From Sideroxydans sp. (GTDB lineage: Bacteria; Pseudomonadota; Gammaproteobacteria; Burkholderiales; Gallionellaceae): 64,000 nucleotides of DNA. The stretch covers positions 62,001 to 126,000 of the forward strand of contig JAQTUV010000007.1 in NCBI GenBank assembly GCA_028707175.1. Direction: 5' to 3'. A model generated the notes under the pieces. It made no database searches, had not been told where the DNA came from, and saw only the letters and a program-made list of their open reading frames with translations. Below, piece by piece: positions 1-64,000 of this stretch. A program made the position numbers and the translations under genes. Position 1 is the stretch's first letter. Each line of letters starts with the position of its first letter.

Positions 1-48
1 GTCAACGCGACGATTGCGGCAAAGTTGCACGAACGTTATCAACCTTGA
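1..48 (+). CDS. Possible C-terminal end of a gene entering from the left
   Basis: Reading frame 1 is open from the window edge for 15 codons (VNATIAAKLHERYQP) and stops with TGA at 46-48. A good plus-strand terminator begins about 50 bases later, as expected if a plus-strand gene ends here. The fragment is too short to identify, and an open frame of this length is also expected by chance. Confidence 0.3.
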   Translation, partial: VNATIAAKLHERYQP

Positions 49-99
49 ACATCGCGGCAATGGCCGTGCTGCTGTTGTCAGATTGATGCGCAAAACAAA

Positions 100-137
100 G
101 CGGCTTAAGGGATCAACCTTAAGCCGCCTGTTTTTTT
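100..137 (+). terminator. Rho-independent terminator
   Basis: An 11-base-pair perfect stem (GCGGCTTAAGG / CCTTAAGCCGC) with a 6-base loop is followed by CTG and seven T residues. The T tract is on the plus strand, so it would end a transcript entering from the left. The last T is shared with the end of the tRNA-like fragment that follows. Confidence 0.75.
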
Positions 138-175
138 GGTGGGCCCTCCCGGACTTGAACCGGGGACCAAAGGAT
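137..175 (-). pseudogene. tRNA 3' fragment, probable attachment-site remnant
   Basis: Read on the minus strand this is the 3' half of a tRNA: the end of the anticodon stem, variable loop, T arm, acceptor 3' strand and CCA. It closely resembles the same part of the intact CAU tRNA at 865-941 and has the same orientation, but differs in the T stem. The T stem here is CCCGG/CCGGG, against GACGG/CCGTC in the intact gene, and both pair perfectly. The acceptor strand AGGGCCC also differs. No 5' half is present. Compensated differences suggest the fragment came from a functional tRNA of another genome, as carried at the attP of integrative elements, rather than from simple decay of a local duplicate. 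Confidence 0.7.
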
Positions 176-233
176 CAATATATTTTGAAACCTACTTGCG
201 AAATCGTCGGTCAAGTATGCGTCCAGTTATTGG

Positions 234-563
234 TCAAGCAAACCCCAAGAAAACTGCTAACGCTCGATTGACTGCCAACATCGTTTGGTCGTCCATATGC
301 CCGATCACGTCGCCAATCTTGTCGCGTGAGATGGATTGCGGTTTATCCACCATCACTTGGGATGGTTTGCCCAATCCGTTTTGCTCCGTTGGTGTCACAG
401 CGATTCGAAACAATGGGGTATCACGCAATTCGCTGGTGATTGGCAAGATGGTGACGGAAGGATGGCTGCCGAACATATCTGATTGGATGACCAAGGCTGG
501 GCGAGGTTTGCCAAGATCGCCCTGCAAGGCCACTGTTACCAGATCACCCCGCCTCATTGCCAA
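234..563 (-). CDS. mazF: MazF/PemK-family mRNA-interferase toxin
   Basis: The 109-residue protein begins MAMRRGDLVTVALQGD and continues with GKPRPALVIQSD. This is the N-terminal beta-barrel signature of MazF/PemK/CcdB-fold endoribonuclease toxins, and the length is normal. TILPITSELRD follows, as in the family. The start codon overlaps the end of the upstream antitoxin by 10 bases, the usual arrangement for a co-regulated toxin-antitoxin pair. A third-codon ATG is an equally possible start. The pair lies between two tRNA 3' sequences, which suggests arrival on a small mobile element. Known MazF proteins cut mRNA at short sequences; the target here cannot be read from sequence. Confidence 0.88.
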   Translation of the reverse strand: MAMRRGDLVTVALQGDLGKPRPALVIQSDMFGSHPSVTILPITSELRDTPLFRIAVTPTEQNGLGKPSQVMVDKPQSISRDKIGDVIGHMDDQTMLAVNRALAVFLGFA

Positions 564-766
564 CCTTCGTGATCACCTGCCGCTTCAAGCCATTCGGTCG
601 TTTCGCGTTCGTGTGCATCACCTTGCAGTAAAAGCGATTGACGTCGGCATTCTTCGGCAAAACCCGCACGTCGCGTATCTGGCACCCATATTTGTACTGG
701 GCGCAAGCCAGATTCGCGCAATGCGGCGCGATGCTTTTGTACTCGTTCAGATGTGGCTACGCGCAT
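554..766 (-). CDS. MazE-like antitoxin (DUF3018 type)
   Basis: The 70-residue protein contains RVQKHRAALRESGLRPVQIW followed by VPDTRRAGFAEECRRQS, which I recognise from the antitoxin family usually paired with MazF in proteobacteria. The chosen start is the ATG at 766, because GGAGG lies six bases upstream. A longer frame starting with TTG at 778 would place that ribosome site inside the gene. The N-terminal part is the likely DNA-binding segment and the acidic tail (ETTEWLEAAGDHEGWQ) the likely toxin-binding segment, by analogy with the family. It is the first gene of the pair and probably autoregulates through the palindromes just upstream. Confidence 0.85.
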   Translation of the reverse strand: MRVATSERVQKHRAALRESGLRPVQIWVPDTRRAGFAEECRRQSLLLQGDAHERETTEWLEAAGDHEGWQ

Positions 767-787
767 GGAAACCTCCAATTGTTTTCA

Positions 788-830
788 TTACATGTAACGC
801 ATGGTAGCTGGGCTTTTTGTTACATGCAAC
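788..830 (-). promoter_or_regulatory. Paired palindromes upstream of the antitoxin, possible operator
   Basis: Two related sites, TTACATGTAAC (788-798) and GTTACATGCAAC (819-830), lie just upstream of the antitoxin start. The first is a perfect 10-base palindrome. Spaced palindromes here are typical of toxin-antitoxin autorepression. The second site sits in the loop region of a larger inverted repeat (811-838, GGCTTTTTGTT / AACAAAAAGCC) that overlaps the tRNA terminator. The operator role is inferred. Confidence 0.45.
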
Positions 831-858
831 AAAAAGCCTCGCATCGCTGCGAGGCTTT
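831..858 (-). terminator. Terminator of the rpoD-tRNA transcript
   Basis: An 11-base-pair stem (AAAGCCTCGCA / TGCGAGGCTTT) with loop TCGC gives a run of five T residues on the minus strand. It starts about seven bases after the tRNA CCA end, so it would end the tRNA and, through it, the rpoD operon. Confidence 0.85.
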
Positions 859-864
859 CGTTTT

Positions 865-941
865 TGGTGGGCCCGGACGGACTTGAACCGTCGACCAAAG
901 GATTATGAGTCCTCTGCTCTAACCAACTGAGCTACAGGCCC
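865..941 (-). tRNA. tRNA with CAU anticodon (probably tRNA-Ile2, otherwise elongator Met)
   Basis: The 77-nucleotide gene folds into a complete cloverleaf with encoded CCA. The acceptor stem is GGGCCTG/CGGGCCC, the D arm is GTAGCTCAGTTGGTTAGAGC, the anticodon loop is CTCATAA and the T arm is GACGG-TTCAAGT-CCGTC. The CAU anticodon is shared by tRNA-Met and the lysidine-modified tRNA-Ile2. The pairs C4-G69 and C5-G68 are identity elements known for TilS recognition of Ile2, which favours Ile2. It lies seven bases after the rpoD stop and is probably co-transcribed with it. Confidence 0.95.
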
Positions 942-948
942 GTAAGGC

Positions 949-2910
949 TTAGCTCTCGCCGTCGAGGAAGCTCTTGAGCTTCTCGGAGCGTGAAGGATGA
1001 CGCAGTTTGCGCAGTGCCTTGGCTTCGATCTGGCGGATACGTTCGCGGGTCACGTCGAATTGTTTGCCGACTTCTTCGAGTGTGTGGTCGGTGTTCATTT
1101 CGATACCGAAGCGCATACGCAATACTTTGGCTTCACGTGCGGTGAGCGAATCCAAGATGTCTTTGGTGACGTTGCGCAGGCTGTCGTAAACGGCGGCTTC
1201 GACGGGTGCGAGGCTGTTGCCGTCTTCGATGAAGTCACCCAAGTGCGAGTCGTCATCATCGCCCACGGGTGTTTCCATGGAGATTGGCTCTTTGGCGATT
1301 TTGAGAATCTTGCGAATCTTGTCTTCTGGCATTTCCATCTTAGTCGCCAAGGTGGCGGCATCGGCATCCACACCTGTCTCTTGCAAGATTTGGCGCGAGA
1401 TGCGATTCATCTTGTTGATGGTTTCGATCATGTGCACCGGAATACGGATGGTGCGCGCTTGGTCGGCGATGGAGCGTGTGATCGCTTGGCGAATCCACCA
1501 TGTTGCATACGTCGAGAATTTGTAACCACGACGGTATTCGAATTTATCCACGGCCTTCATCAAGCCGATGTTGCCTTCTTGGATAAGGTCGAGGAATTGC
1601 AAACCACGGTTGGTGTATTTCTTGGCGATGGAGATGACGAGGCGCAAGTTAGCCTCGATCATGTCGCGCTTCGCACGGCGTGCTTTCGCTTCGCCGTTGG
1701 TCATTTGTTTGTTGATGTCTTTCAGATCAAGAATGGGGATGCCCACGCGTTGCTGTAAGGCATACATCTTTTTCTGTTGCTCGACGATGGCATGTTGGTA
1801 ACGCACAAGTGATTCGCTGTATGGCTTCTTAGCGGCGATTTCTTGTTTGACCCATTCCAAGTTTTGCTCGTTAGGCGGAAACACTTTGATGAAGTGTGGG
1901 CGCGGCATACGTGCTTTGGTGACGCAAATTTCTTGGATGGCGCGCTCACAACCGCGCACTTCTTCTACCAAGCCGCGCATGGTGTCGCACAAGGCGTCCA
2001 CTTGCTTGGCTGAGAAGCGGAACTGCATCAGTTCGTCAGAGATCTGCTCTTGCAGCTTGTCGTATTGTTTGCTGCGGTAGCCGTACTTTTCGTAGGACTT
2101 GCCAAGCTTGGTGAACAGTTCTGCGATGGTGGCAAAGCGCACCAGCGCATCTTCTTTCAATTGTGCGAGGTTGGCGGCAGCGGCAGCGGCAGAGGCGGCT
2201 TCATCTTCCTCTTCGTCCTCAGCTACTTCTTCTTCCTCAACTTCTTCTTCCTCTTCTTCGCCAATCGTTGCTTCTTCTTCAACGTCAACGAAGCCGTCGA
2301 TGACGTCATCGATCTTCAATTGATCTTTAGATACTTTGTCAGCGAGCAACAAGATTTCAGCGATGGTCGCAGGGCAAGCAGAGATTGCCATGATCATGTG
2401 CTTCAAGCCGTCTTCGATACGCTTGGCGATTTCGATTTCGTCTTGACGAGTGAGCAGGTTGACTACGCCCATTTCGCGCATGTACATACGCACAGGATCG
2501 GTGGTACGGCCAAACTCAGATTCAACAGTAGAGATCGCGGCTTCAGCTTCTTCGGCAGCATCTTCATCTGCAGCAGCAGGAGCGGTCTCGTTCAATCCCA
2601 AACCATCGTTTTCAGGGGCGACGTCACAAACGGTGATGCCCATGTCGTTAATCATGCTGACCACGCCTTCGACTTGCTCGACTTCGAGCATTTCTGGAAG
2701 GTGGTCGTTGATTTCTGCGTAGGTCAAATAGCCGCGTTCTTTACCCAGCAAGATAAGCGCTTTAAGACGCGTACGACGCGCTTCGACGTCTTGTGCAGCG
2801 TCGGTTGTTTCGGGTTCAAGTGCAGCAGCTGCCGCTTTGTCTTTGGCAGTTTGTTTTGCGGGTACCGGTTTTGCTGGCACTGGTTTTTTGATTTGTTTCG
2901 GAGTCGCCAT
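949..2910 (-). CDS. rpoD: RNA polymerase primary sigma factor RpoD (sigma-70)
   Basis: This is the housekeeping sigma factor, directing core RNA polymerase to -10/-35 promoters. Region 1.1 occupies roughly the first 100 residues. Region 1.2 contains [12 protein letters not shown] non-conserved region follows with a long glutamate-rich stretch and then an alanine run. Region 2.3-2.4 contains [17 protein letters not shown], and region 4.2 contains [20 protein letters not shown] near the end. About 653 residues is normal for a betaproteobacterial RpoD. The ATG at 2910 was preferred to an upstream TTG at 2925, because GGAA precedes it at suitable spacing. It is the last protein gene of the rpsU-yqeY-dnaG-rpoD series and is followed directly by the CAU tRNA. 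Confidence 0.98.
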
Positions 2911-2986
2911 TGTGTGGATTTCCAAAGTTGATTCTTGCTAAATTACATCGTGCGGGATTCAAAAAGCGCCGCCGAAAAGGTCGCGG

Positions 2987-2992
2987 ATTATA
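2987..2992 (-). promoter_or_regulatory. -10 element upstream of rpoD
   Basis: A perfect TATAAT on the minus strand followed by CCGCG lies about 77 bases upstream of the rpoD start, in the gap after dnaG. No good -35 hexamer is present at 16-18 bases. It could give rpoD a promoter separate from the operon promoter, as known in other bacteria. Confidence 0.4.
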
Positions 2993-3076
2993 CCCGATTT
3001 CTAAAACATTTCCGAGGCTTAGCTACTCAAGGCGTGAAATGAGCCCCCGCAAATATCATGCCTGCGAGGTAAGCCG

Positions 3077-4810
3077 CTAGCTCGCTTGCGCTTTGAGTTG
3101 ATTGCTTTCGGCCTGCAATCGCGCACGCAATTCACGTTCGGCGCTGGTCATCTGCAAGCCCTTTGCCAACAGTGCGTTCATTTCCGCTTCAATGGCATCT
3201 AGTCGCATTTTTTTGAGGACACCTTCAAACTCGGCCGTCACATCAAACTCTTCGCCCCACTGCATCACCTCGCCCTGGGCAACTGAAAACACGGGTTCGT
3301 GCATGCTGCCCTGAAAGTGCTGAATCATGGATGCGGTACTGGTCTCATCGGCAGATTCATTTAGCCAGTCTGTGAGGGCGTGAATAGCGGCACCTTCGGC
3401 GCCATCACTTTGCCAATCACTGGGTAGCTGTCGCGCCAATTCCGGCTTCATCACCAAACAACGTAGCAGACTGCGCATACCGGAAGGTGCGGCACGTTTC
3501 GTTTTCGGCGGTGCGGCGCGACGTGGTGCAGCAATGGGCTTGATAGACCAGAGCCCTTCCAATTCGGCCTGCTCGATGCCCGCTAAAGCCGCCACTTCTT
3601 TGCGCAAAATTAATGCGGTAGTCGGCGCCGTAATGGCGGTGAGCAGCGGTTGCGCATTCTTCAGCAAAGCGCTGCGGCCTTCTTGCGTTCTCAGATCGAC
3701 TTGCGCGGTGAGTTCGCGCAACAAGTAACCGGAGAGCGGCAGCGAATTTTCGACTTCGTGTTCGAAGGCGTCGCGTCCGTATTCGCGGATGTAGGTGTCG
3801 GGATCGTGCTCTTCGGGCAGAAACAAGAACCCGATGCGTTTGCCGTCTTGCAGTTGTGGCAGGGCGTTCTCCAACGCGCGCCACGCGGCTTTTTGGCCGG
3901 GCTTGTCACCATCAAAACAGAACACGATCTGTTCACACAGACGCAGCAGTTTTTGCACATGGAACGGCGTGGTCGCCGTACCCAAAGTGGCAACGGCGTA
4001 TTCGACACCGTTCTGCGCCAACGCCACCACGTCCATGTAACCCTCGACGACGATGACGCGCTGCTGCGCGCGAATGGCTTTCTGCGCTTGATACAGACCG
4101 TAGAGTTCGTGGCCTTTTTCGAACAATGTGGTCTCGGGCGAGTTGAGGTATTTGGGCTCGCCTTTATCCAACACTCGCCCACCGAAGCCGATGATCTGGC
4201 CTTTCACGTTGACGATAGGAAACATGATGCGGTCACGGAAACGGTCGTAACGTTTGCCGCCCTCGCCTTCGATCACCAATCCTGTCTCGACGAGGCTGGC
4301 ATCTTGGTAATTCGATACGGCGGCGCGCAGATTCTGCCAATCGTCGGGCGAATAACCGATGCCAAAACGCGCTGCGACTTCTCCGCTCAAACCGCGCTTC
4401 TTCAAATATTCGATGGCGCGTGGCGTGACTTTGAGTTGTTCGCGGTAGTAACGCGTGGCGGATTGCATGAGATCGTAAAGATCCGGCGCAACTTTGACTT
4501 GCGTGATGTTGTTAGAAGCTTCTTGTGGTACGGCGAGACCAATGCCTTTGGCGAGGTCTTCGATGGCTTCGACGAAACCCATGCCGGTGTGCTCCATGAC
4601 AAAGCCGATGGCCGTGCCATGCGCGCCACAGCCGAAACAGTGATAGAACTGTTTGGATTGGCTGACAGTGAACGATGGAGATTTTTCAGTATGGAACGGA
4701 CAGCAGGCGACGAAGTTGGTACCGGCTTTTTTGAGCGGGACGTAACGATCAATCACGTCCACAATATCAAGGCGATTGAGCAGATCCTGAATGAAACTTT
4801 TTGGAATCAC
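3077..4810 (-). CDS. dnaG: DNA primase DnaG
   Basis: This enzyme makes RNA primers for replication. The CHC2 zinc finger is visible as C37-x2-H40 and C58-x2-C61, with the family's exact spacing. The catalytic core has the basic motif RFRDRIMFPI at about 190-199 and the TOPRIM residues EGYMD (256-260) and DGD (300-302). The C-terminal third is the divergent DnaB-helicase-binding region. The length of 577 residues is close to E. coli DnaG (581). It lies between yqeY and rpoD in the classical macromolecular-synthesis order. Confidence 0.98.
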   Translation of the reverse strand: MIPKSFIQDLLNRLDIVDVIDRYVPLKKAGTNFVACCPFHTEKSPSFTVSQSKQFYHCFGCGAHGTAIGFVMEHTGMGFVEAIEDLAKGIGLAVPQEASNNITQVKVAPDLYDLMQSATRYYREQLKVTPRAIEYLKKRGLSGEVAARFGIGYSPDDWQNLRAAVSNYQDASLVETGLVIEGEGGKRYDRFRDRIMFPIVNVKGQIIGFGGRVLDKGEPKYLNSPETTLFEKGHELYGLYQAQKAIRAQQRVIVVEGYMDVVALAQNGVEYAVATLGTATTPFHVQKLLRLCEQIVFCFDGDKPGQKAAWRALENALPQLQDGKRIGFLFLPEEHDPDTYIREYGRDAFEHEVENSLPLSGYLLRELTAQVDLRTQEGRSALLKNAQPLLTAITAPTTALILRKEVAALAGIEQAELEGLWSIKPIAAPRRAAPPKTKRAAPSGMRSLLRCLVMKPELARQLPSDWQSDGAEGAAIHALTDWLNESADETSTASMIQHFQGSMHEPVFSVAQGEVMQWGEEFDVTAEFEGVLKKMRLDAIEAEMNALLAKGLQMTSAERELRARLQAESNQLKAQAS

Positions 4811-4900
4811 TCCGCCCTCCCGCTTTCAAGTTAAAACATTGAAGATCACATCGCTGCGCGTGTCGGACTGAGGGCTTGCCCACAATTCTGTAGCGAAACT

Positions 4901-4954
4901 TGTAGGTCGGGTTTTAACCCGACGGTGCGCTGTCGGACTGAAGTCCGACCTACC
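4901..4954. repeat. GTAGGTCGG-type palindromic repeat
   Basis: Two head-to-head hairpins: GTAGGTCGGGTTTTAACCCG followed by a short spacer and then TGTCGGACTGAAGTCCGACC. Each unit is its own inverted repeat and the two together form a larger imperfect one. The same design recurs at several other gaps in the window. A partial unit (TGTCGGACTGAGG) lies at 4861. Confidence 0.8.
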
Positions 4955-4967
4955 AACCCGCACTACG

Positions 4968-5414
4968 CTATTTTGTGAGTTGAGCTTTGATGAGGCCTGA
5001 AACTTTGCCCATATCGGCACGACCTGCCAACTTAGCTTTGACCACGCCCATTACTTTACCCATGTCTTGCGGGCCGGCTGCGCCTGTGGAAGTAATGGCT
5101 TCGGCAATAGCAGAAGCGATTTCGGCTTCGCTCAGTTGCTGCGGCATATAGGTCTGCAAGATGGAGACTTCGAACTCTTCGACATCGACCAAGTCTTGAC
5201 GATTAGCTGTCTTGTATTGACTGATAGAGTCGCGGCGTTGTTTCAGCATCTTTTCAATGATGCTCACCACGTCGGCATCGGTCAGCTCGATACGTTCATC
5301 GACTTCGCGCTGTTTCATGGCTGAAAGCAAAAGACGAATAGCCCCGAGACGTGCCGTTTCTTTGGCGCGCATCGCGATCTTCATGTCTTCAGTGATTTGG
5401 GCTTTTAAACTCAC
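4968..5414 (-). CDS. GatB/YqeY-domain protein
   Basis: The 148-residue protein begins with a GTG-coded methionine followed by SLKAQITEDMKIAMRAKE, the typical start of the YqeY family. This family is related to the tail domain of the GatB amidotransferase subunit, which contacts tRNA. The GTG at 5414 was chosen because AGGGAT precedes it and the family begins here; the upstream extension VAAFAFVVRDI is probably leader. The function of free-standing YqeY is not firmly established. Its position between rpsU and dnaG is conserved in many betaproteobacteria. Confidence 0.92.
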   Translation of the reverse strand: MSLKAQITEDMKIAMRAKETARLGAIRLLLSAMKQREVDERIELTDADVVSIIEKMLKQRRDSISQYKTANRQDLVDVEEFEVSILQTYMPQQLSEAEIASAIAEAITSTGAAGPQDMGKVMGVVKAKLAGRADMGKVSGLIKAQLTK

Positions 5415-5437
5415 GATATCCCTCACTACAAAAGCAA

Positions 5438-5465
5438 ACGCCGCAACCACTAAGGATTGCGGCGT
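5438..5465 (-). terminator. Hairpin between rpsU and yqeY, probable attenuator
   Basis: A perfect 9-base-pair stem (ACGCCGCAA / TTGCGGCGT) with a 10-base loop lies between the rpsU stop and yqeY. On the minus strand it is followed by TTGCTTTTG, an interrupted T tract. A weak terminator here would let rpsU be made in excess over primase and sigma factor, as known for the E. coli operon. Confidence 0.6.
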
Positions 5466-5481
5466 AGCTAATGAAACAGAA

Positions 5482-5694
5482 TTAGTAAAGCTTAGGTGGC
5501 AGTGTTTGGCTGCGCAGACGCTTGTAGTGACGCTTAACAGCAGCAGCTAGCTTGCGCTTACGCTCTGCAGTTGGCTTCTCGTAGAACTCACGAGCGCGCA
5601 ACTCGGTCAACAGACCTGTCTTTTCTACGGAACGCTTGAAACGACGCATTGCTACTTCAAACGGCTCATTCTCTTTTACACGTACGGTTGTCAT
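5482..5694 (-). CDS. rpsU: 30S ribosomal protein S21
   Basis: A 70-residue basic protein starting [20 protein letters not shown] and ending with an arginine/lysine-rich tail. It matches S21 along its whole length and needs the ATG at 5694 to give the family start. It is the promoter-proximal gene of the operon with yqeY, dnaG and rpoD, with a strong promoter just upstream and an attenuator-like hairpin just downstream. Confidence 0.97.
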
Positions 5695-5730
5695 GGACAA
5701 ACTACCTTCTACCAAAAATTTGAGGGCGCG

Positions 5731-5759
5731 ATTCTACAAAAGACCGCCTTATTACACAA
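5731..5759 (-). promoter_or_regulatory. Sigma-70 promoter of rpsU
   Basis: TTGTGT (5754-5759) and TAGAAT (5731-5736) on the minus strand are separated by exactly 17 bases. The discriminator after the -10 is GC-rich (CGCGCCC), a feature associated with stringent (ppGpp/DksA) control of ribosomal promoters. The start site would lie about 30 bases upstream of rpsU. Confidence 0.65.
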
Positions 5760-5766
5760 CCTATAT

Positions 5767-6963
5767 TTACTGAACAGTGATTCGCCCGAATTTTCGCTTG
5801 CCGACTTGCGCCACAACCACCACGCCAGCCTTGAGTTGCAGGGCTTTATCACTGACTTTTTCGCCATCCAGTTTCACTGCGCCCGCATCAATCATGCGCA
5901 AAGCTTCGGATGTGCTAGCGACCAAACCTGCGTTTTTTAGCAAATTGCCAATGCCAATCTGGCCGTCCGTGCTGGCGAGGGTCACTTCGGGCATGTCGTC
6001 CGGCAACACGCCTTTTTGGAAGCGAGCTTCAAATTCGGCCAAGGCATCAACAGCGGCTTGCTTGGAGTGGAAGCGAGCAACAAGTTCTTGCGCCATCAGC
6101 ACTTTGATGTCGCGCGGGTTGCGACCACCCGCAATATCTTCTTTCCACTTAGCAATGGTCGCTAAGCTTTCAAATGATAGCAACTCAAGGTAACGCCACA
6201 TTAGCTCATCCGAGATGGACATCAGCTTGCCAAACATGTCAGTTGGGGTGTCGGTGATGCCAACATAGTTACCCAACGACTTGGACATTTTATTCACACC
6301 ATCCAAGCCCTCTAGTAGCGGCATGGTGAGCACGCACTGAGCTGGCTGCCCAAAATGTTTTTGGAGCTCACGCCCCATCAGCAGGTTAAACTTTTGATCA
6401 GTCCCACCCAGTTCGATGTCGGCTTTCAGCGCAACGGAGTCATAGCCTTGCACCAAGGGGTAGATGAACTCATGGATGGCGATAGGCTGGTTGCTCTTGT
6501 AGCGCTTGGAAAAATCGTCCCGCTCCAACATTTGCGCCACAGTGTGAGTGGCCGCCAACTTAATAAGGTCAACCGCACTGAATTTATCCATCCAAGTAGA
6601 GTTGAATACAACTTCGGTCTTTTCTGGATCGAGCACTTTAAAAACTTGCTCTTTATAGCTTTGCGCATTGGCGAGCACCTGCTCACGCGTCAAAGGCGGC
6701 CTTGTCGCATTTTTACCTGTAGGATCACCAATCATGCCGGTGAAGTCGCCAATCAAAAATAAGGCGTGGTGCCCCAAGTCCTGCAATTGACGCATCTTAT
6801 TTAATAGGACGGTATGCCCAAGGTGCAGATCTGGCGCAGTAGGATCAAAGCCCGCTTTGATCCGGAGCGGCCTGTTTTGCGCAAGCTTTTGTTTAAGTTC
6901 GAACTCGACGAGCAGTTCGTCTGCGCCGCGCTTAATGATGTCTAAGGTTTCTTGTTGATTCAT
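5767..6963 (-). CDS. tyrS: Tyrosyl-tRNA synthetase
   Basis: This class I aminoacyl-tRNA synthetase charges tRNA-Tyr in the cytoplasm. The HIGH-type motif HLGH is at 47-50 after [10 protein letters not shown], and the KMSKS loop is present literally at 225-229. A C-terminal S4 RNA-binding domain covers about residues 335-398. The length of 398 residues fits the TyrZ-like branch rather than the E. coli TyrS branch. The gene is divergent from the M23 peptidase gene, an arrangement common in betaproteobacteria. Confidence 0.97.
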
Positions 6964-7123
6964 ATCGTTTTATCTGTATTAACCGTTCGTCGGAGACCCC
7001 CTACTGACCGAACGGATTTTGAGGGGATACCCCTTTCTGTTACAGTCCTACCCACTCAAGGAAGCGCCAAAGCAGCCGATGTTAGGCAAGGCACTTCTGG
7101 AATAACCGCCGAGGGAGGCGAGA

Positions 7124-8422
7124 ATGTTACAACAAAACTCTTTGCTGATTGCACACAAGTTGAAGCTGCGCTGGTTCGTGGTGTTGTCCACACTGCCTTT
7201 GCTAGGCGTGGTCACCGCTTTCGGTATCATGCCGCAAAATGATGTGTTCTCTACTCCTCAGAAGACCATTTTGGAGGAAGTTACCCTTCCTTCCATGGAA
7301 CAAACAGTCCCTTCCGCAGCCACTTTTTGGCGCAATGATCGCGTTCAAAGTGGCGACACAGTCGTTGATCTGTTGCGCCGCCTCAATGTGGACGACGAAG
7401 CAGCAAGCAACTACTTACGTCAAGATTCTGCTTCTGCCTCACTGCGCCAATTAGGCGTTGGCAAAGAAATTCAGGCAGAGACTACAGCCGATGGCGGCTT
7501 TGTAGCGATGCGTTACGTTGATAATGAGGGCAATCAAGTCATTATCAGCAAATCTAATGATGACTTTTCCACCGAAGTAAAAGCCGCACAAATTGAACAA
7601 CGCACTTTTGTCCGCACTGGCGAAATCAAGACCACTCTATTCGCGGCCACGGACGCAGCTGGCTTACCCGATGCAGCAGCCAATCAACTTTCTGATATTT
7701 TTGGCGGCGATGTCGATTTCCACCGCGACTTGCACAAGGGCGATAAATTCAGCGTCATTTACGAGATGACTTATGTGAACGGAGAAGCGTCACGCATTGG
7801 ACGTATTCTCGCAGCAGAATTCATCAATCAAGGTCGTGCTTACCGTGCGGTTTACTTCAAAACCAGCAACTCATCTGGAGATTACTACTCCCCAGATGGA
7901 CAAAGCACTCGCAAAGCATTTTTGCGCTCCCCGATTGAGTTCTCACGCATTAGCTCTGGCTTCACTACTGCCCGCTTCCATCCAGTTCTAAACAAGTGGC
8001 GCGCACATAAAGGGGTCGATTACGCATCCCCAATTGGCACCAAAGTGAAGGCCACATCAGATGCTGTTGTCGCATTCGCTGGCAAACAAGGCGGTTACGG
8101 CAATGTCGTGATGCTGAATCATCAAGGCCGCTATCAAACTGTCTATGGACACCTCTCTCGCTTCGCAAGTGGCTTGCACGCAGGCCAACGCGTCAGCCAA
8201 GGTGATGTAATTGGTTACGTGGGCATGACAGGCTTGTCCAGCGGGCCACACCTGCACTATGAATTCAAGGTTGCAGGCGTTCAGCATGATCCACTCAAAG
8301 TCGCGTTGCCAGATGCAAGGCCAATCAATGAATCGCAAAAGGCTGCATTTATGGAAGCAAGCCGAGATTTTCATGCTCACTTATCTTTGTTACGCGACAC
8401 TCGCGTAGCCAAACTAGACTAA
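7124..8422 (+). CDS. M23 peptidoglycan DD-metalloendopeptidase (MepM-like)
   Basis: The 432-residue protein has an N-terminal membrane anchor (about 15-36, hydrophobic after HKLKLRW), a middle region with OapA/LysM-like character, and a C-terminal M23 domain. Zinc ligands are visible as H295-x3-D299 (HKGVDYA) and H376-L-H378 (GPHLHYEF). These are the lysostaphin/MepM catalytic residues, so it should be active rather than a degenerate EnvC/NlpD-type activator. It probably cleaves peptide cross-links in the periplasm to allow wall growth. It is divergent from tyrS and followed after seven bases by anmK, a wall-recycling gene. Confidence 0.92.
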   Translation: MLQQNSLLIAHKLKLRWFVVLSTLPLLGVVTAFGIMPQNDVFSTPQKTILEEVTLPSMEQTVPSAATFWRNDRVQSGDTVVDLLRRLNVDDEAASNYLRQDSASASLRQLGVGKEIQAETTADGGFVAMRYVDNEGNQVIISKSNDDFSTEVKAAQIEQRTFVRTGEIKTTLFAATDAAGLPDAAANQLSDIFGGDVDFHRDLHKGDKFSVIYEMTYVNGEASRIGRILAAEFINQGRAYRAVYFKTSNSSGDYYSPDGQSTRKAFLRSPIEFSRISSGFTTARFHPVLNKWRAHKGVDYASPIGTKVKATSDAVVAFAGKQGGYGNVVMLNHQGRYQTVYGHLSRFASGLHAGQRVSQGDVIGYVGMTGLSSGPHLHYEFKVAGVQHDPLKVALPDARPINESQKAAFMEASRDFHAHLSLLRDTRVAKLD

Positions 8423-8429
8423 TTCTCTG

Positions 8430-9530
8430 TTGAAACCAGTGTCGGCACTCTATGTTGGCATCATGTCTGGCACCAGCTTGGACGGTGTTGATGCGGCACT
8501 GGTTGATTTATCTCATATCCAACCAAAGCTGATTGATAGCTATTTCATTCCATATAGCGCATCACTCAAGACATCGCTGCTGCAATTACATCAGCCTGCT
8601 CATGATGAGCTTCACCTTGCGCAACTCATTTCAATACAGCTCGCAAAAATTTATGCGGAAGCCACACTTGCTTTGCTCAAGAAGGCGCACATCAATGCAA
8701 ATCAAGTTCAAGCTATCGGATGTCATGGGCAAACCGTTCGCCATCGTCCCGAGCATGGCTACACCATTCAGCTAAACGCCCCCGCCTTACTCGCCGAGCT
8801 GACAAACATCCACGTGGTCAGCGATTTTCGCTCACGAGACATTGCGGCTGGCGGCCAAGGCGCACCCCTTGTTCCGGCCTTCCACGATCAAGTCTTGCGT
8901 CACCCGAATATCCATCGGACTATCCTTAACATTGGCGGCATCGCCAATCTAACGGACCTCCGTCCCAATACCGTTACGACTGGCTTTGATTCAGGGCCAG
9001 GCAACCTGCTGATGGATGCTTGGATTCACCTCCACCAAGGCAAGCCTTACGACCAAAATGGGGCTTGGGCAGACAGCGGAGAATGCTTACCTTCACTCCT
9101 AAATCGCTTGCTAAGCGAAGCCTTCTTCACCACCCAACCACCCAAAAGTACGGGGCGCGATTTATTTAACCTTCATTGGTTAAAACAACACCTTCAGGGA
9201 AATGAGCGGCCTCAAGATGTACAGGCGACTTTGCTAGCGCTGACGGGTGAAAGTATCGTGCGTGCGATTCAACAGTTTTGCGACGGCACACAGGAAATTT
9301 ATTTGTGCGGGGGCGGCGCACATAACCAAGCATTGGCGGCCTATATACAAGGCGCGCTACCTCATTGCCTCATCGCAAAAACAGATGTGCTTGGAATACC
9401 CGCTGATTGGATGGAGGCGTTAGCGTTTGCGTGGCTGGCTCATCAAACCATGCACCTACACCACGCCAACCTACCTGCCGTGACAGGTGCACGACACGGC
9501 GTCGTACTGGGCGCAATCTACCCAGCTTAA
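8430..9530 (+). CDS. anmK: Anhydro-N-acetylmuramic acid kinase
   Basis: AnmK opens and phosphorylates 1,6-anhydroMurNAc to MurNAc-6-phosphate during peptidoglycan recycling. The protein starts with LYVGIMSGTSLDGVDAALVD, the family's ATP-binding signature, and contains GFDSGPGNLLMDAW and LCGGGAHNQAL. The length of about 366 residues is normal. No ATG fits the start: TTG at 8430 or GTG at 8439 must be used. It follows the M23 peptidase gene by seven bases, so the two are probably one wall-turnover operon. Confidence 0.96.
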   Translation: MKPVSALYVGIMSGTSLDGVDAALVDLSHIQPKLIDSYFIPYSASLKTSLLQLHQPAHDELHLAQLISIQLAKIYAEATLALLKKAHINANQVQAIGCHGQTVRHRPEHGYTIQLNAPALLAELTNIHVVSDFRSRDIAAGGQGAPLVPAFHDQVLRHPNIHRTILNIGGIANLTDLRPNTVTTGFDSGPGNLLMDAWIHLHQGKPYDQNGAWADSGECLPSLLNRLLSEAFFTTQPPKSTGRDLFNLHWLKQHLQGNERPQDVQATLLALTGESIVRAIQQFCDGTQEIYLCGGGAHNQALAAYIQGALPHCLIAKTDVLGIPADWMEALAFAWLAHQTMHLHHANLPAVTGARHGVVLGAIYPA

Positions 9531-9535
9531 ATGCA

Positions 9536-9565
9536 ATCGGGGCGCAGAACGCGCCCCGATCTTTT
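9536..9565 (+). terminator. Terminator between convergent anmK and erpA
   Basis: A 10-base-pair GC-rich stem (ATCGGGGCGC / GCGCCCCGAT) is followed by CTTTTGC on the plus strand. It lies just after the anmK stop and before the convergent erpA, and may serve both. Confidence 0.75.
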
Positions 9566-9581
9566 GCAAACTTAAAAAAAC

Positions 9582-9932
9582 TTAAGCCGAGAAAGACGAT
9601 CCACAACCACAAGTGGTCGTTGCATTTGGATTTTTAATCACAAACTGAGAACCTTCCAAACCTTCGGTATAGTCAATCTCTGCGCCCACTAGATACTGAA
9701 AGCTCATAGGATCGATCAGCAACTGCACGCCGTTTTTGCTCATTACGGTGTCATCCTCGTTAGCGACTTCATCAAACGTGAACCCATACTGAAAACCAGA
9801 ACATCCGCCACCGCTGACAAATACGCGTAGCTTCAAATCCGCATTACCTTCTTCCTCAATCAATTGCTTCACTTTATTTGCCGCGTTGTCGGTAAACAAA
9901 AGTGGATCTTGCATCTCAGTCACTGCATTCAT
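9582..9932 (-). CDS. erpA: Iron-sulfur cluster insertion protein ErpA
   Basis: An A-type Fe-S carrier of 116 residues that delivers clusters to apoproteins. The three conserved cysteines are visible in [13 protein letters not shown] and in TTCGCGSSF near the C-terminus. [19 protein letters not shown] at the start is typical. A Shine-Dalgarno AAGGAG lies just upstream (AAGGAGTAAATC before the ATG). It is downstream of the bactofilin and DUF6776 genes. Confidence 0.97.
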
Positions 9933-9953
9933 GATTTACTCCTTAAAGATTGT

Positions 9954-10361
9954 TTATTTAGAATCCGTGCCACTTAACTTGAGCGATACCACTTTTTCTG
10001 AAGCATCGCCCACATGTACCAAGCGCCCTTCAACAACCGCGCCCATCTGAATTTCCAGCGTTTTATATTTGATATCGCCCGTTACTTTTGCCTTACTTTG
10101 CAGCTCTAGATATTCAGTCGCATTGATTGGGCCATTCACCACGCCGTTGATCACCAAATGCGTCACTTTTATCTCACCGTCCACTTTGGCACTTTCACTC
10201 AAAACTAACGTGCTGGACTTGCTGACATCAGCATAAACATTACCAATGATCTCACCATCGACTCGTAGTCCGCCTGTGAAATCAACATCGCCTTTCACTT
10301 TAGTACCCAACCCAATCAAAGAATCTATTCGATTTTGAGGTTTGCTATTCTTATTGAACAT
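9954..10361 (-). CDS. Bactofilin
   Basis: A 135-residue bactofilin (DUF583). The centre is a right-handed beta-helix seen as a regular alternation: GDVDFTGGLRVDGEIIGNVY, then AKVDGEIKVTHLVINGVVNG, then AKVTGDIKYKTLEIQMGA. Bactofilins polymerise without nucleotides into cytoskeletal filaments that often position wall enzymes. It lies 13 bases after a gene for a membrane-anchored coiled-coil protein, a pairing that suggests the second protein may anchor or guide the polymer. The ends are the usual disordered tails. Confidence 0.92.
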   Translation of the reverse strand: MFNKNSKPQNRIDSLIGLGTKVKGDVDFTGGLRVDGEIIGNVYADVSKSSTLVLSESAKVDGEIKVTHLVINGVVNGPINATEYLELQSKAKVTGDIKYKTLEIQMGAVVEGRLVHVGDASEKVVSLKLSGTDSK

Positions 10362-10374
10362 CTAAACTCCTCCT

Positions 10375-11127
10375 TTACGACAACACCAACATCTTCTTTA
10401 TTTTTGGCTCTTGCACGCCACTCTCGAACACCTTGACCTCGACGCTATTAACTTTCATCTCGGCGGGTATTTTAAGTACGTGATCCACACGTTGGTAATA
10501 CTTAAAACTGAGCCGGTAATCTCCCATTTCTTGAGCATTTTTCTGGGGGAATTGTATCACTACCTTTTGCCCTGCTTGCTGACCGCTCACGAGCACCACC
10601 ATTTCCCCCTCGAACTCCCTACCGCGACGCTGAACGCCCTGCACCAGCAGCATACGGCAATGATATTCACCGGCAAGTTGGCTCGCTTCAACCTTTAGGC
10701 TATGAATCGACAACTCCGCATCACTACCACCAGCCAGAGGTAGATTCTGAAAGAAAGCGAGATCATCTTTGAGTAAAGTATTCTCATCTTGCAGCAACTT
10801 AATCTGCATCTGTATCTCATCCGATGACGCCTGTAGCATTTGTCCTTGCCGCTCATCTATTGCAAGTTGATTGGCCTGCTTAGAATTTTCAGCCTCAAGC
10901 TCAACGACTCGCTGCCGCAAAACAGCTATCTCGGTTTCTGCTTTACCCCGGTGAAAGCCAGCGAACTCCATTCCTGCATCGTATGACCACCAAACTAGGA
11001 ATCCTGCCATCAAAAAAAATGGGGTTGTTATCGCCCAACGGATATACCAAGGCACGTGTGGACGTACCGATAATCGTGTGGCAGAAATCCCAAAACGCCG
11101 CTTGATACTACGCTTTAACGAACGCAT
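10375..11127 (-). CDS. Membrane-anchored coiled-coil protein (DUF6776-like)
   Basis: The 250-residue protein has a basic N-terminus, one transmembrane helix at about 29-48 (RWAITTPFFLMAGFLVWWSY), a coiled coil at about 63-125 (repeated leucine/glutamate heptads), and a compact C-terminal domain of about 110 residues. The length and layout fit the DUF6776 family seen next to bactofilin and erpA in betaproteobacteria; the function is not established. The gene sits between argC and the bactofilin with gaps of 4 and 13 bases, so it is probably in one operon with both. Confidence 0.75.
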   Translation of the reverse strand: MRSLKRSIKRRFGISATRLSVRPHVPWYIRWAITTPFFLMAGFLVWWSYDAGMEFAGFHRGKAETEIAVLRQRVVELEAENSKQANQLAIDERQGQMLQASSDEIQMQIKLLQDENTLLKDDLAFFQNLPLAGGSDAELSIHSLKVEASQLAGEYHCRMLLVQGVQRRGREFEGEMVVLVSGQQAGQKVVIQFPQKNAQEMGDYRLSFKYYQRVDHVLKIPAEMKVNSVEVKVFESGVQEPKIKKMLVLS

Positions 11128-11131
11128 CGCC

Positions 11132-12160
11132 TTATGGCAGCAAAGGAATCATGCCAATGCCGGAGGCCTCAGGAAAATCGAACATGATGTTCATATTTTG
11201 CACAGCCTGACCTGCCGCACCTTTAACCAGGTTGTCGATCACCGATAACACAACGACCGTATCCCCTCCCTGAGGGCGATGGACTGCGATTCGACAAGTG
11301 TTAGAACCCCTGACAGAGCGAGTCTCGGGCATGCCACCTTGAGGTAAGACATCCACAAATTTTTCGTTAACAAAACGCTGCTCGAACAAAGCTTGCAGAT
11401 CAACATCCTTCGTCAGTCTTGCGTAAAGCGTGGCGTGAATACCTCTGATCAAGGGCGTAAGATGGGGCACAAAAGTTAACCCAACGGGCGCATTAGATGC
11501 CCGAGCTAAGCCTTGCTTAATCTCAGGTAGATGACGATGACCCGCAACACCATAGGCTTTAAAATTATCCCCCGCCTCGGAGAACAAGGAATGAACCTCA
11601 GCTTTGCGCCCTGCCCCAGATACACCCGACTTTGAATCTGCGATCAAAGAAGCAACATCCACCACCCCTGCCTCAAGCAAAGGCAAGAAGCCCAATTGAA
11701 CAGCGGTTGGATAACAACCTGGGTTAGCAATCAAACGAGCGCCTTTGATTTGCGCACGGTTAACTTCCGGCAATCCATAAACCGCCTCAGCGACCAAATC
11801 AGGACAGGCATGTGCCATGCCGTACCATTTTTCCCATTCAGCGATGTCCTTGATGCGAAAGTCTGCGGCAAGGTCAATGACGCGCACACCCGCATCCAAC
11901 AATGCGCGTGCTTGTTGCATTGCAATCCCGTTCGGCGTCGCAAAAAATACGACATCGCATTGCTCCAAATGAGCTTCGTCTGGATGGGTGAAATTCAGAT
12001 CCACATGACCACGCAGGCTTGGGAACATCTGACTGACAGCTGTCCCAGCATCCGCACGTGAAGTAATAGCATGCAACTTGACGTGTGCGTGCCCTGCTAA
12101 CAAACGCAATAGTTCAACGCCCGTGTATCCCGTGCCACCAACGATTCCAACCTTGATCAT
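11132..12160 (-). CDS. argC: N-acetyl-gamma-glutamyl-phosphate reductase
   Basis: ArgC makes N-acetylglutamate semialdehyde in arginine synthesis, using NADPH. The NADP-binding start [20 protein letters not shown] and the active-site cysteine in [10 protein letters not shown] are plain. The ATG at 12160 was chosen because GGGGGGTGAC precedes it and the family starts at MIKVG; the upstream extension is not conserved in type. The resulting length of 342 residues is normal. Confidence 0.97.
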
Positions 12161-12195
12161 GTCACCCCCCATGTAAGTCTTAGAATGATAAATGA

Positions 12196-12219
12196 AAAAG
12201 CCGCCCAAAGGCGGCTTTT
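12196..12219 (-). terminator. Terminator of rplM-rpsI
   Basis: A 10-base-pair stem (AAAAGCCGCC / GGCGGCTTTT) with loop CAAA is followed by T residues on the minus strand, 17 bases after the rpsI stop and before argC. Confidence 0.85.
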
Positions 12220-12235
12220 CCAGTGCTCCACAAGC

Positions 12236-12628
12236 TTAACGCTTGGAGAATTGTTTCCTGCGACGCGCTTTGCGCAAACCGACTTTTTTACGTTCGACTT
12301 CGCGTGCATCACGTGTAACCAGACCCGCTTTGCTCAATGTTGGCTTCAAGCCTGCATCGAATTCGATCAGTGCACGAGTGATGCCATGACGCACCGCACC
12401 TGCTTGACCTGACTCGCCGCCGCCGGACACGTTGACCATGATGTCAAACTTGCCAGACATTTCAGTCAACTCTAGTGGCTGACGTACAACCATACGACCT
12501 GTCTCACGAGAGAAAAACACGTCCAATGGCTTGTCGTTAACAGTGATGTCGCCCTTGCCAGGCTTGATGAACACACGAGCAACCGCGCTCTTGCGGCGAC
12601 CTGTTCCGTAGTTGTAAGTTGTGCTCAT
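12236..12628 (-). CDS. rpsI: 30S ribosomal protein S9
   Basis: A 130-residue protein containing [20 protein letters not shown] near the start and ending in [17 protein letters not shown], the basic tail that reaches the ribosomal P site. The length is the family norm. It follows rplM after one base, the universal L13-S9 pair. Confidence 0.98.
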
Positions 12629-12629
12629 A

Positions 12630-13067
12630 TTATGCCTTCAACAGTTCAGTTGGTTTGGGTTGTTGCGCGCTGTGCGGATGAGTAGCACCGCTGTAAACCT
12701 TCAACTTAGCGAGCATTGCGTAACCCAATGGGCCTTTTGGCAACATGCCGCGTACGGCCTTTTGCAAAACGCGCTGTGGATGACGTTGCTGCAACTTAGT
12801 AAAGTTGGTTTCAAAGATGCCGCCTGGATAACCAGTATGACGGTAGTACATCTTGTCTTGCGCCTTATTACCTGTCACGCGAACCTTGTCGGCGTTGACA
12901 ACAACGACGAAGTCGCCGGTATCTACGTGAGGCGTAAAGATGGCTTTATGCTTGCCGCGCAAACGGTAAGCGATTTGGCTGGCCAAACGGCCTAGCACTT
13001 TGTCGGCTGCGTCAACGAGGATCCAGTCGTGCTGGACTTCGTGAGACTTGGCGGAAAATGTTTTCAT
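12630..13067 (-). CDS. rplM: 50S ribosomal protein L13
   Basis: A 145-residue protein starting [20 protein letters not shown], with the L13 signature ([20 protein letters not shown]) near the end. The ATG at 13067 is preceded by AGGAAA, and the upstream open frame is not L13-like. It is transcribed with rpsI from the strong promoter at 13115-13143. Confidence 0.98.
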
Positions 13068-13114
13068 AGCATTTCCTAAAACTAAAAATAAATAACGGAC
13101 TGCGAAGGGCGCGC

Positions 13115-13143
13115 ATTCTATGTGAGACATCAACCTCTGTCAA
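13115..13143 (-). promoter_or_regulatory. Sigma-70 promoter of rplM-rpsI
   Basis: A consensus -35 TTGACA (13138-13143) and a -10 TAGAAT (13115-13120) are separated by 17 bases on the minus strand, followed by the GC-rich discriminator GCGCGC. This is a near-ideal ribosomal promoter with the hallmark of stringent control. Confidence 0.85.
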
Positions 13144-13168
13144 ACATTAAGTCAAACAGCGCGCATCG

Positions 13169-14755
13169 CTACGCCAACTCATTGTCTTGACTGAGATTAA
13201 TTAACGCATCAGCCACCTCATCACACACTCTACTTGCACTCCACCCCATAATATTCGCAATACTTTCTGCAATCCGCAGCAAGCCTTCCTCATTCCAATG
13301 CGCTAAAATCGTCAACGGTAAACGGCGGCGTAACAAATCGTCTAGATGAACGACCATCTCACTCTGCGCGCAATACAGCAAGTCGGCATAGATTAGCGGC
13401 AACTCCGGCGTGATGCGCCCAGCCTTTGTGTGATCACCCTCAATCATCTGCAAAACATGGCGCACATTATCGCCATGACGTCGCAATAACCATTGAGCAG
13501 ATTCGGCATCCACACCTAAAGCAGATGCCTGAGCTGCGGCCTCACTACGCCAGTCCTCATACCGTTGTTGCGGCTTCCAAGGGAAATCACATCGCCCCGT
13601 TTCGCACGAGGACAATATGCCTAGGTGGGCGCACACCACATCAACGATCACGCTCGCATCTTCACGCGCCGAGGTGATCTTGCCGCCGATCGCGTGATGA
13701 ACCCGATTACTTGCGGTACGCAATTCCCAATCCCGAGTAACATCCGACGGCTTATTCGCAGCACTCTGTTGCAACACACGCAATCCCGCGTAAGCGCCAA
13801 TGACATCCGCCTTTTTCCACGCCACGTCGAAGTAGCGATTCGCCGCATTCAGCAGATACTCCACATCGGGATCCGCAACCTTCACAGCACCAATGTCGCC
13901 CACATAATCCGTATCTGTCGTACCTAACAAAGTGCGCCCATACCAAGGGATGCAAAAGAACACCCGCCCATCTTCCTTTGCAGTAAGCAACAGCGCTTCA
14001 CCACTATTTAAAGCTGGCATCACCAAATGCACGCCCTTGCTCAGGCGGCAGAATTGCCCCACGTCAGCCTGTTTGCTAGACCACTGCCCGACGGTACTCA
14101 CATATTGGCGCGCATGGATATGCGCCACCTCACCCGTTTCGACATCTTTTATGTTGGCACCACTCACAACGCCATTCGACTCACGCCACTCAGTTAACTC
14201 CGCATAGTTCAAACATACCGCCCCCGAGTTCTGAGCACCCGCCACCAATTCCAGCACCAAGCGTGCGTCATCGGTTTGTGCATCGCCGTAAGTAAAGCCA
14301 CCTTTTAAGCCGCATTGATTGAGGAAAGGGAAGCGCCCAACAAACGCTTGCGGCGCAAAATGCCGATGTCGCATCGAATTGTCGTTATCGCCAGCCAAAG
14401 CGTCATACAACATCAACCCCGCTTTCAGCTTCCACGTGCCATTACGACTATCGCCATATACAGGCACACCAAAGCGTAGCGGCCACACACGATGCGGCGC
14501 GACCCTCAATAGTGTCTTGCGCTCCTTGAGTGCCTTACGCACCAACTTAAAGTCAAACGTTTCTAGATAGCGCAAGCCGCCGTGAATCAACTTGCTCGAT
14601 GCGGATGAAGTTGCGCTGGCCCAATCTCCCTTATCCACCAACGCCACTTTGAGTCCACGCAAAGTCGCATCGTAAGCAGTCCATGCGCCATAGATACCTC
14701 CTCCGCAGACCAGCAGATCGAACTCCCCCTGCAACGCAGAAAAATCACGCTTCAT
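13169..14755 (-). CDS. glpD: Glycerol-3-phosphate dehydrogenase (FAD-dependent)
   Basis: A 528-residue flavoprotein oxidising sn-glycerol-3-phosphate to dihydroxyacetone phosphate at the inner membrane and passing electrons to quinone. The FAD-binding motif GGGIYGAWTAYDATLRGL begins at about residue 18, followed by SSASSKLIHGGLRYLE, which is diagnostic for GlpD/GlpA. The C-terminal DAO domain is complete. Its start overlaps the end of the GDPD gene by four bases (ATGA), and that gene in turn overlaps a hydrolase gene, so it is the last step of a coupled glycerophosphodiester operon. Confidence 0.96.
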   Translation of the reverse strand: MKRDFSALQGEFDLLVCGGGIYGAWTAYDATLRGLKVALVDKGDWASATSSASSKLIHGGLRYLETFDFKLVRKALKERKTLLRVAPHRVWPLRFGVPVYGDSRNGTWKLKAGLMLYDALAGDNDNSMRHRHFAPQAFVGRFPFLNQCGLKGGFTYGDAQTDDARLVLELVAGAQNSGAVCLNYAELTEWRESNGVVSGANIKDVETGEVAHIHARQYVSTVGQWSSKQADVGQFCRLSKGVHLVMPALNSGEALLLTAKEDGRVFFCIPWYGRTLLGTTDTDYVGDIGAVKVADPDVEYLLNAANRYFDVAWKKADVIGAYAGLRVLQQSAANKPSDVTRDWELRTASNRVHHAIGGKITSAREDASVIVDVVCAHLGILSSCETGRCDFPWKPQQRYEDWRSEAAAQASALGVDAESAQWLLRRHGDNVRHVLQMIEGDHTKAGRITPELPLIYADLLYCAQSEMVVHLDDLLRRRLPLTILAHWNEEGLLRIAESIANIMGWSASRVCDEVADALINLSQDNELA

Positions 14756-15492
14756 CGCACCCTCATTTGCAAGGCCTTCTGCGGAATATCGCTGATGAGC
14801 ACATCCACCTCAAGCCTCAACGCACGACTGATCTGCTCATCAGTATTGCAGGTGTAAACCCCAATAAATTTGTTATGCCGATGCACCACACGCATCATTC
14901 CTTCATCAAGGGTGGAAATATGAACACACACCCCATGTAAAAACGAATGCTGCTCCAACATACGCTCCGCGAAAGAAGCATCATGCTCTGGCTCCAGATT
15001 AAAAACCAAGGGGAAATCTGGCGAGAGTTGATACGCATACAGCAAGCTATCCAAATCAAAAGACGAGGCAATCACACGATCACTCAACGTCGCTTGAGCC
15101 AATGCCAATGTTTGGCGCACCTTGCTCTCCTGTTGCGCCTGCGGCTCATTCGGATAACGTTTTATCTCCAACAACAAACCACAGCTCGACTGATAAGCGC
15201 CCACAAAATCCTGCAACGTCATCACCGATTCTTTTTTTGCCCCCGCAAAATGCGCGGCAAAATCCAAGTCGGCCAAACTCAAAAAATCGAAATCATCGAT
15301 GCGCTGCTCGGGATACCCCAATTTAGCAAGGTCATCGTCATGCCACAGCACGGGCACGCCATCACGCGTTAGCTGTATGTCGGTTTCAATCCCATCAATC
15401 GGATAACACAGCGAGCGATTGAAAGCTGTACGAGTATTTTCTGCCGCCTCTTTATTCGCACCGCGATGGGCATATATCTGCGTCTTACTCAT
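14752..15492 (-). CDS. Glycerophosphodiester phosphodiesterase
   Basis: The 246-residue enzyme hydrolyses glycerophosphodiesters to glycerol-3-phosphate and an alcohol. The GDPD catalytic set is visible: H8-R9-G10 in YAHRGANKE, the metal-binding E and D in GIETDIQLTRDG, and the second histidine in VLWHDDD. There is no signal peptide, so the enzyme is of the cytoplasmic UgpQ type. It overlaps its neighbours on both sides by four bases. Its product is the substrate of the next gene, GlpD. Confidence 0.92.
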   Translation of the reverse strand: MSKTQIYAHRGANKEAAENTRTAFNRSLCYPIDGIETDIQLTRDGVPVLWHDDDLAKLGYPEQRIDDFDFLSLADLDFAAHFAGAKKESVMTLQDFVGAYQSSCGLLLEIKRYPNEPQAQQESKVRQTLALAQATLSDRVIASSFDLDSLLYAYQLSPDFPLVFNLEPEHDASFAERMLEQHSFLHGVCVHISTLDEGMMRVVHRHNKFIGVYTCNTDEQISRALRLEVDVLISDIPQKALQMRVR

Positions 15493-16640
15493 GGCAATCC
15501 TTCAATGAATTTTTGCATTGATTTTTCCAAGTCGGCGAAGTGTGGATTAAAGGTTAGGCGACATAACAAACCCTGCCGAAGATTCTTGCTCGTCACCTCA
15601 CCCTGCCACACACTTTCGTGTCGATTGCGACAGCGCGAAGCATTTTCTGCATCACGAGTGTGATAATGAAGGCAACTGACATATGCCCCCATCTCGCCAT
15701 AGTGAGGATCATGGGGGGGAATGACAACGGCGGTATGCGCACCACTCAATATCATCCTCTCAGGTATCGCGCTATTCACCCACGTGACCTTTGGCATCGC
15801 CAACTCTTCAGTTGCATACCACACCAGCTGATTCGCCTCATGAGTAGAAGCTTGCATAAACGCTAACGTTGCCACCGATTTCACCGTTGCATCATCTGCA
15901 CTGGCCGCAGCAAACACAGGTACCTTTACCGAAGAAGGCAAATGCTGCGTAAGTGCGAACATTTGCGCTGCCGCATTCTTGCAAAAGGACTCATATTTAT
16001 AATCATCTTCATCAGGCATAACACCAACCCATGCAGCACGCGGCGCAAACCAGCTATAGATGCGATGCACATTCGCCCATTTCGCACGTGCCGTGATGGC
16101 CAACGCTGGGGAGAACAAAAATACACCTCTCACCCGAGCATCGTGCTCGGCGTGATACACACTCAAAGCACCACCTGCAGAAAATCCCGCCAAATAAAGT
16201 TCATCCACCTCTTCCGATAAACAATCTGCACCGTAGGCCACCGTTGCTGCCCACGATTGCCACCGAACATCCAGCAGATCACCCGGCTGCGTACCGTGCC
16301 CAGGCAACAAAACTGCCATCACACGAAAGCCCTGACTCTGAAAGAACGCGCCCAGATAACGCATGTGATACGGCGAATCGGAGAGCCCATGAGTCAGCAA
16401 AATGCCACGCCTATAGGGCTTCTCACAGCCTCGCTCATACCCGCCTACGGGACACAACTCAAAGGGCGCATTCCCATTTACGATCTGCTCTGCTCGCACC
16501 TTCCCAGCGTGCGCCTGCGACAACGCATCGCGCGTTCGCGCAATGTAAGTTGCAAACGAGTCGCCCCCCTCAACCTGCCTCACAGCAAATTTCGACGACC
16601 GATGCCTCTCGCCCAACTGGATGTTTTTTAAACTGCTCAT
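15489..16640 (-). CDS. Alpha/beta hydrolase, possible lipase or lysophospholipase
   Basis: The 383-residue protein has an alpha/beta-hydrolase core: RRGILLTHGLSDSPYHMRYL gives the oxyanion-hole HG motif, LPGHGTQPGD follows, and the nucleophile elbow is GFSAGG. The late histidine is probably in SGAHTAVV. The start at 16640 gives MSSLKNIQLGE; the longer frame has no supporting ribosome site. It is the first gene of an operon with GDPD and GlpD, with a four-base overlap, which suggests removal of acyl chains to feed glycerophosphodiesters to GDPD. The substrate is inferred from context only. Confidence 0.75.
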   Translation of the reverse strand: MSSLKNIQLGERHRSSKFAVRQVEGGDSFATYIARTRDALSQAHAGKVRAEQIVNGNAPFELCPVGGYERGCEKPYRRGILLTHGLSDSPYHMRYLGAFFQSQGFRVMAVLLPGHGTQPGDLLDVRWQSWAATVAYGADCLSEEVDELYLAGFSAGGALSVYHAEHDARVRGVFLFSPALAITARAKWANVHRIYSWFAPRAAWVGVMPDEDDYKYESFCKNAAAQMFALTQHLPSSVKVPVFAAASADDATVKSVATLAFMQASTHEANQLVWYATEELAMPKVTWVNSAIPERMILSGAHTAVVIPPHDPHYGEMGAYVSCLHYHTRDAENASRCRNRHESVWQGEVTSKNLRQGLLCRLTFNPHFADLEKSMQKFIEGLP

Positions 16641-16721
16641 ACCAACATTGTACCTTCCACGCGTTGGCATCAAGGTAGGCTTAGGGCATATCATGCGCAA
16701 CCTTTTTTCAAACACAAAAAC

Positions 16722-17480
16722 ATGACTTGGCTCATCACCAATCTGCTCAGCACACTTTTGCTACCGCCGCTAAATCTGCTCATCGTAGCGGGCATAGGCC
16801 TGTGGTTATGGCGCACACGTCCCGCCATCGCACGAACGCTCATCACACTGGCATTCACTGGGCTGTGGCTACTCTCCACACCTTATGTATCAGACACACT
16901 ACTACAGCGCTTAGAAGGCCAACCCAATGCCGCCGATACACAGCTCAAGTCACTGCCCGATGTGATTATCGTGTTAGGAGGAGGGACGTACTTCAACGCG
17001 GCAGAATACGGTGGCGACACCGTGAGTAAAGAAACCCTAGAACGACTTCGCTACGCCGCAAAACTACACCGCGAAACCAATCGCCCGATCTTAGTCTCCG
17101 GTGGCAAACCGCTCGACACCGTGCTCTCAGAAGGACGACAGATGCAACAAGTGCTAGAAAAAGAATTCAACGTACCCGTGCAGTGGGTTGAAAGCGATTC
17201 AAACAACACACTTGAAAGCGCACGCCTAAGCTATTGGACACTGAAAGATGCCGGTTTCACCCACATCTATCTCGTCACCCATGCTTGGCACATGCCGCGC
17301 GCCATCCAAGCCTTCCAAAGCGCTGGGTTCCAAGTCACCCCTGCGCCAACTGCATTCACCACCCGCCACGCAACCACGCTACTAACCTTCCTGCCCAACG
17401 CCGATGCCTTACTCGATAGTCGATGGTATTTCCACGAAATGATAGGCATGCTGTGGTATCAGTTAAAATCCAAGCATTAA
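16722..17480 (+). CDS. YdcF/ElyC-family DUF218 membrane protein
   Basis: The 252-residue protein has two N-terminal hydrophobic helices (about 7-30 and 38-58) and a DUF218 domain with DVIIVLGGGTYFNAAEYGGD, ILVSGGK, ESDSNNTLESARLS and THAWHMPRAIQAF. These are the conserved blocks of the ElyC/SanA/YdcF family. E. coli ElyC affects undecaprenyl-phosphate metabolism and envelope integrity; the biochemical activity is not certain. The gene is divergent from the alpha/beta-hydrolase operon and precedes an OsmC gene by 19 bases. Confidence 0.88.
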   Translation: MTWLITNLLSTLLLPPLNLLIVAGIGLWLWRTRPAIARTLITLAFTGLWLLSTPYVSDTLLQRLEGQPNAADTQLKSLPDVIIVLGGGTYFNAAEYGGDTVSKETLERLRYAAKLHRETNRPILVSGGKPLDTVLSEGRQMQQVLEKEFNVPVQWVESDSNNTLESARLSYWTLKDAGFTHIYLVTHAWHMPRAIQAFQSAGFQVTPAPTAFTTRHATTLLTFLPNADALLDSRWYFHEMIGMLWYQLKSKH

Positions 17481-17499
17481 GAACAAACGAGGGATCGAA

Positions 17500-17916
17500 A
17501 TGAAAGCACGTATCAAATGGGTAGACGGTATGACATTCATTGGTGAAAGCGAGAGCGGCCACGCCGTCGTGATGGATGCATCCCCCGAAGTCGGCGGGCG
17601 CAACCTAGGGCCTCGCCCGATGGAGATGTTGTTATTGGGTGCCGGTGGATGCAGCAGCATCGACGTGATGATGATCCTAAAAAAGTCACGCCAAGCCGTA
17701 TCCGACTGCTACGTAGAGATGAGCGCAGAACGCGCTGAAACCGATCCCAAAGTATTCACCAAGATACACATGCACTTCGTAGTGAAGGGTAAAGACATCA
17801 AACCAGAAGCGGTGGAAAAAGCGGTGAAACTATCCGCAGAGAAATATTGCTCGGCCTCCATCATGTTGGGAGCCACCGCAGAAATGACGCATGATTTTGA
17901 GGTGGTACAGGCGTAA
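17500..17916 (+). CDS. OsmC-family protein
   Basis: A 138-residue protein of the OsmC/Ohr superfamily. The two conserved cysteines are present in GAGGCSSIDVMMIL and KYCSASIMLGATAE. In Ohr and OsmC such cysteines reduce organic hydroperoxides; the YhfA-like branch, which this resembles in length and in the N-terminal KWVDGMTFIGES, has no firm function. GGGAT upstream is a possible ribosome site. Confidence 0.88.
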   Translation: MKARIKWVDGMTFIGESESGHAVVMDASPEVGGRNLGPRPMEMLLLGAGGCSSIDVMMILKKSRQAVSDCYVEMSAERAETDPKVFTKIHMHFVVKGKDIKPEAVEKAVKLSAEKYCSASIMLGATAEMTHDFEVVQA

Positions 17917-17929
17917 GCCCCACGCTCTC

Positions 17930-18158
17930 TGTAGGTTAGATTGCCCCGTAGAGGCTCTCGTACCCCTTGGTGCACCCCGACAGCTTGATGAGGAAGTTAA
18001 TGATTGCTGTCAGGCTGAAGTCTGACCTACTGGGAACAGCGGTTTGATGAGATGTTGTAGGTCGGACTGAGCGTGTGGTGTTGGGGCTTTAGCCCCGTAC
18101 AGCCACGGCCTACCCCTTGCGGGTATTAGTCCGACAGCGCTCTAGCCCCACCTACACA
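17930..18158. repeat. Degenerate cluster of GTAGGTCGG-type palindromes
   Basis: The 276-base gap between the OsmC gene and coq7 is filled by several diverged units: GTAGGTTAGA at 17931, CAGGCTGAAGTCTGACCTAC at 18011-18030, GTAGGTCGGACTGAG at 18058, GGGGCTTTAGCCCC at 18082 and TAGCCCCACCTACA near the end. They are more eroded than the units elsewhere. I see no gene in this gap. Confidence 0.65.
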
Positions 18159-18192
18159 AGCCACATTAGCTTCCCACATCAGGAAGCGCGAG

Positions 18193-18819
18193 CTAAACCC
18201 AATACACCGTCTTCGTCATCACCTGCGACATCCCGCGCATCGCCACCTTCACCGGCAACGGCAACTCAGCCGCGCCCAGTTCCACCGCCATATCCGCATG
18301 CCCGACCTCATCGGTGAACATCTGCTGCGCCACGGCGCGGCTCTTGGCATCTTGCGGCGGTAAAGTGTCCAGATGGTGTTGCAAGTGCGCGCCAACTTGG
18401 CGCTCCGTCTCAGCCAAAAATCCTAGATTCCACTTATCGCCCAATGCGCCCGCTAACGCCCCCATCGCCAAGGAACTGGTGTACCAGAAGGGATTGAGCA
18501 GACTCAAACGCCCGCCCAACTCATACACGCGGTGCGAGGTCCACGCCAGATGCTCGGTCTCCTCCCACGCCGCATGGTTCAACTTCGCCTCCACAGCAGG
18601 ATCTTTTGCCGTCAGCGCCTGACCTTGATACAACGCCTGCGCGCAGATCTCGCCCGTGTGGTTGATACGCATCAATGCGGCAGCGTGTTTTTTCTCTGCA
18701 TCCGTCATTGCGGACTCTTCGATGTTGGCATCAGGATAAGGACGTGCGGTCGGCGCTTTGGCGAACAAAGTGCGCAGACCTTTATCGAATTCGATGATGA
18801 GACTGTCTAGGTTAGGCAT
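18193..18819 (-). CDS. coq7: Ubiquinone biosynthesis hydroxylase Coq7
   Basis: The di-iron monooxygenase that hydroxylates the ring of the ubiquinone precursor in the last but one step. The 208-residue protein carries the repeated ExxH iron-binding pattern of the family: RINHTGEICAQALYQGQ, EETEHLAWTS and TDEVGHADMAVELG. The C-terminal amphipathic region is normal. It stands alone between palindromic repeats and the porin gene. Confidence 0.95.
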   Translation of the reverse strand: MPNLDSLIIEFDKGLRTLFAKAPTARPYPDANIEESAMTDAEKKHAAALMRINHTGEICAQALYQGQALTAKDPAVEAKLNHAAWEETEHLAWTSHRVYELGGRLSLLNPFWYTSSLAMGALAGALGDKWNLGFLAETERQVGAHLQHHLDTLPPQDAKSRAVAQQMFTDEVGHADMAVELGAAELPLPVKVAMRGMSQVMTKTVYWV

Positions 18820-18948
18820 GACGTGCTCCCTTATTTTTCACAGGCTGGAGATTACTGGATTCCCGCCTTCACCCGCAAGGGGTGCGCCGTCGCTGTAAGG
18901 AGCATTCGCTCCTACACCGCACGCAGCACGGGAATGGCTCACAAATAA

Positions 18949-18974
18949 AAACGGGCATCCGAAGATGCCCGTTT
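18949..18974 (-). terminator. Terminator downstream of the porin gene
   Basis: An 11-base-pair stem (AAACGGGCATC / GATGCCCGTTT) with loop CGAA and a T run on the minus strand lies about 90 bases past the porin stop. A second, weaker hairpin (GGCTGC / GCAGCC with a T-rich loop) is at about 19018-19037. Confidence 0.8.
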
Positions 18975-19060
18975 CAATCTAAAACTAACGGTTAGGTCAG
19001 ATTATAGCCAACAACTTTGGCTGCGGTTTTTTGCAGCCTTAGTTATGGCGAGTAGTTTCA

Positions 19061-20140
19061 TCAGAACTTCTTACGCAGACCTACGCCAACCAAGCTAGAG
19101 CTTCCGCCGCCAGCAACCCAGCTTGGAGCTGTTGATGCTGCCAACGCATTCCCAGACACGCTGTAAGCGCTGGTAGCAGAACCATTCTTCACGCTAGACA
19201 CAACCACATAGCCCGTTGTGGACTTGGTAAATGTGTGCAAATAGCCTGCTGTAATGGCACTAGCACTACCTGATGAAGCTTCTTGATTCTTGTTTGCGCC
19301 ATACATCACAGCGAATGCGCCAGTAGAAACAGGCATTACTGCAGCCAAGGAGTAAACGAGGTCATTCTTAGCCAAATTGGTGGACTTAGAAGATTGGTAC
19401 GTACCCATCAACTTAGCAACACCTAGATCGTAAGATCCACCGATTGCGAACTCAGAAGTGGTAGCGATATTAGCTGCGGTACCAGTTGTATTGTCATTGC
19501 CTGTTTTTGCATAAACAGCACCAACGGACAATGCATCCACTGCATAGTTTGCAGACAACAGAACAGCGGTTGATTTCAAACCAGTTGTTGCAGCACTATC
19601 CACAGTCAAGTTACCCAGACCAGCCAATGCTGTCGCATAGTTCACAGCGAAAGTCATGCCGTTGATGTTTGGAGAGAGGTACGCAATCGCACGTTGTGCG
19701 CGCTGACCGCCATTACCAACCAAGTGGCCTTTAGCAACGATTGAGTGTGCAGAAGAACCAGAACCGTAGATCGGGTCGTATTTAGCCAAGAAGTCATACG
19801 CTGCAGTTTGCAGGTAGCCAGTTGCAACCGTACCGAAATCACCCGCCACGGCCAACATTTGTTGACGTGCGGTAGCAGCAGACAAACCTGTTGATGTTTG
19901 CGCATCTAAGCCGTATTCCAGAACAGCAACAGCTGTCAGGCCATTGCCGATGTCTTCAGTGGCTTTAACGCCAATACGAGATTGAGAAGCAGCGCCGGAA
20001 GTCGCGAGCAGATCGCTCTTTTGACCGCTAGCAGAGATAGCTGCAACAGCAGCATCAACGATGCCGTAGAAGCCGACGTCAGCGAAAGCCGGGGTGGAGA
20101 AAGCAGCAGCAACAGCCAGTGCGATGATTTTCTTTTGCAT
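19061..20140 (-). CDS. Gram-negative general porin
   Basis: The 359-residue protein starts with a clear 20-residue signal peptide (MQKKIIALAVAAAFSTPAFA) followed by DVGFYGIVDAAV. It contains SRIGVKATEDIGNGLTAVAV and ends in GVGLRKKF with terminal phenylalanine, as needed for outer-membrane assembly. This is the 16-strand betaproteobacterial porin family. An AAGGAG-like site (AGGAGTT) precedes the ATG. The 246 bases upstream contain no gene and probably hold its promoter. Confidence 0.93.
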   Translation of the reverse strand: MQKKIIALAVAAAFSTPAFADVGFYGIVDAAVAAISASGQKSDLLATSGAASQSRIGVKATEDIGNGLTAVAVLEYGLDAQTSTGLSAATARQQMLAVAGDFGTVATGYLQTAAYDFLAKYDPIYGSGSSAHSIVAKGHLVGNGGQRAQRAIAYLSPNINGMTFAVNYATALAGLGNLTVDSAATTGLKSTAVLLSANYAVDALSVGAVYAKTGNDNTTGTAANIATTSEFAIGGSYDLGVAKLMGTYQSSKSTNLAKNDLVYSLAAVMPVSTGAFAVMYGANKNQEASSGSASAITAGYLHTFTKSTTGYVVVSSVKNGSATSAYSVSGNALAASTAPSWVAGGGSSSLVGVGLRKKF

Positions 20141-20387
20141 GTAGAACTCCTCAGTAATTTAAGTTTATTTTCTAATCACGAAGGCAATTGCTTGTACCCC
20201 TCAATCGCCTCATGCACAAACGTACTACCCACAACTTACGACATGCTTACAGTGTCACAAAGCCTCTACTTCATGCTTTTCGGTGGCACTCACCACAAAC
20301 TCCTAATGCGAGTTCGGTGCGGATTCTGCATCAACAATTCCCTGACAAATTGACCTGCATCAATTATTTAATAATTCTGTAGCAAAT

Positions 20388-21182
20388 TTACAACATACCG
20401 AACACGTGTGCCAATTCGACGCCCGGCTCTTCTGCGCGCATGAATGCTTCACCCACTAAGAAGGTATGGACTTGATGGTCGCGCATGAGCTTCACATCGT
20501 CTGCGGTGAAGATGCCACTCTCGGTGACCACAATTCGATCAGCGGGGATGCGCGACAACAGATTGAGCGTGGTCTGCAAGGTGACCTCGAAAGTGCGCAG
20601 GTTGCGATTGTTGATGCCAATGAGCGGCGTCTTCAGGTTAAGCGCCACTTCCAATTCGGCACCGTCATGCACCTCCACCAGCACTGCCATACCTAGCTTG
20701 TGTGCCAGCAGCTCGAACGCCTTCATCTGGCTCAAGGTCAATGCAGAAGCGATCAGTAGGATGGCATCCGCCCCCATCGCTCGCGCTTGGTAGATCTGGT
20801 ATTCGCTGACCATGAAGTCTTTGCGCAACACGGGCAAGGCGCAGGCAGCACGGGCTTGCTTCAGGTAGTCCGCATTGCCTTGGAAGAACTGCTCGTCGGT
20901 GAGGACGGAAAGACAGGCTGCGCCATGTTGCTCGTAGCTCTTTGCAATATCCGCTGGGCGGAAGTCCGCGCGGATGACCCCTTTGCTGGGGCTGGCTTTT
21001 TTGATCTCGGCGATAACGGCAGATTTTCCAGCAGCTATCTTGCTGCGGATCGCACCCACGAAATCACGGGGGGGCGCGGCTTGTTCTGCCTCGGCACGAA
21101 TGGCGGGGAGGGATTTAGCGGACAGCGCGGCAGCAACTTCTTGCGCCTTCACTGCCAATATTTTTTTAAGGATGTCGGACAT
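20388..21182 (-). CDS. trpC: Indole-3-glycerol phosphate synthase
   Basis: The 264-residue TIM-barrel enzyme closes the indole ring in tryptophan synthesis. Recognised blocks are [56 protein letters not shown] and [12 protein letters not shown]. The catalytic lysines and glutamates lie in these blocks. No other trp gene is in the window, and the gene stands alone among palindromic repeats. Confidence 0.97.
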
Positions 21183-21208
21183 ATTCTCGAAAATTTCCTA
21201 GATTTACC

Positions 21209-21279
21209 GTAGGTCGGGTTTCAACCCGACAAGGTCAATGTTTAACATTAGACTGCGTCGGGATAAGTCCCGCCCTACA
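21209..21279. repeat. GTAGGTCGG-type palindromic repeat
   Basis: GTAGGTCGGGTTTCAACCCG at the left and GTCGGGATAAGTCCCGCCC at the right, separated by about 25 bases, form the paired-hairpin unit upstream of trpC. Confidence 0.75.
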
Positions 21280-21300
21280 CTGAACAGCCTAATGAATTAA

Positions 21301-21341
21301 GGCGCGCATTCTAGCGCAAGCGGGATGCTAAAATGCGCGCC
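21301..21341. repeat. 15-base inverted repeat with two -10-like boxes
   Basis: GGCGCGCATTCTAGC and GCTAAAATGCGCGCC are inverted copies with one mismatch and an 11-base spacer. Each arm reads outward as a -10-like box followed by a GC-rich discriminator: TAGAAT toward trpC and TAAAAT toward proA. The same block (GCGCGCATTCTA) is the real -10 region of the rplM promoter. No convincing -35 boxes are present, so divergent promoters are possible but unproven. Confidence 0.5.
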
Positions 21342-21346
21342 TACTT

Positions 21347-21441
21347 TGTAGGTCGGGTTTTAACCCGACAACTTCTGTCGGACTGAAGTCCGACCTACGG
21401 AAACCGCGAATATAGCTATGCTGGGCTTCAGCCCGGCCTAC
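21347..21441. repeat. GTAGGTCGG-type palindromic repeats, two units
   Basis: The first unit is GTAGGTCGGGTTTTAACCCG with TGTCGGACTGAAGTCCGACC (to about 21398). The second is a GC-rich variant, CTGGGCTTCAGCCCGGCC (21421-21438). The cluster ends 18 bases before the proA start. Confidence 0.75.
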
Positions 21442-21458
21442 TAGGAAAACCGAACACC

Positions 21459-22718
21459 ATGGAAGACATCAAGCAATACATGAAAGGTGTGGGACAGCAG
21501 GCACGTGCCGCTTCTCGCATCGTGGCGCAAGCCGACACCAACGCGAAGAACCGCGCGCTGGAGAACATCGCCACTGCCATCCTGCTCAACACCAGCAAAC
21601 TCCTCACCGAGAACGCAAAGGATGTCTCTACTGCAAAAGCCAACGGACTCGACGACGCATCTATCGACCGCCTCACCTTGACGGAGAAGACCATCAAAGG
21701 CATGGCAGAAGGTCTGCGCCAGATCGCCTCACTGGCCGACCCTATCGGCGAGATATCCGACATGAAATATCGTCCTTCAGGCATCCAAGTCGGCAAGATG
21801 CGTGTGCCACTCGGTGTCATCGGCATCATCTATGAGTCGCGCCCGAACGTGACGGCGGATGCTGCTGGGTTGTGCCTGAAGTCGGGCAATGCCGCCATCC
21901 TGCGCGGTGGCTCCGAAGCCATGCATTCCAACCAAGCCATCGCGGCTTGCGTGCATCAAGGCTTGCGTGAAGCGGGACTGCCCGAGACGGCCGTGCAAGT
22001 GGTGAACACCACCGACCGCGCTGCGGTGGGTGAACTCATCACCATGAAAGAGTATGTGGATGTGATCGTGCCACGCGGCGGCAAGAGCCTCATCGCGCGC
22101 ATCTCGGAAGAAGCCAAAGTACCCGTCATCAAACATCTGGACGGTATCTGCCACGTGTACATCGACGACGAAGCCGACCTAAAGAAAGCCATCCGCATCG
22201 CCGACAACGCCAAGACTCATCGTTACGGCGTATGCAACGCGATGGAGACGCTACTGGTGAATGCCAAGGTGGCTACCCAAGTGCTACCTGAGCTGTGCGC
22301 CATCTACACCAAAAAAGGGGTGGAGTTGCGCGGCGATGACGCTTCGCAAAGTTTAGTGGCAGAGATGAAAGCGGCGACGGAAGAAGATTGGCACACCGAA
22401 TATCTCGCGCCTATCTTAAGTGTGCGCATCGTGGCGAATTTGGATGAGGCCATCAACCACATCAACACATACAGTTCGCAACACACGGACAGCATCGTCA
22501 CTGAGAACTACACGAAGGCGATGCGCTTCCTGCGTGAAGTGGATTCCGCCAGTGTGATGGTGAACGCCTCCACCCGTTTCGCGGATGGTTTCGAATACGG
22601 CCTGGGTGCGGAGATCGGCATCTCCACCGACAAGATCCACGCGCGCGGACCAGTCGGGCTGGAAGGATTGACGTCGCAAAAATTCATCGTGCTCGGCAAC
22701 GGGCAAATTCGGGTTTAA
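21459..22718 (+). CDS. proA: Gamma-glutamyl phosphate reductase
   Basis: ProA reduces gamma-glutamyl phosphate to glutamate semialdehyde in proline synthesis. The 419-residue protein matches the family throughout: [32 protein letters not shown], the catalytic cysteine in [11 protein letters not shown], and [11 protein letters not shown]-like [13 protein letters not shown] near the end. proB is not adjacent. The start ATG follows the repeat cluster closely. Confidence 0.97.
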
Positions 22719-22728
22719 GCAGCAAGTC

Positions 22729-22825
22729 CCTTCCCCCTTGCAGGGGGAAGGCTAGGATGGGGGTAGAGTCAATGAGCCTTAACACTTCTACCCCCTCCCT
22801 AACCCTCCCCCTGCAAGGGGGAGGG
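22729..22825. repeat. Large palindrome of a second repeat family
   Basis: Two arms, each a short hairpin (CCTTCCCCCTTGCAGGGGGA at 22729 and CCCTCCCCCTGCAAGGGGGA at 22803), are arranged as a 97-base imperfect inverted repeat with TAGGATGGGGGTAGA matched by TCTACCCCCTCCCTA. The GC-rich hairpin lies between proA and lpdA and could also act as an RNA stem. It belongs to a different family from the GTAGGTCGG repeats. Confidence 0.75.
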
Positions 22826-22859
22826 AATAAAAAACAGAACATTTACGGAGAAAAATAGC

Positions 22860-24620
22860 ATGAGCCAAACTATCGAAATCAAAGTGCCTGACATCGGCGG
22901 ATTCAAAGGTGTTGCAGTCATCGAAATCAGCGTCAAAGTCGGCGACACCGTGGAGCAGGAGCAAGCGCTCATTTCGCTGGAGACAGATAAAGCCACGATG
23001 GAAGTGCCCTCCCCCGCTGCTGGCGTGGTGAAGGAATTGAAAGTGAAGTTGGGCGATAAGGTGGGTGAAGGTTCGGTGATTTTGATGTTGGAAACCAGTG
23101 GCGAAGTCGCTGCCCCCGTTGCCAGCACACCTGCTCCACAAGCAGCTCCCGCACCGGTTGCTGCACCACAAGTCGCGCCTACTCCGGCCTCCGCTGTCGC
23201 AAAAGGCGACATCCACGCTGAAGTGGTCGTGTTGGGCGCAGGCCCCGGCGGATACACCGCCGCTTTCCGCGCTGCCGATCTGGGCAAGCAAGTCGTGCTG
23301 ATCGAGAAGCATGCTTCACTGGGCGGTGTGTGTCTGAACGTAGGTTGCATCCCATCCAAAGCTTTGTTGCATGTTTCCAAAGTCATCAGCGAAGCAGAAG
23401 AGGTATCTCATCACGGCGTAACTTTTGCGAAACCTAAGATCGACATCGATGCGATCCGCACATGGAAAGAAAGCGTCATCAGCAAGCTCACCGGCGGTCT
23501 CGCTGGCTTGGCGAAACAACGCAAGGTACAAGTGGTACGTGGCGTGGCGAAGTTCACCTCGCCCAACAGTCTTGAAGTCGAGACGGCTGAAGGCATGAAG
23601 GTCGTCACCTTCGACAATTGCATCGTTGCCGCAGGTTCTAGCGTGGCACGTATCCCCGGCTTCCCATACGACGATGAGCGCATCATCGACTCCACCGGCG
23701 CATTGGCACTGAAGGATGTGCCGAAACGTATGTTGGTCATCGGTGGCGGCATCATCGGCTTGGAGATGGCGACAGTGTATGACGCGTTTGGCAGCAAAAT
23801 TTCTGTGGTCGAGTTGATGGATCAACTGATGCCAGGCGCAGACAAGGATATGGTCAAGCCTTTGCATAACCGTATCGGCAAGCGTTACGAGTCCATCATG
23901 CTGAAGACCAAGGTAACCAAGATCGAAGCGACCAAGGCAGGCTTGAAGGTCACCTTCGAAGGTGAACAAGCACCTGCTGAACCTCAAGTGTATGACCGCG
24001 TGTTGATGGCGGTCGGTCGCAGCCCCAATGGTCGCCTCATCAATGCGGAAGCAGCGGGACTCATCGTTAATGAGCGCGGCTTCATCCCTGTCGATAAACA
24101 GATGCGCACCAACGTGCCGCACATCTTCGCCATCGGCGACATCGTAGGTAACCCAATGTTGGCGCACAAGGCTGTACATGAAGGCAAAGTGGCGGCAGAG
24201 AACATCGCTGGACACAAAGCGTTCTTCGAACCGCTCACCATCCCATCCGTGGCGTACACCGACCCCGAAGTGGCATGGATGGGTCTGACCGAGACCGAGG
24301 CGAAAGCAAAAGGTATCGAATACGAGAAGGGTGCATTCCCTTGGGCGGCATCAGGTCGCGCACTTTCCATCGCGCGCGAAGAAGGCATGACCAAAGTGTT
24401 GCTCGATCCAAAATCGCGACGCATCTTGGGCGCAGGTATCGTGGGCGTAAACGCAGGCGAACTGATCGCCGAAGCGGTGCTAGCTTTGGAGATGGGCGCG
24501 GACATGGAAGACATCGGCCTCACCATCCATCCTCACCCGACACTGTCGGAGACGTTCAACTTCGCTGCCGAGATGGCGGAAGGCACGATCACTGATCTGT
24601 TGCCACCGAAGAAAAAATAA
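22860..24620 (+). CDS. lpdA: Dihydrolipoyl dehydrogenase with N-terminal lipoyl domain
   Basis: A 586-residue E3 component that reoxidises lipoyl groups with NAD+. An N-terminal lipoyl domain (about 1-80) carries the lipoylation site K44 in [10 protein letters not shown], followed by an alanine/proline hinge (about 85-115). The flavoprotein core starts with [20 protein letters not shown], and its redox disulfide is in [13 protein letters not shown]. The HxxxxE dyad is in [10 protein letters not shown] near the end. The lipoyl fusion is typical of betaproteobacterial pyruvate dehydrogenase E3, but no aceE or aceF gene is adjacent here. Confidence 0.95.
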
Positions 24621-24624
24621 AGAC

Positions 24625-24683
24625 TGTCGGACTGAAGGCCGACCTACAAGCGGGGCCATTGTAGGTCGGGTTTTAACCCGACA
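24625..24683. repeat. GTAGGTCGG-type palindromic repeat
   Basis: CTGTCGGACTGAAGGCCGACC and GTAGGTCGGGTTTTAACCCG in tail-to-head order fill the gap between lpdA and the DUF4197 gene. The order of the two half-units is reversed relative to the copy at 4901. Confidence 0.75.
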
Positions 24684-24727
24684 ACGCCGTTCCCTGACCA
24701 CGCACTCTCATTAAATATGGAGCGAAC

Positions 24728-25537
24728 ATGAACATCATTAAACTTAGCACTGCAATTCTCTTTCTTGCTAGCTCGCTCCAAGCGAATGCGCTCGACTTGA
24801 GTGGCCTACTAAAAGAAAAACTCAGCCAAACCACCAGCACAGCCCCCGCACCTGCGGCTTCTGCGCCAGCTGCCACATCAATTGCGACGACAACACCCGC
24901 AAAAACCGCTGTCGATTTATCGATGTTCAGCAACAAGGACAAAGTCGCTAGTTTGAAGCAGGCACTTACGCAAGGCGCACAGACTGCGGTTAAAGGTTTG
25001 TCTCAAGAGAATGGTTTCTTGGGGAATGACAAGGTGCGCATCCCGATGCCGGACAACCTGAAAAAAATCGATGCCACGCTGCGTCAATTCGGCATGAGCA
25101 AACAAGCGGATGAATTGGTGACCAGCATGAATCGTGCTGCCGAAGCTGCCGTCCCGGAAGCACAAAAATTATTGGTCGGCGCAATCAGCAAGATGTCAGT
25201 CACTGATGCAACTAATATTTTGACTGGCAATGAAAATGCCGCCACACAATATTTCCGCACCAAAACAGAAGCAGATTTGGCCACTAAATTCCAACCCATC
25301 GTTGCGCGTTCGATGCAAAAAGTTCAACTTGCAGAGAAGTACGATCAATTCGCTGGCGCAGGTGTCAAGCTGGGGATGGTGGATGCGCAAGACGCCAATC
25401 TCAATAACTACATCACACGCAAAGCGATGGACGGTTTGTTCGTAATGATTGCGGAACAAGAAAAAAATATTCGCGCCAATCCAGCCCAAGCAGCGGGCAA
25501 CGCGGCTAAGAAGATTTTCGGCGCGCTGCTGAAGTAA
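24728..25537 (+). CDS. DUF4197 secreted protein
   Basis: The 269-residue protein has a signal peptide (MNIIKLSTAILFLASSLQANA) and an alanine/proline/threonine-rich linker (about 35-65), then a helical DUF4197 domain with KVRIPMPDNLKKIDATLRQF and MNRAAEAAVPEAQKL. The family is periplasmic or outer-membrane associated and has no known function. GGAGCGAAC precedes the ATG. The neighbours give no functional hint. Confidence 0.88.
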   Translation: MNIIKLSTAILFLASSLQANALDLSGLLKEKLSQTTSTAPAPAASAPAATSIATTTPAKTAVDLSMFSNKDKVASLKQALTQGAQTAVKGLSQENGFLGNDKVRIPMPDNLKKIDATLRQFGMSKQADELVTSMNRAAEAAVPEAQKLLVGAISKMSVTDATNILTGNENAATQYFRTKTEADLATKFQPIVARSMQKVQLAEKYDQFAGAGVKLGMVDAQDANLNNYITRKAMDGLFVMIAEQEKNIRANPAQAAGNAAKKIFGALLK

Positions 25538-25545
25538 CTCATTCT

Positions 25546-25578
25546 GCGTAGCGGACATACAGTTTTGTCCCGCTACGC
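25546..25578 (+). terminator. Hairpin after the DUF4197 gene
   Basis: A 9-base-pair stem (GCGTAGCGG / CCGCTACGC), extended by ACA/TGT with a bulge, lies eight bases past the stop codon. A TTTTT run follows only ten bases later, so it is a plausible but imperfect terminator. Confidence 0.4.
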
Positions 25579-25629
25579 GGCCTCGCTTTTTCCAACTGGA
25601 TTCCAGCTTCACATTGATGACCGGCCACG

Positions 25630-26043
25630 ATGGAATCCATCACCCAATTTTTCGCCAGCGACCTTAGCCTATGGGGACTATTTCTCTCCAGCCTACTCGG
25701 CGCAACCTTGCTTCCAGGCGGCTCTGAGCTCGTCCTCATCGGCACATTAAAAGCACAGCCTGAATTATTCTGGCCCGCACTCATCATCGGCACACTGGGC
25801 AACACGATTGGCGGAATGATGTCGTTTGGTATGGGTTGGATGTTACCCATGACACAACAACTCAAGCATGTGGAACGCGTTCGAAGTTATGGCACACCGG
25901 CATTGTTGTTCGCGTGGCTGCCATTCATAGGCGATGCGCTGTGCATTGCGGCGGGCTGGTTACGACTAAATCCGTGGAAGGCAGCGCTGTTCATGGCCGC
26001 AGGTAAATTCGCGCGCTATTGGCTAGTCGCAATATCTGTCTGA
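25630..26043 (+). CDS. YqaA-family small membrane protein (DedA/VTT-related)
   Basis: The 137-residue protein is mostly hydrophobic, with SLWGLFLSSLLGATLLPGGS, ALIIGTLGNTIGGMMSFGMG and AGWLRLNPWKAALFMAAGKF. These are the reduced VTT/DedA blocks of the YqaA family. DedA relatives act in lipid-carrier transport and membrane homeostasis; YqaA itself is uncharacterised. Its TGA stop abuts the stop of the convergent DUF4105 gene with no base between. Confidence 0.85.
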   Translation: MESITQFFASDLSLWGLFLSSLLGATLLPGGSELVLIGTLKAQPELFWPALIIGTLGNTIGGMMSFGMGWMLPMTQQLKHVERVRSYGTPALLFAWLPFIGDALCIAAGWLRLNPWKAALFMAAGKFARYWLVAISV

Positions 26044-27984
26044 TCAGAAGTAGTGGAAGTAAGCCAGTTGCACGTCAGAATAACTATCCAACGCAGCGCC
26101 ACCTTTACTTGTCGATTGACGTGATGCATTAAGTCGGATGTTGTTCTGATCATTGAATACATCCCACGCGACACCCGCAGTCACACGATATACACCCGTA
26201 TCGCGCAGACCACCTGCCACGTTCCAAAATGCCCCTACGCTCGCCTCTGCGCGCCACCTTGCTTCGGGTTGCCACATCCATCCCGCGACGGGACCTGCTG
26301 CCAAGCTTGATGCGCCAGTTCTCAACCGCGTGATGGTGTCAGCGATGACGTACATCTGACTATGTTCGCTGATGCGATAGCCTTCGCCTCCACCCAGCTC
26401 GATACGGAACACAGTAGGCGCTGACACATCGTTACGCTGCACCTCACGACGCACAGAGATATTGGCTTTGATGGTCAGCGGGCGATACCAATCGGTACGT
26501 ACCGAAGGCAAGAAGACTTCAAACAAGTCGAGGCGTTCGAAACGGATGTTCTTGTCATTAAAGCGCAGATACAGGTCGCCAATCTTGGAACTCACTCCGG
26601 GAGAGAAGCCTGCGTTGGGGTCGAGTCCATCGTGATACACCAAGCGCGTGCTGAGTTGCCCATAGCCCACTCCATCCACTTGCCCCAAGGCCATGCCGAC
26701 ACGGAAAGAGTTATGCCCTTCATCTGGGCTTTGGCGCGGTGTGGGCGCAGGTTGATAGGTTGCTGATGCATCCACTTTGCTGCGCAGCATCGCCAGCTTG
26801 AGTTGGAATTGGTTGAGCGGTGCAGCCTCTTGCTCTGAGTTCTTTTGGTTACGCTCATATTCCAACACACCCAACGCTAGATCGAGCAGCTGCGCCTGTT
26901 CTTGCGCATTCACCCCTGGTATCTCTTCTGGCAACGTCAAACTGTGGGCGAGTGCGACTGCTTGTTCGCGCACCTTATCGGGCGCACGCTCGACATTGGA
27001 TATGAGCGTGCTGTATTGCGAAGGACGATAACGTTTCTTGGTCAGCACATTGGCATCGCGCAAGACTTTGACGGTATCCAACGGTGCCAGCCATGGCTTG
27101 GCCGAAGCAATCAGCCCCAAGTTCGGCCGCCCCGCTTCCAATGTCGCGAGCAAGATCAGGGCGCAGTTGTCATCAGCAAAGTAATAATCGGCATAGGTGA
27201 AGCTCTGCTCCCAAATGAAAGCGTGCATCTTGTCGATCTCTTCTGGCGTGAAGTCGGTCTGGTATTCCCATAGGTCACGATTCTCTAGATCGGCGTACTC
27301 GCGCACTTTCATGAAATAGGGTACGGAGACGAAGTTGCCGGGGAAGCCTCCTGCCAAGCTCTGCGCCAAGAACAGAGGGCCGAAGTCGCCATTGCTGTTC
27401 ACTGTGTAACCCACTGTCGTATCGCTGAGGCGGTTAAATTCGCCCGCTTTTGTGCTATCGAAACGCATGAAGATGTGACCATACATCGATGCAGGACTGT
27501 TGAGATAGATGGAGGCAAAGATCATCGTGACATGATCGCGCGCCATGCCTGACTTCCAGCGTTCGAAGCCTTCGCAACGTGGCGCTGGATAGTCAAAACC
27601 GAGCTCCTTCATACTGCGATTGAGGTATTGATAACGCGCCACCCAACGGCACAACTTGGGCTGTCTGCTCTGTTCTGCCATACCTTCGTCATAAGCCGCG
27701 CGGATGGTCGCTTCCAACTCGGCTTGCGGATCGCGTTTGCCATTGGCCGCCAAGAAATAGCTAGCGTCATCCACACGGCTTTTCACGCCACCTAATGTGG
27801 GATGATATTGATTGATCTTGTGCCACTCGGCACTTTGATCCAGCCGCGCCTGTTGAGCCAGTCGCAACATGCTGTCGATGTTCGCCTGCTGCTGCGCAGC
27901 GCTCTCTTGAGCGTGACTCATCCCGACGAACAAGCCCAAGACTGTCGCCAACAGAACACTAGAGAGGAAAGAGTAGATGCGCAT
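26044..27984 (-). CDS. DUF4105 / Lnb-type periplasmic-outer-membrane protein
   Basis: The start at 27984 gives a 646-residue protein with a signal peptide (MRIYSFLSSVLLATVLGLFVGMSHA). The longer frame would overlap the terminator of the neighbouring gene. The middle part (about 90-330) is the DUF4105 domain with ASMYGHIFMRFDS, GDFGPLFLAQSLAGGFPG and YYFADDNCALILLA, where a histidine and cysteine pair suggest a papain-like (NlpC/P60-like) catalytic site. The C-terminal 200 residues look like beta-strands of an outer-membrane barrel and end in YFHYF. The function of the family is unknown. Confidence 0.82.
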   Translation of the reverse strand: MRIYSFLSSVLLATVLGLFVGMSHAQESAAQQQANIDSMLRLAQQARLDQSAEWHKINQYHPTLGGVKSRVDDASYFLAANGKRDPQAELEATIRAAYDEGMAEQSRQPKLCRWVARYQYLNRSMKELGFDYPAPRCEGFERWKSGMARDHVTMIFASIYLNSPASMYGHIFMRFDSTKAGEFNRLSDTTVGYTVNSNGDFGPLFLAQSLAGGFPGNFVSVPYFMKVREYADLENRDLWEYQTDFTPEEIDKMHAFIWEQSFTYADYYFADDNCALILLATLEAGRPNLGLIASAKPWLAPLDTVKVLRDANVLTKKRYRPSQYSTLISNVERAPDKVREQAVALAHSLTLPEEIPGVNAQEQAQLLDLALGVLEYERNQKNSEQEAAPLNQFQLKLAMLRSKVDASATYQPAPTPRQSPDEGHNSFRVGMALGQVDGVGYGQLSTRLVYHDGLDPNAGFSPGVSSKIGDLYLRFNDKNIRFERLDLFEVFLPSVRTDWYRPLTIKANISVRREVQRNDVSAPTVFRIELGGGEGYRISEHSQMYVIADTITRLRTGASSLAAGPVAGWMWQPEARWRAEASVGAFWNVAGGLRDTGVYRVTAGVAWDVFNDQNNIRLNASRQSTSKGGAALDSYSDVQLAYFHYF

Positions 27985-28003
27985 TAAGATTGAAATCCCC
28001 AAC

Positions 28004-28034
28004 AAAAAGCCGAGGTGATTAGCCTCGGCTTTTT
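28004..28034 (-). terminator. Terminator of the DUF3015 gene
   Basis: A stem of about 11 base pairs (AAAAGCCGAGG / CCTCGGCTTTT) with loop TGATTAG-type sequence and T tract on the minus strand lies 18 bases after the DUF3015 stop. The opposite arm also ends in six T residues, so it may work in both directions. Confidence 0.85.
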
Positions 28035-28051
28035 TGACACTACAAACTGAC

Positions 28052-28516
28052 TTAGGAAACGAAAGCTTGCAGAGTCTGTGTCACGGCTGCTTGGATCTCA
28101 GCAGTGCTAGCGCCGCTGAAAATAGAAGCTTGGTTAGCCTTCAGGGCGCTGGTCGCAGCTGCACGATCAGATTCCTTCACGCCGTACATATCAACCAATG
28201 CTGCCAGATGCTCACCTTGACCTTGTGCAGTCTCAACAGCCAGTTGTTGCTTGTTGAAATCGATAAAGGTAGCGATCTTGCCCTTGATGGATGCAGACTC
28301 AGGGCAGTTCAAGATACCCAGTGTCATCGAAACAGAGCCCGACAGATAGCCGTTAGTCGTACTAGCCAACAAGCTGTAAATCAAACCAGACTTATCTTTG
28401 AAAATCATTGTACCAACGCCGCAACCCGCTGCATCTTGTGTTGTTGATGCATTTGCACCCATAGCAGCCACGGATAAAGACAAAGCCAAAAGCGTTTTCT
28501 TCATTGCAGATTTCAT
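28052..28516 (-). CDS. DUF3015 secreted protein
   Basis: The 154-residue protein has a signal peptide (cleavage after GANA) and the DUF3015 blocks AAGCGVGTMIFKDKSG, TTNGYLSGSVSMTLGILNC and LAALVDMYGV. Cysteines near both ends of the first block may form a disulfide. AGGGGAAA precedes the first ATG. The family is periplasmic with no known role. Confidence 0.85.
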   Translation of the reverse strand: MKSAMKKTLLALSLSVAAMGANASTTQDAAGCGVGTMIFKDKSGLIYSLLASTTNGYLSGSVSMTLGILNCPESASIKGKIATFIDFNKQQLAVETAQGQGEHLAALVDMYGVKESDRAAATSALKANQASIFSGASTAEIQAAVTQTLQAFVS

Positions 28517-28561
28517 ATGATTTCCCCTTACGTAGAGTTAACGAATTACAGAATTGCCTTT

Positions 28562-29305
28562 TCAAACGGCGATTTGATAGTAGCAAACCGCCCACACCAA
28601 AAGCAATGAATAAAATGACGGAAATGCTTTTACGCCACAACCGAGTGAACGGGCAGCATTCTCAGCCCCCAAACCACACCAAAACCCGTCACTTCCGTAG
28701 CCGCCGCCGAGCCATTCATGTCGGTGTGCATGTTGTACATAAGCTTCCAATGTTGCAAACACCTCCTCCGACACATTCTTGTGTAGGTCGGACTTCAGTC
28801 CGACTTGTCGGGTTGAAACCCGACCTACGACAGCACCAATTCCGTACAGATTGATCTTCTCCAATACCTTACGCTCATCCTTCTTTTTGTTCACGGGCAG
28901 CAAAGCGCCATTCACCCATGCACCATATACAGCCAGCACAGCCGCACGCTGCGCGTTTGGGCCTGACACGACGATGCTCAATGTACTGGTTTGCTCATCC
29001 AACAAGAGTTGCATTGCTTTGCGCACTTGCCTCTGCAATGCAAAGGGCTCAATTTCAAAGTCCAACATCGCCCACGACACCAAGCCACCATTCGTCGTAT
29101 TCGCAGTGACAAAAGCTTTCGCAAACGCATCCACTTTCATGTCGCGGCGCTTGAGCATCGCAACCAGCAAATCGCCGTAGAGAATATCTTTGGGCAACGC
29201 CTTCGATTTGGGCAACAGCACCAGCAGGTGCGTGGCTACCAAGCTTGCAGGCAGGGAGGGGAATAGGGGCAAATGTGCTAGCATTGCCTCCTCAAATTGA
29301 GTCAC
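28562..29305 (-). pseudogene. Truncated M17 leucyl-aminopeptidase-like gene interrupted by a palindromic repeat
   Basis: The first 155 or so residues resemble the N-terminal domain of M17 leucyl aminopeptidases: LVATHLLVLLPKSKALPKD, TTNGGLVSWAMLDFEIEPFA, VYGAWVNGALLPVNKKKDER and KVLEKINLYGIGAV. At that point a palindromic repeat enters in frame and is translated as VVGRVSTRQVGLKSDLHK. The remaining 75 residues show no M17 metal-binding or catalytic motif. The usual length is about 460-500 residues, so the whole peptidase domain is missing. It may still make a protein, but not an aminopeptidase. Confidence 0.7.
28783..28828. repeat. GTAGGTCGG-type palindrome inside a reading frame
   Basis: GTAGGTCGGACTTCAGTCCG followed by TTGTCGGGTTGAAACCCGAC and CTAC. 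It has both half-units like the intergenic copies, but here lies inside the truncated M17 frame at the exact place where family similarity ends. Confidence 0.85.
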
Positions 29306-29333
29306 AGAACGCCGCGATTATAAGGGCTACCCC

Positions 29334-30305
29334 ATGCGCCAATACCTAGACCTAGTTAAAACTGTCCTTGAAATCGGCTCCACTCAAGAGAACCGTACAG
29401 GAATACGAACCATTTCCATTCCGGGCGCCATGATGCGCTTCGACTTGGCTGATGGGTTTCCGGCCATTACCACCAAAAGGCTAGCATTCAAGACCGCCAT
29501 CGGGGAATTGGTCGGCTTTCTACGCGCATATAAAAGCGCCGCAGATTTCCGTGCTCTTGGCAGCAAGGTGTGGGATCAGAATGCCAATGAGAATAAACAG
29601 TGGCTGGAGAATCCCTATCGAATGAAGACTGATGATCTTGGCGAGATATACGGCGTGCAGTGGCGTCAATGGCCCGCATACAAGGTTCTTCAGGCATCCA
29701 ACACTGCGCAGATTAATGATGCACAGCAGCGTGGCTTCAAACTAATCACCCAGTTTACCGAGAACGGGAACGAGCAAGTCTTACTTTACAAGGCGGTTGA
29801 CCAACTACGCCAATGCTTGGATACCATCATTTCAAATCCATCTGACCGCCGGATTATTTTTCACGGATGGAATTGGGCTCAACTTGACCAGATGGCACTT
29901 CCGCCTTGCCATTTGCTGTATCAATTCTTGCCGAATGCGACGACCAAGGAGATTTCTCTTTGTCTCTATATTCGCAGTAACGACTTGGGGCTGGGCGCTC
30001 CGTTCAATATCGCAGAAGGTGCCGCATTACTGTCACTCGTGGGCCGATTAACCGGATACACCCCACGATGGTTCACCTATTTCATCGGCGATGCTCATGT
30101 TTACGAGAACCATCTGGAGATGCTTCAAGAGCAACTAAAGCGAGAGCCATTCCAGAGCCCAAAATTAATCATCTCAGATAGAGTGCCGAGCTTCGCAGAA
30201 ACCGGAAAATACGAACCGGAATGGCTGGAAATAATTGAGCCGACTGACTTTATTTTGGAAGGCTATCAACATCACGCGCCGCTAACTGCGCCCATGGCTG
30301 TTTAA
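29334..30305 (+). CDS. thyA: Thymidylate synthase
   Basis: ThyA methylates dUMP to dTMP with methylene-tetrahydrofolate. The 323-residue protein has R21 in the phosphate loop ([12 protein letters not shown]), the catalytic cysteine C192 in [12 protein letters not shown], and [14 protein letters not shown]. Compared with the 264-residue E. coli enzyme it has an insertion at about 115-155, seen in other proteobacterial forms. It commonly lies near folA; here a four-gene block separates the two. Its base composition by eye (about 42% GC at 29581-29640) is nearer to that block than to folA. Confidence 0.96.
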
Positions 30306-30311
30306 CAAAAA

Positions 30312-31301
30312 TTATTCACTGGCAGTTCTCGACGCAACATACTGAAAAACGCGCGCAGTATTAGCAGGAGACGAATAGCCCTCCTCGTTATATTCAATAG
30401 CCGGGGCATACGCGATTTGAATGCTCTCGTTTTGCATTGAGGCCAGTCCCGCGCCCACTGTAGATAACTTCGTGTTCATAGGGCAAACGACGACATTAAA
30501 ATCATTGTTATCTGTAGCAAGTTTCAATATTGTTTCTTTTGCCTCAAACGGATCAACGCATGAAATATAACAAGTCTCCACCGCAGTTTGAGTGGACTTA
30601 GTTCGTTCAACAAAAGACCACACCTTCTCAAAAAAATGCTTATTCGTCTCAAAGTGCTCCGAGGAAACTGACTTCTTTGGATCACCATAAATGATGGTCA
30701 AACGAGCAGGTTCAAACTGCTCAATTACAGCCGCAACTCTTTCATGCTCAAAGCCGACTATCACAACCAAATGAAGCTTCTTAGATGGCGAAAAACGACC
30801 GGGATAGCCAAGGACTGAGCGTATTTGCCCAACCCCCCTAGTTAGCCAGACATTCTCTTTGTCTGTGTTTGTACTGTACCGTTCTGCGCCGGTATAACCC
30901 ATGAATATTTTGCAGCACGGCTTTAGTAATTCAAAGATCCTTAGCAATATTAATAATTGTTCATGGGTAAATGTGGTTGTATCAACCAACACAGAGCCCG
31001 TAATAGCTGGAAGTAACGGAGCTAAGAACTTTGCAAATGCATCGGCGGTAGAAGTCGGCGTGTTGATATCAAGATCAACAACTGTATTCTTCCCTCGCGA
31101 CATTTCAATCATGCGATTAAGATTTTTGTCAGCTATCGAACCGCAATCTATATTTCTCAACAACAGCACTTGTACTGATTCAAGTTGCAAATTCTCAAGA
31201 ATCGACAGGCATCGATCTTCAAAACTAACCATCCCGATAAATAGCGACACATCATCTGGGAATGGTTTTCCGAAATCACTTAATGGAATTTGCCTAATCA
31301 T
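30312..31301 (-). CDS. Protein with two repeated Rossmann-like halves, CARF-like, last gene of the methylase island
   Basis: I do not recognise this 329-residue protein by name. It contains two similar halves. In the first, SLFIGMVSFEDR (19-30), VQVLLLRN (43-50), SVLVDTTTFTHE (103-114) and KIFMGYTGAERY (131-142). In the second, HLVVIVGFEHER (177-188), LTIIYGDP (201-208), FNVVVCPMNTKL (268-279) and IQIAYAPAIEY (294-304). Each set reads as strands of an alpha/beta fold with a loop motif after the first strand. The NTK loop followed by VGAGLA resembles loops in CARF-type nucleotide-sensing domains, by pattern only. No nuclease, protease, TIR or membrane segment is seen. Its start overlaps the ATPase gene by four bases. 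Confidence 0.7.
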   Translation of the reverse strand: MIRQIPLSDFGKPFPDDVSLFIGMVSFEDRCLSILENLQLESVQVLLLRNIDCGSIADKNLNRMIEMSRGKNTVVDLDINTPTSTADAFAKFLAPLLPAITGSVLVDTTTFTHEQLLILLRIFELLKPCCKIFMGYTGAERYSTNTDKENVWLTRGVGQIRSVLGYPGRFSPSKKLHLVVIVGFEHERVAAVIEQFEPARLTIIYGDPKKSVSSEHFETNKHFFEKVWSFVERTKSTQTAVETCYISCVDPFEAKETILKLATDNNDFNVVVCPMNTKLSTVGAGLASMQNESIQIAYAPAIEYNEEGYSSPANTARVFQYVASRTASE

Positions 31302-33112
31302 GACTGAAACTCCAGTGGCAACTGTGCGTTCTCAATCACATTGCCAAGACGACCACTCTCAAATTCAGCGACCGCCCTACTTGGATTAAGTATCGCAGTT
31401 TGCAACAATTGCGTAGTAACAAATAAATAACCAGAAAACCCCGTTGGATCGAGCTTAAACAAAGGGGCGAGTCTTCTTGTCATCACATAACGGCGCGTTC
31501 GCCAGCGACCATCTTTTGTACCAATGGCAGCCTCGTATAGGTAACCATGCTGCACCCCCAAGTCTAGAATATTCATTATTTCTGTTGGGGGGGAATCTGA
31601 TAATGCAATCGAGAATACTCGCCGCTCTGATCGATTAGAAAGAAGGATTGCTTGGAATATTCCACCTAAGGCTTTAATCAAGTTGCGCAGCTGTCCAAAC
31701 TGCTGCACAGAAGCGCCCAATTGATCTGCCGCCGCATCTTTTTCCAATTTATCCAGCGCGCCAAAAAATAACTTATCTGCACTATCTCTTACAACCTGAT
31801 CCTGAATTGATGGCGATATACGACTCAACCCCACATCACTTTTCGAGCCCGATGAAAGCTTTGATTTCAACTCATCGCCATACATTGTTGCTGCATTGTC
31901 TAGAAAATATCTAATAATTCCAGATGAGATGTGAACGAGTTGATCGTACCCAGCATATGAGTAAGTTCGCATTTGTTTAGCGCCAAGCCCCTTTATGTAA
32001 TCAGGTCTTGCGTATCGATAAGCATCATCGCCCGGACGAAAGCCTTTCCCCTCAACCTCCCAATTCTCAATACGTTTTCTCGCCAGAGCTTGTATTTTTG
32101 TTTCCTGCTCATAATCATTTGGAAAAAATTCTTGCGCCGAAGCTTTTATTGCGCATTGTGCCAATCTCTTGTTTACAACATCCTCGACCCATTTGGGGTA
32201 AGCAGTTTTAGAAGGCTTTCCCGTGTATATGGTCGAAATGTCGACTTCCTTAAAATCGTGCGGCGTTTCAATCCGCTGCTTAGTTGTCGTTCTCCAAGTC
32301 TTATAGCCGCGTTGCGTTGAAATCTTGAATGAAACCTTATTGCCCGTTCTGAAAGAAACCCAGTTATTCAATACTTGAGTTTGCAAAAGGCTCAAGTTAT
32401 CAGCATCGTCGAGAAGCAAATAAACAGGCTTACCCTTAGGCATGCAGTCTAGTTGAGTCAACTCGCATAAAAATGGAAACAGGAAATCTCTATAACCCAC
32501 AAGAGGGCCAGAATATGGAATGTAACTTTCATTTATCCCGATCTTCCTTAGGTAGGAAGTCATCAAACCGTATACATCATCTATTACTCGGATGGATTGC
32601 TTCAGAACCTCTGCAGTCGAGGTCAAATTATCGCTTACTGAGAAATCAGCCCCAACCGACCTAAGCTTATCAAGCAACAAATTCGAGCAAAGTCTTTCTA
32701 TGGCTTTGGGGGCCTCAACGTTATTAAGCGAATCCCCCATATGCTCACGTAACGATTGGAGTACTTTAGATGTAACAAATAATGACAGTGAATGTTCCGC
32801 CAGAACCAAGCCGGCATATTGGTTATTAATTCGGTCGAAGTCTGTCAGATCAAGGTCTGTAGACTTTATGGTTGCATACAGCCCTAAAAATGGCAGATCG
32901 CTTAAAGACTTATTAAGTGAAAGCATCAAACAGTCAGGAGTCATCTGACGCAGCATCATGCTTTTTCCACAACCTCGGTGCCCATGGATAAATAAATGTC
33001 CTGGCGCATCAATCTCAAAATTCTCAGAAAGAGGAACAAATAGCTTGTTTATCTCGTCCGCCCCCATCATCTCAGGGGACGAAACCGCAAATGGATTAAT
33101 ATTCATCACCAT
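31298..33112 (-). CDS. P-loop ATPase of ORC/Cdc6- or STAND-like type, methylase island
   Basis: The 604-residue protein starts with a short segment and a Walker A motif, GHRGCGKS at 44-51, preceded by HLFI. Walker B is PVYLLLDDAD at about 229-238, followed by a sensor-like strand (KVSFKISTQRG). The long helical region between them and the late segment LYEAAIGTKDGRWRTRRYVM, which could be a winged-helix hairpin, recall ORC/Cdc6-type AAA+ ATPases found in predicted conflict systems. No transmembrane segment is seen. Start codons at 33112 or 33106 are both possible; the latter gives a TGATG junction with the HD gene stop. It probably acts as the sensor or switch of the system (inference). Confidence 0.75.
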   Translation of the reverse strand: MVMNINPFAVSSPEMMGADEINKLFVPLSENFEIDAPGHLFIHGHRGCGKSMMLRQMTPDCLMLSLNKSLSDLPFLGLYATIKSTDLDLTDFDRINNQYAGLVLAEHSLSLFVTSKVLQSLREHMGDSLNNVEAPKAIERLCSNLLLDKLRSVGADFSVSDNLTSTAEVLKQSIRVIDDVYGLMTSYLRKIGINESYIPYSGPLVGYRDFLFPFLCELTQLDCMPKGKPVYLLLDDADNLSLLQTQVLNNWVSFRTGNKVSFKISTQRGYKTWRTTTKQRIETPHDFKEVDISTIYTGKPSKTAYPKWVEDVVNKRLAQCAIKASAQEFFPNDYEQETKIQALARKRIENWEVEGKGFRPGDDAYRYARPDYIKGLGAKQMRTYSYAGYDQLVHISSGIIRYFLDNAATMYGDELKSKLSSGSKSDVGLSRISPSIQDQVVRDSADKLFFGALDKLEKDAAADQLGASVQQFGQLRNLIKALGGIFQAILLSNRSERRVFSIALSDSPPTEIMNILDLGVQHGYLYEAAIGTKDGRWRTRRYVMTRRLAPLFKLDPTGFSGYLFVTTQLLQTAILNPSRAVAEFESGRLGNVIENAQLPLEFQS

Positions 33113-34182
33113 GCCTTCCCCGCAAGATTTTCCCCTTTCAATTCAGACATCTCTTCCTTTTCGCGCCAAGCAGATGGAACAGAAGGATATCCCTCATCTT
33201 TAATTGTCAAATCGCGTTGCTCGCAATTTGTGGTGACTTTGGTGCCACTCACATCAATCGTTTTGAAAAATGTCATTTTTATTTCCAAACGATCCGTCTG
33301 CATTGATGGCAAAAGGAATCGGTTACAGTAAACCCGTTCATGATTTAACTTGTTAATTCGATCCCATACATCATCAATCAAATATTTTTCCGTCTGATTG
33401 CCCGCCTCGTCCTCAGGTGTTAAATACTTATGCACAAACAGGGCGGTATCGAAGCTAAATTGAAGCTTGTAAGCCTTGTTGTATCTATCGGGTTTAGCCC
33501 CTGCAATACTTGCTGCGTAATAGTGGAATAGCATATTTACCTCAGGCAAACTTCCCTCACTCACGTGATGCATCGAGGCTCGCGCGCTGTGCTCGCATAT
33601 TTCATCGGCAAACCTTACTAGAGCTGCAACCAACTGGGAACGCACATCAACACCACCACCGACAGTAGTCTCCTCTGGAACAGTCTTTCCAATTGTGTCT
33701 TTGTCATCATCTATAGTGCGCCCACCATGAGCTTGAGCGATAACAGCTATAAGATTTAGCTCAGTAGCATCTAATTGAATCTGGCCACCATACTTCATCA
33801 ATATGGCGGAAGCTTTTTTTTCATGCTCTTCTCGTCCATCAATATTCCCAGCATCATGAACACGAATTGCACAAAGCAGCAAATAAAGTTCATAAGGGCG
33901 TAGTGCAGAATTTTGTTGATTGAACGTATCTTCGATGAGAAGCCCTGCAAACTTAACAACCTCATCGAAGTGACGAGCGCCGTGATCCGTATAAAAGCCA
34001 GGTGATTTAGAAAGGCAAGACAGACCTGCATTTATGTGTGGGTATACATTCAAGTCAAGGTTCGACAATAACGCCGTATACCTATCCCAATAATCAGCAT
34101 GCTGATTAGGGAAGTCATGCTTCATACTACCAGCAAATTCTTTTAATTTTAGTTCTAGCGGAAGCCAATGTCTGCTGCTCAT
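33106..34182 (-). CDS. HD-domain phosphohydrolase, methylase island
   Basis: The 358-residue protein has an intact HD-type metal site: H71 in TDHGARHFDEV, H109-D110 in IRVHDAGN, H152 in AQAHGGR and D193 in RFADEICEHS. The spacing fits HD hydrolases of the kind found beside P-loop ATPases in predicted conflict systems. The last 130 residues form a separate domain ending in hydrophilic sequence. HD enzymes cut nucleotides or phosphodiesters; the substrate is unknown. It begins 21 bases after the methyltransferase stop and overlaps the ATPase gene at its end. Confidence 0.82.
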   Translation of the reverse strand: MSSRHWLPLELKLKEFAGSMKHDFPNQHADYWDRYTALLSNLDLNVYPHINAGLSCLSKSPGFYTDHGARHFDEVVKFAGLLIEDTFNQQNSALRPYELYLLLCAIRVHDAGNIDGREEHEKKASAILMKYGGQIQLDATELNLIAVIAQAHGGRTIDDDKDTIGKTVPEETTVGGGVDVRSQLVAALVRFADEICEHSARASMHHVSEGSLPEVNMLFHYYAASIAGAKPDRYNKAYKLQFSFDTALFVHKYLTPEDEAGNQTEKYLIDDVWDRINKLNHERVYCNRFLLPSMQTDRLEIKMTFFKTIDVSGTKVTTNCEQRDLTIKDEGYPSVPSAWREKEEMSELKGENLAGKAW

Positions 34183-34203
34183 AAATATTCGCTCGTAGTT
34201 TGC

Positions 34204-35259
34204 TTAGTTGCGCCCAGCAATGGTTTGAAATACGGCTTTTGCCAACAACGGCGGAACAAGATTTCCAACCTGCTGTTGTTGAAACCCAATAGAACCCGTG
34301 AATCGGAACCAGTCTGGGATTGATTGCAAGCGAGCTGCTTCCCGAACAGACAACCCCCTGTCTTTCCATGGATGAACCAACATATTCTTCCGGAAATTCC
34401 CAATCACAACCGAAGGCTCATCTTCCTTCAACCTTCTGTAAATACCTGTATGGCATCGCGAAACATCGGTGTAGTTTTTCATCAGCCGTTTGGGAATATC
34501 TTCCCAGTTTCCGCCCTGCGGAATGTGTCCATACCGCTTAACTATATGCGGCGCATTATTGGTAACGACGTTATTTCCACACTTCTCAAGATCGCCGCGC
34601 ATCAGCTTGGCATAAGTAGTTCGAGCGGCTTTAGAATATTCCTCGATATCAGGTGCATCGCCGTTTTCCAATTCCGGCAAATCAGAAATTGCGTCCTTAA
34701 CAGTTCTATATTTTTTTACTGTTGGCTTTGGCTTGTCGATTTCGACACCATGGAGTGAGCCAATAATGAACAAGCGATTTCTTTTTTGAGGTACGCCAAA
34801 ATCAGCCGAGTTCAAAACAAAATGACTGGTGGTATAACCAAGCTCCTTGAATCCATCGAGAACAGCATCCAGAAAAAAACCATTCTCCGTTTCGAGTAAA
34901 CCTTTTACATTTTCAAACACTATCCAATCAGGACGAACTTCACCAACCAAGCGTACATATTCCTTGTACAGCCAGTTGTTGGGATTATCCATATCACGGT
35001 TTTTTTGGTTTGAGGTAGAGAACCCCTGACACGGCGGCCCCCCAAAGATGACTTTTTGTTTTTTCTTAACCAGATTGCGAAACTGCGCTGCAGTCACTTT
35101 CCGAATATCTTGGTTCAGTAGCGTTGTGCTTTTATGGTTAAGCTCAAAGGTTGCCGCAGCATGTTTATCCAACTCAACGGCATAACGGACATCTATGCCA
35201 CTCATAGATGCCCCAACGGACATCCCCCCCGCACCGCTAAATAAATCAATGGCTTGCAT
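34204..35259 (-). CDS. DNA C5-cytosine methyltransferase
   Basis: The 351-residue enzyme has all major C5-methylase motifs in order: I DLFSGAGGMS (5-14), IV GGPPCQGFS (73-81, nucleophile C77), VI ENVKGLL (116-122), VIII QKRNRLF (158-164), IX RGLSVREAARLQSIP and X QVGNLVPPLLAKA. The start at 35259 gives the family start MQAIDLFSG; an upstream frame beginning at 35343 is not supported. The target recognition region lies between motifs VIII and IX and cannot be read. No restriction endonuclease gene is next to it. It is the first gene of the four-gene island, and a hand count at 34861-34920 gives only 21 G/C in 60 bases. Confidence 0.95.
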   Translation of the reverse strand: MQAIDLFSGAGGMSVGASMSGIDVRYAVELDKHAAATFELNHKSTTLLNQDIRKVTAAQFRNLVKKKQKVIFGGPPCQGFSTSNQKNRDMDNPNNWLYKEYVRLVGEVRPDWIVFENVKGLLETENGFFLDAVLDGFKELGYTTSHFVLNSADFGVPQKRNRLFIIGSLHGVEIDKPKPTVKKYRTVKDAISDLPELENGDAPDIEEYSKAARTTYAKLMRGDLEKCGNNVVTNNAPHIVKRYGHIPQGGNWEDIPKRLMKNYTDVSRCHTGIYRRLKEDEPSVVIGNFRKNMLVHPWKDRGLSVREAARLQSIPDWFRFTGSIGFQQQQVGNLVPPLLAKAVFQTIAGRN

Positions 35260-35321
35260 TTTACATGCTTCATATATTTTAAAATTGCCGCACCGTAACA
35301 CATCCACATACCAAGTCAACG

Positions 35322-35335
35322 TAGATGAATATCTA
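35322..35335. promoter_or_regulatory. Short inverted repeat upstream of the methyltransferase
   Basis: TAGAT-GAAT-ATCTA lies in the 173-base gap between the methyltransferase start and folA, about 63 bases upstream of the methylase gene. It could be an operator, but nothing else supports this. Confidence 0.2.
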
Positions 35336-35432
35336 TGCCACATCCAGCGCTTGCGATTCCAAGGTCACGCAAGGATGCCACCACCATCACTTCTAGCATA
35401 AAATTGGCATTCGTTATTTTTCACATCCTTCA

Positions 35433-35942
35433 ATGTTAAATATATTCAAGCTTTCCATCATCGTCGCCATGGCGCAAAACCGCACCATCGGCATCAACAA
35501 CACACTCCCTTGGCGTTGCCCTGAAGACCTCAAGCATTTCAAGGCACTGACCATGGGGCATCACATGATCATGGGGCGTAAGACTTTCGATTCCATCGGT
35601 AAGCCGCTACCGGGACGCACCACGGTGGTCGTCACGCGTGACAAAGATTTGAAGATCGATGGCTGCATCGTCACTCATTCGTTGCAAGAGGCCATTGCCG
35701 CCTGTGCAGGTGACACCGAGACCTTCATCGTCGGCGGCGCGGATATCTACACCCAGTCGTTGCAACTTGCCGACACGCTCTACATCACCGAGATACAGCA
35801 AGATGTGGAAGGTGATGCACACTTCCCGATTTTCGATAAGCGCGCATGGCAAGAGACCGCTCGCGAAATCCGCTCGCAAGAGACACCGCAACCTTTGCAA
35901 TACCATTTCGTCACGTATCAACGTACCAAGGAGTCAGCATGA
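35433..35942 (+). CDS. folA: Dihydrofolate reductase
   Basis: FolA regenerates tetrahydrofolate consumed as dihydrofolate by ThyA. The 169-residue protein contains LSIIVAMAQNRTIGINNTLP, WRCPEDLKHFK with the catalytic acidic residue, MIMGRKTFDSIGKPLPGR and FIVGGADIYTQSL. GC content is clearly higher than in the adjoining island. Its stop overlaps the next gene's start as ATGA. Confidence 0.97.
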   Translation: MLNIFKLSIIVAMAQNRTIGINNTLPWRCPEDLKHFKALTMGHHMIMGRKTFDSIGKPLPGRTTVVVTRDKDLKIDGCIVTHSLQEAIAACAGDTETFIVGGADIYTQSLQLADTLYITEIQQDVEGDAHFPIFDKRAWQETAREIRSQETPQPLQYHFVTYQRTKESA

Positions 35943-37015
35943 AATACCTGAAGTCAGAACTACCCATCGCCATCGCGCTCATCGTCCTCGGACTCGGTTT
36001 CGCACTTGAACACGGCGCAGTCGAACACGGCGGCATGGTTTTATGGGGATTGCTACTCGTCATCTTGGCCGCGATCATCGGCGTCGCTTTCCGCATCGCG
36101 CACCATGCTGAAGTTCTGGCTGTGCGTTTCGGCGAACCCTATGGCACCTTGATATTGACGCTTGCCGCCGTGTCGGTCGAAGTGGTCATTTTGGTGGTGT
36201 TGCTGATGGGCGAACCGAACCCGACGTTGGCGCGCGACACGGTGTTCGCCGCCGTGATGTTCGACATCAATGGCATCTTGGGATTAGCCGCCATCGTGGG
36301 GGGGTTGAAACACGGTAGTTCTAAGTACAACGTGGACTCAGGAAATTCTTTCGTCGCCATGTTGTTGGTCGCTATTGGCATTGGCATGTTCGTTCCCGAT
36401 TTCGTACCTGATGATAAGTGGCATATCTATTCCATCTTCTCCATCGGCATCATGGCTGTGATGTACGCAGCCTTCCTGCGTTTGCAGACGGTGGAACATC
36501 GCACCTTCTTCGAATATTCGAGCGAGACGGACGAAGAAGCCCATGATGAAGCGCACAGCCCCAATAGTCTTCACATCGGCATCATGATCGGCGCCATCGC
36601 ATTGGTTGGCTTGCTTTCAGAAGTGTTGTCAGTATTGCTCGATGCAGGGCTCGCTGGCAGCAGCCTACCCAAGTCTATCCCTGCGGTATTGGTCGCGCTC
36701 ATCTCCGCCAGCCCCGAGATTCTCACCGCACTGCGCGCTGCACAAAGCAATCGCATGCAGACCACGGTCAACATCGCGCTCGGTGCATCACTCGCTACCG
36801 TGCTACTGACGCTGCCCGTAATCGAGGCCATCGCCCTGTTTAATGGTGAACGCATCATCATGGCACTGACCCCAGTTCAAGGCGGCATGTTGCTACTCAC
36901 CTTCCTCACAGTGATGAACAACCTGCATGACGGTGAAACGAACGCCATCGAAGGTATCAGTCACTTCGCACTGTTCGCGGCGTTCATCGCGTTGGTGACG
37001 CTGGGCTTGATCTAA
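35939..37015 (+). CDS. ChaA-like calcium/proton (cation/H+) antiporter
   Basis: The 358-residue membrane protein has about ten helices and the two alpha-repeat signatures of the CaCA superfamily: LILTLAAVSVEVVILVVLLM in the first half and ALISASPEILTALRAAQ in the second, each with the glutamate expected to bind the cation. A histidine/glutamate-rich loop (EYSSETDEEAHDEAHS) lies between them, as in ChaA. The start at 35939 gives an ATGA overlap with folA and AAGGAG upstream; the longer frame lies within folA. It probably exports calcium or sodium. Confidence 0.88.
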   Translation: MKYLKSELPIAIALIVLGLGFALEHGAVEHGGMVLWGLLLVILAAIIGVAFRIAHHAEVLAVRFGEPYGTLILTLAAVSVEVVILVVLLMGEPNPTLARDTVFAAVMFDINGILGLAAIVGGLKHGSSKYNVDSGNSFVAMLLVAIGIGMFVPDFVPDDKWHIYSIFSIGIMAVMYAAFLRLQTVEHRTFFEYSSETDEEAHDEAHSPNSLHIGIMIGAIALVGLLSEVLSVLLDAGLAGSSLPKSIPAVLVALISASPEILTALRAAQSNRMQTTVNIALGASLATVLLTLPVIEAIALFNGERIIMALTPVQGGMLLLTFLTVMNNLHDGETNAIEGISHFALFAAFIALVTLGLI

Positions 37016-37036
37016 GCGCCTCATACTCGAACACAA

Positions 37037-37065
37037 CAGAGGCCGACCTGATACGTCGGCCTCTG
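37037..37065 (+). terminator. Hairpin between convergent antiporter and outer-membrane protein genes
   Basis: A perfect 11-base-pair stem (CAGAGGCCGAC / GTCGGCCTCTG) with a 7-base loop lies in the gap between the two stops. The following CACTTTC is a poor T tract, so termination may be weak or factor-assisted. Confidence 0.55.
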
Positions 37066-37086
37066 CACTTTCAAACCCTGCTTCAC

Positions 37087-37830
37087 TCAGAACTCGTATT
37101 CGAACTGCATGCGTAGTGTCGTCGCCGGTGCTGCATCTGTCACACCCGCTAACCACGTCGCGTTGTATTTGATCGCCTGATGCTCCCCTAACACCAGCTT
37201 GCCGAACACCGCAGGGCCCATACGGTGGTTCTGTGCAGCCGTTTTGCTCCACTGATTCCACTTACCCATCTCGCCAAAACCTTGGATGCCGAGATCAAAT
37301 GCGCCGCCTGCCCTATATCGCGTTTGCCATTGATATCCGATGTTGGTCACCTGCGCCACGCTATCCTCATCCGCCCCGCTAAAAGCACGCTCAAAGATGA
37401 CGTTCCCATTCACTTGCCACTTCCCGACCTTGGACTGGAACAGCGGCCCTGCGCGCAATTCCCACGGAGCACCATTCGTGAGTGGCGCTTCCAATTCAGT
37501 CACCCATCCGATATCGGCTGGCGCGCCTTCGCCACCGACCAGCAAGAAGCGGTTTTCCCATTCGATATAGCTGCTATCCCCTCCCACGTTGTGCTTCTGC
37601 TTCAGATATCCCTCTGTGAACCAATGCTCCGTTACGCCGTAGCCCAGACCGATGCTTGCCGCCTGTGGACGCGAACCCGCATTCGAAGTGGCCGTCCCAT
37701 ATTTGATATCTAGCTCCAACTCGCCGCGTTCGATATGTGGCGTATATACATAATCTGCTGGGCCCGCGATACACAAGGGCGATAACACAAGCCCCACCAA
37801 GAACATCGGCAATTGCATTCTCTTTCTCAC
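37087..37830 (-). CDS. Outer-membrane beta-barrel protein divergent from fur
   Basis: The 247-residue protein, begun at the GTG at 37830, has a signal peptide with a basic head (MRKRMQLPMFLVGLVLSPLCIAG) and a good GAGGAGAG ribosome site; an ATG at 37818 is an alternative. The mature part is made of alternating strands with GLGYGVTEHWFTEGYLKQK and LRAGPLFQSKVGKWQVNGNV and ends in LRMQFEYEF, the usual aromatic end of barrels. I do not recognise the family. It shares its promoter region, with a Fur-box-like site, with fur, so it may be iron-controlled. Confidence 0.72.
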   Translation of the reverse strand: MRKRMQLPMFLVGLVLSPLCIAGPADYVYTPHIERGELELDIKYGTATSNAGSRPQAASIGLGYGVTEHWFTEGYLKQKHNVGGDSSYIEWENRFLLVGGEGAPADIGWVTELEAPLTNGAPWELRAGPLFQSKVGKWQVNGNVIFERAFSGADEDSVAQVTNIGYQWQTRYRAGGAFDLGIQGFGEMGKWNQWSKTAAQNHRMGPAVFGKLVLGEHQAIKYNATWLAGVTDAAPATTLRMQFEYEF

Positions 37831-37910
37831 GGCACTCTCCTCATTTGGTTTCAGGTGACTCACTCTGGGAAAGATTTTTCCATACCGATCATTTTTCCAT
37901 TGTCGCAAAC

Positions 37911-37929
37911 GATAATCATTCTCATTTGC
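37911..37929. promoter_or_regulatory. Fur-box-like site
   Basis: GATAATCATTCTCATTTGC matches the Fur consensus at about 13 of 19 positions, including GATAAT and CATT hexamers. It lies between fur (start 37981) and the divergent outer-membrane gene. Autoregulation of fur is known in many bacteria. Confidence 0.6.
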
Positions 37930-37980
37930 ATTTGCAAGCACTTTTGGGCATGATGCAAAAAATCATCCAAGGACACACTT

Positions 37981-38412
37981 ATGAACGAACTGGAACCGGA
38001 ACACCTGAAAAGCGCCGGCTTGAAATCCACCCTCCCTCGTCTGAAGGTGTTGGATCTGTTCAAGAATGGGCAAGCGCGCCACATGAGCGCGGAGGATGTC
38101 TATCAGTTGTTGCGTGATAGTGGTGACAACGTCGGACTAGCGACCGTGTATCGCGTGCTGACCCAGTTCGAACAGGCTGGACTGTTGGTACGCCACAACT
38201 TCGAAGGTGGCAAATCGGTTTTTGAGTTGAACGAGGGCACTCACCACGATCACATCGTCTGCATGCAATGCGGCCACGTCGAAGAGTTCTATGACAGCGC
38301 CATCGAATCGCGCCAAAAAAAGATCGCCGCCGAGCTCGGTTTCGAGATTCACGACCACACGCTACAAATCTACGGCGACTGCACCAAAACAAAGTGTCCG
38401 CACCGACGTTGA
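37981..38412 (+). CDS. fur: Ferric uptake regulator Fur
   Basis: The 143-residue metal-dependent repressor has the DNA-binding winged helix with LPRLKVLDLF, MSAEDVYQLL and ATVYRVLTQFEQAGLL. The metal sites are in HHDHIVCMQCGHVEEF and near the C-terminus in CTKTKCPHRR, giving the two structural zinc cysteine pairs. The length is typical. Confidence 0.96.
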   Translation: MNELEPEHLKSAGLKSTLPRLKVLDLFKNGQARHMSAEDVYQLLRDSGDNVGLATVYRVLTQFEQAGLLVRHNFEGGKSVFELNEGTHHDHIVCMQCGHVEEFYDSAIESRQKKIAAELGFEIHDHTLQIYGDCTKTKCPHRR

Positions 38413-38416
38413 TTGC

Positions 38417-38437
38417 GAAGGAATAGCTAATTCCTTC
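38417..38437 (+). terminator. Hairpin after fur
   Basis: GAAGGAAT and ATTCCTTC form an 8-base-pair stem with a 5-base loop a few bases after the fur stop. There is no proper T tract, so this is a weak candidate. Confidence 0.35.
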
Positions 38438-38448
38438 TATACGTTCTT

Positions 38449-38547
38449 GTAGGTCGAGTTTTTAGGCCGATGGGCTTGTACACTTTGGGTGCAAACCGAC
38501 AATTCGTTCAGCATCAAGCATCGCTGTCGGGTTGAAACCCGACCTAC
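38449..38547. repeat. GTAGGTCGG-type palindromic repeat, partly eroded
   Basis: The left half-unit GTAGGTCGAGTTTTTAGGCC is diverged, while the right one (CTGTCGGGTTGAAACCCGAC plus CTAC) is intact; they are about 50 bases apart. It lies between fur and rlhA, and nothing else is seen in this 220-base gap. Confidence 0.7.
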
Positions 38548-38632
38548 AAAAGTCTGCGTGGTAACAAATCCTTACCTGACTTCACATGCTTCGCGGCGGA
38601 ATGTCGCGTGTGTCTCTGTATAATCCTGCCGC

Positions 38633-40579
38633 ATGTCAAAACACAATCCCACTCTCGAACTCCTCGCCCCCGCTAAGACTGCCGTTATCGGTCGCGAGGC
38701 CATCCTGCACGGCGCAGACGCGGTGTACATCGGCGGCCCCTCATTCGGCGCCCGCGAAAAGGCAGGTAACTCCATCGCAGAGATCGCCTCGCTGGTTGAA
38801 TTCGCGCATCGCTTCCACGCCAAGATATTCGTCACCCTCAACACCATCTTGCACGATGCCGAATTGGAGTCTGCTCGCAAGCTGGCATGGGATTGTCACG
38901 ACGCGGGAGTGGACGCACTCATCGTGCAGGACATGGGCTTGCTGCAACTCGACCTGCCGCCGATTGATCTGCATGCCTCCACTCAATGCGACATCCGCAC
39001 GCCAGAGAAGGCGCGCTTTCTTGCCGAAGTCGGCTTCTCACAACTGGTACTAGCGCGCGAACTCACTATCCAAGAGATAGCCAAGGTGCGCGCTGCCGTG
39101 CCGAGCGACACCGTCATCGAACACTTCATCCACGGCGCGTTATGTGTGGCTTATTCCGGCCAGTGCAACATCAGCCACGCTCAAACGGGACGTAGTGCGA
39201 ATCGTGGCGATTGCTCGCAAGCCTGTCGTCTGCCCTACACACTGGAAGACAACAAAGGTCAGATCGTCGCCTTCGAGAAACATCTGCTATCAGTGAAGGA
39301 CAACAACCAGAGCGACAATCTGCGCGCGCTGATCGATGCCGGTGTGCGCAGCTTCAAAATCGAAGGGCGTTACAAAGAAGCAGCCTATGTGAAGAACATC
39401 ACCGGCCACTATCGCCAACTGCTCGATGAGATATTGAACGAGCGTCCCGAGTTACATGCCTCGTCTAGCGGCAAGACGAAACTGCTGTTCACCCCCAACC
39501 CAGACAAGACCTTCCACCGCGGCGCGACGGATTATTTCTCGCAGGGACGCAAAGCAGACATCGGCGCATTCGACACGCCCACCTTCGTCGGACTAGAGTT
39601 GGGCTGCGTAACCAAGGTCGGCGACAAATGGTTCGAGATGGAGTCGAACGAAGACCTCGCCAACAGCGACGGCCTGAACTACATCCACAAACGCGAAGTC
39701 ATCGGCCTGCAAGCGAACGTGGTGGAGCGCAAAGCTAATGTGTGGCGCGTGTTCCCCAACGAACCCATGCACACCTTGGTCGGCTTGCGTGCCGGCCTCA
39801 CCATCAGCCGCAATCGCGACCATGCTTGGGAGCAAGCGCTCAATAAAAAGTCAGCCGAACGACGCATCAGTCTCTATGCAACCTTTGCTGAAACCGCAGA
39901 AGGTTTCGCGCTGACCTTGCAAGATGAAGACGGCATCAGCGTCACCACAGCAGCGGCTTTCGACAAACAACCCGCGAAGAGTCCTGATGAAGCCGAAACC
40001 AGTGTGCGCGAACAACTCGCACGCTTCGGCAACACCGATTTCGAGTTGCACGAACTGACTATCGACTGGAAGCAACCGTGGTTCATCCCCAGTTCACTCG
40101 CCAACAAACTACGCCGTGATGCAGTCGAGCAACTAGAAGTGGCACGCCTAGCGGCATACACCCGCTTGCCACGCAAAGCTGCGATAGAACCGCCCGCGAA
40201 ATATCCGGAAGAATCGCTCTCCTTCCTTGCCAACGTCTATAACCAAGCCGCGAACGATTTCTACAAGAAACATGGCGTACAACTCATCGCTGCCGCCTAT
40301 GAATCACACAAAGAAGACGGTGATGTGTCGCTGATGATCACACGCCACTGCATCCGCTATTCCTTGAGCCTATGCCCCAAACAAGCAAAAGGCGTGATCG
40401 GCGTACAGGGCCAAGTGCGCGCCGAACCGATGACACTGATCAATGGCAATGAAAAATTGCGTTTGGAATTCGACTGCAAAGCCTGTGAGATGCACGTGAT
40501 GGGAAAGATGAAAAAACATGTTATGAAATCGGCACCACCGAGCGTAGTGCCGGTTACGTTCCATACTCGTCGAACTTGA
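38633..40579 (+). CDS. rlhA: 23S rRNA C2501 hydroxylase RlhA (U32 peptidase family)
   Basis: The 648-residue protein starts with LELLAPAKTAVIGREAILHG and GADAVYIGGPSFGAREKAGN, and contains EHFIHGALCVAYSGQCNISH followed by NRGDCSQACRLPY, the U32 family signature with its conserved cysteines. U32 proteins bind Fe-S clusters and hydroxylate RNA. The E. coli RlhA (YdcP) is about 650 residues, while TrhP (YegQ) is about 450, so length favours RlhA. A C-terminal domain with CPKQAK and FDCKACEMHVMGKMK gives more cysteines. The old name collagenase is misleading. Confidence 0.9.
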   Translation: MSKHNPTLELLAPAKTAVIGREAILHGADAVYIGGPSFGAREKAGNSIAEIASLVEFAHRFHAKIFVTLNTILHDAELESARKLAWDCHDAGVDALIVQDMGLLQLDLPPIDLHASTQCDIRTPEKARFLAEVGFSQLVLARELTIQEIAKVRAAVPSDTVIEHFIHGALCVAYSGQCNISHAQTGRSANRGDCSQACRLPYTLEDNKGQIVAFEKHLLSVKDNNQSDNLRALIDAGVRSFKIEGRYKEAAYVKNITGHYRQLLDEILNERPELHASSSGKTKLLFTPNPDKTFHRGATDYFSQGRKADIGAFDTPTFVGLELGCVTKVGDKWFEMESNEDLANSDGLNYIHKREVIGLQANVVERKANVWRVFPNEPMHTLVGLRAGLTISRNRDHAWEQALNKKSAERRISLYATFAETAEGFALTLQDEDGISVTTAAAFDKQPAKSPDEAETSVREQLARFGNTDFELHELTIDWKQPWFIPSSLANKLRRDAVEQLEVARLAAYTRLPRKAAIEPPAKYPEESLSFLANVYNQAANDFYKKHGVQLIAAAYESHKEDGDVSLMITRHCIRYSLSLCPKQAKGVIGVQGQVRAEPMTLINGNEKLRLEFDCKACEMHVMGKMKKHVMKSAPPSVVPVTFHTRRT

Positions 40580-40867
40580 ATATCATTTGCCACGCAATCC
40601 GAAAGTCGCAGCCTAGGTTCAACACTTGGAACCCCAAAGCATGTCTTCACCATTGCGACTCAGCGGATTAAACAAGCCTCTGACGCTTTTGAAATATCCA
40701 AACTGACCAAGCTGAAGCAATATCAATTTCAGGCAACTATTCTTCAGTCTTGTTGCCCATGTTGAAGACGAGGAATATTCCCAACCGCTCAGCACATTGG
40801 ATTAGAATCGGTAGCGCTGATAATCAAAAAACACCGCTATAAAGTTCAGCCTACCCTCTCCTATAGC

Positions 40868-43276
40868 GTGTTTGGTAACTTGACGAGCTATTCAATGAGT
40901 GTCGCCCCATTCAGCTTTCTTCGGCTTTATTTGCCGATTGCCTTGTTGGTATTAGCCGGCGCAGCCTTCTATAGCAATCAAGCCATCGAACATGAGCTAA
41001 CGCAAATACGTAATCAAGAGTCGGCCTATATCAAACTGGGTTCAGGAGCGCTGTCTAACAAGATCGGATTTGTTAGTCATGACTTGATGTTTCTATCTAG
41101 GCACACCGCGCTGCACGCTGCGATAGAGCAGCCTACGCAAAAGAATCTCGCGCATTTGGCTGAAGACTTCTCGATATTTTCCGCAAGTCTAGGGCATTAC
41201 GATCAGATACGTTGGATTGACCAGCACGGAATGGAGCGGGTGCGGGTCGATTATTTGCAAGGCAACGCAGTGGTGATCCCGACCGAAAAGCTGCAAAACA
41301 AAGGTCAGCGTTATTACTTCACCGACACCATCAAACTCAAACTCAATGAAGTATTCGTTTCACCACTCGATCTCAATATCGAACAAAACAGCATCGAGGT
41401 GCCTTACAAACCAATGCTGCGTATTGCCACTCCCGTTTTCGATCAGCGCGGAAACAAACGCGGCATTGTCATCCTTAATTACTTTGGCAAAGAATTGCTA
41501 GAGGCCTACTCAGATGCAACAGCCAGAATCGCCGATCACAGCATGATTATTAATGGAGAGGGGTTCTGGCTGAAGCACCCTAACCCGAACGACGAGTGGG
41601 GGTTCATGTTCAAACGCCCCGACCTCAGTATGAAAGCGCGTACACCCTTGGCATGGGGACATATCAGCAACGCCGAAACAGGCCAGCTGGAACTCGAAGA
41701 TGGCTTGTGGACATGGGAAACGTTATACCCACTTAGTGCCACCGAAAAATCCAGCACCGGCGCTGCCGATGCCTTTACTCCGAGTAGCGGAGAAGTAGGA
41801 GCACGACAATATTCATGGAAATCAGTTGCTCATTTCCCTAAGCACTCATTGAACTCGATTCGTCATGAAATTTGGATCAAAGTTATATGGATCTCCGGCA
41901 TTTTGTTGATTTTGTTTGGTCTGGTCATCTGGCAATTGGTGCGCTCTTGGCAAACGCTCGCCGCTGAGAAATTGAAATTCAGCACAGTCGCAAATTTCGC
42001 CTATGACTGGGAAGCTTGGCTTGATCCAAATGGGCGCTATCTCTACTGCTCACCTTCCTGCGAACGCATCACAGGCTGGCCTGCGGAAGCATTCATGGCG
42101 GACCCGAATCTCTTGCTTAACATCTGCCATCCAGATGACCATGCGCGTCTAGAGTCCCACTTGCTGCTTCATCAAGCATCAGATCCGCCTTGTGAGTTTG
42201 ATTTCCGTATCGTACTGCCCGATGGAAAAATCCGATGGTTGGAGCATGCCTGCCAATCCGTATTCAGCAACTCGGGAGCGTTCCTTGGGCGTAGAGCATC
42301 GAACCGAGATATCACCGAGCGCCAGCTTTCTGAAGAAAAAATTCGTTACAGCGAACAACGTTTCCGAGATGTAAGTAATGCGACAGGCGAATATCTGTGG
42401 GAAATCGATAACGACATGAGGTACACCTACGTGTCCAACCGCTCTTCTACAGTGAAGGGGTACTCGCCAGAAGAGTTGCTTGGACATACGCCGATGGAGT
42501 TCATGCCCCCCGAAGATATTGCGGGAGTGGACGAAATCATCAATCGGGCGATCGCAGATAAAGCGCCATTCCATTTGCAGCACCGCGATATTACAAAATC
42601 GGGCGAGTTCATTTGGGAAGAGGTCACGGGCACCCCTTTCTACGACAATCAAGGTAATGTCATTGGGTTGCGCGGAGTGGGACTCAACATCACCGAGCGC
42701 AAAGAACGTGAAGACCACAACAATTGGTTGGCATTTTACGACCCACTTACACGCCTACCCAATCGAAGACTTCTGAATGAGCGCCTAAGCTATGCATTAG
42801 CAAACAGTAAACGCACAGGGCTTTATGGCGCACTGATGTTTCTCGACTTAGATAATTTCAAACCCCTCAATGATAAACATGGGCATATCGTTGGTGACTT
42901 GATGCTGATCGAAGCAGCCAATCGCATAAAAAGTTGTGTGCGCGAAGTAGATACCGTTGCCCGTTTTGGCGGCGATGAATTTGTAGTGGAATTGAATGGG
43001 GTGAATGCTGATCGGGAAGAGGCCATTTCACAGTCGCGCATCATCGCAGAGAAGATTCGCTCATGTTTATCCGAACCTTATCTTCTCTCCATCTCCAATG
43101 AAGATGTGGATGAAATAGTCGTTGAACATCACAGCTCGGCCAGCATTGGCGTAACCATTTTTGGCAAGGATGCGACCAGCCAAGAGGAGGTCATGAAGCA
43201 AGCTGATGCCGAGATGTATAACGCAAAAAATTCTGGCCGTAATGTTATTAGCATCTACGAAAGAGGTGCTAACTGA
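40868..43276 (+). CDS. Membrane-bound diguanylate cyclase with Cache-like sensor and two PAS domains
   Basis: The 802-residue protein has a transmembrane helix at about 18-36 and another at about 337-358, enclosing a periplasmic sensor of about 300 residues of the dCache type. PAS domains follow at about 370-490 and 495-620 (DITERQLSEEKI and NITERKEREDH mark their ends). The GGDEF domain carries RFGGDEFVVEL, and the inhibitory site RxxD is present (REVD five residues before). It should make c-di-GMP with product inhibition. The start codon is uncertain: GTG at 40868 or ATG at 40895, neither with a strong ribosome site. It is followed by a second cyclase gene. Confidence 0.9.
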   Translation: MFGNLTSYSMSVAPFSFLRLYLPIALLVLAGAAFYSNQAIEHELTQIRNQESAYIKLGSGALSNKIGFVSHDLMFLSRHTALHAAIEQPTQKNLAHLAEDFSIFSASLGHYDQIRWIDQHGMERVRVDYLQGNAVVIPTEKLQNKGQRYYFTDTIKLKLNEVFVSPLDLNIEQNSIEVPYKPMLRIATPVFDQRGNKRGIVILNYFGKELLEAYSDATARIADHSMIINGEGFWLKHPNPNDEWGFMFKRPDLSMKARTPLAWGHISNAETGQLELEDGLWTWETLYPLSATEKSSTGAADAFTPSSGEVGARQYSWKSVAHFPKHSLNSIRHEIWIKVIWISGILLILFGLVIWQLVRSWQTLAAEKLKFSTVANFAYDWEAWLDPNGRYLYCSPSCERITGWPAEAFMADPNLLLNICHPDDHARLESHLLLHQASDPPCEFDFRIVLPDGKIRWLEHACQSVFSNSGAFLGRRASNRDITERQLSEEKIRYSEQRFRDVSNATGEYLWEIDNDMRYTYVSNRSSTVKGYSPEELLGHTPMEFMPPEDIAGVDEIINRAIADKAPFHLQHRDITKSGEFIWEEVTGTPFYDNQGNVIGLRGVGLNITERKEREDHNNWLAFYDPLTRLPNRRLLNERLSYALANSKRTGLYGALMFLDLDNFKPLNDKHGHIVGDLMLIEAANRIKSCVREVDTVARFGGDEFVVELNGVNADREEAISQSRIIAEKIRSCLSEPYLLSISNEDVDEIVVEHHSSASIGVTIFGKDATSQEEVMKQADAEMYNAKNSGRNVISIYERGAN

Positions 43277-43459
43277 TTCCTGAGTGCGGTAACTCGAAGG
43301 CCTCCCCCTGCCCCTGCATACTTTTCACGATTCGTGACCGACCAGGCTGATATGCCGAAAATTATCACCCAGCAATCCAATCTTCTATAGAATAAATCCA
43401 ATACACATTTGCGTTCTGGCCATACGAAACATTAATGAAACTTTCATGGATTCATTTTT

Positions 43460-44509
43460 ATGCGTCAACTAATTGACCACATCGTTCGAACATCCAACCA
43501 AAGAGATCACACCAATCTCAGCGTATCGGTCGCAGACGCCCTCATTAAGCTCTTTCAGCCGCACTCATTGACCATCTATCGAGTATTCGATAACGGCGAC
43601 ACGTCCATGATTTACGCCTGCGCAGGTAGCCAAGGAGAGTCCAGATTTTCCCGAAACGCCTATCTCCCTGACACCCAACATTCATTTTTGATCGACACGG
43701 ATCCGCTGTTAAATCAAGCGAACAAGCTACGCCTTCCCTTTGTAGAAAGTAACGACAAGGATGGTTATCGAGCAGCATTTTTAGTGATGCCGCTAGACCA
43801 GTTGCTTTACATCGTTGATATCCGCTTCGCGCAGCCGCCCTCCGTCGAGCAACAGACCGTACTCAAGGGATTCATCGAGTACTTCAGCAATCACGTAGGG
43901 CTGCTTGACTATGGCGAGACGGATGCGCTGACGCGCCTCCCCAATCGAAAGACATTCGATAAGCACCTATATGAAGTCCTTTCACAAGCAGCGATTGATG
44001 AAAGCAGCTGTCTAGCCAATCCTGGCTTCCCGCTCCGCCGCCAACCCAAACCAGAGCCACATCACTGGCTAGCAGTCATGGATATTGACCATTTCAAATC
44101 CGTGAACGACACCTTTGGGCATCTGATCGGTGACGAAGTATTAGTGATGTTTGCCCGCCTCATTCGCGAGACATTTCGTTTCCAAGATCAAATCTTTCGC
44201 TTCGGAGGGGAGGAGTTCGTGGTGGTGACACAACCCACTGATGCCGAGTCAATTCAAAAAGTCTTCCATCGTTTTAGGCAAAAAGTCGAAGACCATCTGT
44301 TCAGTCAAGTCGGCAAGGTCACCGTCAGCATCGGCTATAGCCGACTGGCCACAACGGACACGCCGCCCAATGTGATTGATCGAGCAGATGAGGCGCTGTA
44401 TTACGTCAAGCAGCATGGGCGCAACAACATCGCATGCCACGAAACACTGGTGAGTTCTGGCGAGCTGACAGCAAAACAACACCAATCCGACGATATCGAA
44501 CTGTTCTAA
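43460..44509 (+). CDS. GAF-like/GGDEF diguanylate cyclase
   Basis: A soluble 349-residue protein. The first 150 residues look like a GAF-type sensor (VADALIKLFQPHSLTIYRVF), then a GGDEF domain begins with TDALTRLPNRKTFDKHL. The active site is RFGGEEFVVV and the RxxD inhibitory site is RFQD, five residues before. An insertion of about 25 residues (SCLANPGFPLRRQPKPEPHH) lies before the MDIDHFKSVNDTFGH motif. It is downstream of another cyclase gene on the same strand. Confidence 0.9.
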   Translation: MRQLIDHIVRTSNQRDHTNLSVSVADALIKLFQPHSLTIYRVFDNGDTSMIYACAGSQGESRFSRNAYLPDTQHSFLIDTDPLLNQANKLRLPFVESNDKDGYRAAFLVMPLDQLLYIVDIRFAQPPSVEQQTVLKGFIEYFSNHVGLLDYGETDALTRLPNRKTFDKHLYEVLSQAAIDESSCLANPGFPLRRQPKPEPHHWLAVMDIDHFKSVNDTFGHLIGDEVLVMFARLIRETFRFQDQIFRFGGEEFVVVTQPTDAESIQKVFHRFRQKVEDHLFSQVGKVTVSIGYSRLATTDTPPNVIDRADEALYYVKQHGRNNIACHETLVSSGELTAKQHQSDDIELF

Positions 44510-44651
44510 CCTTTACTTGGCTCAGCCTGCGCCAAGTAAAGCGGTGTATTGCCGCCATTCCCCCCCCCTTTTCACTGTATTGAATTTTCCGCCGCGCTCT
44601 ATCCTGCATGCCTATGAAACGCTATCGTGTCCCAATAGATGGGCTGTATTG

Positions 44652-45875
44652 ATGAAAACAACTCACTCAGAAAATGTAGGCGTAAGTACGCCATTTTTAG
44701 GACTGGCGCCCTATTTACGCGCCAGCATCGCTGGCGTCGATTTGCGCCCGCTTGGACAGGAGATGTTGGCACAAGCGGAATTGAATCCCGCTGATGCAGC
44801 GTTATGGATGAACCTGTCGGTGGCCATGCAATGTGTCGGCCAGCACGACATCGGCGTGACGATCCAATCCCTAGCATTGGAACAACAACGCGTGTATCAA
44901 CTAGCTGCCGCCACACAAGCTGCAAAATTGCGTGTGCTCTTATTGCTCGTTGCGGGCGATATCGCTGCCAACACACCCATCGATTGTTTGTTAGAGAACA
45001 GTGATATCGATCTCATTTTTTATTACGTCACACCGAATGCACCGCTGGCACAGCCCATCCCAGAGCATGACGTATTGATGCTCTGCATGAGCGAGGTCGA
45101 TGAAAATCACGACACCCTCATCGCCCTTGAAAAAGCACTGGCGCACTGGCCTAAGCCCATTATCAATGCGCCGCAACACATCGCCAGCACCGGTCGCAAC
45201 ACTGCCAGCACATTGCTGCAAGACATCGCCGGTTTAGCGATTCCTCCCACATTACGGACGACACGTTCGACACTCACAGCCATCGCCAGCAATGTCACGA
45301 CGCTGGGACAAAGTTTTAGTGATTGCGACTTCCCCCTCATCGTGCGCCCCGTCGGCTCACAAGCAGGACGTGACTTGGCACGCATCGCCACACCAGATGA
45401 ACTATCCAACTACTTAGTGCACGTGAATGCCCCGGATTTTTTCATTGCGCGCTTCATCGATTACAGTGGTACTGATGGACAATTCCGCAAATATCGCATC
45501 GCACTCATCGACGGCCAACCTTACGCGTGCCACATGGCAGTTTCGAATCACTGGATGGTGCACTACGTCAATGCGGGTATGTATGAAGAGGCTAAGAAAC
45601 GCGCAGAAGAACTCGCCTTTTTCGAAAACTTCGATGATTTCGCCATTAAACATGCAAGCGCATTGAACGCTATCTATCAACGCACGCAGATGGACTACCT
45701 CTGCCTTGATTGTGCCGAAACGCCCGATGGGGAATTGCTGATATTTGAGATCGATCACACGATGGTGGTACATGCCATGGATCCGGAGAGCCTGTTTCCT
45801 TACAAGCAGACTCACATGCGAAAAGTGCAAAATGCATTTCGCGACTATCTCATTCGCTTAAGCACACACACATGA
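44652..45875 (+). CDS. ATP-grasp-like protein coupled to a SerC-like aminotransferase
   Basis: The start at 44652 gives 407 residues. The N-terminal part includes a TPR-like pair (LNPADAALWMNLSVAMQC). The second half has ATP-grasp features: FPLIVRPVGSQAGRDLARI for the ATP-binding loop and LLIFEIDHTMVVHAMDP for the metal-binding region. ATP-grasp enzymes join a carboxylate to an amine or thiol. I do not recognise the exact family. The stop overlaps the start of the next gene as ATGA, so the two proteins are made together and probably act in one pathway (inference). Confidence 0.65.
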   Translation: MKTTHSENVGVSTPFLGLAPYLRASIAGVDLRPLGQEMLAQAELNPADAALWMNLSVAMQCVGQHDIGVTIQSLALEQQRVYQLAAATQAAKLRVLLLLVAGDIAANTPIDCLLENSDIDLIFYYVTPNAPLAQPIPEHDVLMLCMSEVDENHDTLIALEKALAHWPKPIINAPQHIASTGRNTASTLLQDIAGLAIPPTLRTTRSTLTAIASNVTTLGQSFSDCDFPLIVRPVGSQAGRDLARIATPDELSNYLVHVNAPDFFIARFIDYSGTDGQFRKYRIALIDGQPYACHMAVSNHWMVHYVNAGMYEEAKKRAEELAFFENFDDFAIKHASALNAIYQRTQMDYLCLDCAETPDGELLIFEIDHTMVVHAMDPESLFPYKQTHMRKVQNAFRDYLIRLSTHT

Positions 45876-46990
45876 GCACAACACGTACGACCACACCCCA
45901 ACTACGCAACAGCCTGAATTTTTCTGGCGGCCCCGGCGCTTTGCCAGAAAGCGTATTGCAACAAGTTCAACAATCCATTCTTGAAGTGCCTGAAGTTGGC
46001 TTATCCATCTTGGGGATTAGTCATCGCTCTGATTGGTTCGCCTCTGTCGTAGCGGAACTAGAGAACAACATCCGCCTGTTGTTGCAGCTACCGAACAACT
46101 ATCACGTGTTATTTCTACAAGGTGGGGCGACACAACAATTCTCGATGATCCCCATGAATTTATTGCCGGGAAAATCTGCACCAGCAGAATATCTGCATAC
46201 AGGCTATTGGAGCGGAAAATCCATTGCAGAAGCACAACGTGTCGGCAACATTCATACGTTATGGGATGGCACAGCGACGGGGTTTGGCTCACTCCCCAAA
46301 GATGAGGAACTCGATTTCGCTGCGGATGCTGCGTATTTCCACTACGTCTCCAACGAGACGGTCGAAGGCCTACAGTTCCATCACGTATTAGGTCGCGATG
46401 ATGTGCCACGCGTGTGCGACATGTCCTCGGATTTTTTATCGCGCCCCTGCTCAGCAGAGCGCTACTCACTCATCTATGCTCATGCACAAAAGAATATTGG
46501 CCCTGCGGGTGTCACAGTCGTATTGGTGCGTGACGAAGCGCTTAAAGATGCGCCGAACAATCTGCCCGGATTCTTAGACTACCGTAGCCACATCAACGCA
46601 CACTCCATTTTTAATACGCCGCCCGTATTCGCCATCTACGTAGTGCTACTCATCACACGCTGGCTATTGAAGGACATCGGCGGCTTGTCGAATATGGAAG
46701 CAATCAATCGCAGCAAAGCCGCATTGATGTATCACGCACTGGATGAAAGTAACGGCTTCTACCGCGGACGTGCTGCCCATGCAGATCGCTCAATGATGAA
46801 CGTCTCCTTCTCACTGCCCACAAGCGAGATAGAAAAACGCTTCCTTGCCGAAGCGCATAGCGCAGGATTCTCAGGTCTCGCCGGCCACCGCTCTGTCGGC
46901 GGCATACGTGCCTCTATTTACAATGGATTGACGGTTGACGCAGTGCATGAACTGGTCGACTTCATGAATGCTTTTCAAAAACGCAGCTAG
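45872..46990 (+). CDS. Phosphoserine aminotransferase-like PLP enzyme (SerC family)
   Basis: The 372-residue enzyme resembles SerC: LNFSGGPGALPESVLQQVQQ (normally NFSAGPA), ISHRSDWFASVVAELENNIR, FLQGGATQQFSMIPMNLL and the PLP lysine in HAQKNIGPAGVTVV. The end block GHRSVGGIRASIYNGLT is also typical. The altered first motif and the tight coupling to an ATP-grasp gene leave open whether it is the cell's main SerC or a paralogue with another substrate. Confidence 0.85.
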   Translation: MSTTRTTTPQLRNSLNFSGGPGALPESVLQQVQQSILEVPEVGLSILGISHRSDWFASVVAELENNIRLLLQLPNNYHVLFLQGGATQQFSMIPMNLLPGKSAPAEYLHTGYWSGKSIAEAQRVGNIHTLWDGTATGFGSLPKDEELDFAADAAYFHYVSNETVEGLQFHHVLGRDDVPRVCDMSSDFLSRPCSAERYSLIYAHAQKNIGPAGVTVVLVRDEALKDAPNNLPGFLDYRSHINAHSIFNTPPVFAIYVVLLITRWLLKDIGGLSNMEAINRSKAALMYHALDESNGFYRGRAAHADRSMMNVSFSLPTSEIEKRFLAEAHSAGFSGLAGHRSVGGIRASIYNGLTVDAVHELVDFMNAFQKRS

Positions 46991-46997
46991 ATTCATC

Positions 46998-47522
46998 CTA
47001 GATGTTTTGCGCCCACCACAATCTGAACCGCAACCCCAACTCAGTGGTGTAACCTACTTCAACGAACTCGATCTTGCCATTCGGCGCGACGATAAAACTG
47101 GCTGGCACTGCATGCACGCCCCACGCAGCTGAGAGCGTGCCATCTGGATCATTCACCGTAGGGAAGTCGATTCCCTGATCTTTCATGTATTGCTTCACTT
47201 CGTTACTGAGTCCGCTGTTCATAGCAACAGTGATGGTGTTCGGATAGTCACGTGCAATGGCTGCGATATTGCCTTGTTCGGTACGGCAAATAGGACACCA
47301 TGTAGCCCAAAAGTGAACCAGCATCGGCTTAGTGGGATGAGCCGGCAATGAGTAGATCGCCTGCTCCAAGGTGACCCCCTTCAACTCGGGCGCAACACCG
47401 TTCGCCATATCGCGTTGCTGCCACAGCCGGATGCCTGCAACGACCACAACAATAACCAATACATTGAGCACGTAGCCGCGCCACTTGTTAGAAGACAACT
47501 TACTGATTGGCTGCTCAGACAT
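46998..47522 (-). CDS. TlpA-type thioredoxin-fold disulfide reductase
   Basis: The 174-residue protein has one N-terminal transmembrane anchor (about 16-34) and a periplasmic thioredoxin fold with the active site WATWCPICRTEQ. AVPASFIVAPNGKIEFVEVG supplies the cis-proline region. Such proteins reduce periplasmic disulfides, for example in cytochrome c maturation. The gene starts immediately after the Hsp15 stop. Confidence 0.88.
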   Translation of the reverse strand: MSEQPISKLSSNKWRGYVLNVLVIVVVVAGIRLWQQRDMANGVAPELKGVTLEQAIYSLPAHPTKPMLVHFWATWCPICRTEQGNIAAIARDYPNTITVAMNSGLSNEVKQYMKDQGIDFPTVNDPDGTLSAAWGVHAVPASFIVAPNGKIEFVEVGYTTELGLRFRLWWAQNI

Positions 47523-47945
47523 TTACTCGAAATCGCCCCAAGCGCTTTTTGACACAACTTTTGTGCGCGTCTCAAACTTCTCGATGTCGCGTCGATCACG
47601 TTTGGTTGGACGACCTTTGAATGAGGGGAGTGGCAGCGCTTTGTTCTGCTCGGCAATTTGCGCACGGCGCGCTTTGCTCTCGTCCGTCTCGCGATACAAC
47701 TTCTGCGCTTCGGGTGCGCCGCCGCGTTTGTTGGAAAGTCCCAACACTTCCACGTCGTAGTAGATCTGTCCTTGGCGAACGAGCAACCTATCCCCCACGC
47801 CGATAGTCTTGGCGGGTTTGATACGCGCCTCGTTCATCGTCACCTTGCCGCTCTCGACCGCATCGGAGGCGATGCTACGGGTCTTATAAAAACGCGCCGC
47901 CCATAACCATTTATCCACGCGCAATTTTTCGTGTTCGTCATTCAT
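47523..47945 (-). CDS. hslR: Heat-shock protein 15 (S4 RNA-binding)
   Basis: A 140-residue basic protein with the S4 fold: LRVDKWLWAARFYKTRSIAS, GKVTMNEARIKPAKTIGVGD. Hsp15 binds stalled 50S subunits carrying nascent chains. The start overlaps the upstream hydrolase stop by four bases and the stop touches the tlpA-like start, so three genes form one transcript. Confidence 0.92.
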   Translation of the reverse strand: MNDEHEKLRVDKWLWAARFYKTRSIASDAVESGKVTMNEARIKPAKTIGVGDRLLVRQGQIYYDVEVLGLSNKRGGAPEAQKLYRETDESKARRAQIAEQNKALPLPSFKGRPTKRDRRDIEKFETRTKVVSKSAWGDFE

Positions 47946-49114
47946 TGTTTATGCTCGCTTGCATCACGTTTCAAATCATCCTCAACAAAGCGCAAAATCG
48001 TTTCAAACAACACCTCTCTCGGAAAAGCGTTGTGGTAACTCAAGAGTCGATTCCAGATGGAACGTTTGGATCTATTGAATGGTAATGCCACCGCCCAATG
48101 ATCACTCTTGAGATAAGCAAGTAAAGATGCGCCGGGGAGTACTTGGTCATGGATAAGCATGTGACTATCGTTGCGCGGCTCCACTTCTGCCAACTTGCCG
48201 TACAGGAATCCAAGAAACCAATGCATACGTTGCGGCGTAGTGAAGGTAACTAAAGAGTAATACCGAATGCCTTGCGGTAAGGTGTGCCAATTTTTTTGCA
48301 ACCAATGCAAGCAACGATCACGGCTGATGCTCTTCAGGAAATTCTCGTTGATGTGCGAGCAGGCTTTAGGGGTGGGTAACAGTTCCAAGAATTTCTTATA
48401 GCGGTTGAGCCAATCGGCCAAGGGGCTGCCACTCACCACGCCCGCCACACTGATCAAGGCACGCAGGTTCTTTGGGGCCTCGTCACCCATGCGGCGCAAA
48501 GCCTCCAGCGTATCCGGCACACCTTTGGAATAGGCAACGATGATGACGTTGGCAGCATCTTTATGTTTTCGAATCGCCGCCTCGACGATCTTCGCATTGT
48601 GTTCGGAAGTAGCGATGCCACGAACCGGAACAACTTCGATGGCCGCATAGCGTGGCTTGAGGTAATCGTATTCCGTAGTGACATCGACCGACTTACCTTC
48701 ACCGAAGGGCAAGGCGACATCTGAGACACATTCCCACAGCACCCCCGAAACGATGATGACCACGAGATCAGATGGTGTAGCGGAAAGATCGACAGGATGA
48801 GCAGCTAACGGCGGCTCTCCAAGGTCATGCAAGATGTGCTCGACCGTGCGTTCATCCTGATATCGACCCTGGCGAAGTTTTACAACCTGACCGAGAAAGT
48901 TGCGAAACTTCGCACGTGCATCGACCACTGGCGGCATACCCAATGGATGAAGCACGAGCGCGGGCGGCATTTCCTTCTCGCGCAACATGTAGGTGCCGAA
49001 CAAAAAGCGCCACGCCCACAGCAAAGCGAACGCACCGACGAACCACCAAACATTCTGCGTCACTCCAAATAACAGGAGTGCCAACACCATCAACAGGACG
49101 AGAGACACTTTCAC
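47942..49114 (-). CDS. Membrane-anchored alpha/beta-hydrolase-like protein
   Basis: The 390-residue protein begins with two hydrophobic helices (about 1-40). The middle contains DLVVIIVSGVLWECVSD and VIIVAYSKGVPDTLEALRR, which looks like a nucleophile elbow with sequence AYSKG in place of GxSxG. A late acid and histidine could be in LKSDHWAVALPF. It resembles lipase-like hydrolases, but the exact family is unknown. It is the first gene of an operon with hslR and the TlpA-like gene. Confidence 0.6.
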   Translation of the reverse strand: MKVSLVLLMVLALLLFGVTQNVWWFVGAFALLWAWRFLFGTYMLREKEMPPALVLHPLGMPPVVDARAKFRNFLGQVVKLRQGRYQDERTVEHILHDLGEPPLAAHPVDLSATPSDLVVIIVSGVLWECVSDVALPFGEGKSVDVTTEYDYLKPRYAAIEVVPVRGIATSEHNAKIVEAAIRKHKDAANVIIVAYSKGVPDTLEALRRMGDEAPKNLRALISVAGVVSGSPLADWLNRYKKFLELLPTPKACSHINENFLKSISRDRCLHWLQKNWHTLPQGIRYYSLVTFTTPQRMHWFLGFLYGKLAEVEPRNDSHMLIHDQVLPGASLLAYLKSDHWAVALPFNRSKRSIWNRLLSYHNAFPREVLFETILRFVEDDLKRDASEHKQ

Positions 49115-49141
49115 ATCAGCCTCTGCAACCCGTTGCGCTAG

Positions 49142-51388
49142 TTACTTCACACAATCCACGTAATAGAAACGTTCCCCATCACGATTCTCTGCAACAAGTC
49201 CGTGGATGTCCGTCTCGAACCCCGGGAACTTCTTGTTAAAGTCACGCGCGAACCGTAGGTAATTCATGATCGTCTTGTTAAAGACTTCGCCGGGAATGAG
49301 CAGCGGGATGCCGGGTGGATAAGGTGTGAGCAACACAGCGGTGATACGACCTTCCAAGTCGTCGATCGCCACACGCTCGATCTCGCCGTGCGCCATTTTG
49401 GCAAAGGCATCCGATGGTTTCATTGCTGGAATCATGTCGGACAAATACATCTCAGTGGTCAGCTTCGCTACATCATTAGCCTTGTAGATACCGTGAATCT
49501 GGTCGCACAAGTCGCGCAGACCAATCTTCTCGTAGCGAGGATTTTTAGCGATGAACTCTGGCAATACGCGCCACAACGGTTGGTTCTTGTCGTAGTCGTC
49601 CTTGAACTGTTGCAACTCAGTCACCATGCTGTTCCAACGACCTTTGGTGATACCGATAGTGAACATGATAAAGAAGGAATACAACCCGCACTTCTCAACA
49701 ACCACACCGTGTTCAGATAGATATTTAGTGACGATACTTGCAGGAATACCGCTGTCAGCGAAGTCTCCCCCTACATCCAAACCAGGTGTAACCACCGTCG
49801 CTTTAATCGGATCGAGCATGTTGAAACCTTCGGCCAAATTGCCGAAACCGTGCCAACGATCATCTGCACGCAACACCCAATCCTCGCGGTCGGCCATACC
49901 GTCTTCCGACAGGTAATCTGGGCCCCACACCTTGAACCACCAGTCTGCGCCCCACTCTTCATCTACCTTGCGCATTGCGCGGCGGAAGTCGAGTGCCTCA
50001 GCGATAGACTCTTCCACCAGCGCTGTGCCTCCGGGTGGCTCCATCATCGCGGCGGCCACGTCGCACGAAGCGATGATGGCGTATTGCGGCGATGTCGAGG
50101 TATGCATCAGATAGGCTTCGTTGAAGCAGTCGCGGTCGAGTTTGCGGGTCTCACTATCACGCACCAAGATCTGTGAGGCTTGCGACAGACCCGCCAACAA
50201 CTTATGCGTGGATTGTGTAGCGAAGATCATCGACTCTTTTGCACGCGGACGGTCGCGACCGATGGCGTGCATGTCTTTGTAGAAATCATGGAAGGCGGCA
50301 TGTGGCAACCATGCTTCATCGAAATGCAAGGTATCAATCTTGCCATCGAGCAATTTCTTCAGCGTCTCCACGTTGTACAACACACCGTCGTAGGTGCTTT
50401 GGGTGATGGTCAGCACGCGAGGTTTACGTGTCTTGTCTTTGATGAACGGATTCGCGTCGATCTTGCGTTGAATCTCTTCTGGCTGGAATTCGCTCAAAGG
50501 AATCGGGCCGATGATGCCAAAGTTGTTACGTGTCGGACGCAAGAAGACCGGCACCGCACCCGTCATCATGATCGCGTGCAGGATGGATTTGTGACAGTTT
50601 CTATCCACCACCACGATGTCGTCCGGTGCAACCGTAGAGTGCCACACGATCTTGTTCGAAGTGGACGTACCGTTGGTGACGAAATACAGATGGTCAGCAT
50701 TGAAGATACGTGCTGCGTTGCGCTCAGAAGCCGCGACTGGACCGGTGTGGTCAAGCAATTGCCCCAACTCATCCACCGCGTTACACACGTCGGCACGCAA
50801 CATGTTCTCGCCGAAGAACTGGTGGAACATACGCCCAACCGGCGACTTCAAGAACGCTACGCCACCCGAGTGTCCGGGGCAATGCCAAGAGTAGGAACCA
50901 TCTTGCGCGTAATCCACCAGCGCGCGGAAGAAAGGCGGCGCGAGTGAGTCCATGTAGGACTTGGCTTCGCGGATGATGTGGCGCGCCACGAATTCAGGTG
51001 TGTCCTCATGCATGTGGATGAAGCCATGCAACTCGCGCAGGATGTCGTTAGGAATATGTCGTGAAGTGCGCGTCTCACCGTATAGATAGATGGGGATGTC
51101 CGCGTTCTTGTAGCGGATCTCTTCCACAAAGGCGCGCAGAGTACGCAGCGCAACTTCGGTCTCTTCGACACTGCCCGCACCGAACTCTTCATCGTCGATG
51201 GACAACACAAAAGCGGAAGCGCGACTTTGTTGTTGCGCGAAGGAAGTCAGGTCGCCGTAGCTGGTCATACCGACCACTTCGATACCTTCTTTCTCTAACG
51301 CGTCGGCCAGATCACGAATGCCGTGACCGCTGGCGTTCTCCGAACGGTAGTCTTCGTCGATGATGATGATAGGGAAATTGAATTTCAT
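49142..51388 (-). CDS. Arginine/lysine/ornithine decarboxylase (PLP, fold type I)
   Basis: The 748-residue enzyme has the three parts of the inducible basic amino acid decarboxylases. An N-terminal receiver-like wing runs over about 1-130. The PLP domain has YSWHCPGHSGGVAFLKSP, FVTNGTSTSNKIV, DEAWLPHAAFH and the PLP lysine in STHKLLAGLSQ. A C-terminal domain begins with YPPGIPLLIPGE. It removes CO2 from arginine, lysine or ornithine to give a polyamine or its precursor; the substrate is not readable, though similar betaproteobacterial proteins are named arginine decarboxylases. AGGAG precedes the ATG. Confidence 0.93.
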   Translation of the reverse strand: MKFNFPIIIIDEDYRSENASGHGIRDLADALEKEGIEVVGMTSYGDLTSFAQQQSRASAFVLSIDDEEFGAGSVEETEVALRTLRAFVEEIRYKNADIPIYLYGETRTSRHIPNDILRELHGFIHMHEDTPEFVARHIIREAKSYMDSLAPPFFRALVDYAQDGSYSWHCPGHSGGVAFLKSPVGRMFHQFFGENMLRADVCNAVDELGQLLDHTGPVAASERNAARIFNADHLYFVTNGTSTSNKIVWHSTVAPDDIVVVDRNCHKSILHAIMMTGAVPVFLRPTRNNFGIIGPIPLSEFQPEEIQRKIDANPFIKDKTRKPRVLTITQSTYDGVLYNVETLKKLLDGKIDTLHFDEAWLPHAAFHDFYKDMHAIGRDRPRAKESMIFATQSTHKLLAGLSQASQILVRDSETRKLDRDCFNEAYLMHTSTSPQYAIIASCDVAAAMMEPPGGTALVEESIAEALDFRRAMRKVDEEWGADWWFKVWGPDYLSEDGMADREDWVLRADDRWHGFGNLAEGFNMLDPIKATVVTPGLDVGGDFADSGIPASIVTKYLSEHGVVVEKCGLYSFFIMFTIGITKGRWNSMVTELQQFKDDYDKNQPLWRVLPEFIAKNPRYEKIGLRDLCDQIHGIYKANDVAKLTTEMYLSDMIPAMKPSDAFAKMAHGEIERVAIDDLEGRITAVLLTPYPPGIPLLIPGEVFNKTIMNYLRFARDFNKKFPGFETDIHGLVAENRDGERFYYVDCVK

Positions 51389-51478
51389 GGTTGACTCCTA
51401 ATGGAGATTACAAATTAATAAATAAGGTGGGTTCTTCGCAGGCTTGTAGTCTAGCTGCGCTTTGTTACGAAACAAGGA

Positions 51479-51700
51479 TTATCCCTGTGGTGGATATGCA
51501 CTCTCAAGGTTGTTCATCAACTCGATGAACACGGCGCGAATCTGCTGCTCGTCGCAGCCCATAAGAACTGCATCTTCAAAAGCGTCTTGGCAGACTTGGC
51601 GTATCTCGACGAGATTCTCTTGCAAGACTTTGTTCTTCTCCACACAAGCGATGACATCGCCAGTGGGAGAACGCCAGATGATCTTCTTACGGTGTGGCAT
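51479..51700 (-). CDS. Small conserved hypothetical protein in the dcd operon
   Basis: A 73-residue protein (MPHRKKIIWRSPTGDVIACV at the start) with an acidic helical body and two cysteines. I do not recognise a named family. Its ATG follows the dcd stop with no gap, so it is translated with dcd. The next gene downstream is the basic amino acid decarboxylase, 90 bases away. Confidence 0.7.
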   Translation of the reverse strand: MPHRKKIIWRSPTGDVIACVEKNKVLQENLVEIRQVCQDAFEDAVLMGCDEQQIRAVFIELMNNLESAYPPQG

Positions 51701-52267
51701 TTAGATCTTTGGCAGGGTGACACCGATCTGGCCTTGATACTTACCGCCACGGTCTTTGTAGGAGGTCTCGCACACTTCGTCGCTCTCGAAGAACAACACT
51801 TGCGCCACGCCTTCGTTGGCGTAGATCTTGGCGGGTAGCGGTGTGGTGTTGGAGAACTCCAGCGTCACATAACCTTCCCACTCTGGCTCGAACGGGGTGA
51901 CGTTGACGATGATGCCGCAACGCGCGTAAGTGGATTTACCCAAACACACGGTCAACACGCTGCGCGGGATACGGAAGTATTCAACGGTACGCGCCAAAGC
52001 GAACGAGTTAGGCGGGATGATGCAATAGTCAGCCTCAACGTTCACAAAGGAACTGGGGTCGAAGTTCTTGGGATCGACGATGGTGCTGTTGATGTTGGTG
52101 AACAGCTTGAATTCACGCGAACAGCGGATGTCGTAGCCGTAGCTCGATGTGCCGTAGGACACGATCTTCTGCCCGTTCACTTCCTTCACTTGGTTCGGCT
52201 CGAAAGGCTCGATCATGCCGTGCTGTTCGCACATACGGCGTATCCACTTGTCTGACTTGATGCTCAT
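51701..52267 (-). CDS. dcd: dCTP deaminase
   Basis: Dcd converts dCTP to dUTP, which feeds dUMP to ThyA. The 188-residue protein starts at 52267 ([19 protein letters not shown], with AGGAATCAGG upstream) and contains [53 protein letters not shown] and the glutamine of the dUTPase fold. The upstream 14 residues of the longer frame are not conserved. Confidence 0.97.
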
Positions 52268-52423
52268 CCTGATTCCTTGAGGGGTTTGTGCGGGCGCGAT
52301 TTTACCCAAAATACTCGGCGGTGCGTGGGTTTTGCTACAATCGCGCCCTCATCGAATTTATGTATAAAAGCGAGCGAGGCTGATGCAATGCCTTCGCAGC
52401 CGCTTTTAAAGGAAGCCCGCAAT

Positions 52424-54472
52424 ATGACCCGCAAGATTTTAGTTACCTCCGCCCTGCCCTACGCCAACGGCAGCATCCACCTCGGCCACCTCGTTGAATA
52501 CATCCAGACCGACATCTGGGTGCGCTTCCAAAAGATGCGTGGCAACACTTGCCACTATGTCTGCGCTGACGACACCCACGGCACGCCCATCATGTTGCGC
52601 GCCAAAACAGAGGGAATTACGCCCGAACAACTCATCTCGCGCGTATGGCAAGAGCACTACGACGATTTCGCCGCCTTCCATGTGGCGTTCGACAACTACG
52701 GCTCGACCAACTCCAGCGAAACTCAAGAGTTCGCGCAGGGCATCTACCGCACATTGAGAGCGAACGACCTCATCGAGGTGCGCTCCATCGAGCAGTATTA
52801 CGACCCAATCGAAAAGATGTTCCTGCCGGACCGCTTCATCAAGGGCGAATGTCCGAAGTGCCACGCCAAAGACCAATACGGCGACAACTGCGAAGTATGC
52901 GGAGCAGCGTATGCACCCACTGACCTCATCGAGCCATTCTCTGCGGTATCGGGCGCGAAACCTGAACTGCGCAATTCCGACCATTACTTCTTCAAGCTAT
53001 CTGCCGATTCCTGCCAAAAGTTCTTGCGCGAATGGACTCGTAGCGGTTCGCTACAAAACGAAGCCGCGAACAAGATGCAGGAATGGCTGGGCGCGGAAGG
53101 TGAGAACAAGCTAACCGACTGGGACATCTCGCGTGATGCACCTTACTTCGGCTTCGAGATCCCTGATGCACCGGGCAAATATTTCTATGTATGGTTGGAT
53201 GCGCCCGTCGGTTACATGGGCAGCTTCAAACAACTATGCAACAAGACAGGCATCGATTTCAACGACTACTGGAAGCAAGGCTCGGATGCCGAGCTGTACC
53301 ACTTCATCGGCAAGGACATCCTGTATTTCCACGCGCTGTTCTGGCCTGCGATGTTGCAACACGCTGGTTTCCGCACACCGACCAAACTTTTCTCGCACGG
53401 CTTCCTCACGGTGAACGGCGAGAAGATGAGCAAATCACGCGGCACCTTCATCACCGCGCGCAGCTACATCGACCACATCAAGAACACCGAATATCTGCGT
53501 TATTACTACGCCGCCAAATTGAATGGCTCGATGGAAGACCTCGATTTGAATCTTGAGGATTTCGTGGCGAAAGTGAACAGCGACCTCATCGGCAAGTACA
53601 TCAACATCGCGAGCCGTTGTGCTGGATTCATCAGCAAGAAATTCGACGGCAAGCTTGGCAGCACCGACTCCGTAGCGACTGCGGAATTCAAGTCATCCTT
53701 CGACAATGGCGAGATCGCTCGCTGTTACGAAGAGCGCGACTATGCACGTGCCCTGCGCGAGATCATGCGTCTTGCTGATGTGGCGAACCAATACATCGCT
53801 GAGAAACAACCTTGGGCGATGGCTAAACTCGAAGGCAAGGAAGCGGAATTGCACGAAGTGTGCACCACCGCCATGACCATGTTCCGCGACCTCACGCTTT
53901 ATTTGAAACCCGTGTTGCCCGAGCTGGCTGCGCAAGTAGAAAACTTCCTGAACATCACTCCACTGACATGGAGTGGCACATGGCAAGCGCTGCCTTCTGC
54001 TCACGCCATCAACACATACCAACATCTTGCGACACGCCTCGATCCTAAACTCATCGAAGGCATGATCGCTGCCAACCAAGAAAGTTTGAAATCTATGACC
54101 GAAACTACTGCCGTCGCCAAACCCGCCATCGCCCCTATCGCTGAGACCATCAGCATCGATGAATTCAGCAAGATCGATTTACGCGTGGCGCATATCGTTA
54201 ACGCAGAACACGTAGAAGGTGCGGAGAAGTTGCTGAAGCTGACGCTGGACATCGGCGAAGAGAATCCACGCACCGTATTCGCTGGCATCAAGTCGGCATA
54301 CGACCCTGAGAAGTTGAAAGGCCGTATGACGGTGATGGTGGCCAACCTCGCTCCGCGCAAAATGAAATTCGGCATGAGCGAAGGCATGGTGCTGGCTGCT
54401 TCTGGCGAGACACCTGGCTTGTTCATCTTGTCGCCGGATGATGGCGCACAACCTGGCATGCGCATCAAATAA
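52424..54472 (+). CDS. metG: Methionyl-tRNA synthetase
   Basis: The 682-residue class I synthetase starts at 52424 (AAAGGAAG upstream) with [20 protein letters not shown]. The HIGH-type motif is HLGH (19-22) and KMSKS is in [12 protein letters not shown] zinc knuckle lies in [20 protein letters not shown]. The last 110 or so residues are the Trbp111-like tRNA-binding domain ([20 protein letters not shown]), which helps dimerise the enzyme. It is divergent from dcd. Confidence 0.98.
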
Positions 54473-54482
54473 CTCTTTTTAG

Positions 54483-54507
54483 CCCTTCTCCCCCTGCGGG
54501 AGAAGGG
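54483..54507 (+). repeat. Hairpin of a CCCTTCTCCC-type repeat after metG
   Basis: CCCTTCTCCC and GGGAGAAGGG form a perfect 10-base-pair stem with a 5-base loop just after metG. A T tract lies before, not after, the stem. It is of the kind of short palindrome seen at 22729-22825, and may act as an RNA stabiliser. Confidence 0.6.
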
Positions 54508-54544
54508 AGCAAGTCCGACAACGATCACTCACCGGAGCACGCAC

Positions 54545-55933
54545 ATGGACTACGACATTCTCATCATTGGCTCCGGCCCTGCCGGGCAACATGCTGCGTG
54601 GCAAGCTGCACGGATGGGTAAGCGTGCAGCGATCATCGAACGTAAACCCAAGATAGGTGGCGCTGGATTACAGACCGGCACCATCCCTAGCAAAGCGATG
54701 CGCGAAGTGGCGTATCTACTTTCGCGCTCGGGTGGCATGCGTCAGGCGCTAGCGCCGGACAGTCGAGGTCGCCACGGTCTGTTAGCCGATGCGGTGCGCC
54801 GCAAGGAAGGTGTCATCGCGCAACAGGAATCGGTCATCTTGCAACGTTTGTTGCGCCACGGCGTGGCACTCATCCCGGGTGAAGCTTCTTTCGTCGATGC
54901 ACACACAGTACAAGTCGCGGATGCCAGCGGTAACACGCGCAAGCTCTCCGCCGAAGTCATCCTGCTCGCCAGTGGTTCGCGCCCGCGTCGCCCCAACAAC
55001 ATCCCCTTCGACAAGAAGACCGTTCTCGACTCCACCTCTATCCTCAACCTGCGCCATCTGCCAGATAGCCTGCTCGTCGTGGGCGGTGGTGTCATCGCGT
55101 GCGAATTCGTCTCCATCTTCGCCGCACTCGGCGTGCAGGTCTGTGTAGTGGATAGCCACACACAGCTGCTCGAATACCTAAGTGAAGACGTGGTGGGCGT
55201 ATTGGCCGATAGCTTCCTCGGCATGGGGGTGGAGTTCCACATGCAAGAACGTGTGGCGGAGATCCGCAAAGAGGGCAACGGCACACTCACCATCTTGGAG
55301 AGCGGCAAACAGATACGTACGGATGCCGTGCTTTACGCTCAAGGCAGAGAACCCAATAGCGGCGGCTTGAATGTGGAACGCGCGGGCGTCGCCGCACAAG
55401 ACGGCTGGATAGCGGTCAACACCCACTTCCAAACCAATGTGCCACACATCTTTGCCGTGGGCGACCTGATCGGCCGCCCTGCACTCGCCTCGACCGGTAT
55501 GGAGCAAGGCCGCGCTGCCGTGCTTCACGCCTTTGGCGGCGAGCAACATGTGAGCGCAGAGAATCTACCGATGGCGGTCTACACCATCCCCGAGATCTCT
55601 TATGTAGGTAAGACCGAGAAAGAAGTGCAGAAGGAGAACATCCCTTACATCATCGGTCGCGCCTATTTCAAAGACAGCGCGCGCGGACAGATCATTGGTG
55701 ATGCGCAAGGTATGCTCAAACTCATCGTGGATGCGCGTAATGAAAAACTATTGGGCGTGCACATCGTGGGCGAACAGGCGAGTGAACTGGTGCACATCGG
55801 ACAACTGGTGATGAATCTGAACGGCAGCGTGCGCGACCTCATCAGCAATGTATTCAATTATCCGACCTTGGCGGAATGCTACAAACTCGCCGCATTGGAT
55901 TGCACGCATCAACTTGAACAACGTAAATCATAA
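54545..55933 (+). CDS. sthA: SthA-like soluble pyridine nucleotide transhydrogenase (flavoprotein)
   Basis: The 462-residue protein has the FAD fold of the lipoamide dehydrogenase group: IIGSGPAGQHAAWQAARMGK, a central NAD fold with LLVVGGGVIACEFVSIFAAL, and GDLIGRPALASTGMEQGRAA. The redox disulfide of the group is absent: in place of the CxxxxC of LpdA it has GAGLQTGTIPSK. SthA proteins also lack the pair, retaining at most one cysteine, so this best fits SthA, which equilibrates NADH and NADPH. It lies between metG and a SulP gene on the same strand. Confidence 0.85.
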   Translation: MDYDILIIGSGPAGQHAAWQAARMGKRAAIIERKPKIGGAGLQTGTIPSKAMREVAYLLSRSGGMRQALAPDSRGRHGLLADAVRRKEGVIAQQESVILQRLLRHGVALIPGEASFVDAHTVQVADASGNTRKLSAEVILLASGSRPRRPNNIPFDKKTVLDSTSILNLRHLPDSLLVVGGGVIACEFVSIFAALGVQVCVVDSHTQLLEYLSEDVVGVLADSFLGMGVEFHMQERVAEIRKEGNGTLTILESGKQIRTDAVLYAQGREPNSGGLNVERAGVAAQDGWIAVNTHFQTNVPHIFAVGDLIGRPALASTGMEQGRAAVLHAFGGEQHVSAENLPMAVYTIPEISYVGKTEKEVQKENIPYIIGRAYFKDSARGQIIGDAQGMLKLIVDARNEKLLGVHIVGEQASELVHIGQLVMNLNGSVRDLISNVFNYPTLAECYKLAALDCTHQLEQRKS

Positions 55934-55957
55934 CAACGAGGTGACCAAGTAACATCT

Positions 55958-57649
55958 ATGAATAACTCTTTGCTGGCGAAGTTCTCCAAGTATTTCCGTC
56001 CACGTCTGATTGACGCACTTCACGGTTATGACCGATCTCGCTTCACGACCGACATCACCGCCGGCATTACGGTCGGGGTGGTCGCCCTCCCCCTCGCCAT
56101 CGCTTTTGCCATCGCCTCTGGCGCGAAACCTGAAGCAGGTATCTTCACCGCCATCATCGCGGGTTTCATCATCTCTGCGCTCGGCGGCTCACGTGTGCAG
56201 ATCGGCGGGCCGACCGGCGCGTTCATCGTCATTGTGTTCGGCATCATCGCGCAGTACGGTTATGCCAACCTACTCATCTGCACCATCATGGCGGGCGTCA
56301 TGCTCATCCTGATGGGCGCGTTTCAACTCGGCAGTCTGCTCAAATATTTCCCGCGTCCGCTCATCATCGGCTTCACCAACGGCATCGCGGTGTTGATCGC
56401 CCTGAGTGAACTCAAAGATTTCCTCGGCTTGCAGACAGAGTCCTTGCCTGCCGAATTCTTCCAAAAGGTCGCGGTGCTGTGGCACGCCATCCCCACCTTT
56501 GACATCCTAACCTTCACACTCGCCACCGTGAGTGCGCTGTTCATCTGGTTCTACCCCAAGAGTTGGGCGAAACGTTTCCCCTCCCCCATCGTCGCGCTAA
56601 TGCTGGGTACCATCGTGGTGACCTTGCTCGAACTACCGGTGGAGACCATCGGTTCGCGCTTCGGCGGCATCCCGCAGGGCTTGCCTGATTTCGTCATGCC
56701 CGAATTCTCTGTCAGTTCGTTGCGCCACCTCATCATGCCCGCTTTCACCATCGCCTTGCTGGGCGCGATCGAATCGATACTCTCTGCAGCCGTCGCAGAC
56801 GGCATGATCGACGACAAACATGATCCAAATCAGGAGTTGATGGCACAAGGTATCGCCAACATCGTCGTGCCGTTCTTCGGCGGCATCCCCGCTACCGGCG
56901 CTATCGCGCGCACCGCGACCAATGTACGTTCAGGCGCGACCAGCCCCATCTCTGGCATGGTGCATGCGCTCACCTTGCTGCTCATCGTGTTAGTCGCCGC
57001 CCCCTTGGCGCAATACATCCCACTGGCATCACTCGCCGCCATCTTGCTCATCGTGGCGATCAATATGGGCGAGTGGGGCGTGTTCAAGCGCCTCAAGGGA
57101 TATCCACGCCATGATGCGGTGGTACTGATGGTGACGTTCCTGTTCACGGTGATCTTCGATCTGACCGTTGCGGTGGAAGTGGGCTTGTTACTCGCCGCCA
57201 TCTTCTTCATTCGCAACATGACTGAACTCTCACACGTTCAACTTTCGGAAGAACACACGCTGATGCCGGACGATGGCGAGGCGACCCGTGCGCGCAAGAT
57301 GGCGCCGCCCGGTGTACTCATCTATCGCCTCTACGGTGCGCTGTTCTTCGGTGTGGCAGACAAGCTAGAGAGTGTGCTGCACCAGCAACACACCGAACCT
57401 GAAGTATTGGTGCTGAATATGAGCGAGGTCATCAGCATGGATGCGAGTGCGCTGCATGTGTTGGAAGACCTGCATGGGAAATTACAGAAGCGCGGCAAAC
57501 ATCTCATTTTGTGCGGCCCGCATACGCAGCCGTACTTCCTGATGGCTCAGGCGAACTTCTTCAAGTTACTGGGGGAAGAGAATCTGACGGCCAATTTGGA
57601 TGATGCATTACAACGCGCACAGCAACTTCTCAAACTCAAAGAAAAATAA
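55958..57649 (+). CDS. SulP-family anion transporter
   Basis: The 563-residue protein has about 12 hydrophobic helices and a C-terminal STAS domain (about 445-560, with VLVLNMSEVISMDASALHVL). The SulP blocks DITAGITVGVVALPLAIAFA and RVQIGGPTGAFIVIVFG are near the start and GGIPATGAIARTATNVRSGA in the middle. SulP proteins move sulfate, bicarbonate or other anions. It is followed by a convergent signalling gene only ten bases away. Confidence 0.93.
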   Translation: MNNSLLAKFSKYFRPRLIDALHGYDRSRFTTDITAGITVGVVALPLAIAFAIASGAKPEAGIFTAIIAGFIISALGGSRVQIGGPTGAFIVIVFGIIAQYGYANLLICTIMAGVMLILMGAFQLGSLLKYFPRPLIIGFTNGIAVLIALSELKDFLGLQTESLPAEFFQKVAVLWHAIPTFDILTFTLATVSALFIWFYPKSWAKRFPSPIVALMLGTIVVTLLELPVETIGSRFGGIPQGLPDFVMPEFSVSSLRHLIMPAFTIALLGAIESILSAAVADGMIDDKHDPNQELMAQGIANIVVPFFGGIPATGAIARTATNVRSGATSPISGMVHALTLLLIVLVAAPLAQYIPLASLAAILLIVAINMGEWGVFKRLKGYPRHDAVVLMVTFLFTVIFDLTVAVEVGLLLAAIFFIRNMTELSHVQLSEEHTLMPDDGEATRARKMAPPGVLIYRLYGALFFGVADKLESVLHQQHTEPEVLVLNMSEVISMDASALHVLEDLHGKLQKRGKHLILCGPHTQPYFLMAQANFFKLLGEENLTANLDDALQRAQQLLKLKEK

Positions 57650-57658
57650 ACGTGCGCG

Positions 57659-60600
57659 TTACTTGTGCTTATTATTGTTGTAGTAATGGAAGCGGTTCTT
57701 TCCATTCTGCTTAGCGATATACATGGCCTGATCAGCGTTCTTCAACAAGGTGTCGCCATCTTCCCCATCTACTGGGTAGAAGGCGACGCCGACACTGGCC
57801 GACACAACCACTGAATGCTCACCTAATTGCACTGGAGCGGCAATCGTCAGCATCAGCCGCTCTAATATTTGGGAACACTCTTGTTCATGTGCCAAATCAT
57901 TGAATAACACCGAGAACTCATCCCCTCCCAAACGCGCCACGGTATCACCCACACGCAATTCATTCTGGATACGACGAGTGACTTCGATGAGCAGTTGGTC
58001 GCCCTTCTCGTGACCGTACATGTCGTTCACTTCCTTGAATCCATCGAGATCGACATAACAGATGGCGAGTGTCCTGCCACCACGTTGTGCGATAGCAACT
58101 GCCTGCCCGAGCCGGTCCGCCAACAATCTGCGATTGGGAATGCCCGTCAAAACGTCGTAGTTGGCGACGTGACTCAGCTCCGCTTCGTACTCTTTGAAAT
58201 AGGTGATATCGGAAAACACACCGACGTAGCGCTGTACCAGCCCACTCCCGTCTCGAATAACCGAAATGGAGAGCAATTCCGCGAAGAGTTCACCCTCCTT
58301 GCGCCGATTCCATAATTCGCCGCGCCAGCTGCCTGCCTCACCGAGAGACTTCCACATCTCTTCATAGAATGTTTTGTCCTGCCTGCCCGAACTCAATATC
58401 TTCGGATCTCGCCCCATCACCTCTTCATGCTCATAACCGGTGATGCGCGTGAATGCCGGATTAACATCAATAATGCGGTTGTTGGCATCAGTAATGACGA
58501 TGGCTTCCTGCGTGGTATCGAACACGCTGGCGGTGATGCGCAGATTCTCTTCACCACGCTTACGCTCATTGATATCTCGCCCTATGCCCAGCGCCCCGAC
58601 GACGGCTCCCTCTTTGTTCAATTCGGGAACAAAGATGACGTGATGCCAATGCAAACTGCCATCTGGATGTTTTATCTCGAACTCGGTCTCCGCTCGTTCG
58701 CCACTCGCCATGACCTGCCCGACCATACGTTGCAAATCACGTATCAAGAGTGAATCGGGGACGGCCTCTACAGGCAATTTACCCACGACAGGCAACATCT
58801 CTGAACTGACCGTGCGTGCCAACGATGGGTTCATGTATTGCACCCGACAATCGCGATCATATCGAATGATGTTATCCGGCAAATTTTCTGTCAGCGTCTG
58901 AAATTCACGTTCGCGCAAATGCAACAAGCGGTCACTGCGCGCGCGCTCCAATTCTGCCGCGACTCGAACCGACATCAATTTCAGTAAACCTGTGATTTCT
59001 GCTTCGTTCGAAAATGGCTTCCCATCCATCACCGCGATCAGCCCGATAGGTTGCCCCTGCGAGTCCCACAGCGGAAGGCCCGCATAACTTTCCACTTGAA
59101 GTTCGCCTAACAGACGATCCTCGGGGAAGATCGCCTGCACGCCTTGGCGGTAACAACACTGCTGCTTTCCAATCACATTGTCGCAAGGTGTTCCCCGCAA
59201 CTCGTAACGCATATTGGGGATGATCTGCCCCTTAGCATAGAGTGCAACGGTTTCTGCAAAACCCTCTTCCTCAGCCAGTCTGTCGATCAGGACGTAATCC
59301 ACCCCTAACACTTCACCGAAGTGTCTAACCAGATCACTCAAGATGCTTTCGGCGTTATCACTGCCACCGCGTTGCGCCATGAAGTGCAGCGCCTCTTCGG
59401 TACGCTTGCGTTCGGTGATATCTCTACCTATGCCCAATGCCCCGGTGATCTTGCCCCCAGAATCCTTTTCTGCGACACACACGACATGGTGAAAGTGCAT
59501 TGTGCCGCCTGAATGCGGTATGGCTATCTCGAATTCATTGCTAGCGCCGGTCGCCAGCACTTGTTCGAGGCGTTTCTGATAATCCGCTACCACTTCGATG
59601 CCGGGATGAGATTCCACTGGGGTCATACCCACTATCGGCTGCGTCTCTGGTGCCATGCTGCGAGCCACCGCTGGGTTCGCGTACCGCACTTGGCATTCTG
59701 TGTTGTATCGCATGATGTTGTCTGGCAGATTCTCTGCCAGCGTGCGGAAGTCTTGTTCGCTTTCAGCCAGTGCACGCTTGGTGTGCTCTCGTTCCGTAAT
59801 ATCGCGCGCCACCCCCAACACACCGATCAATTTACCGTGGTTGTCGTGCATCGGTGTCTTCACCGTTTCAAACAGTCCGCGATAACCATCCTCAGCGAAG
59901 GTGAGCCATTCCTCATTACTACTAGATTTGCCCGCCGCCATCGCCTTACAGTCATGATCGCGAAAGAAGTCTGCCAACTCTTTATCCACAAAATCGTAGT
60001 CAGTTTTTCCGACGATTTCTGATTCCCTTGCACCGAAAAACATCTCGAAGCGGTGATTACATGCGAGATAGACGCCACGCTCGTCTTTTAACCAGACCAG
60101 ATCAGGTAGCGTATCGAGAAGGATGCGCAGGAAGTTTTCCTCTATCCCCGCGCGCTCCTCCGCTAGGCCTCCGACTACCACCTGCGTCAGGTCATGTTCA
60201 CTCACTAGACCGACCATGCGTCCCTCATCATCCACTGCCACCAGATGACGCACCTTGTGAGCAAGCATCTTTTCAGCAGCCTGATTGGTGGTTGCGCTAC
60301 GCGAAATAGTCAGCACGGGCGTGGCCATCACTTGCCCAAGCGCTAGGTCGGTATACGATCTTTCGCCGGAATAAAATCGCACCATGTCGCGTTCAGTAAT
60401 AATGCCGACAGGCTTTTCGTTCTCGACCACGATCACACAACTCTTACGTTGTGCCTGCATCAGTTCGATGGCTTGCGTTAATGCACAGTTGGGGGGTAGC
60501 GCAATGGCAGAATGTTTAGCGAGTGAGGATATTTTGCGCCGCCCAGCTAGCGCGGTCAGACCAAGATGTGAACGGAAGTCGGTCTCGCTGACAACACCTG

Positions 60601-60940
60601 TGACGACACCTTGACCATCCACCAACACCAAGTGACGGATACCAGCATGCAAACATTCCTGATATGCCTCAAGACAATCCTTATCAGCATGCATGGTGAT
60701 GACTGGTGCAGACATGCCGACCCGCAATGAACTATCCAGCGGCACTCTGTCGTGCATAACTTTCAGGATATTACGTTCGGTGATGATTCCTACAGGATGC
60801 CGGCTGTCGTCGATGACCACGATGGAGGAAAAGCGCCGCTTCGCCATCAAATTTGCCGCTTCACCTAGTGTCGCAACAACAGGCAGACAAGCCACATCAC
60901 GTGTAGCAATATCCCCTAGCAATACTGCGTGATCAGTCAT
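57659..60940 (-). CDS. CBS(x4)-PAS-PAS-GAF-PAS-PAS-GGDEF diguanylate cyclase
   Basis: The 1093-residue soluble protein begins with four CBS domains in two Bateman pairs (about 1-125 and 145-260), each with ITERNILKVMHD-like ends. Two PAS domains (about 265-510), a GAF domain (about 515-680) and two more PAS domains (685-920) follow, then a GGDEF domain (about 925-1085) with RLGGDEFSVLF and the RxxD site RVGD. No EAL domain is present. The second and third PAS domains are clear copies of each other (ENLPDNIMRYNTECQVRY / ENLPDNIIRYDRDCRVQY; ALGIGRDITERKR / ALGIGRDINERKR). CBS domains usually bind adenosine nucleotides, so it may tie c-di-GMP to energy state. Confidence 0.93.
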   Translation of the reverse strand: MTDHAVLLGDIATRDVACLPVVATLGEAANLMAKRRFSSIVVIDDSRHPVGIITERNILKVMHDRVPLDSSLRVGMSAPVITMHADKDCLEAYQECLHAGIRHLVLVDGQGVVTGVVSETDFRSHLGLTALAGRRKISSLAKHSAIALPPNCALTQAIELMQAQRKSCVIVVENEKPVGIITERDMVRFYSGERSYTDLALGQVMATPVLTISRSATTNQAAEKMLAHKVRHLVAVDDEGRMVGLVSEHDLTQVVVGGLAEERAGIEENFLRILLDTLPDLVWLKDERGVYLACNHRFEMFFGARESEIVGKTDYDFVDKELADFFRDHDCKAMAAGKSSSNEEWLTFAEDGYRGLFETVKTPMHDNHGKLIGVLGVARDITEREHTKRALAESEQDFRTLAENLPDNIMRYNTECQVRYANPAVARSMAPETQPIVGMTPVESHPGIEVVADYQKRLEQVLATGASNEFEIAIPHSGGTMHFHHVVCVAEKDSGGKITGALGIGRDITERKRTEEALHFMAQRGGSDNAESILSDLVRHFGEVLGVDYVLIDRLAEEEGFAETVALYAKGQIIPNMRYELRGTPCDNVIGKQQCCYRQGVQAIFPEDRLLGELQVESYAGLPLWDSQGQPIGLIAVMDGKPFSNEAEITGLLKLMSVRVAAELERARSDRLLHLREREFQTLTENLPDNIIRYDRDCRVQYMNPSLARTVSSEMLPVVGKLPVEAVPDSLLIRDLQRMVGQVMASGERAETEFEIKHPDGSLHWHHVIFVPELNKEGAVVGALGIGRDINERKRGEENLRITASVFDTTQEAIVITDANNRIIDVNPAFTRITGYEHEEVMGRDPKILSSGRQDKTFYEEMWKSLGEAGSWRGELWNRRKEGELFAELLSISVIRDGSGLVQRYVGVFSDITYFKEYEAELSHVANYDVLTGIPNRRLLADRLGQAVAIAQRGGRTLAICYVDLDGFKEVNDMYGHEKGDQLLIEVTRRIQNELRVGDTVARLGGDEFSVLFNDLAHEQECSQILERLMLTIAAPVQLGEHSVVVSASVGVAFYPVDGEDGDTLLKNADQAMYIAKQNGKNRFHYYNNNKHK

Positions 60941-60960
60941 GTCTCTTCAACTTTCGTTCT

Positions 60961-61674
60961 TCAGTGAGGACTGCCTAATAAACGCGTGAACTCAGCTTTC
61001 ACCACACCATAACATTCGCAGCAGATTTTCTCCAGCCCTGCACGATCCAAGACCCTGATACGCCCTCGGTTATAAGCGATCAAGCCCTGATTGCGTAACT
61101 CACTCGCGACTTCGGACACGCTCTCACGGCGCACGCCTAGCATGTTAGCGATCGCTTCATGAGTGAGCACGAAGTCATCGGCCAACGCTTTGTCGCTGAT
61201 CAACAGCAAATGTTGGCAGAGCTTCTGTGTCAATGAGTGATGTTTCTCACACACCACCGTTTGCGATATCTGCGTCATTGAGGCTTGCGCATAAAGCAAG
61301 AAAATATTCCTCAAACCTTCCTTGCTCGAAGAAAATTTCGCCAGCACTTTTGCTTCAATTTGAAATACATGCCCCGCAGTCTCGACCACTGCCCAGTATG
61401 GAATGGTGTTGCCGCCCAACACTTGAGCGACACCAAACATTCCTTCGTTACCGATGATGACAACGCCTGCCGATGAACCTGACTCTAAACGATAGTACAA
61501 AGAAATGGCGCTATCGATGGGGAAGCATACGTGGGTCAGCGATTTGCCAGATTCAGCCAGCACCTCACCTGCTTTGAGGTGAATGACTTCTAAGTGGGGA
61601 ATAATTTCTTGAAGATCTTGAGGGGTTAATGCCGCAAGTATGCGATTTTGATGAAGTGTGTGACGATGTGGCAT
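60961..61674 (-). CDS. Crp/Fnr-family transcriptional regulator
   Basis: The 237-residue protein has an N-terminal cyclic-nucleotide-binding fold (about 10-135) and a C-terminal Crp-type helix-turn-helix (LTHEAIANMLGVRRESVSEV, about 170-215). It lacks Fnr's N-terminal cysteine set. A cluster of three cysteines is in LEKICCECYGVV near the end, which could bind a metal or a redox signal, but this is speculation. It lies 20 bases upstream of the CBS-GGDEF gene on the same strand and may be co-transcribed with it. Confidence 0.88.
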   Translation of the reverse strand: MPHRHTLHQNRILAALTPQDLQEIIPHLEVIHLKAGEVLAESGKSLTHVCFPIDSAISLYYRLESGSSAGVVIIGNEGMFGVAQVLGGNTIPYWAVVETAGHVFQIEAKVLAKFSSSKEGLRNIFLLYAQASMTQISQTVVCEKHHSLTQKLCQHLLLISDKALADDFVLTHEAIANMLGVRRESVSEVASELRNQGLIAYNRGRIRVLDRAGLEKICCECYGVVKAEFTRLLGSPH

Positions 61675-62024
61675 CCGTGTTTCCAGTTTCTTATTTGATG
61701 CGAGTGATGTCTACTGCAGCAAGTTTAGTCAATCTCTTGAATGCAGAAAGCACACCCACTCGAACTAGGTCTTCGCCTCAGCTAAGACTCTTTAATCCTC
61801 TCATTACAAGCTTAACAAATCCCTCTCGAATGCTTCGTACGGTAACACACGCAAATCAATAGGAAGCCAAGTAGCCTCATAAATGAGTGGGATATGCACG
61901 TTTGCATCCCCCACTCACTCCTTACCAGATTTACAGAATTGCCTGCGAAACTAACGGCAAAATGACTTACCCAACATCCGACGGTAGAGCGATAAACGTA
62001 GGTCTATGACTCGAACTGAAATCG
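61675..62024. other. 350-base gap with one hairpin, no gene seen
   Basis: This gap lies upstream of the Crp/Fnr gene and downstream of the EAL gene, both on the minus strand. I see no credible gene in either strand. A stem-loop at 61885-61916 (GAGTGGG / CCCCACTC with inner ATGC / GCAT) may end the EAL transcript, though no T run follows. The rest should hold the promoter of the Crp/Fnr gene, which I cannot place with confidence. Confidence 0.5.
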
Positions 62025-64000
62025 TTATTTATTTCCGTAACGCGCCACCACCTCTTCAGGGCTCATTGGCTTAGCCACAAGGAATCCTTGACCGATATCG
62101 CAACCATAGGCACGCAGTATCTCAAGCTGCTCTTCGGTCTCAACCCCCTCTGCGACAACACTGAACCCCATCGCCTGAGCCATGAGCAGGATCGTCCTTG
62201 CGATAGACTTTGCATCATCATTGTGAGCAATGTCGCAAATAAATTCGTAGGGAATCTTCAACTCATAAATGGGCAGTCTGCGCAGATAAGAAAGCGATGA
62301 GTATCCAGTACCAAAATCATCGATGCTTAGCTTGATCCCTAGCGACTTTAATTCGAGCAACATCTGCTGCGTCGTCTCAGAATCTTCAGCTAGCGCATTT
62401 TCCGTCAACTCAAGCATGACTCTTGAGGAGTCCAAGTTGAACTGGCTCAGGAGTTTCAACATCATTGCAGGGATATTGCTACGCCTAAACTGAATCGGCG
62501 ACACATTGATAGAGATACGCGGGATGGGCTGACCTTGTTTGATCCACTCTGACATTTGCTTGCACGCCGTGCTCGTTACCCATTCACCCACTCGATCGAT
62601 CATGCCTGTTTCTTCAGCAAGTGGGATGAATTTGGAAGGCGGAATCAATCCTTCAGTTGGATGTTGCCAACGCACTAATGCCTCAACACCAAGTAGCTGG
62701 CCATTGGCGATATCCCATTGCGGCTGATAAACCAAATAGAACTCATTGCGCTCGATAGCGACACGCAATTCGGTTTCTAATTTGAGCCGCTCGTCAGCAA
62801 TGCGCTTCAATTCATCCGTGAAGAAATGATGCGATCGTTTGCCGGAATCTTTGGCTTGATACATCGCACTGTCCGCATTCTTTAACAATGTCTCTGGATC
62901 AAGTCCATCCGTTGGATATAAGCAGATCCCGACGCTGGCGCCGGGGTAGATGTTCTGCCTCCCAATCGGATGCGGATTCAGCATAGCCGCAGCGATGCGA
63001 TGCGCTGTCATTTCTGCGTCTGCGACAGATGCGTCTTCTATCAATAATGCAAACTCATCCCCACCGAATCGCGCCACCGTATCACCGCCGCGAATACAAT
63101 CTCGCAAGCGCAACGATATCTCTTTCAGTAAGTCATCCCCCGCAGCATGCCCCATCGAATCATTGATGACCTTGAAGTTATCTAGATCGATGAACAAAAC
63201 AGCAAAGGTCTTTTCACTACGTTCGGCATGTGCGATGGCTTGACGCAAACGGTCCATGAATAAAGCACGATTGGGCAACCCTGTCAGTTCGTCATGGGTT
63301 GCTAAGAATTCGACTTTTCGCTGAGACTCTTTGACCACAGAGATATCACTAAAGATACCTACATAATTAGTGACCTTGCCTTCAGCATCATTAACCGTGT
63401 TGATCGTGAGCCACTCGGGATATATCTCACCGTTCTTGCGTTTATTCCATATCTCACCTTGCCACCAGCCATGTGCTTCAAGGTGAAGCCAGAGTGATTT
63501 ATAAAAAGCGGGCTCGTGCTTTCCTGACGAAAGCATGTGTGGGTTATTCCCAATCGCTTCTTCCGAGGAATAACCTGTGACCTGTGTGAAAGCCCCATTA
63601 ACCGTCAGTATTTTCTGGTGCGGATCGGTGACGATGATCCCTTCTCCTGATCGGTCAAAGACGCGTGCGGCAAGGCGCAATTGATCTTCCGCATGCTTGT
63701 GTTCAGTGACATCAACCGACTGTGTGCAAATACTATATACGACACCATCTTCAGTCAGCAGCGGGAAGCGTATCGAATGGAGGAAGCGTTCTTGTCCGGT
63801 CGAGAAGACCAGATGGTCTTCAAATTCATGTGGTGCATGAGTGCGAACAACGTCCAACTCTTTGGCGCGAAAATCGTCGGCGATCTTCCTCGGCAGGACT
63901 TGAACATCTGTCCTACCCAAGACATCTTTAGATTCCAGACCAAAAAATATCTCGAATTGCCGATTAACGAATTCGTAACGCCCACTAATATCTTTTAGCG
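62025..64000 (-). CDS. PAS-PAS-GGDEF-EAL c-di-GMP turnover protein, 5' end outside the window
   Basis: The frame runs without a stop to the right edge, so the gene is partial. The last codons before the edge give LKDISGRYEFVNRQFEIFFG, a PAS start, which shows that the apparent TTG start at 63920 is not the real one. Two PAS domains are followed by a GGDEF domain with RFGGDEFALLI and RxxD site RGGD, and then an EAL domain with GVEALVRWQHP, LTENAL and DDFGTGYSSLSYL. Both active sites look intact, so it may make and degrade c-di-GMP. Confidence 0.92.
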   Translation of the reverse strand, partial: LKDISGRYEFVNRQFEIFFGLESKDVLGRTDVQVLPRKIADDFRAKELDVVRTHAPHEFEDHLVFSTGQERFLHSIRFPLLTEDGVVYSICTQSVDVTEHKHAEDQLRLAARVFDRSGEGIIVTDPHQKILTVNGAFTQVTGYSSEEAIGNNPHMLSSGKHEPAFYKSLWLHLEAHGWWQGEIWNKRKNGEIYPEWLTINTVNDAEGKVTNYVGIFSDISVVKESQRKVEFLATHDELTGLPNRALFMDRLRQAIAHAERSEKTFAVLFIDLDNFKVINDSMGHAAGDDLLKEISLRLRDCIRGGDTVARFGGDEFALLIEDASVADAEMTAHRIAAAMLNPHPIGRQNIYPGASVGICLYPTDGLDPETLLKNADSAMYQAKDSGKRSHHFFTDELKRIADERLKLETELRVAIERNEFYLVYQPQWDIANGQLLGVEALVRWQHPTEGLIPPSKFIPLAEETGMIDRVGEWVTSTACKQMSEWIKQGQPIPRISINVSPIQFRRSNIPAMMLKLLSQFNLDSSRVMLELTENALAEDSETTQQMLLELKSLGIKLSIDDFGTGYSSLSYLRRLPIYELKIPYEFICDIAHNDDAKSIARTILLMAQAMGFSVVAEGVETEEQLEILRAYGCDIGQGFLVAKPMSPEEVVARYGNK

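What the first reader, a model, noticed from the sequence alone, without database searches (positions are those of the whole stretch)
30312..35259. Four-gene cytosine-methylase / HD / ORC-like ATPase / duplicated Rossmann operon, candidate undescribed defence system
The sequence shows four minus-strand genes that touch or overlap: a complete C5-cytosine methyltransferase, an HD hydrolase with an intact metal site (H71, H109-D110, H152, D193), a P-loop ATPase with Walker A GHRGCGKS and Walker B LLLDDAD, and an unrecognised two-half Rossmann-like protein. Overlaps are 4 bases (ATPase/last gene) and 1-7 bases (HD/ATPase), with a 21-base gap after the methylase. From established knowledge, ATPase-plus-HD pairs occur in predicted bacterial conflict systems, and a methylase often marks self DNA. 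I infer an anti-phage system in which the ATPase senses unmodified DNA or another trigger, the HD protein acts on nucleotides or nucleic acid, and the last protein senses or transmits a nucleotide signal. I cannot match this set to a named system (BREX, DISARM, Druantia, Zorya, Hachiman, CBASS, Thoeris).
Basis: partly seen in the sequence, partly recalled or inferred. Interest (0 to 1): 0.88.

Follow-up and report, generated by a model that had tools for sequence, protein, structure and literature searches.

The report
Four-gene defence operon with thymidylate synthase
A rare but widely scattered bacterial gene set (a DNA-marking enzyme, an HD hydrolase, a DNA-handling ATPase and a nucleotide-sensing CARF protein) looks like an anti-virus system, and it has repeatedly picked up a spare gene for making the DNA letter T, a clue to how it works that can be tested.

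Summary
In detail: four touching minus-strand genes at 30312-35259 with the stated motifs. The 'unrecognised Rossmann' protein is a tandem-CARF protein (PADLOC CARF6, 3e-70). The ATPase is Pfam ORC-CDC6-like, the HD protein Pfam HD-CE.

The set recurs and moves: 71 of 71 ATPase loci carry CARF; 55 of 65 loci not cut by contig ends carry all four, in many phyla. Neighbours match 106 PADLOC families, controls 4. I found no description of the set in capped listings of the held library.

New here: a thymidylate synthase (ThyA or the unrelated ThyX) adjoins the system in 13 of 71 loci, with at least seven label changes on the ATPase tree, and is an extra copy in 9 of 11 genomes checked. In the window, thyA plus the system replaces the native thyA before folA.

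Best reading: methylation-marked immunity with an HD hydrolase effector and a nucleotide-sensing CARF subunit; the recruited synthase points to thymidine nucleotides as target or signal. Substrate, ligand and phage protection are untested.

The parts
34204..35259 (-). DNA cytosine-5 methyltransferase (longest ORF runs to 35343; homologs support the start at 35259)
   Evidence: Pfam PF00145 1.5e-65, PADLOC MTase_II 2e-117, alignment A4 with 48-58% identity to four plasmid homologs
33106..34182 (-). HD hydrolase, Pfam HD-CE, with a C-terminal beta-rich region (residues about 226-328)
   Evidence: PF24391 5.1e-23; metal-site residues invariant in 56 of 56 aligned; AlphaFold pLDDT 94.2; weak matches to Ppx/GppA and class I PDE
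31298..33112 (-). ORC/CDC6-like P-loop ATPase
   Evidence: PF24389 1.4e-100; Walker A/B conserved in 59 aligned homologs
30312..31301 (-). tandem-CARF protein (CARF6 family), no fused effector domain
   Evidence: PADLOC PDLC01917 3e-70, 62 of 62 aligned homologs hit it; AlphaFold pLDDT 94.5; Foldseek matches include Cam1, Csm6, Can2, Card1 and the 6sce nuclease
29334..30305 (+). thyA of the PRK13821 type, convergent with the CARF gene (6 b between them); travels with the four genes and replaces the native thyA
   Evidence: NF010393 5.7e-193; 681 bits to the system-linked thyA of L011 against 158-185 bits to the thyA genes of 30 relatives; 70.8% DNA identity with L011 over all five genes; only thymidylate synthase found in the genome
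29353..35447 (.). replaced segment: left edge just inside the thyA start, right edge at the folA start, judged against related genomes in which thyA and folA are neighbours
   Evidence: blastn against L090, L084, L089, L083, L079

Best explanation
This is a mobile, multi-gene anti-invader system that works like a restriction-modification system with an enzymatic, nucleotide-regulated effector. The C5 methylase marks host DNA (inferred from family). The ORC/CDC6-like ATPase binds DNA and senses unmarked or abnormal DNA, as its fold relatives do (inferred). It switches on its partner, the HD phosphohydrolase, the likeliest catalytic effector of the module (inferred; conserved catalytic site shown). 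The tandem-CARF subunit binds a nucleotide ligand and sets the threshold (fold and invariant residues shown; ligand unknown, and probably not type III CRISPR oligoadenylate, because few of the host genomes searched have a convincing Cas10). The effector's action or the sensed signal lies in the deoxynucleotide pool, most likely thymidine nucleotides. For that reason extra thymidylate synthases, either ThyA or the unrelated ThyX, were repeatedly attached to the system to restore dTMP (association shown; reason inferred).
For: Strict linkage: ATPase and CARF in 71 of 71 loci (the loci were found through the ATPase; CARF was not required), gap at most 30 b in 69 of 69 measured; HD-ATPase gap at most 30 b in 62 of 63. 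All four genes in 55 of the 65 loci that I judged not cut by a contig end, 46 of the 55 in the order MTase-HD-ATPase-CARF on one strand. Pairwise distances co-vary: Spearman 0.68 ATPase-CARF, 0.61 ATPase-HD; less with the methylase, 0.36-0.51. Spread over Pseudomonadota, Bacteroidota, Bacillota, Acidobacteriota, Gemmatimonadota, Planctomycetota, Verrucomicrobiota and Thermodesulfobacteriota. Mobility: four plasmids, transposition and recombination genes nearby, no ATPase match in 32 of 33 same-genus genomes, a fragment in one. Defence neighbourhood: 106 PADLOC families at E<=1e-15 among 100 neighbouring proteins, 4 among 100 control proteins. CARF fold; CARF signature start D-X-[ST] in 62 of 62, with R (29) or H (33) at the last signature position, and R30, D107, R188, K278, Y304, N305 invariant. 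Cas10 convincing in 3 of 50 host genomes, one more borderline. Thymidylate synthase beside the system in 13 of 71 loci (12 within 35 b, L071 a fragment 185 b away), 4-b overlap with the MTase gene in L016 and L051, co-directional ThyX followed by a dCTP-deaminase-like gene in L032, extra copy in 9 of 11 genomes.
Against: No phage test. 58 of 71 loci show no adjacent thymidylate synthase (some stretches end close to the system), so it is accessory at most. L051 has thyA but no HD gene, which sits badly with TS as an antidote to HD. The best fold matches of HD are Ppx/GppA, then cyclic-nucleotide phosphodiesterases, all at E 0.0029 or worse; dNTPases come at 0.3 or worse. The CARF Foldseek list also holds many other Rossmann proteins, and its first row is a transporter domain. 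No nucleotide-messenger synthase was recognised in the module. The methylase co-varies least with the rest. In the window thyA is convergent, not co-transcribed, and is an ordinary thymidylate synthase by NCBIfam, so there it could be a hitch-hiker.
Confidence: 0.45

Rival explanations
1. A restriction-modification variant in which the HD protein is a DNA nuclease guided by the ORC-like ATPase to unmethylated sites; CARF only tunes it. Thymidylate synthase helps repair or re-synthesis after DNA damage.
For: C5 methylase within 4.5 kb in 56 of 71 loci; a gene family that I read as Vsr (very-short-patch repair of 5mC deamination) recurs in 6 loci, one of them annotated vsr; HD nucleases such as Cas3 are known (recalled).
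Against: Fold matches are to phosphatases and phosphodiesterases; no row of the 50 shown (of 284) is named as an HD nuclease. The CARF subunit and the repeated choice of thymidylate synthase are not explained.
Confidence: 0.3
2. The HD protein is a phosphodiesterase that erases the CARF ligand (an off switch), and the toxic or blocking activity lies with the ATPase bound to invader DNA.
For: The best sequence matches, and the second group of fold matches, are class I cyclic-nucleotide phosphodiesterases (weak); L051 keeps MTase, ATPase and CARF without HD.
Against: HD is present in 64 of 71 loci, next to the ATPase gene rather than to CARF; no synthase for a cyclic ligand was recognised in the module.
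Confidence: 0.12
3. The thymidylate synthase link is passive: the cassette sits next to thyA or thyX because these genes are recombination hot spots or hitch-hike with it.
For: In the window the package sits exactly at the native thyA site, with its left edge in the conserved thyA start; horizontal transfer of thymidylate genes is a topic of papers in the listing (titles and abstract openings only).
Against: Two unrelated enzyme families, several arrangements (convergent, co-directional upstream with 4-b overlap, co-directional downstream), extra copies in 9 of 11 genomes; at least seven changes on the tree; a rough expectation of 0.04 such neighbours among 71 loci under stated assumptions.
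Confidence: 0.2
4. The operon is not defensive but an epigenetic or replication-control module (methylase plus ORC-like protein) on mobile elements.
For: ORC/CDC6-like ATPase; presence on plasmids.
Against: Defence-rich neighbourhood against control; a CARF6 protein, a family listed in a defence library.
Confidence: 0.07

Closest known systems
CARF6 proteins (PADLOC CARF6--CARF_CARF_CARF; Makarova and co-workers' CARF classification, recalled, paper not held)
   Same: The last gene is a clear member (3e-70; 62 of 62 aligned homologs).
   Different: At E up to 1 PADLOC has no model for the partner HD protein and only weak ones for the ATPase; no effector is fused to CARF here.
Pfam HD-CE (PF24391) and ORC-CDC6-like (PF24389)
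   Same: Both partner proteins score above the curated cut-offs (82.5 and 338.2 bits against 27).
   Different: The names do not describe the four-gene set; among the listed results for HD-CE and ORC-CDC6-like I saw no paper on this set (20 of 91 and 25 of 57 papers listed).
Type III CRISPR CARF effectors (Csm6, Can2, Card1, Cam1 and the nuclease of 6sce)
   Same: CARF fold, by structure comparison.
   Different: No Cas10 in the module; Cas10 convincing in 3 of 50 host genomes; the effector is on a separate chain.
Clover (HD dNTPase CloA plus nucleotidyltransferase CloB; PMC12265719, abstract opening and four passages seen)
   Same: HD hydrolase in defence acting on the nucleotide pool, with nucleotide control signals (analogy).
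   Different: No nucleotidyltransferase recognised here; extra methylase, ORC-like ATPase and CARF; HD fold not closest to dNTPases.
[not shown]
   Same: Mza-type genes recur beside the system in 8 loci, where a C5 methylase can lie with the Mza-type genes and may be shared (assignment per locus inferred).
   Different: No Mza core gene belongs to the four-gene set.
Type II restriction-modification
   Same: C5 methylase of the MTase_II group.
   Different: No recognised restriction endonuclease in the set.

Membership tests
Type II restriction-modification | cytosine or adenine DNA methylase | tested here: met
   PF00145, dcm TIGR00675, PADLOC MTase_II
Type II restriction-modification | cognate restriction endonuclease gene | tested here: not met
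   none of the other three proteins hits a restriction nuclease family
CARF superfamily (CARF6) | CARF fold and CARF6 profile | tested here: met
CARF superfamily (CARF6) | signature [DN]X[ST]XXX[RK] (PMC4012209, passage seen) | tested here: inconclusive
   D-X-[ST] in 62 of 62; last position R in 29, H in 33 including the window
CARF superfamily (CARF6) | binds a cyclic or linear oligonucleotide | not testable with these tools
   needs biochemistry
Type III CRISPR signalling | Cas10 cyclase in the locus or genome | tested here: not met
   3 of 50 genomes convincing (57 bits or more), one at 35 bits; other hits, some just over the cut-off and including the window genome at 28 bits, are read as related GGDEF cyclases, and the E. 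coli control also rings
CBASS | CD-NTase in the operon | tested here: not met
   no such family among the four genes
HD dNTPase systems (Clover, dGTPase defence) | HD fold with intact metal site | tested here: met
HD dNTPase systems (Clover, dGTPase defence) | close fold relation to dNTPases | tested here: not met
   best matches Ppx/GppA; dNTPases at E 0.3 or worse
HD dNTPase systems (Clover, dGTPase defence) | dNTP hydrolysis | not testable with these tools
   needs an enzyme assay
[not shown]
   none of the four genes; such genes stand beside the system in 8 other loci
BREX, DISARM, Druantia, MADS | system core genes other than the methylase | tested here: not met
   only the methylase hits DruM/DrmMII models; ATPase against mad8 E 0.022

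The most novel reading that the evidence does not exclude
A thymidylate-linked immune system: on sensing unmethylated invader DNA, the ORC-like ATPase and HD hydrolase drain thymidine nucleotides under control of a tandem-CARF sensor that reads a thymidine or other non-CRISPR nucleotide signal, and hosts have repeatedly added a spare thymidylate synthase (ThyA or ThyX) as an activity-level antidote or reset.
Probability: 0.25. Interest if true: 0.87.

Novelty: new variant of a known kind. Interest (0 to 1): 0.66.

Why it matters
It joins a DNA methylase, an ORC/CDC6-like ATPase, an HD hydrolase and a CARF sensor into one mobile system that occurs mostly without type III CRISPR in the genomes searched, so it asks directly what CARF proteins sense outside CRISPR. 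The repeated recruitment of two unrelated thymidylate synthases is an unusual genomic clue to biochemical function: it suggests that the activity (dTMP supply), not a given protein, matters to cells that carry the system. That turns an anonymous operon into a testable hypothesis about thymidine nucleotides in phage defence.

Tried and rejected
Viral contigs with the window ATPase: 6 pattern matches, no relative (single-protein query, so close relatives only). Phage records: one N-terminal match (131 residues) in an unannotated 7-kb record. PDB by sequence for the three alignments: weak HD hits to class I phosphodiesterases and exopolyphosphatase; the CARF-profile hits to SAKe designs (E down to 6.7e-8) cover 15-18 residues with no stretch passing on its own and were discarded; the ATPase gave only P-loop matches at E 0.37 or worse. 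PADLOC hits of the ATPase (CARF_STK_AAA 0.0017, mad8 0.022) were rejected as P-loop cross-matches. The NCBIfam Sll1717 match is below cut-off. Cas10 hits under 30 bits were read as GGDEF cross-matches because E. coli rings in the control. HD 'absences' in L020 (a remnant) and L061 (odd junction beside a weak type I specificity match) were not taken as true variants; L051 was. A ribonucleotide reductase neighbour in L031 occurs once in the sample and was not used. Two likely sources are not held; the eLife 2020 conflict-systems paper (PMC7159879) had no passage for my terms beyond a reference, and the BREX paper (PMC12839542) gave passages on ORC/Cdc6-type ATPases of BREX and BREX-related systems, with CARF only in a reference.
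Full report
Observation. The window holds four touching minus-strand genes between thyA (29334-30305, +) and folA (35433-35942, +): a tandem Rossmann protein (30312-31301), a P-loop ATPase (31298-33112), an HD protein (33106-34182) and a C5-cytosine methylase (34204 to 35259, or to 35343 as the longest ORF). G+C is 0.43-0.47 in the 2-kb blocks that hold the genes, 0.50 and 0.54 in the blocks on either side.

Identity of the parts. Pfam gives ORC-CDC6-like (PF24389, 1.4e-100) for the ATPase, HD-CE (PF24391, 5.1e-23) for the HD protein and C5 DNA methylase (1.5e-65) for the methylase; the last gene hits HFX_2341_N just under its cut-off. PADLOC names the last gene CARF6 (3e-70) and the methylase MTase_II; at E up to 1 it has nothing for HD and only weak cross-matches for the ATPase. 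All 62 homologs of the last gene that I aligned (window plus 61 of 65 genome-contig loci) hit the same CARF6 profile.

Structures. AlphaFold models built on the session's alignments have mean pLDDT 94.2 (HD, 56 sequences) and 94.5 (CARF, 62 sequences). Foldseek gives the CARF model 36 matches at E<=0.001; they include Cam1, Csm6, Can2, Card1 and the cyclic-oligoadenylate nuclease 6sce (TM by query 0.52), but also other Rossmann proteins such as enoyl reductases and KaiC, and the first row is a transporter domain. The CARF assignment therefore rests on the profile and the fold together. The signature start D-X-[ST] is present in 62 of 62, with R (29) or H (33) at its last position; R30, D107, R188, K278, Y304 and N305 are invariant. 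The HD model has no match at E<=0.001; the best are Ppx/GppA phosphatases (0.0029 and worse), then class I phosphodiesterases, with dNTPases at 0.3 or worse. So the HD substrate is not settled by fold.

Recurrence. tblastn in 72,556 plasmid records found the ATPase in 4 and the CARF protein in the same 4, each with methylase, HD, ATPase and CARF in the same order: Rhizobium, Yoonia, Agrobacterium and Spirosoma, the last across the record start. A scan of genome contigs with two peptide patterns of the ATPase gave 111 candidate stretches, of which 65 were confirmed as relatives. With HMMs from the first five systems, 71 of 71 loci (those 65, the four plasmids, the window, and a fragment in a same-genus genome) carry ATPase and CARF, 64 HD, and 56 a methylase within 4.5 kb. 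I judged six loci cut by contig ends (L010, L013, L027, L052, L057, L071); of the other 65, 55 have all four, 46 of those 55 in the window's order on one strand. L040 and L049 come from one MAG and are near-copies. The ATPase tree mixes phyla, as expected of horizontal transfer. Distances between proteins co-vary at 0.68 (ATPase-CARF), 0.61 (ATPase-HD) and 0.48 (CARF-HD), and at 0.36 to 0.51 with the methylase, which also moves or is missing most often. In an even draw of 398 genomes of the window's phylum, 3 have the ATPase, the own genome included; of 33 same-genus relatives one has a fragment and 32 have no match, some of them incomplete genomes.

Defence context. I took 127 neighbouring proteins, cut them to 107 by a length cap (so loci L011-L066 only), and removed 7 thymidylate synthases, leaving 100. 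Controls were 114 proteins cut to 107 and then 100, from 36 of 40 stretches in 40 host genomes, placed by me mostly on contigs known to hold a thyA or thyX gene, not drawn at random. At E<=1e-15 the neighbours hit 106 PADLOC families, the controls 4. The tool counts families, and several models can hit one protein; the commonest family has 3 members, so this is a contrast of kinds, not a rate. Families shown include MzaB/C/E, mad2/mad3, type I RM, AbiE, AbiU and PDC candidates; two of the four control families are mad2 and mad3. Pfam shows TniQ, TnsA-like, resolvase and transposase genes, and also housekeeping genes. A family that I read as Vsr recurs in 6 loci, with one vsr annotation.

The thymidylate synthase link. 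In 13 of 71 loci a thymidylate synthase gene lies beside the system, 12 of them within 35 b. ThyX: L003, L005, L064, L067, L068 (convergent, at the end of CARF), L029, L030 (convergent, after a methylase that lies behind CARF), L032 (same strand, after CARF, followed by a gene that hits the Pfam dCTP-deaminase-like family above its cut-off and NCBIfam dCTP deaminase below its cut-off). ThyA: the window and L011 (convergent), L016 and L051 (same strand, 4-b overlap with the methylase start), L071 (a 105-residue fragment, 185 b away). ThyA and ThyX are different Pfam families and unrelated enzymes (the latter recalled). The tree needs at least seven changes of the label, gains or losses, three for ThyX and four for ThyA (a quick tree without bootstraps). 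In the 50 genomes searched (16 of the 65 loci, and the hosts of the four plasmids, were not), the linked gene is an extra copy in 9 of 11; the exceptions are the window genome, where it is the only one, and L071, a MAG (the linked copy was told from the others by its contig position). Assuming 4,200 genes and 1.15 synthase genes per genome (my figures), 0.04 direct neighbours would be expected in 71 loci; this ignores kinship, which the tree count addresses.

The window's history. Of 18 same-genus thyA loci fetched (about 3.8 kb each), 12 show a gene like 28562-29305, a native-type thyA and folA in a row, and one more shows thyA with folA. In the window the native thyA is gone and a 323-residue thyA of another subfamily (NF010393) plus the four genes stand in its place; similarity to L090 stops at 29353, just inside the thyA start, and resumes at 35454, at the start of folA. 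The whole five-gene unit is 70.8% identical in DNA to L011, a Betaproteobacterium MAG in which a native-type thyA survives elsewhere. So the synthase and the system moved together.

Mechanism. Shown: linkage, conserved catalytic and P-loop residues, CARF profile and fold, defence neighbourhood, thymidylate synthase association. Inferred: methylase marks self; the ATPase senses DNA; HD is the effector; CARF sets the threshold with a nucleotide ligand. That ligand is probably not type III CRISPR oligoadenylate in most hosts, because Cas10 is convincing in 3 of 50 genomes, with one more borderline. That unrelated synthases were chosen suggests the activity is what counts; the simplest reason is drain or sensing of thymidine nucleotides. 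Clover is a precedent for an HD dNTPase in defence with nucleotide control (PMC12265719, abstract opening and four passages). A thymidylate synthase is named among domains newly validated in defence (PMC13092281, section 5 and a legend passage); nothing in what I read ties it to this system.

Against this reading. Most loci show no synthase; L051 has it without HD; the HD fold does not favour dNTPases; nothing was tested on phage. The window pair alone could be hitch-hiking.

Prior description. Searches for HD-CE, ORC-CDC6, CARF6, PF24389 and PF24391, and for CARF with HD domain, methylase and ORC terms, showed no description of this four-gene set in the papers listed (three of these lists were cut, at 20 of 91, 20 of 46 and 25 of 57 papers). 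I saw listings, and passages of a few papers, not whole texts. Two likely sources are not held, so prior mention cannot be excluded.

Noticed in passing
L010:113-3333 (same-genus genome G003): A 3.3-kb contig of a same-genus genome carries the end of a divergent ATPase and a full CARF gene of the system beside a protein with a Fic-like HPFRDGNGR motif (motif recalled).
   Followed up: partly
L039, L040, L042, L044, L049, L054, L069, L073: In eight mostly Bacteroidota loci (L040 and L049 from one MAG) the system lies beside Mza-like genes, and a C5 methylase often lies with those genes, as if the two systems shared one methylase.
   Followed up: partly
L018, L026, L031, L033, L052, L064: Two gene families that look like transposition genes (TniQ in L026; TnsA-like and integrase domains among the neighbours scanned) recur near the system, suggesting carriage by Tn7-like transposons in some hosts.
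   Followed up: partly
L032:11877-15126: ThyX is followed on the same strand by a dCTP-deaminase-like gene and two unknown ORFs, a possible pyrimidine-nucleotide extension of the system.
   Followed up: partly
L031:9007-10329: A ribonucleotide reductase small-subunit gene stands next to the system in Acinetobacter piscicola; not checked whether it is native.
   Followed up: no
L051:6306-7100: An unknown protein with apparent membrane-spanning stretches precedes thyA in the locus that lacks the HD gene.
   Followed up: no
L014:6639-8986: The HD gene is interrupted by a transposase-like ORF; L020 has only an HD remnant: decaying copies exist.
   Followed up: partly
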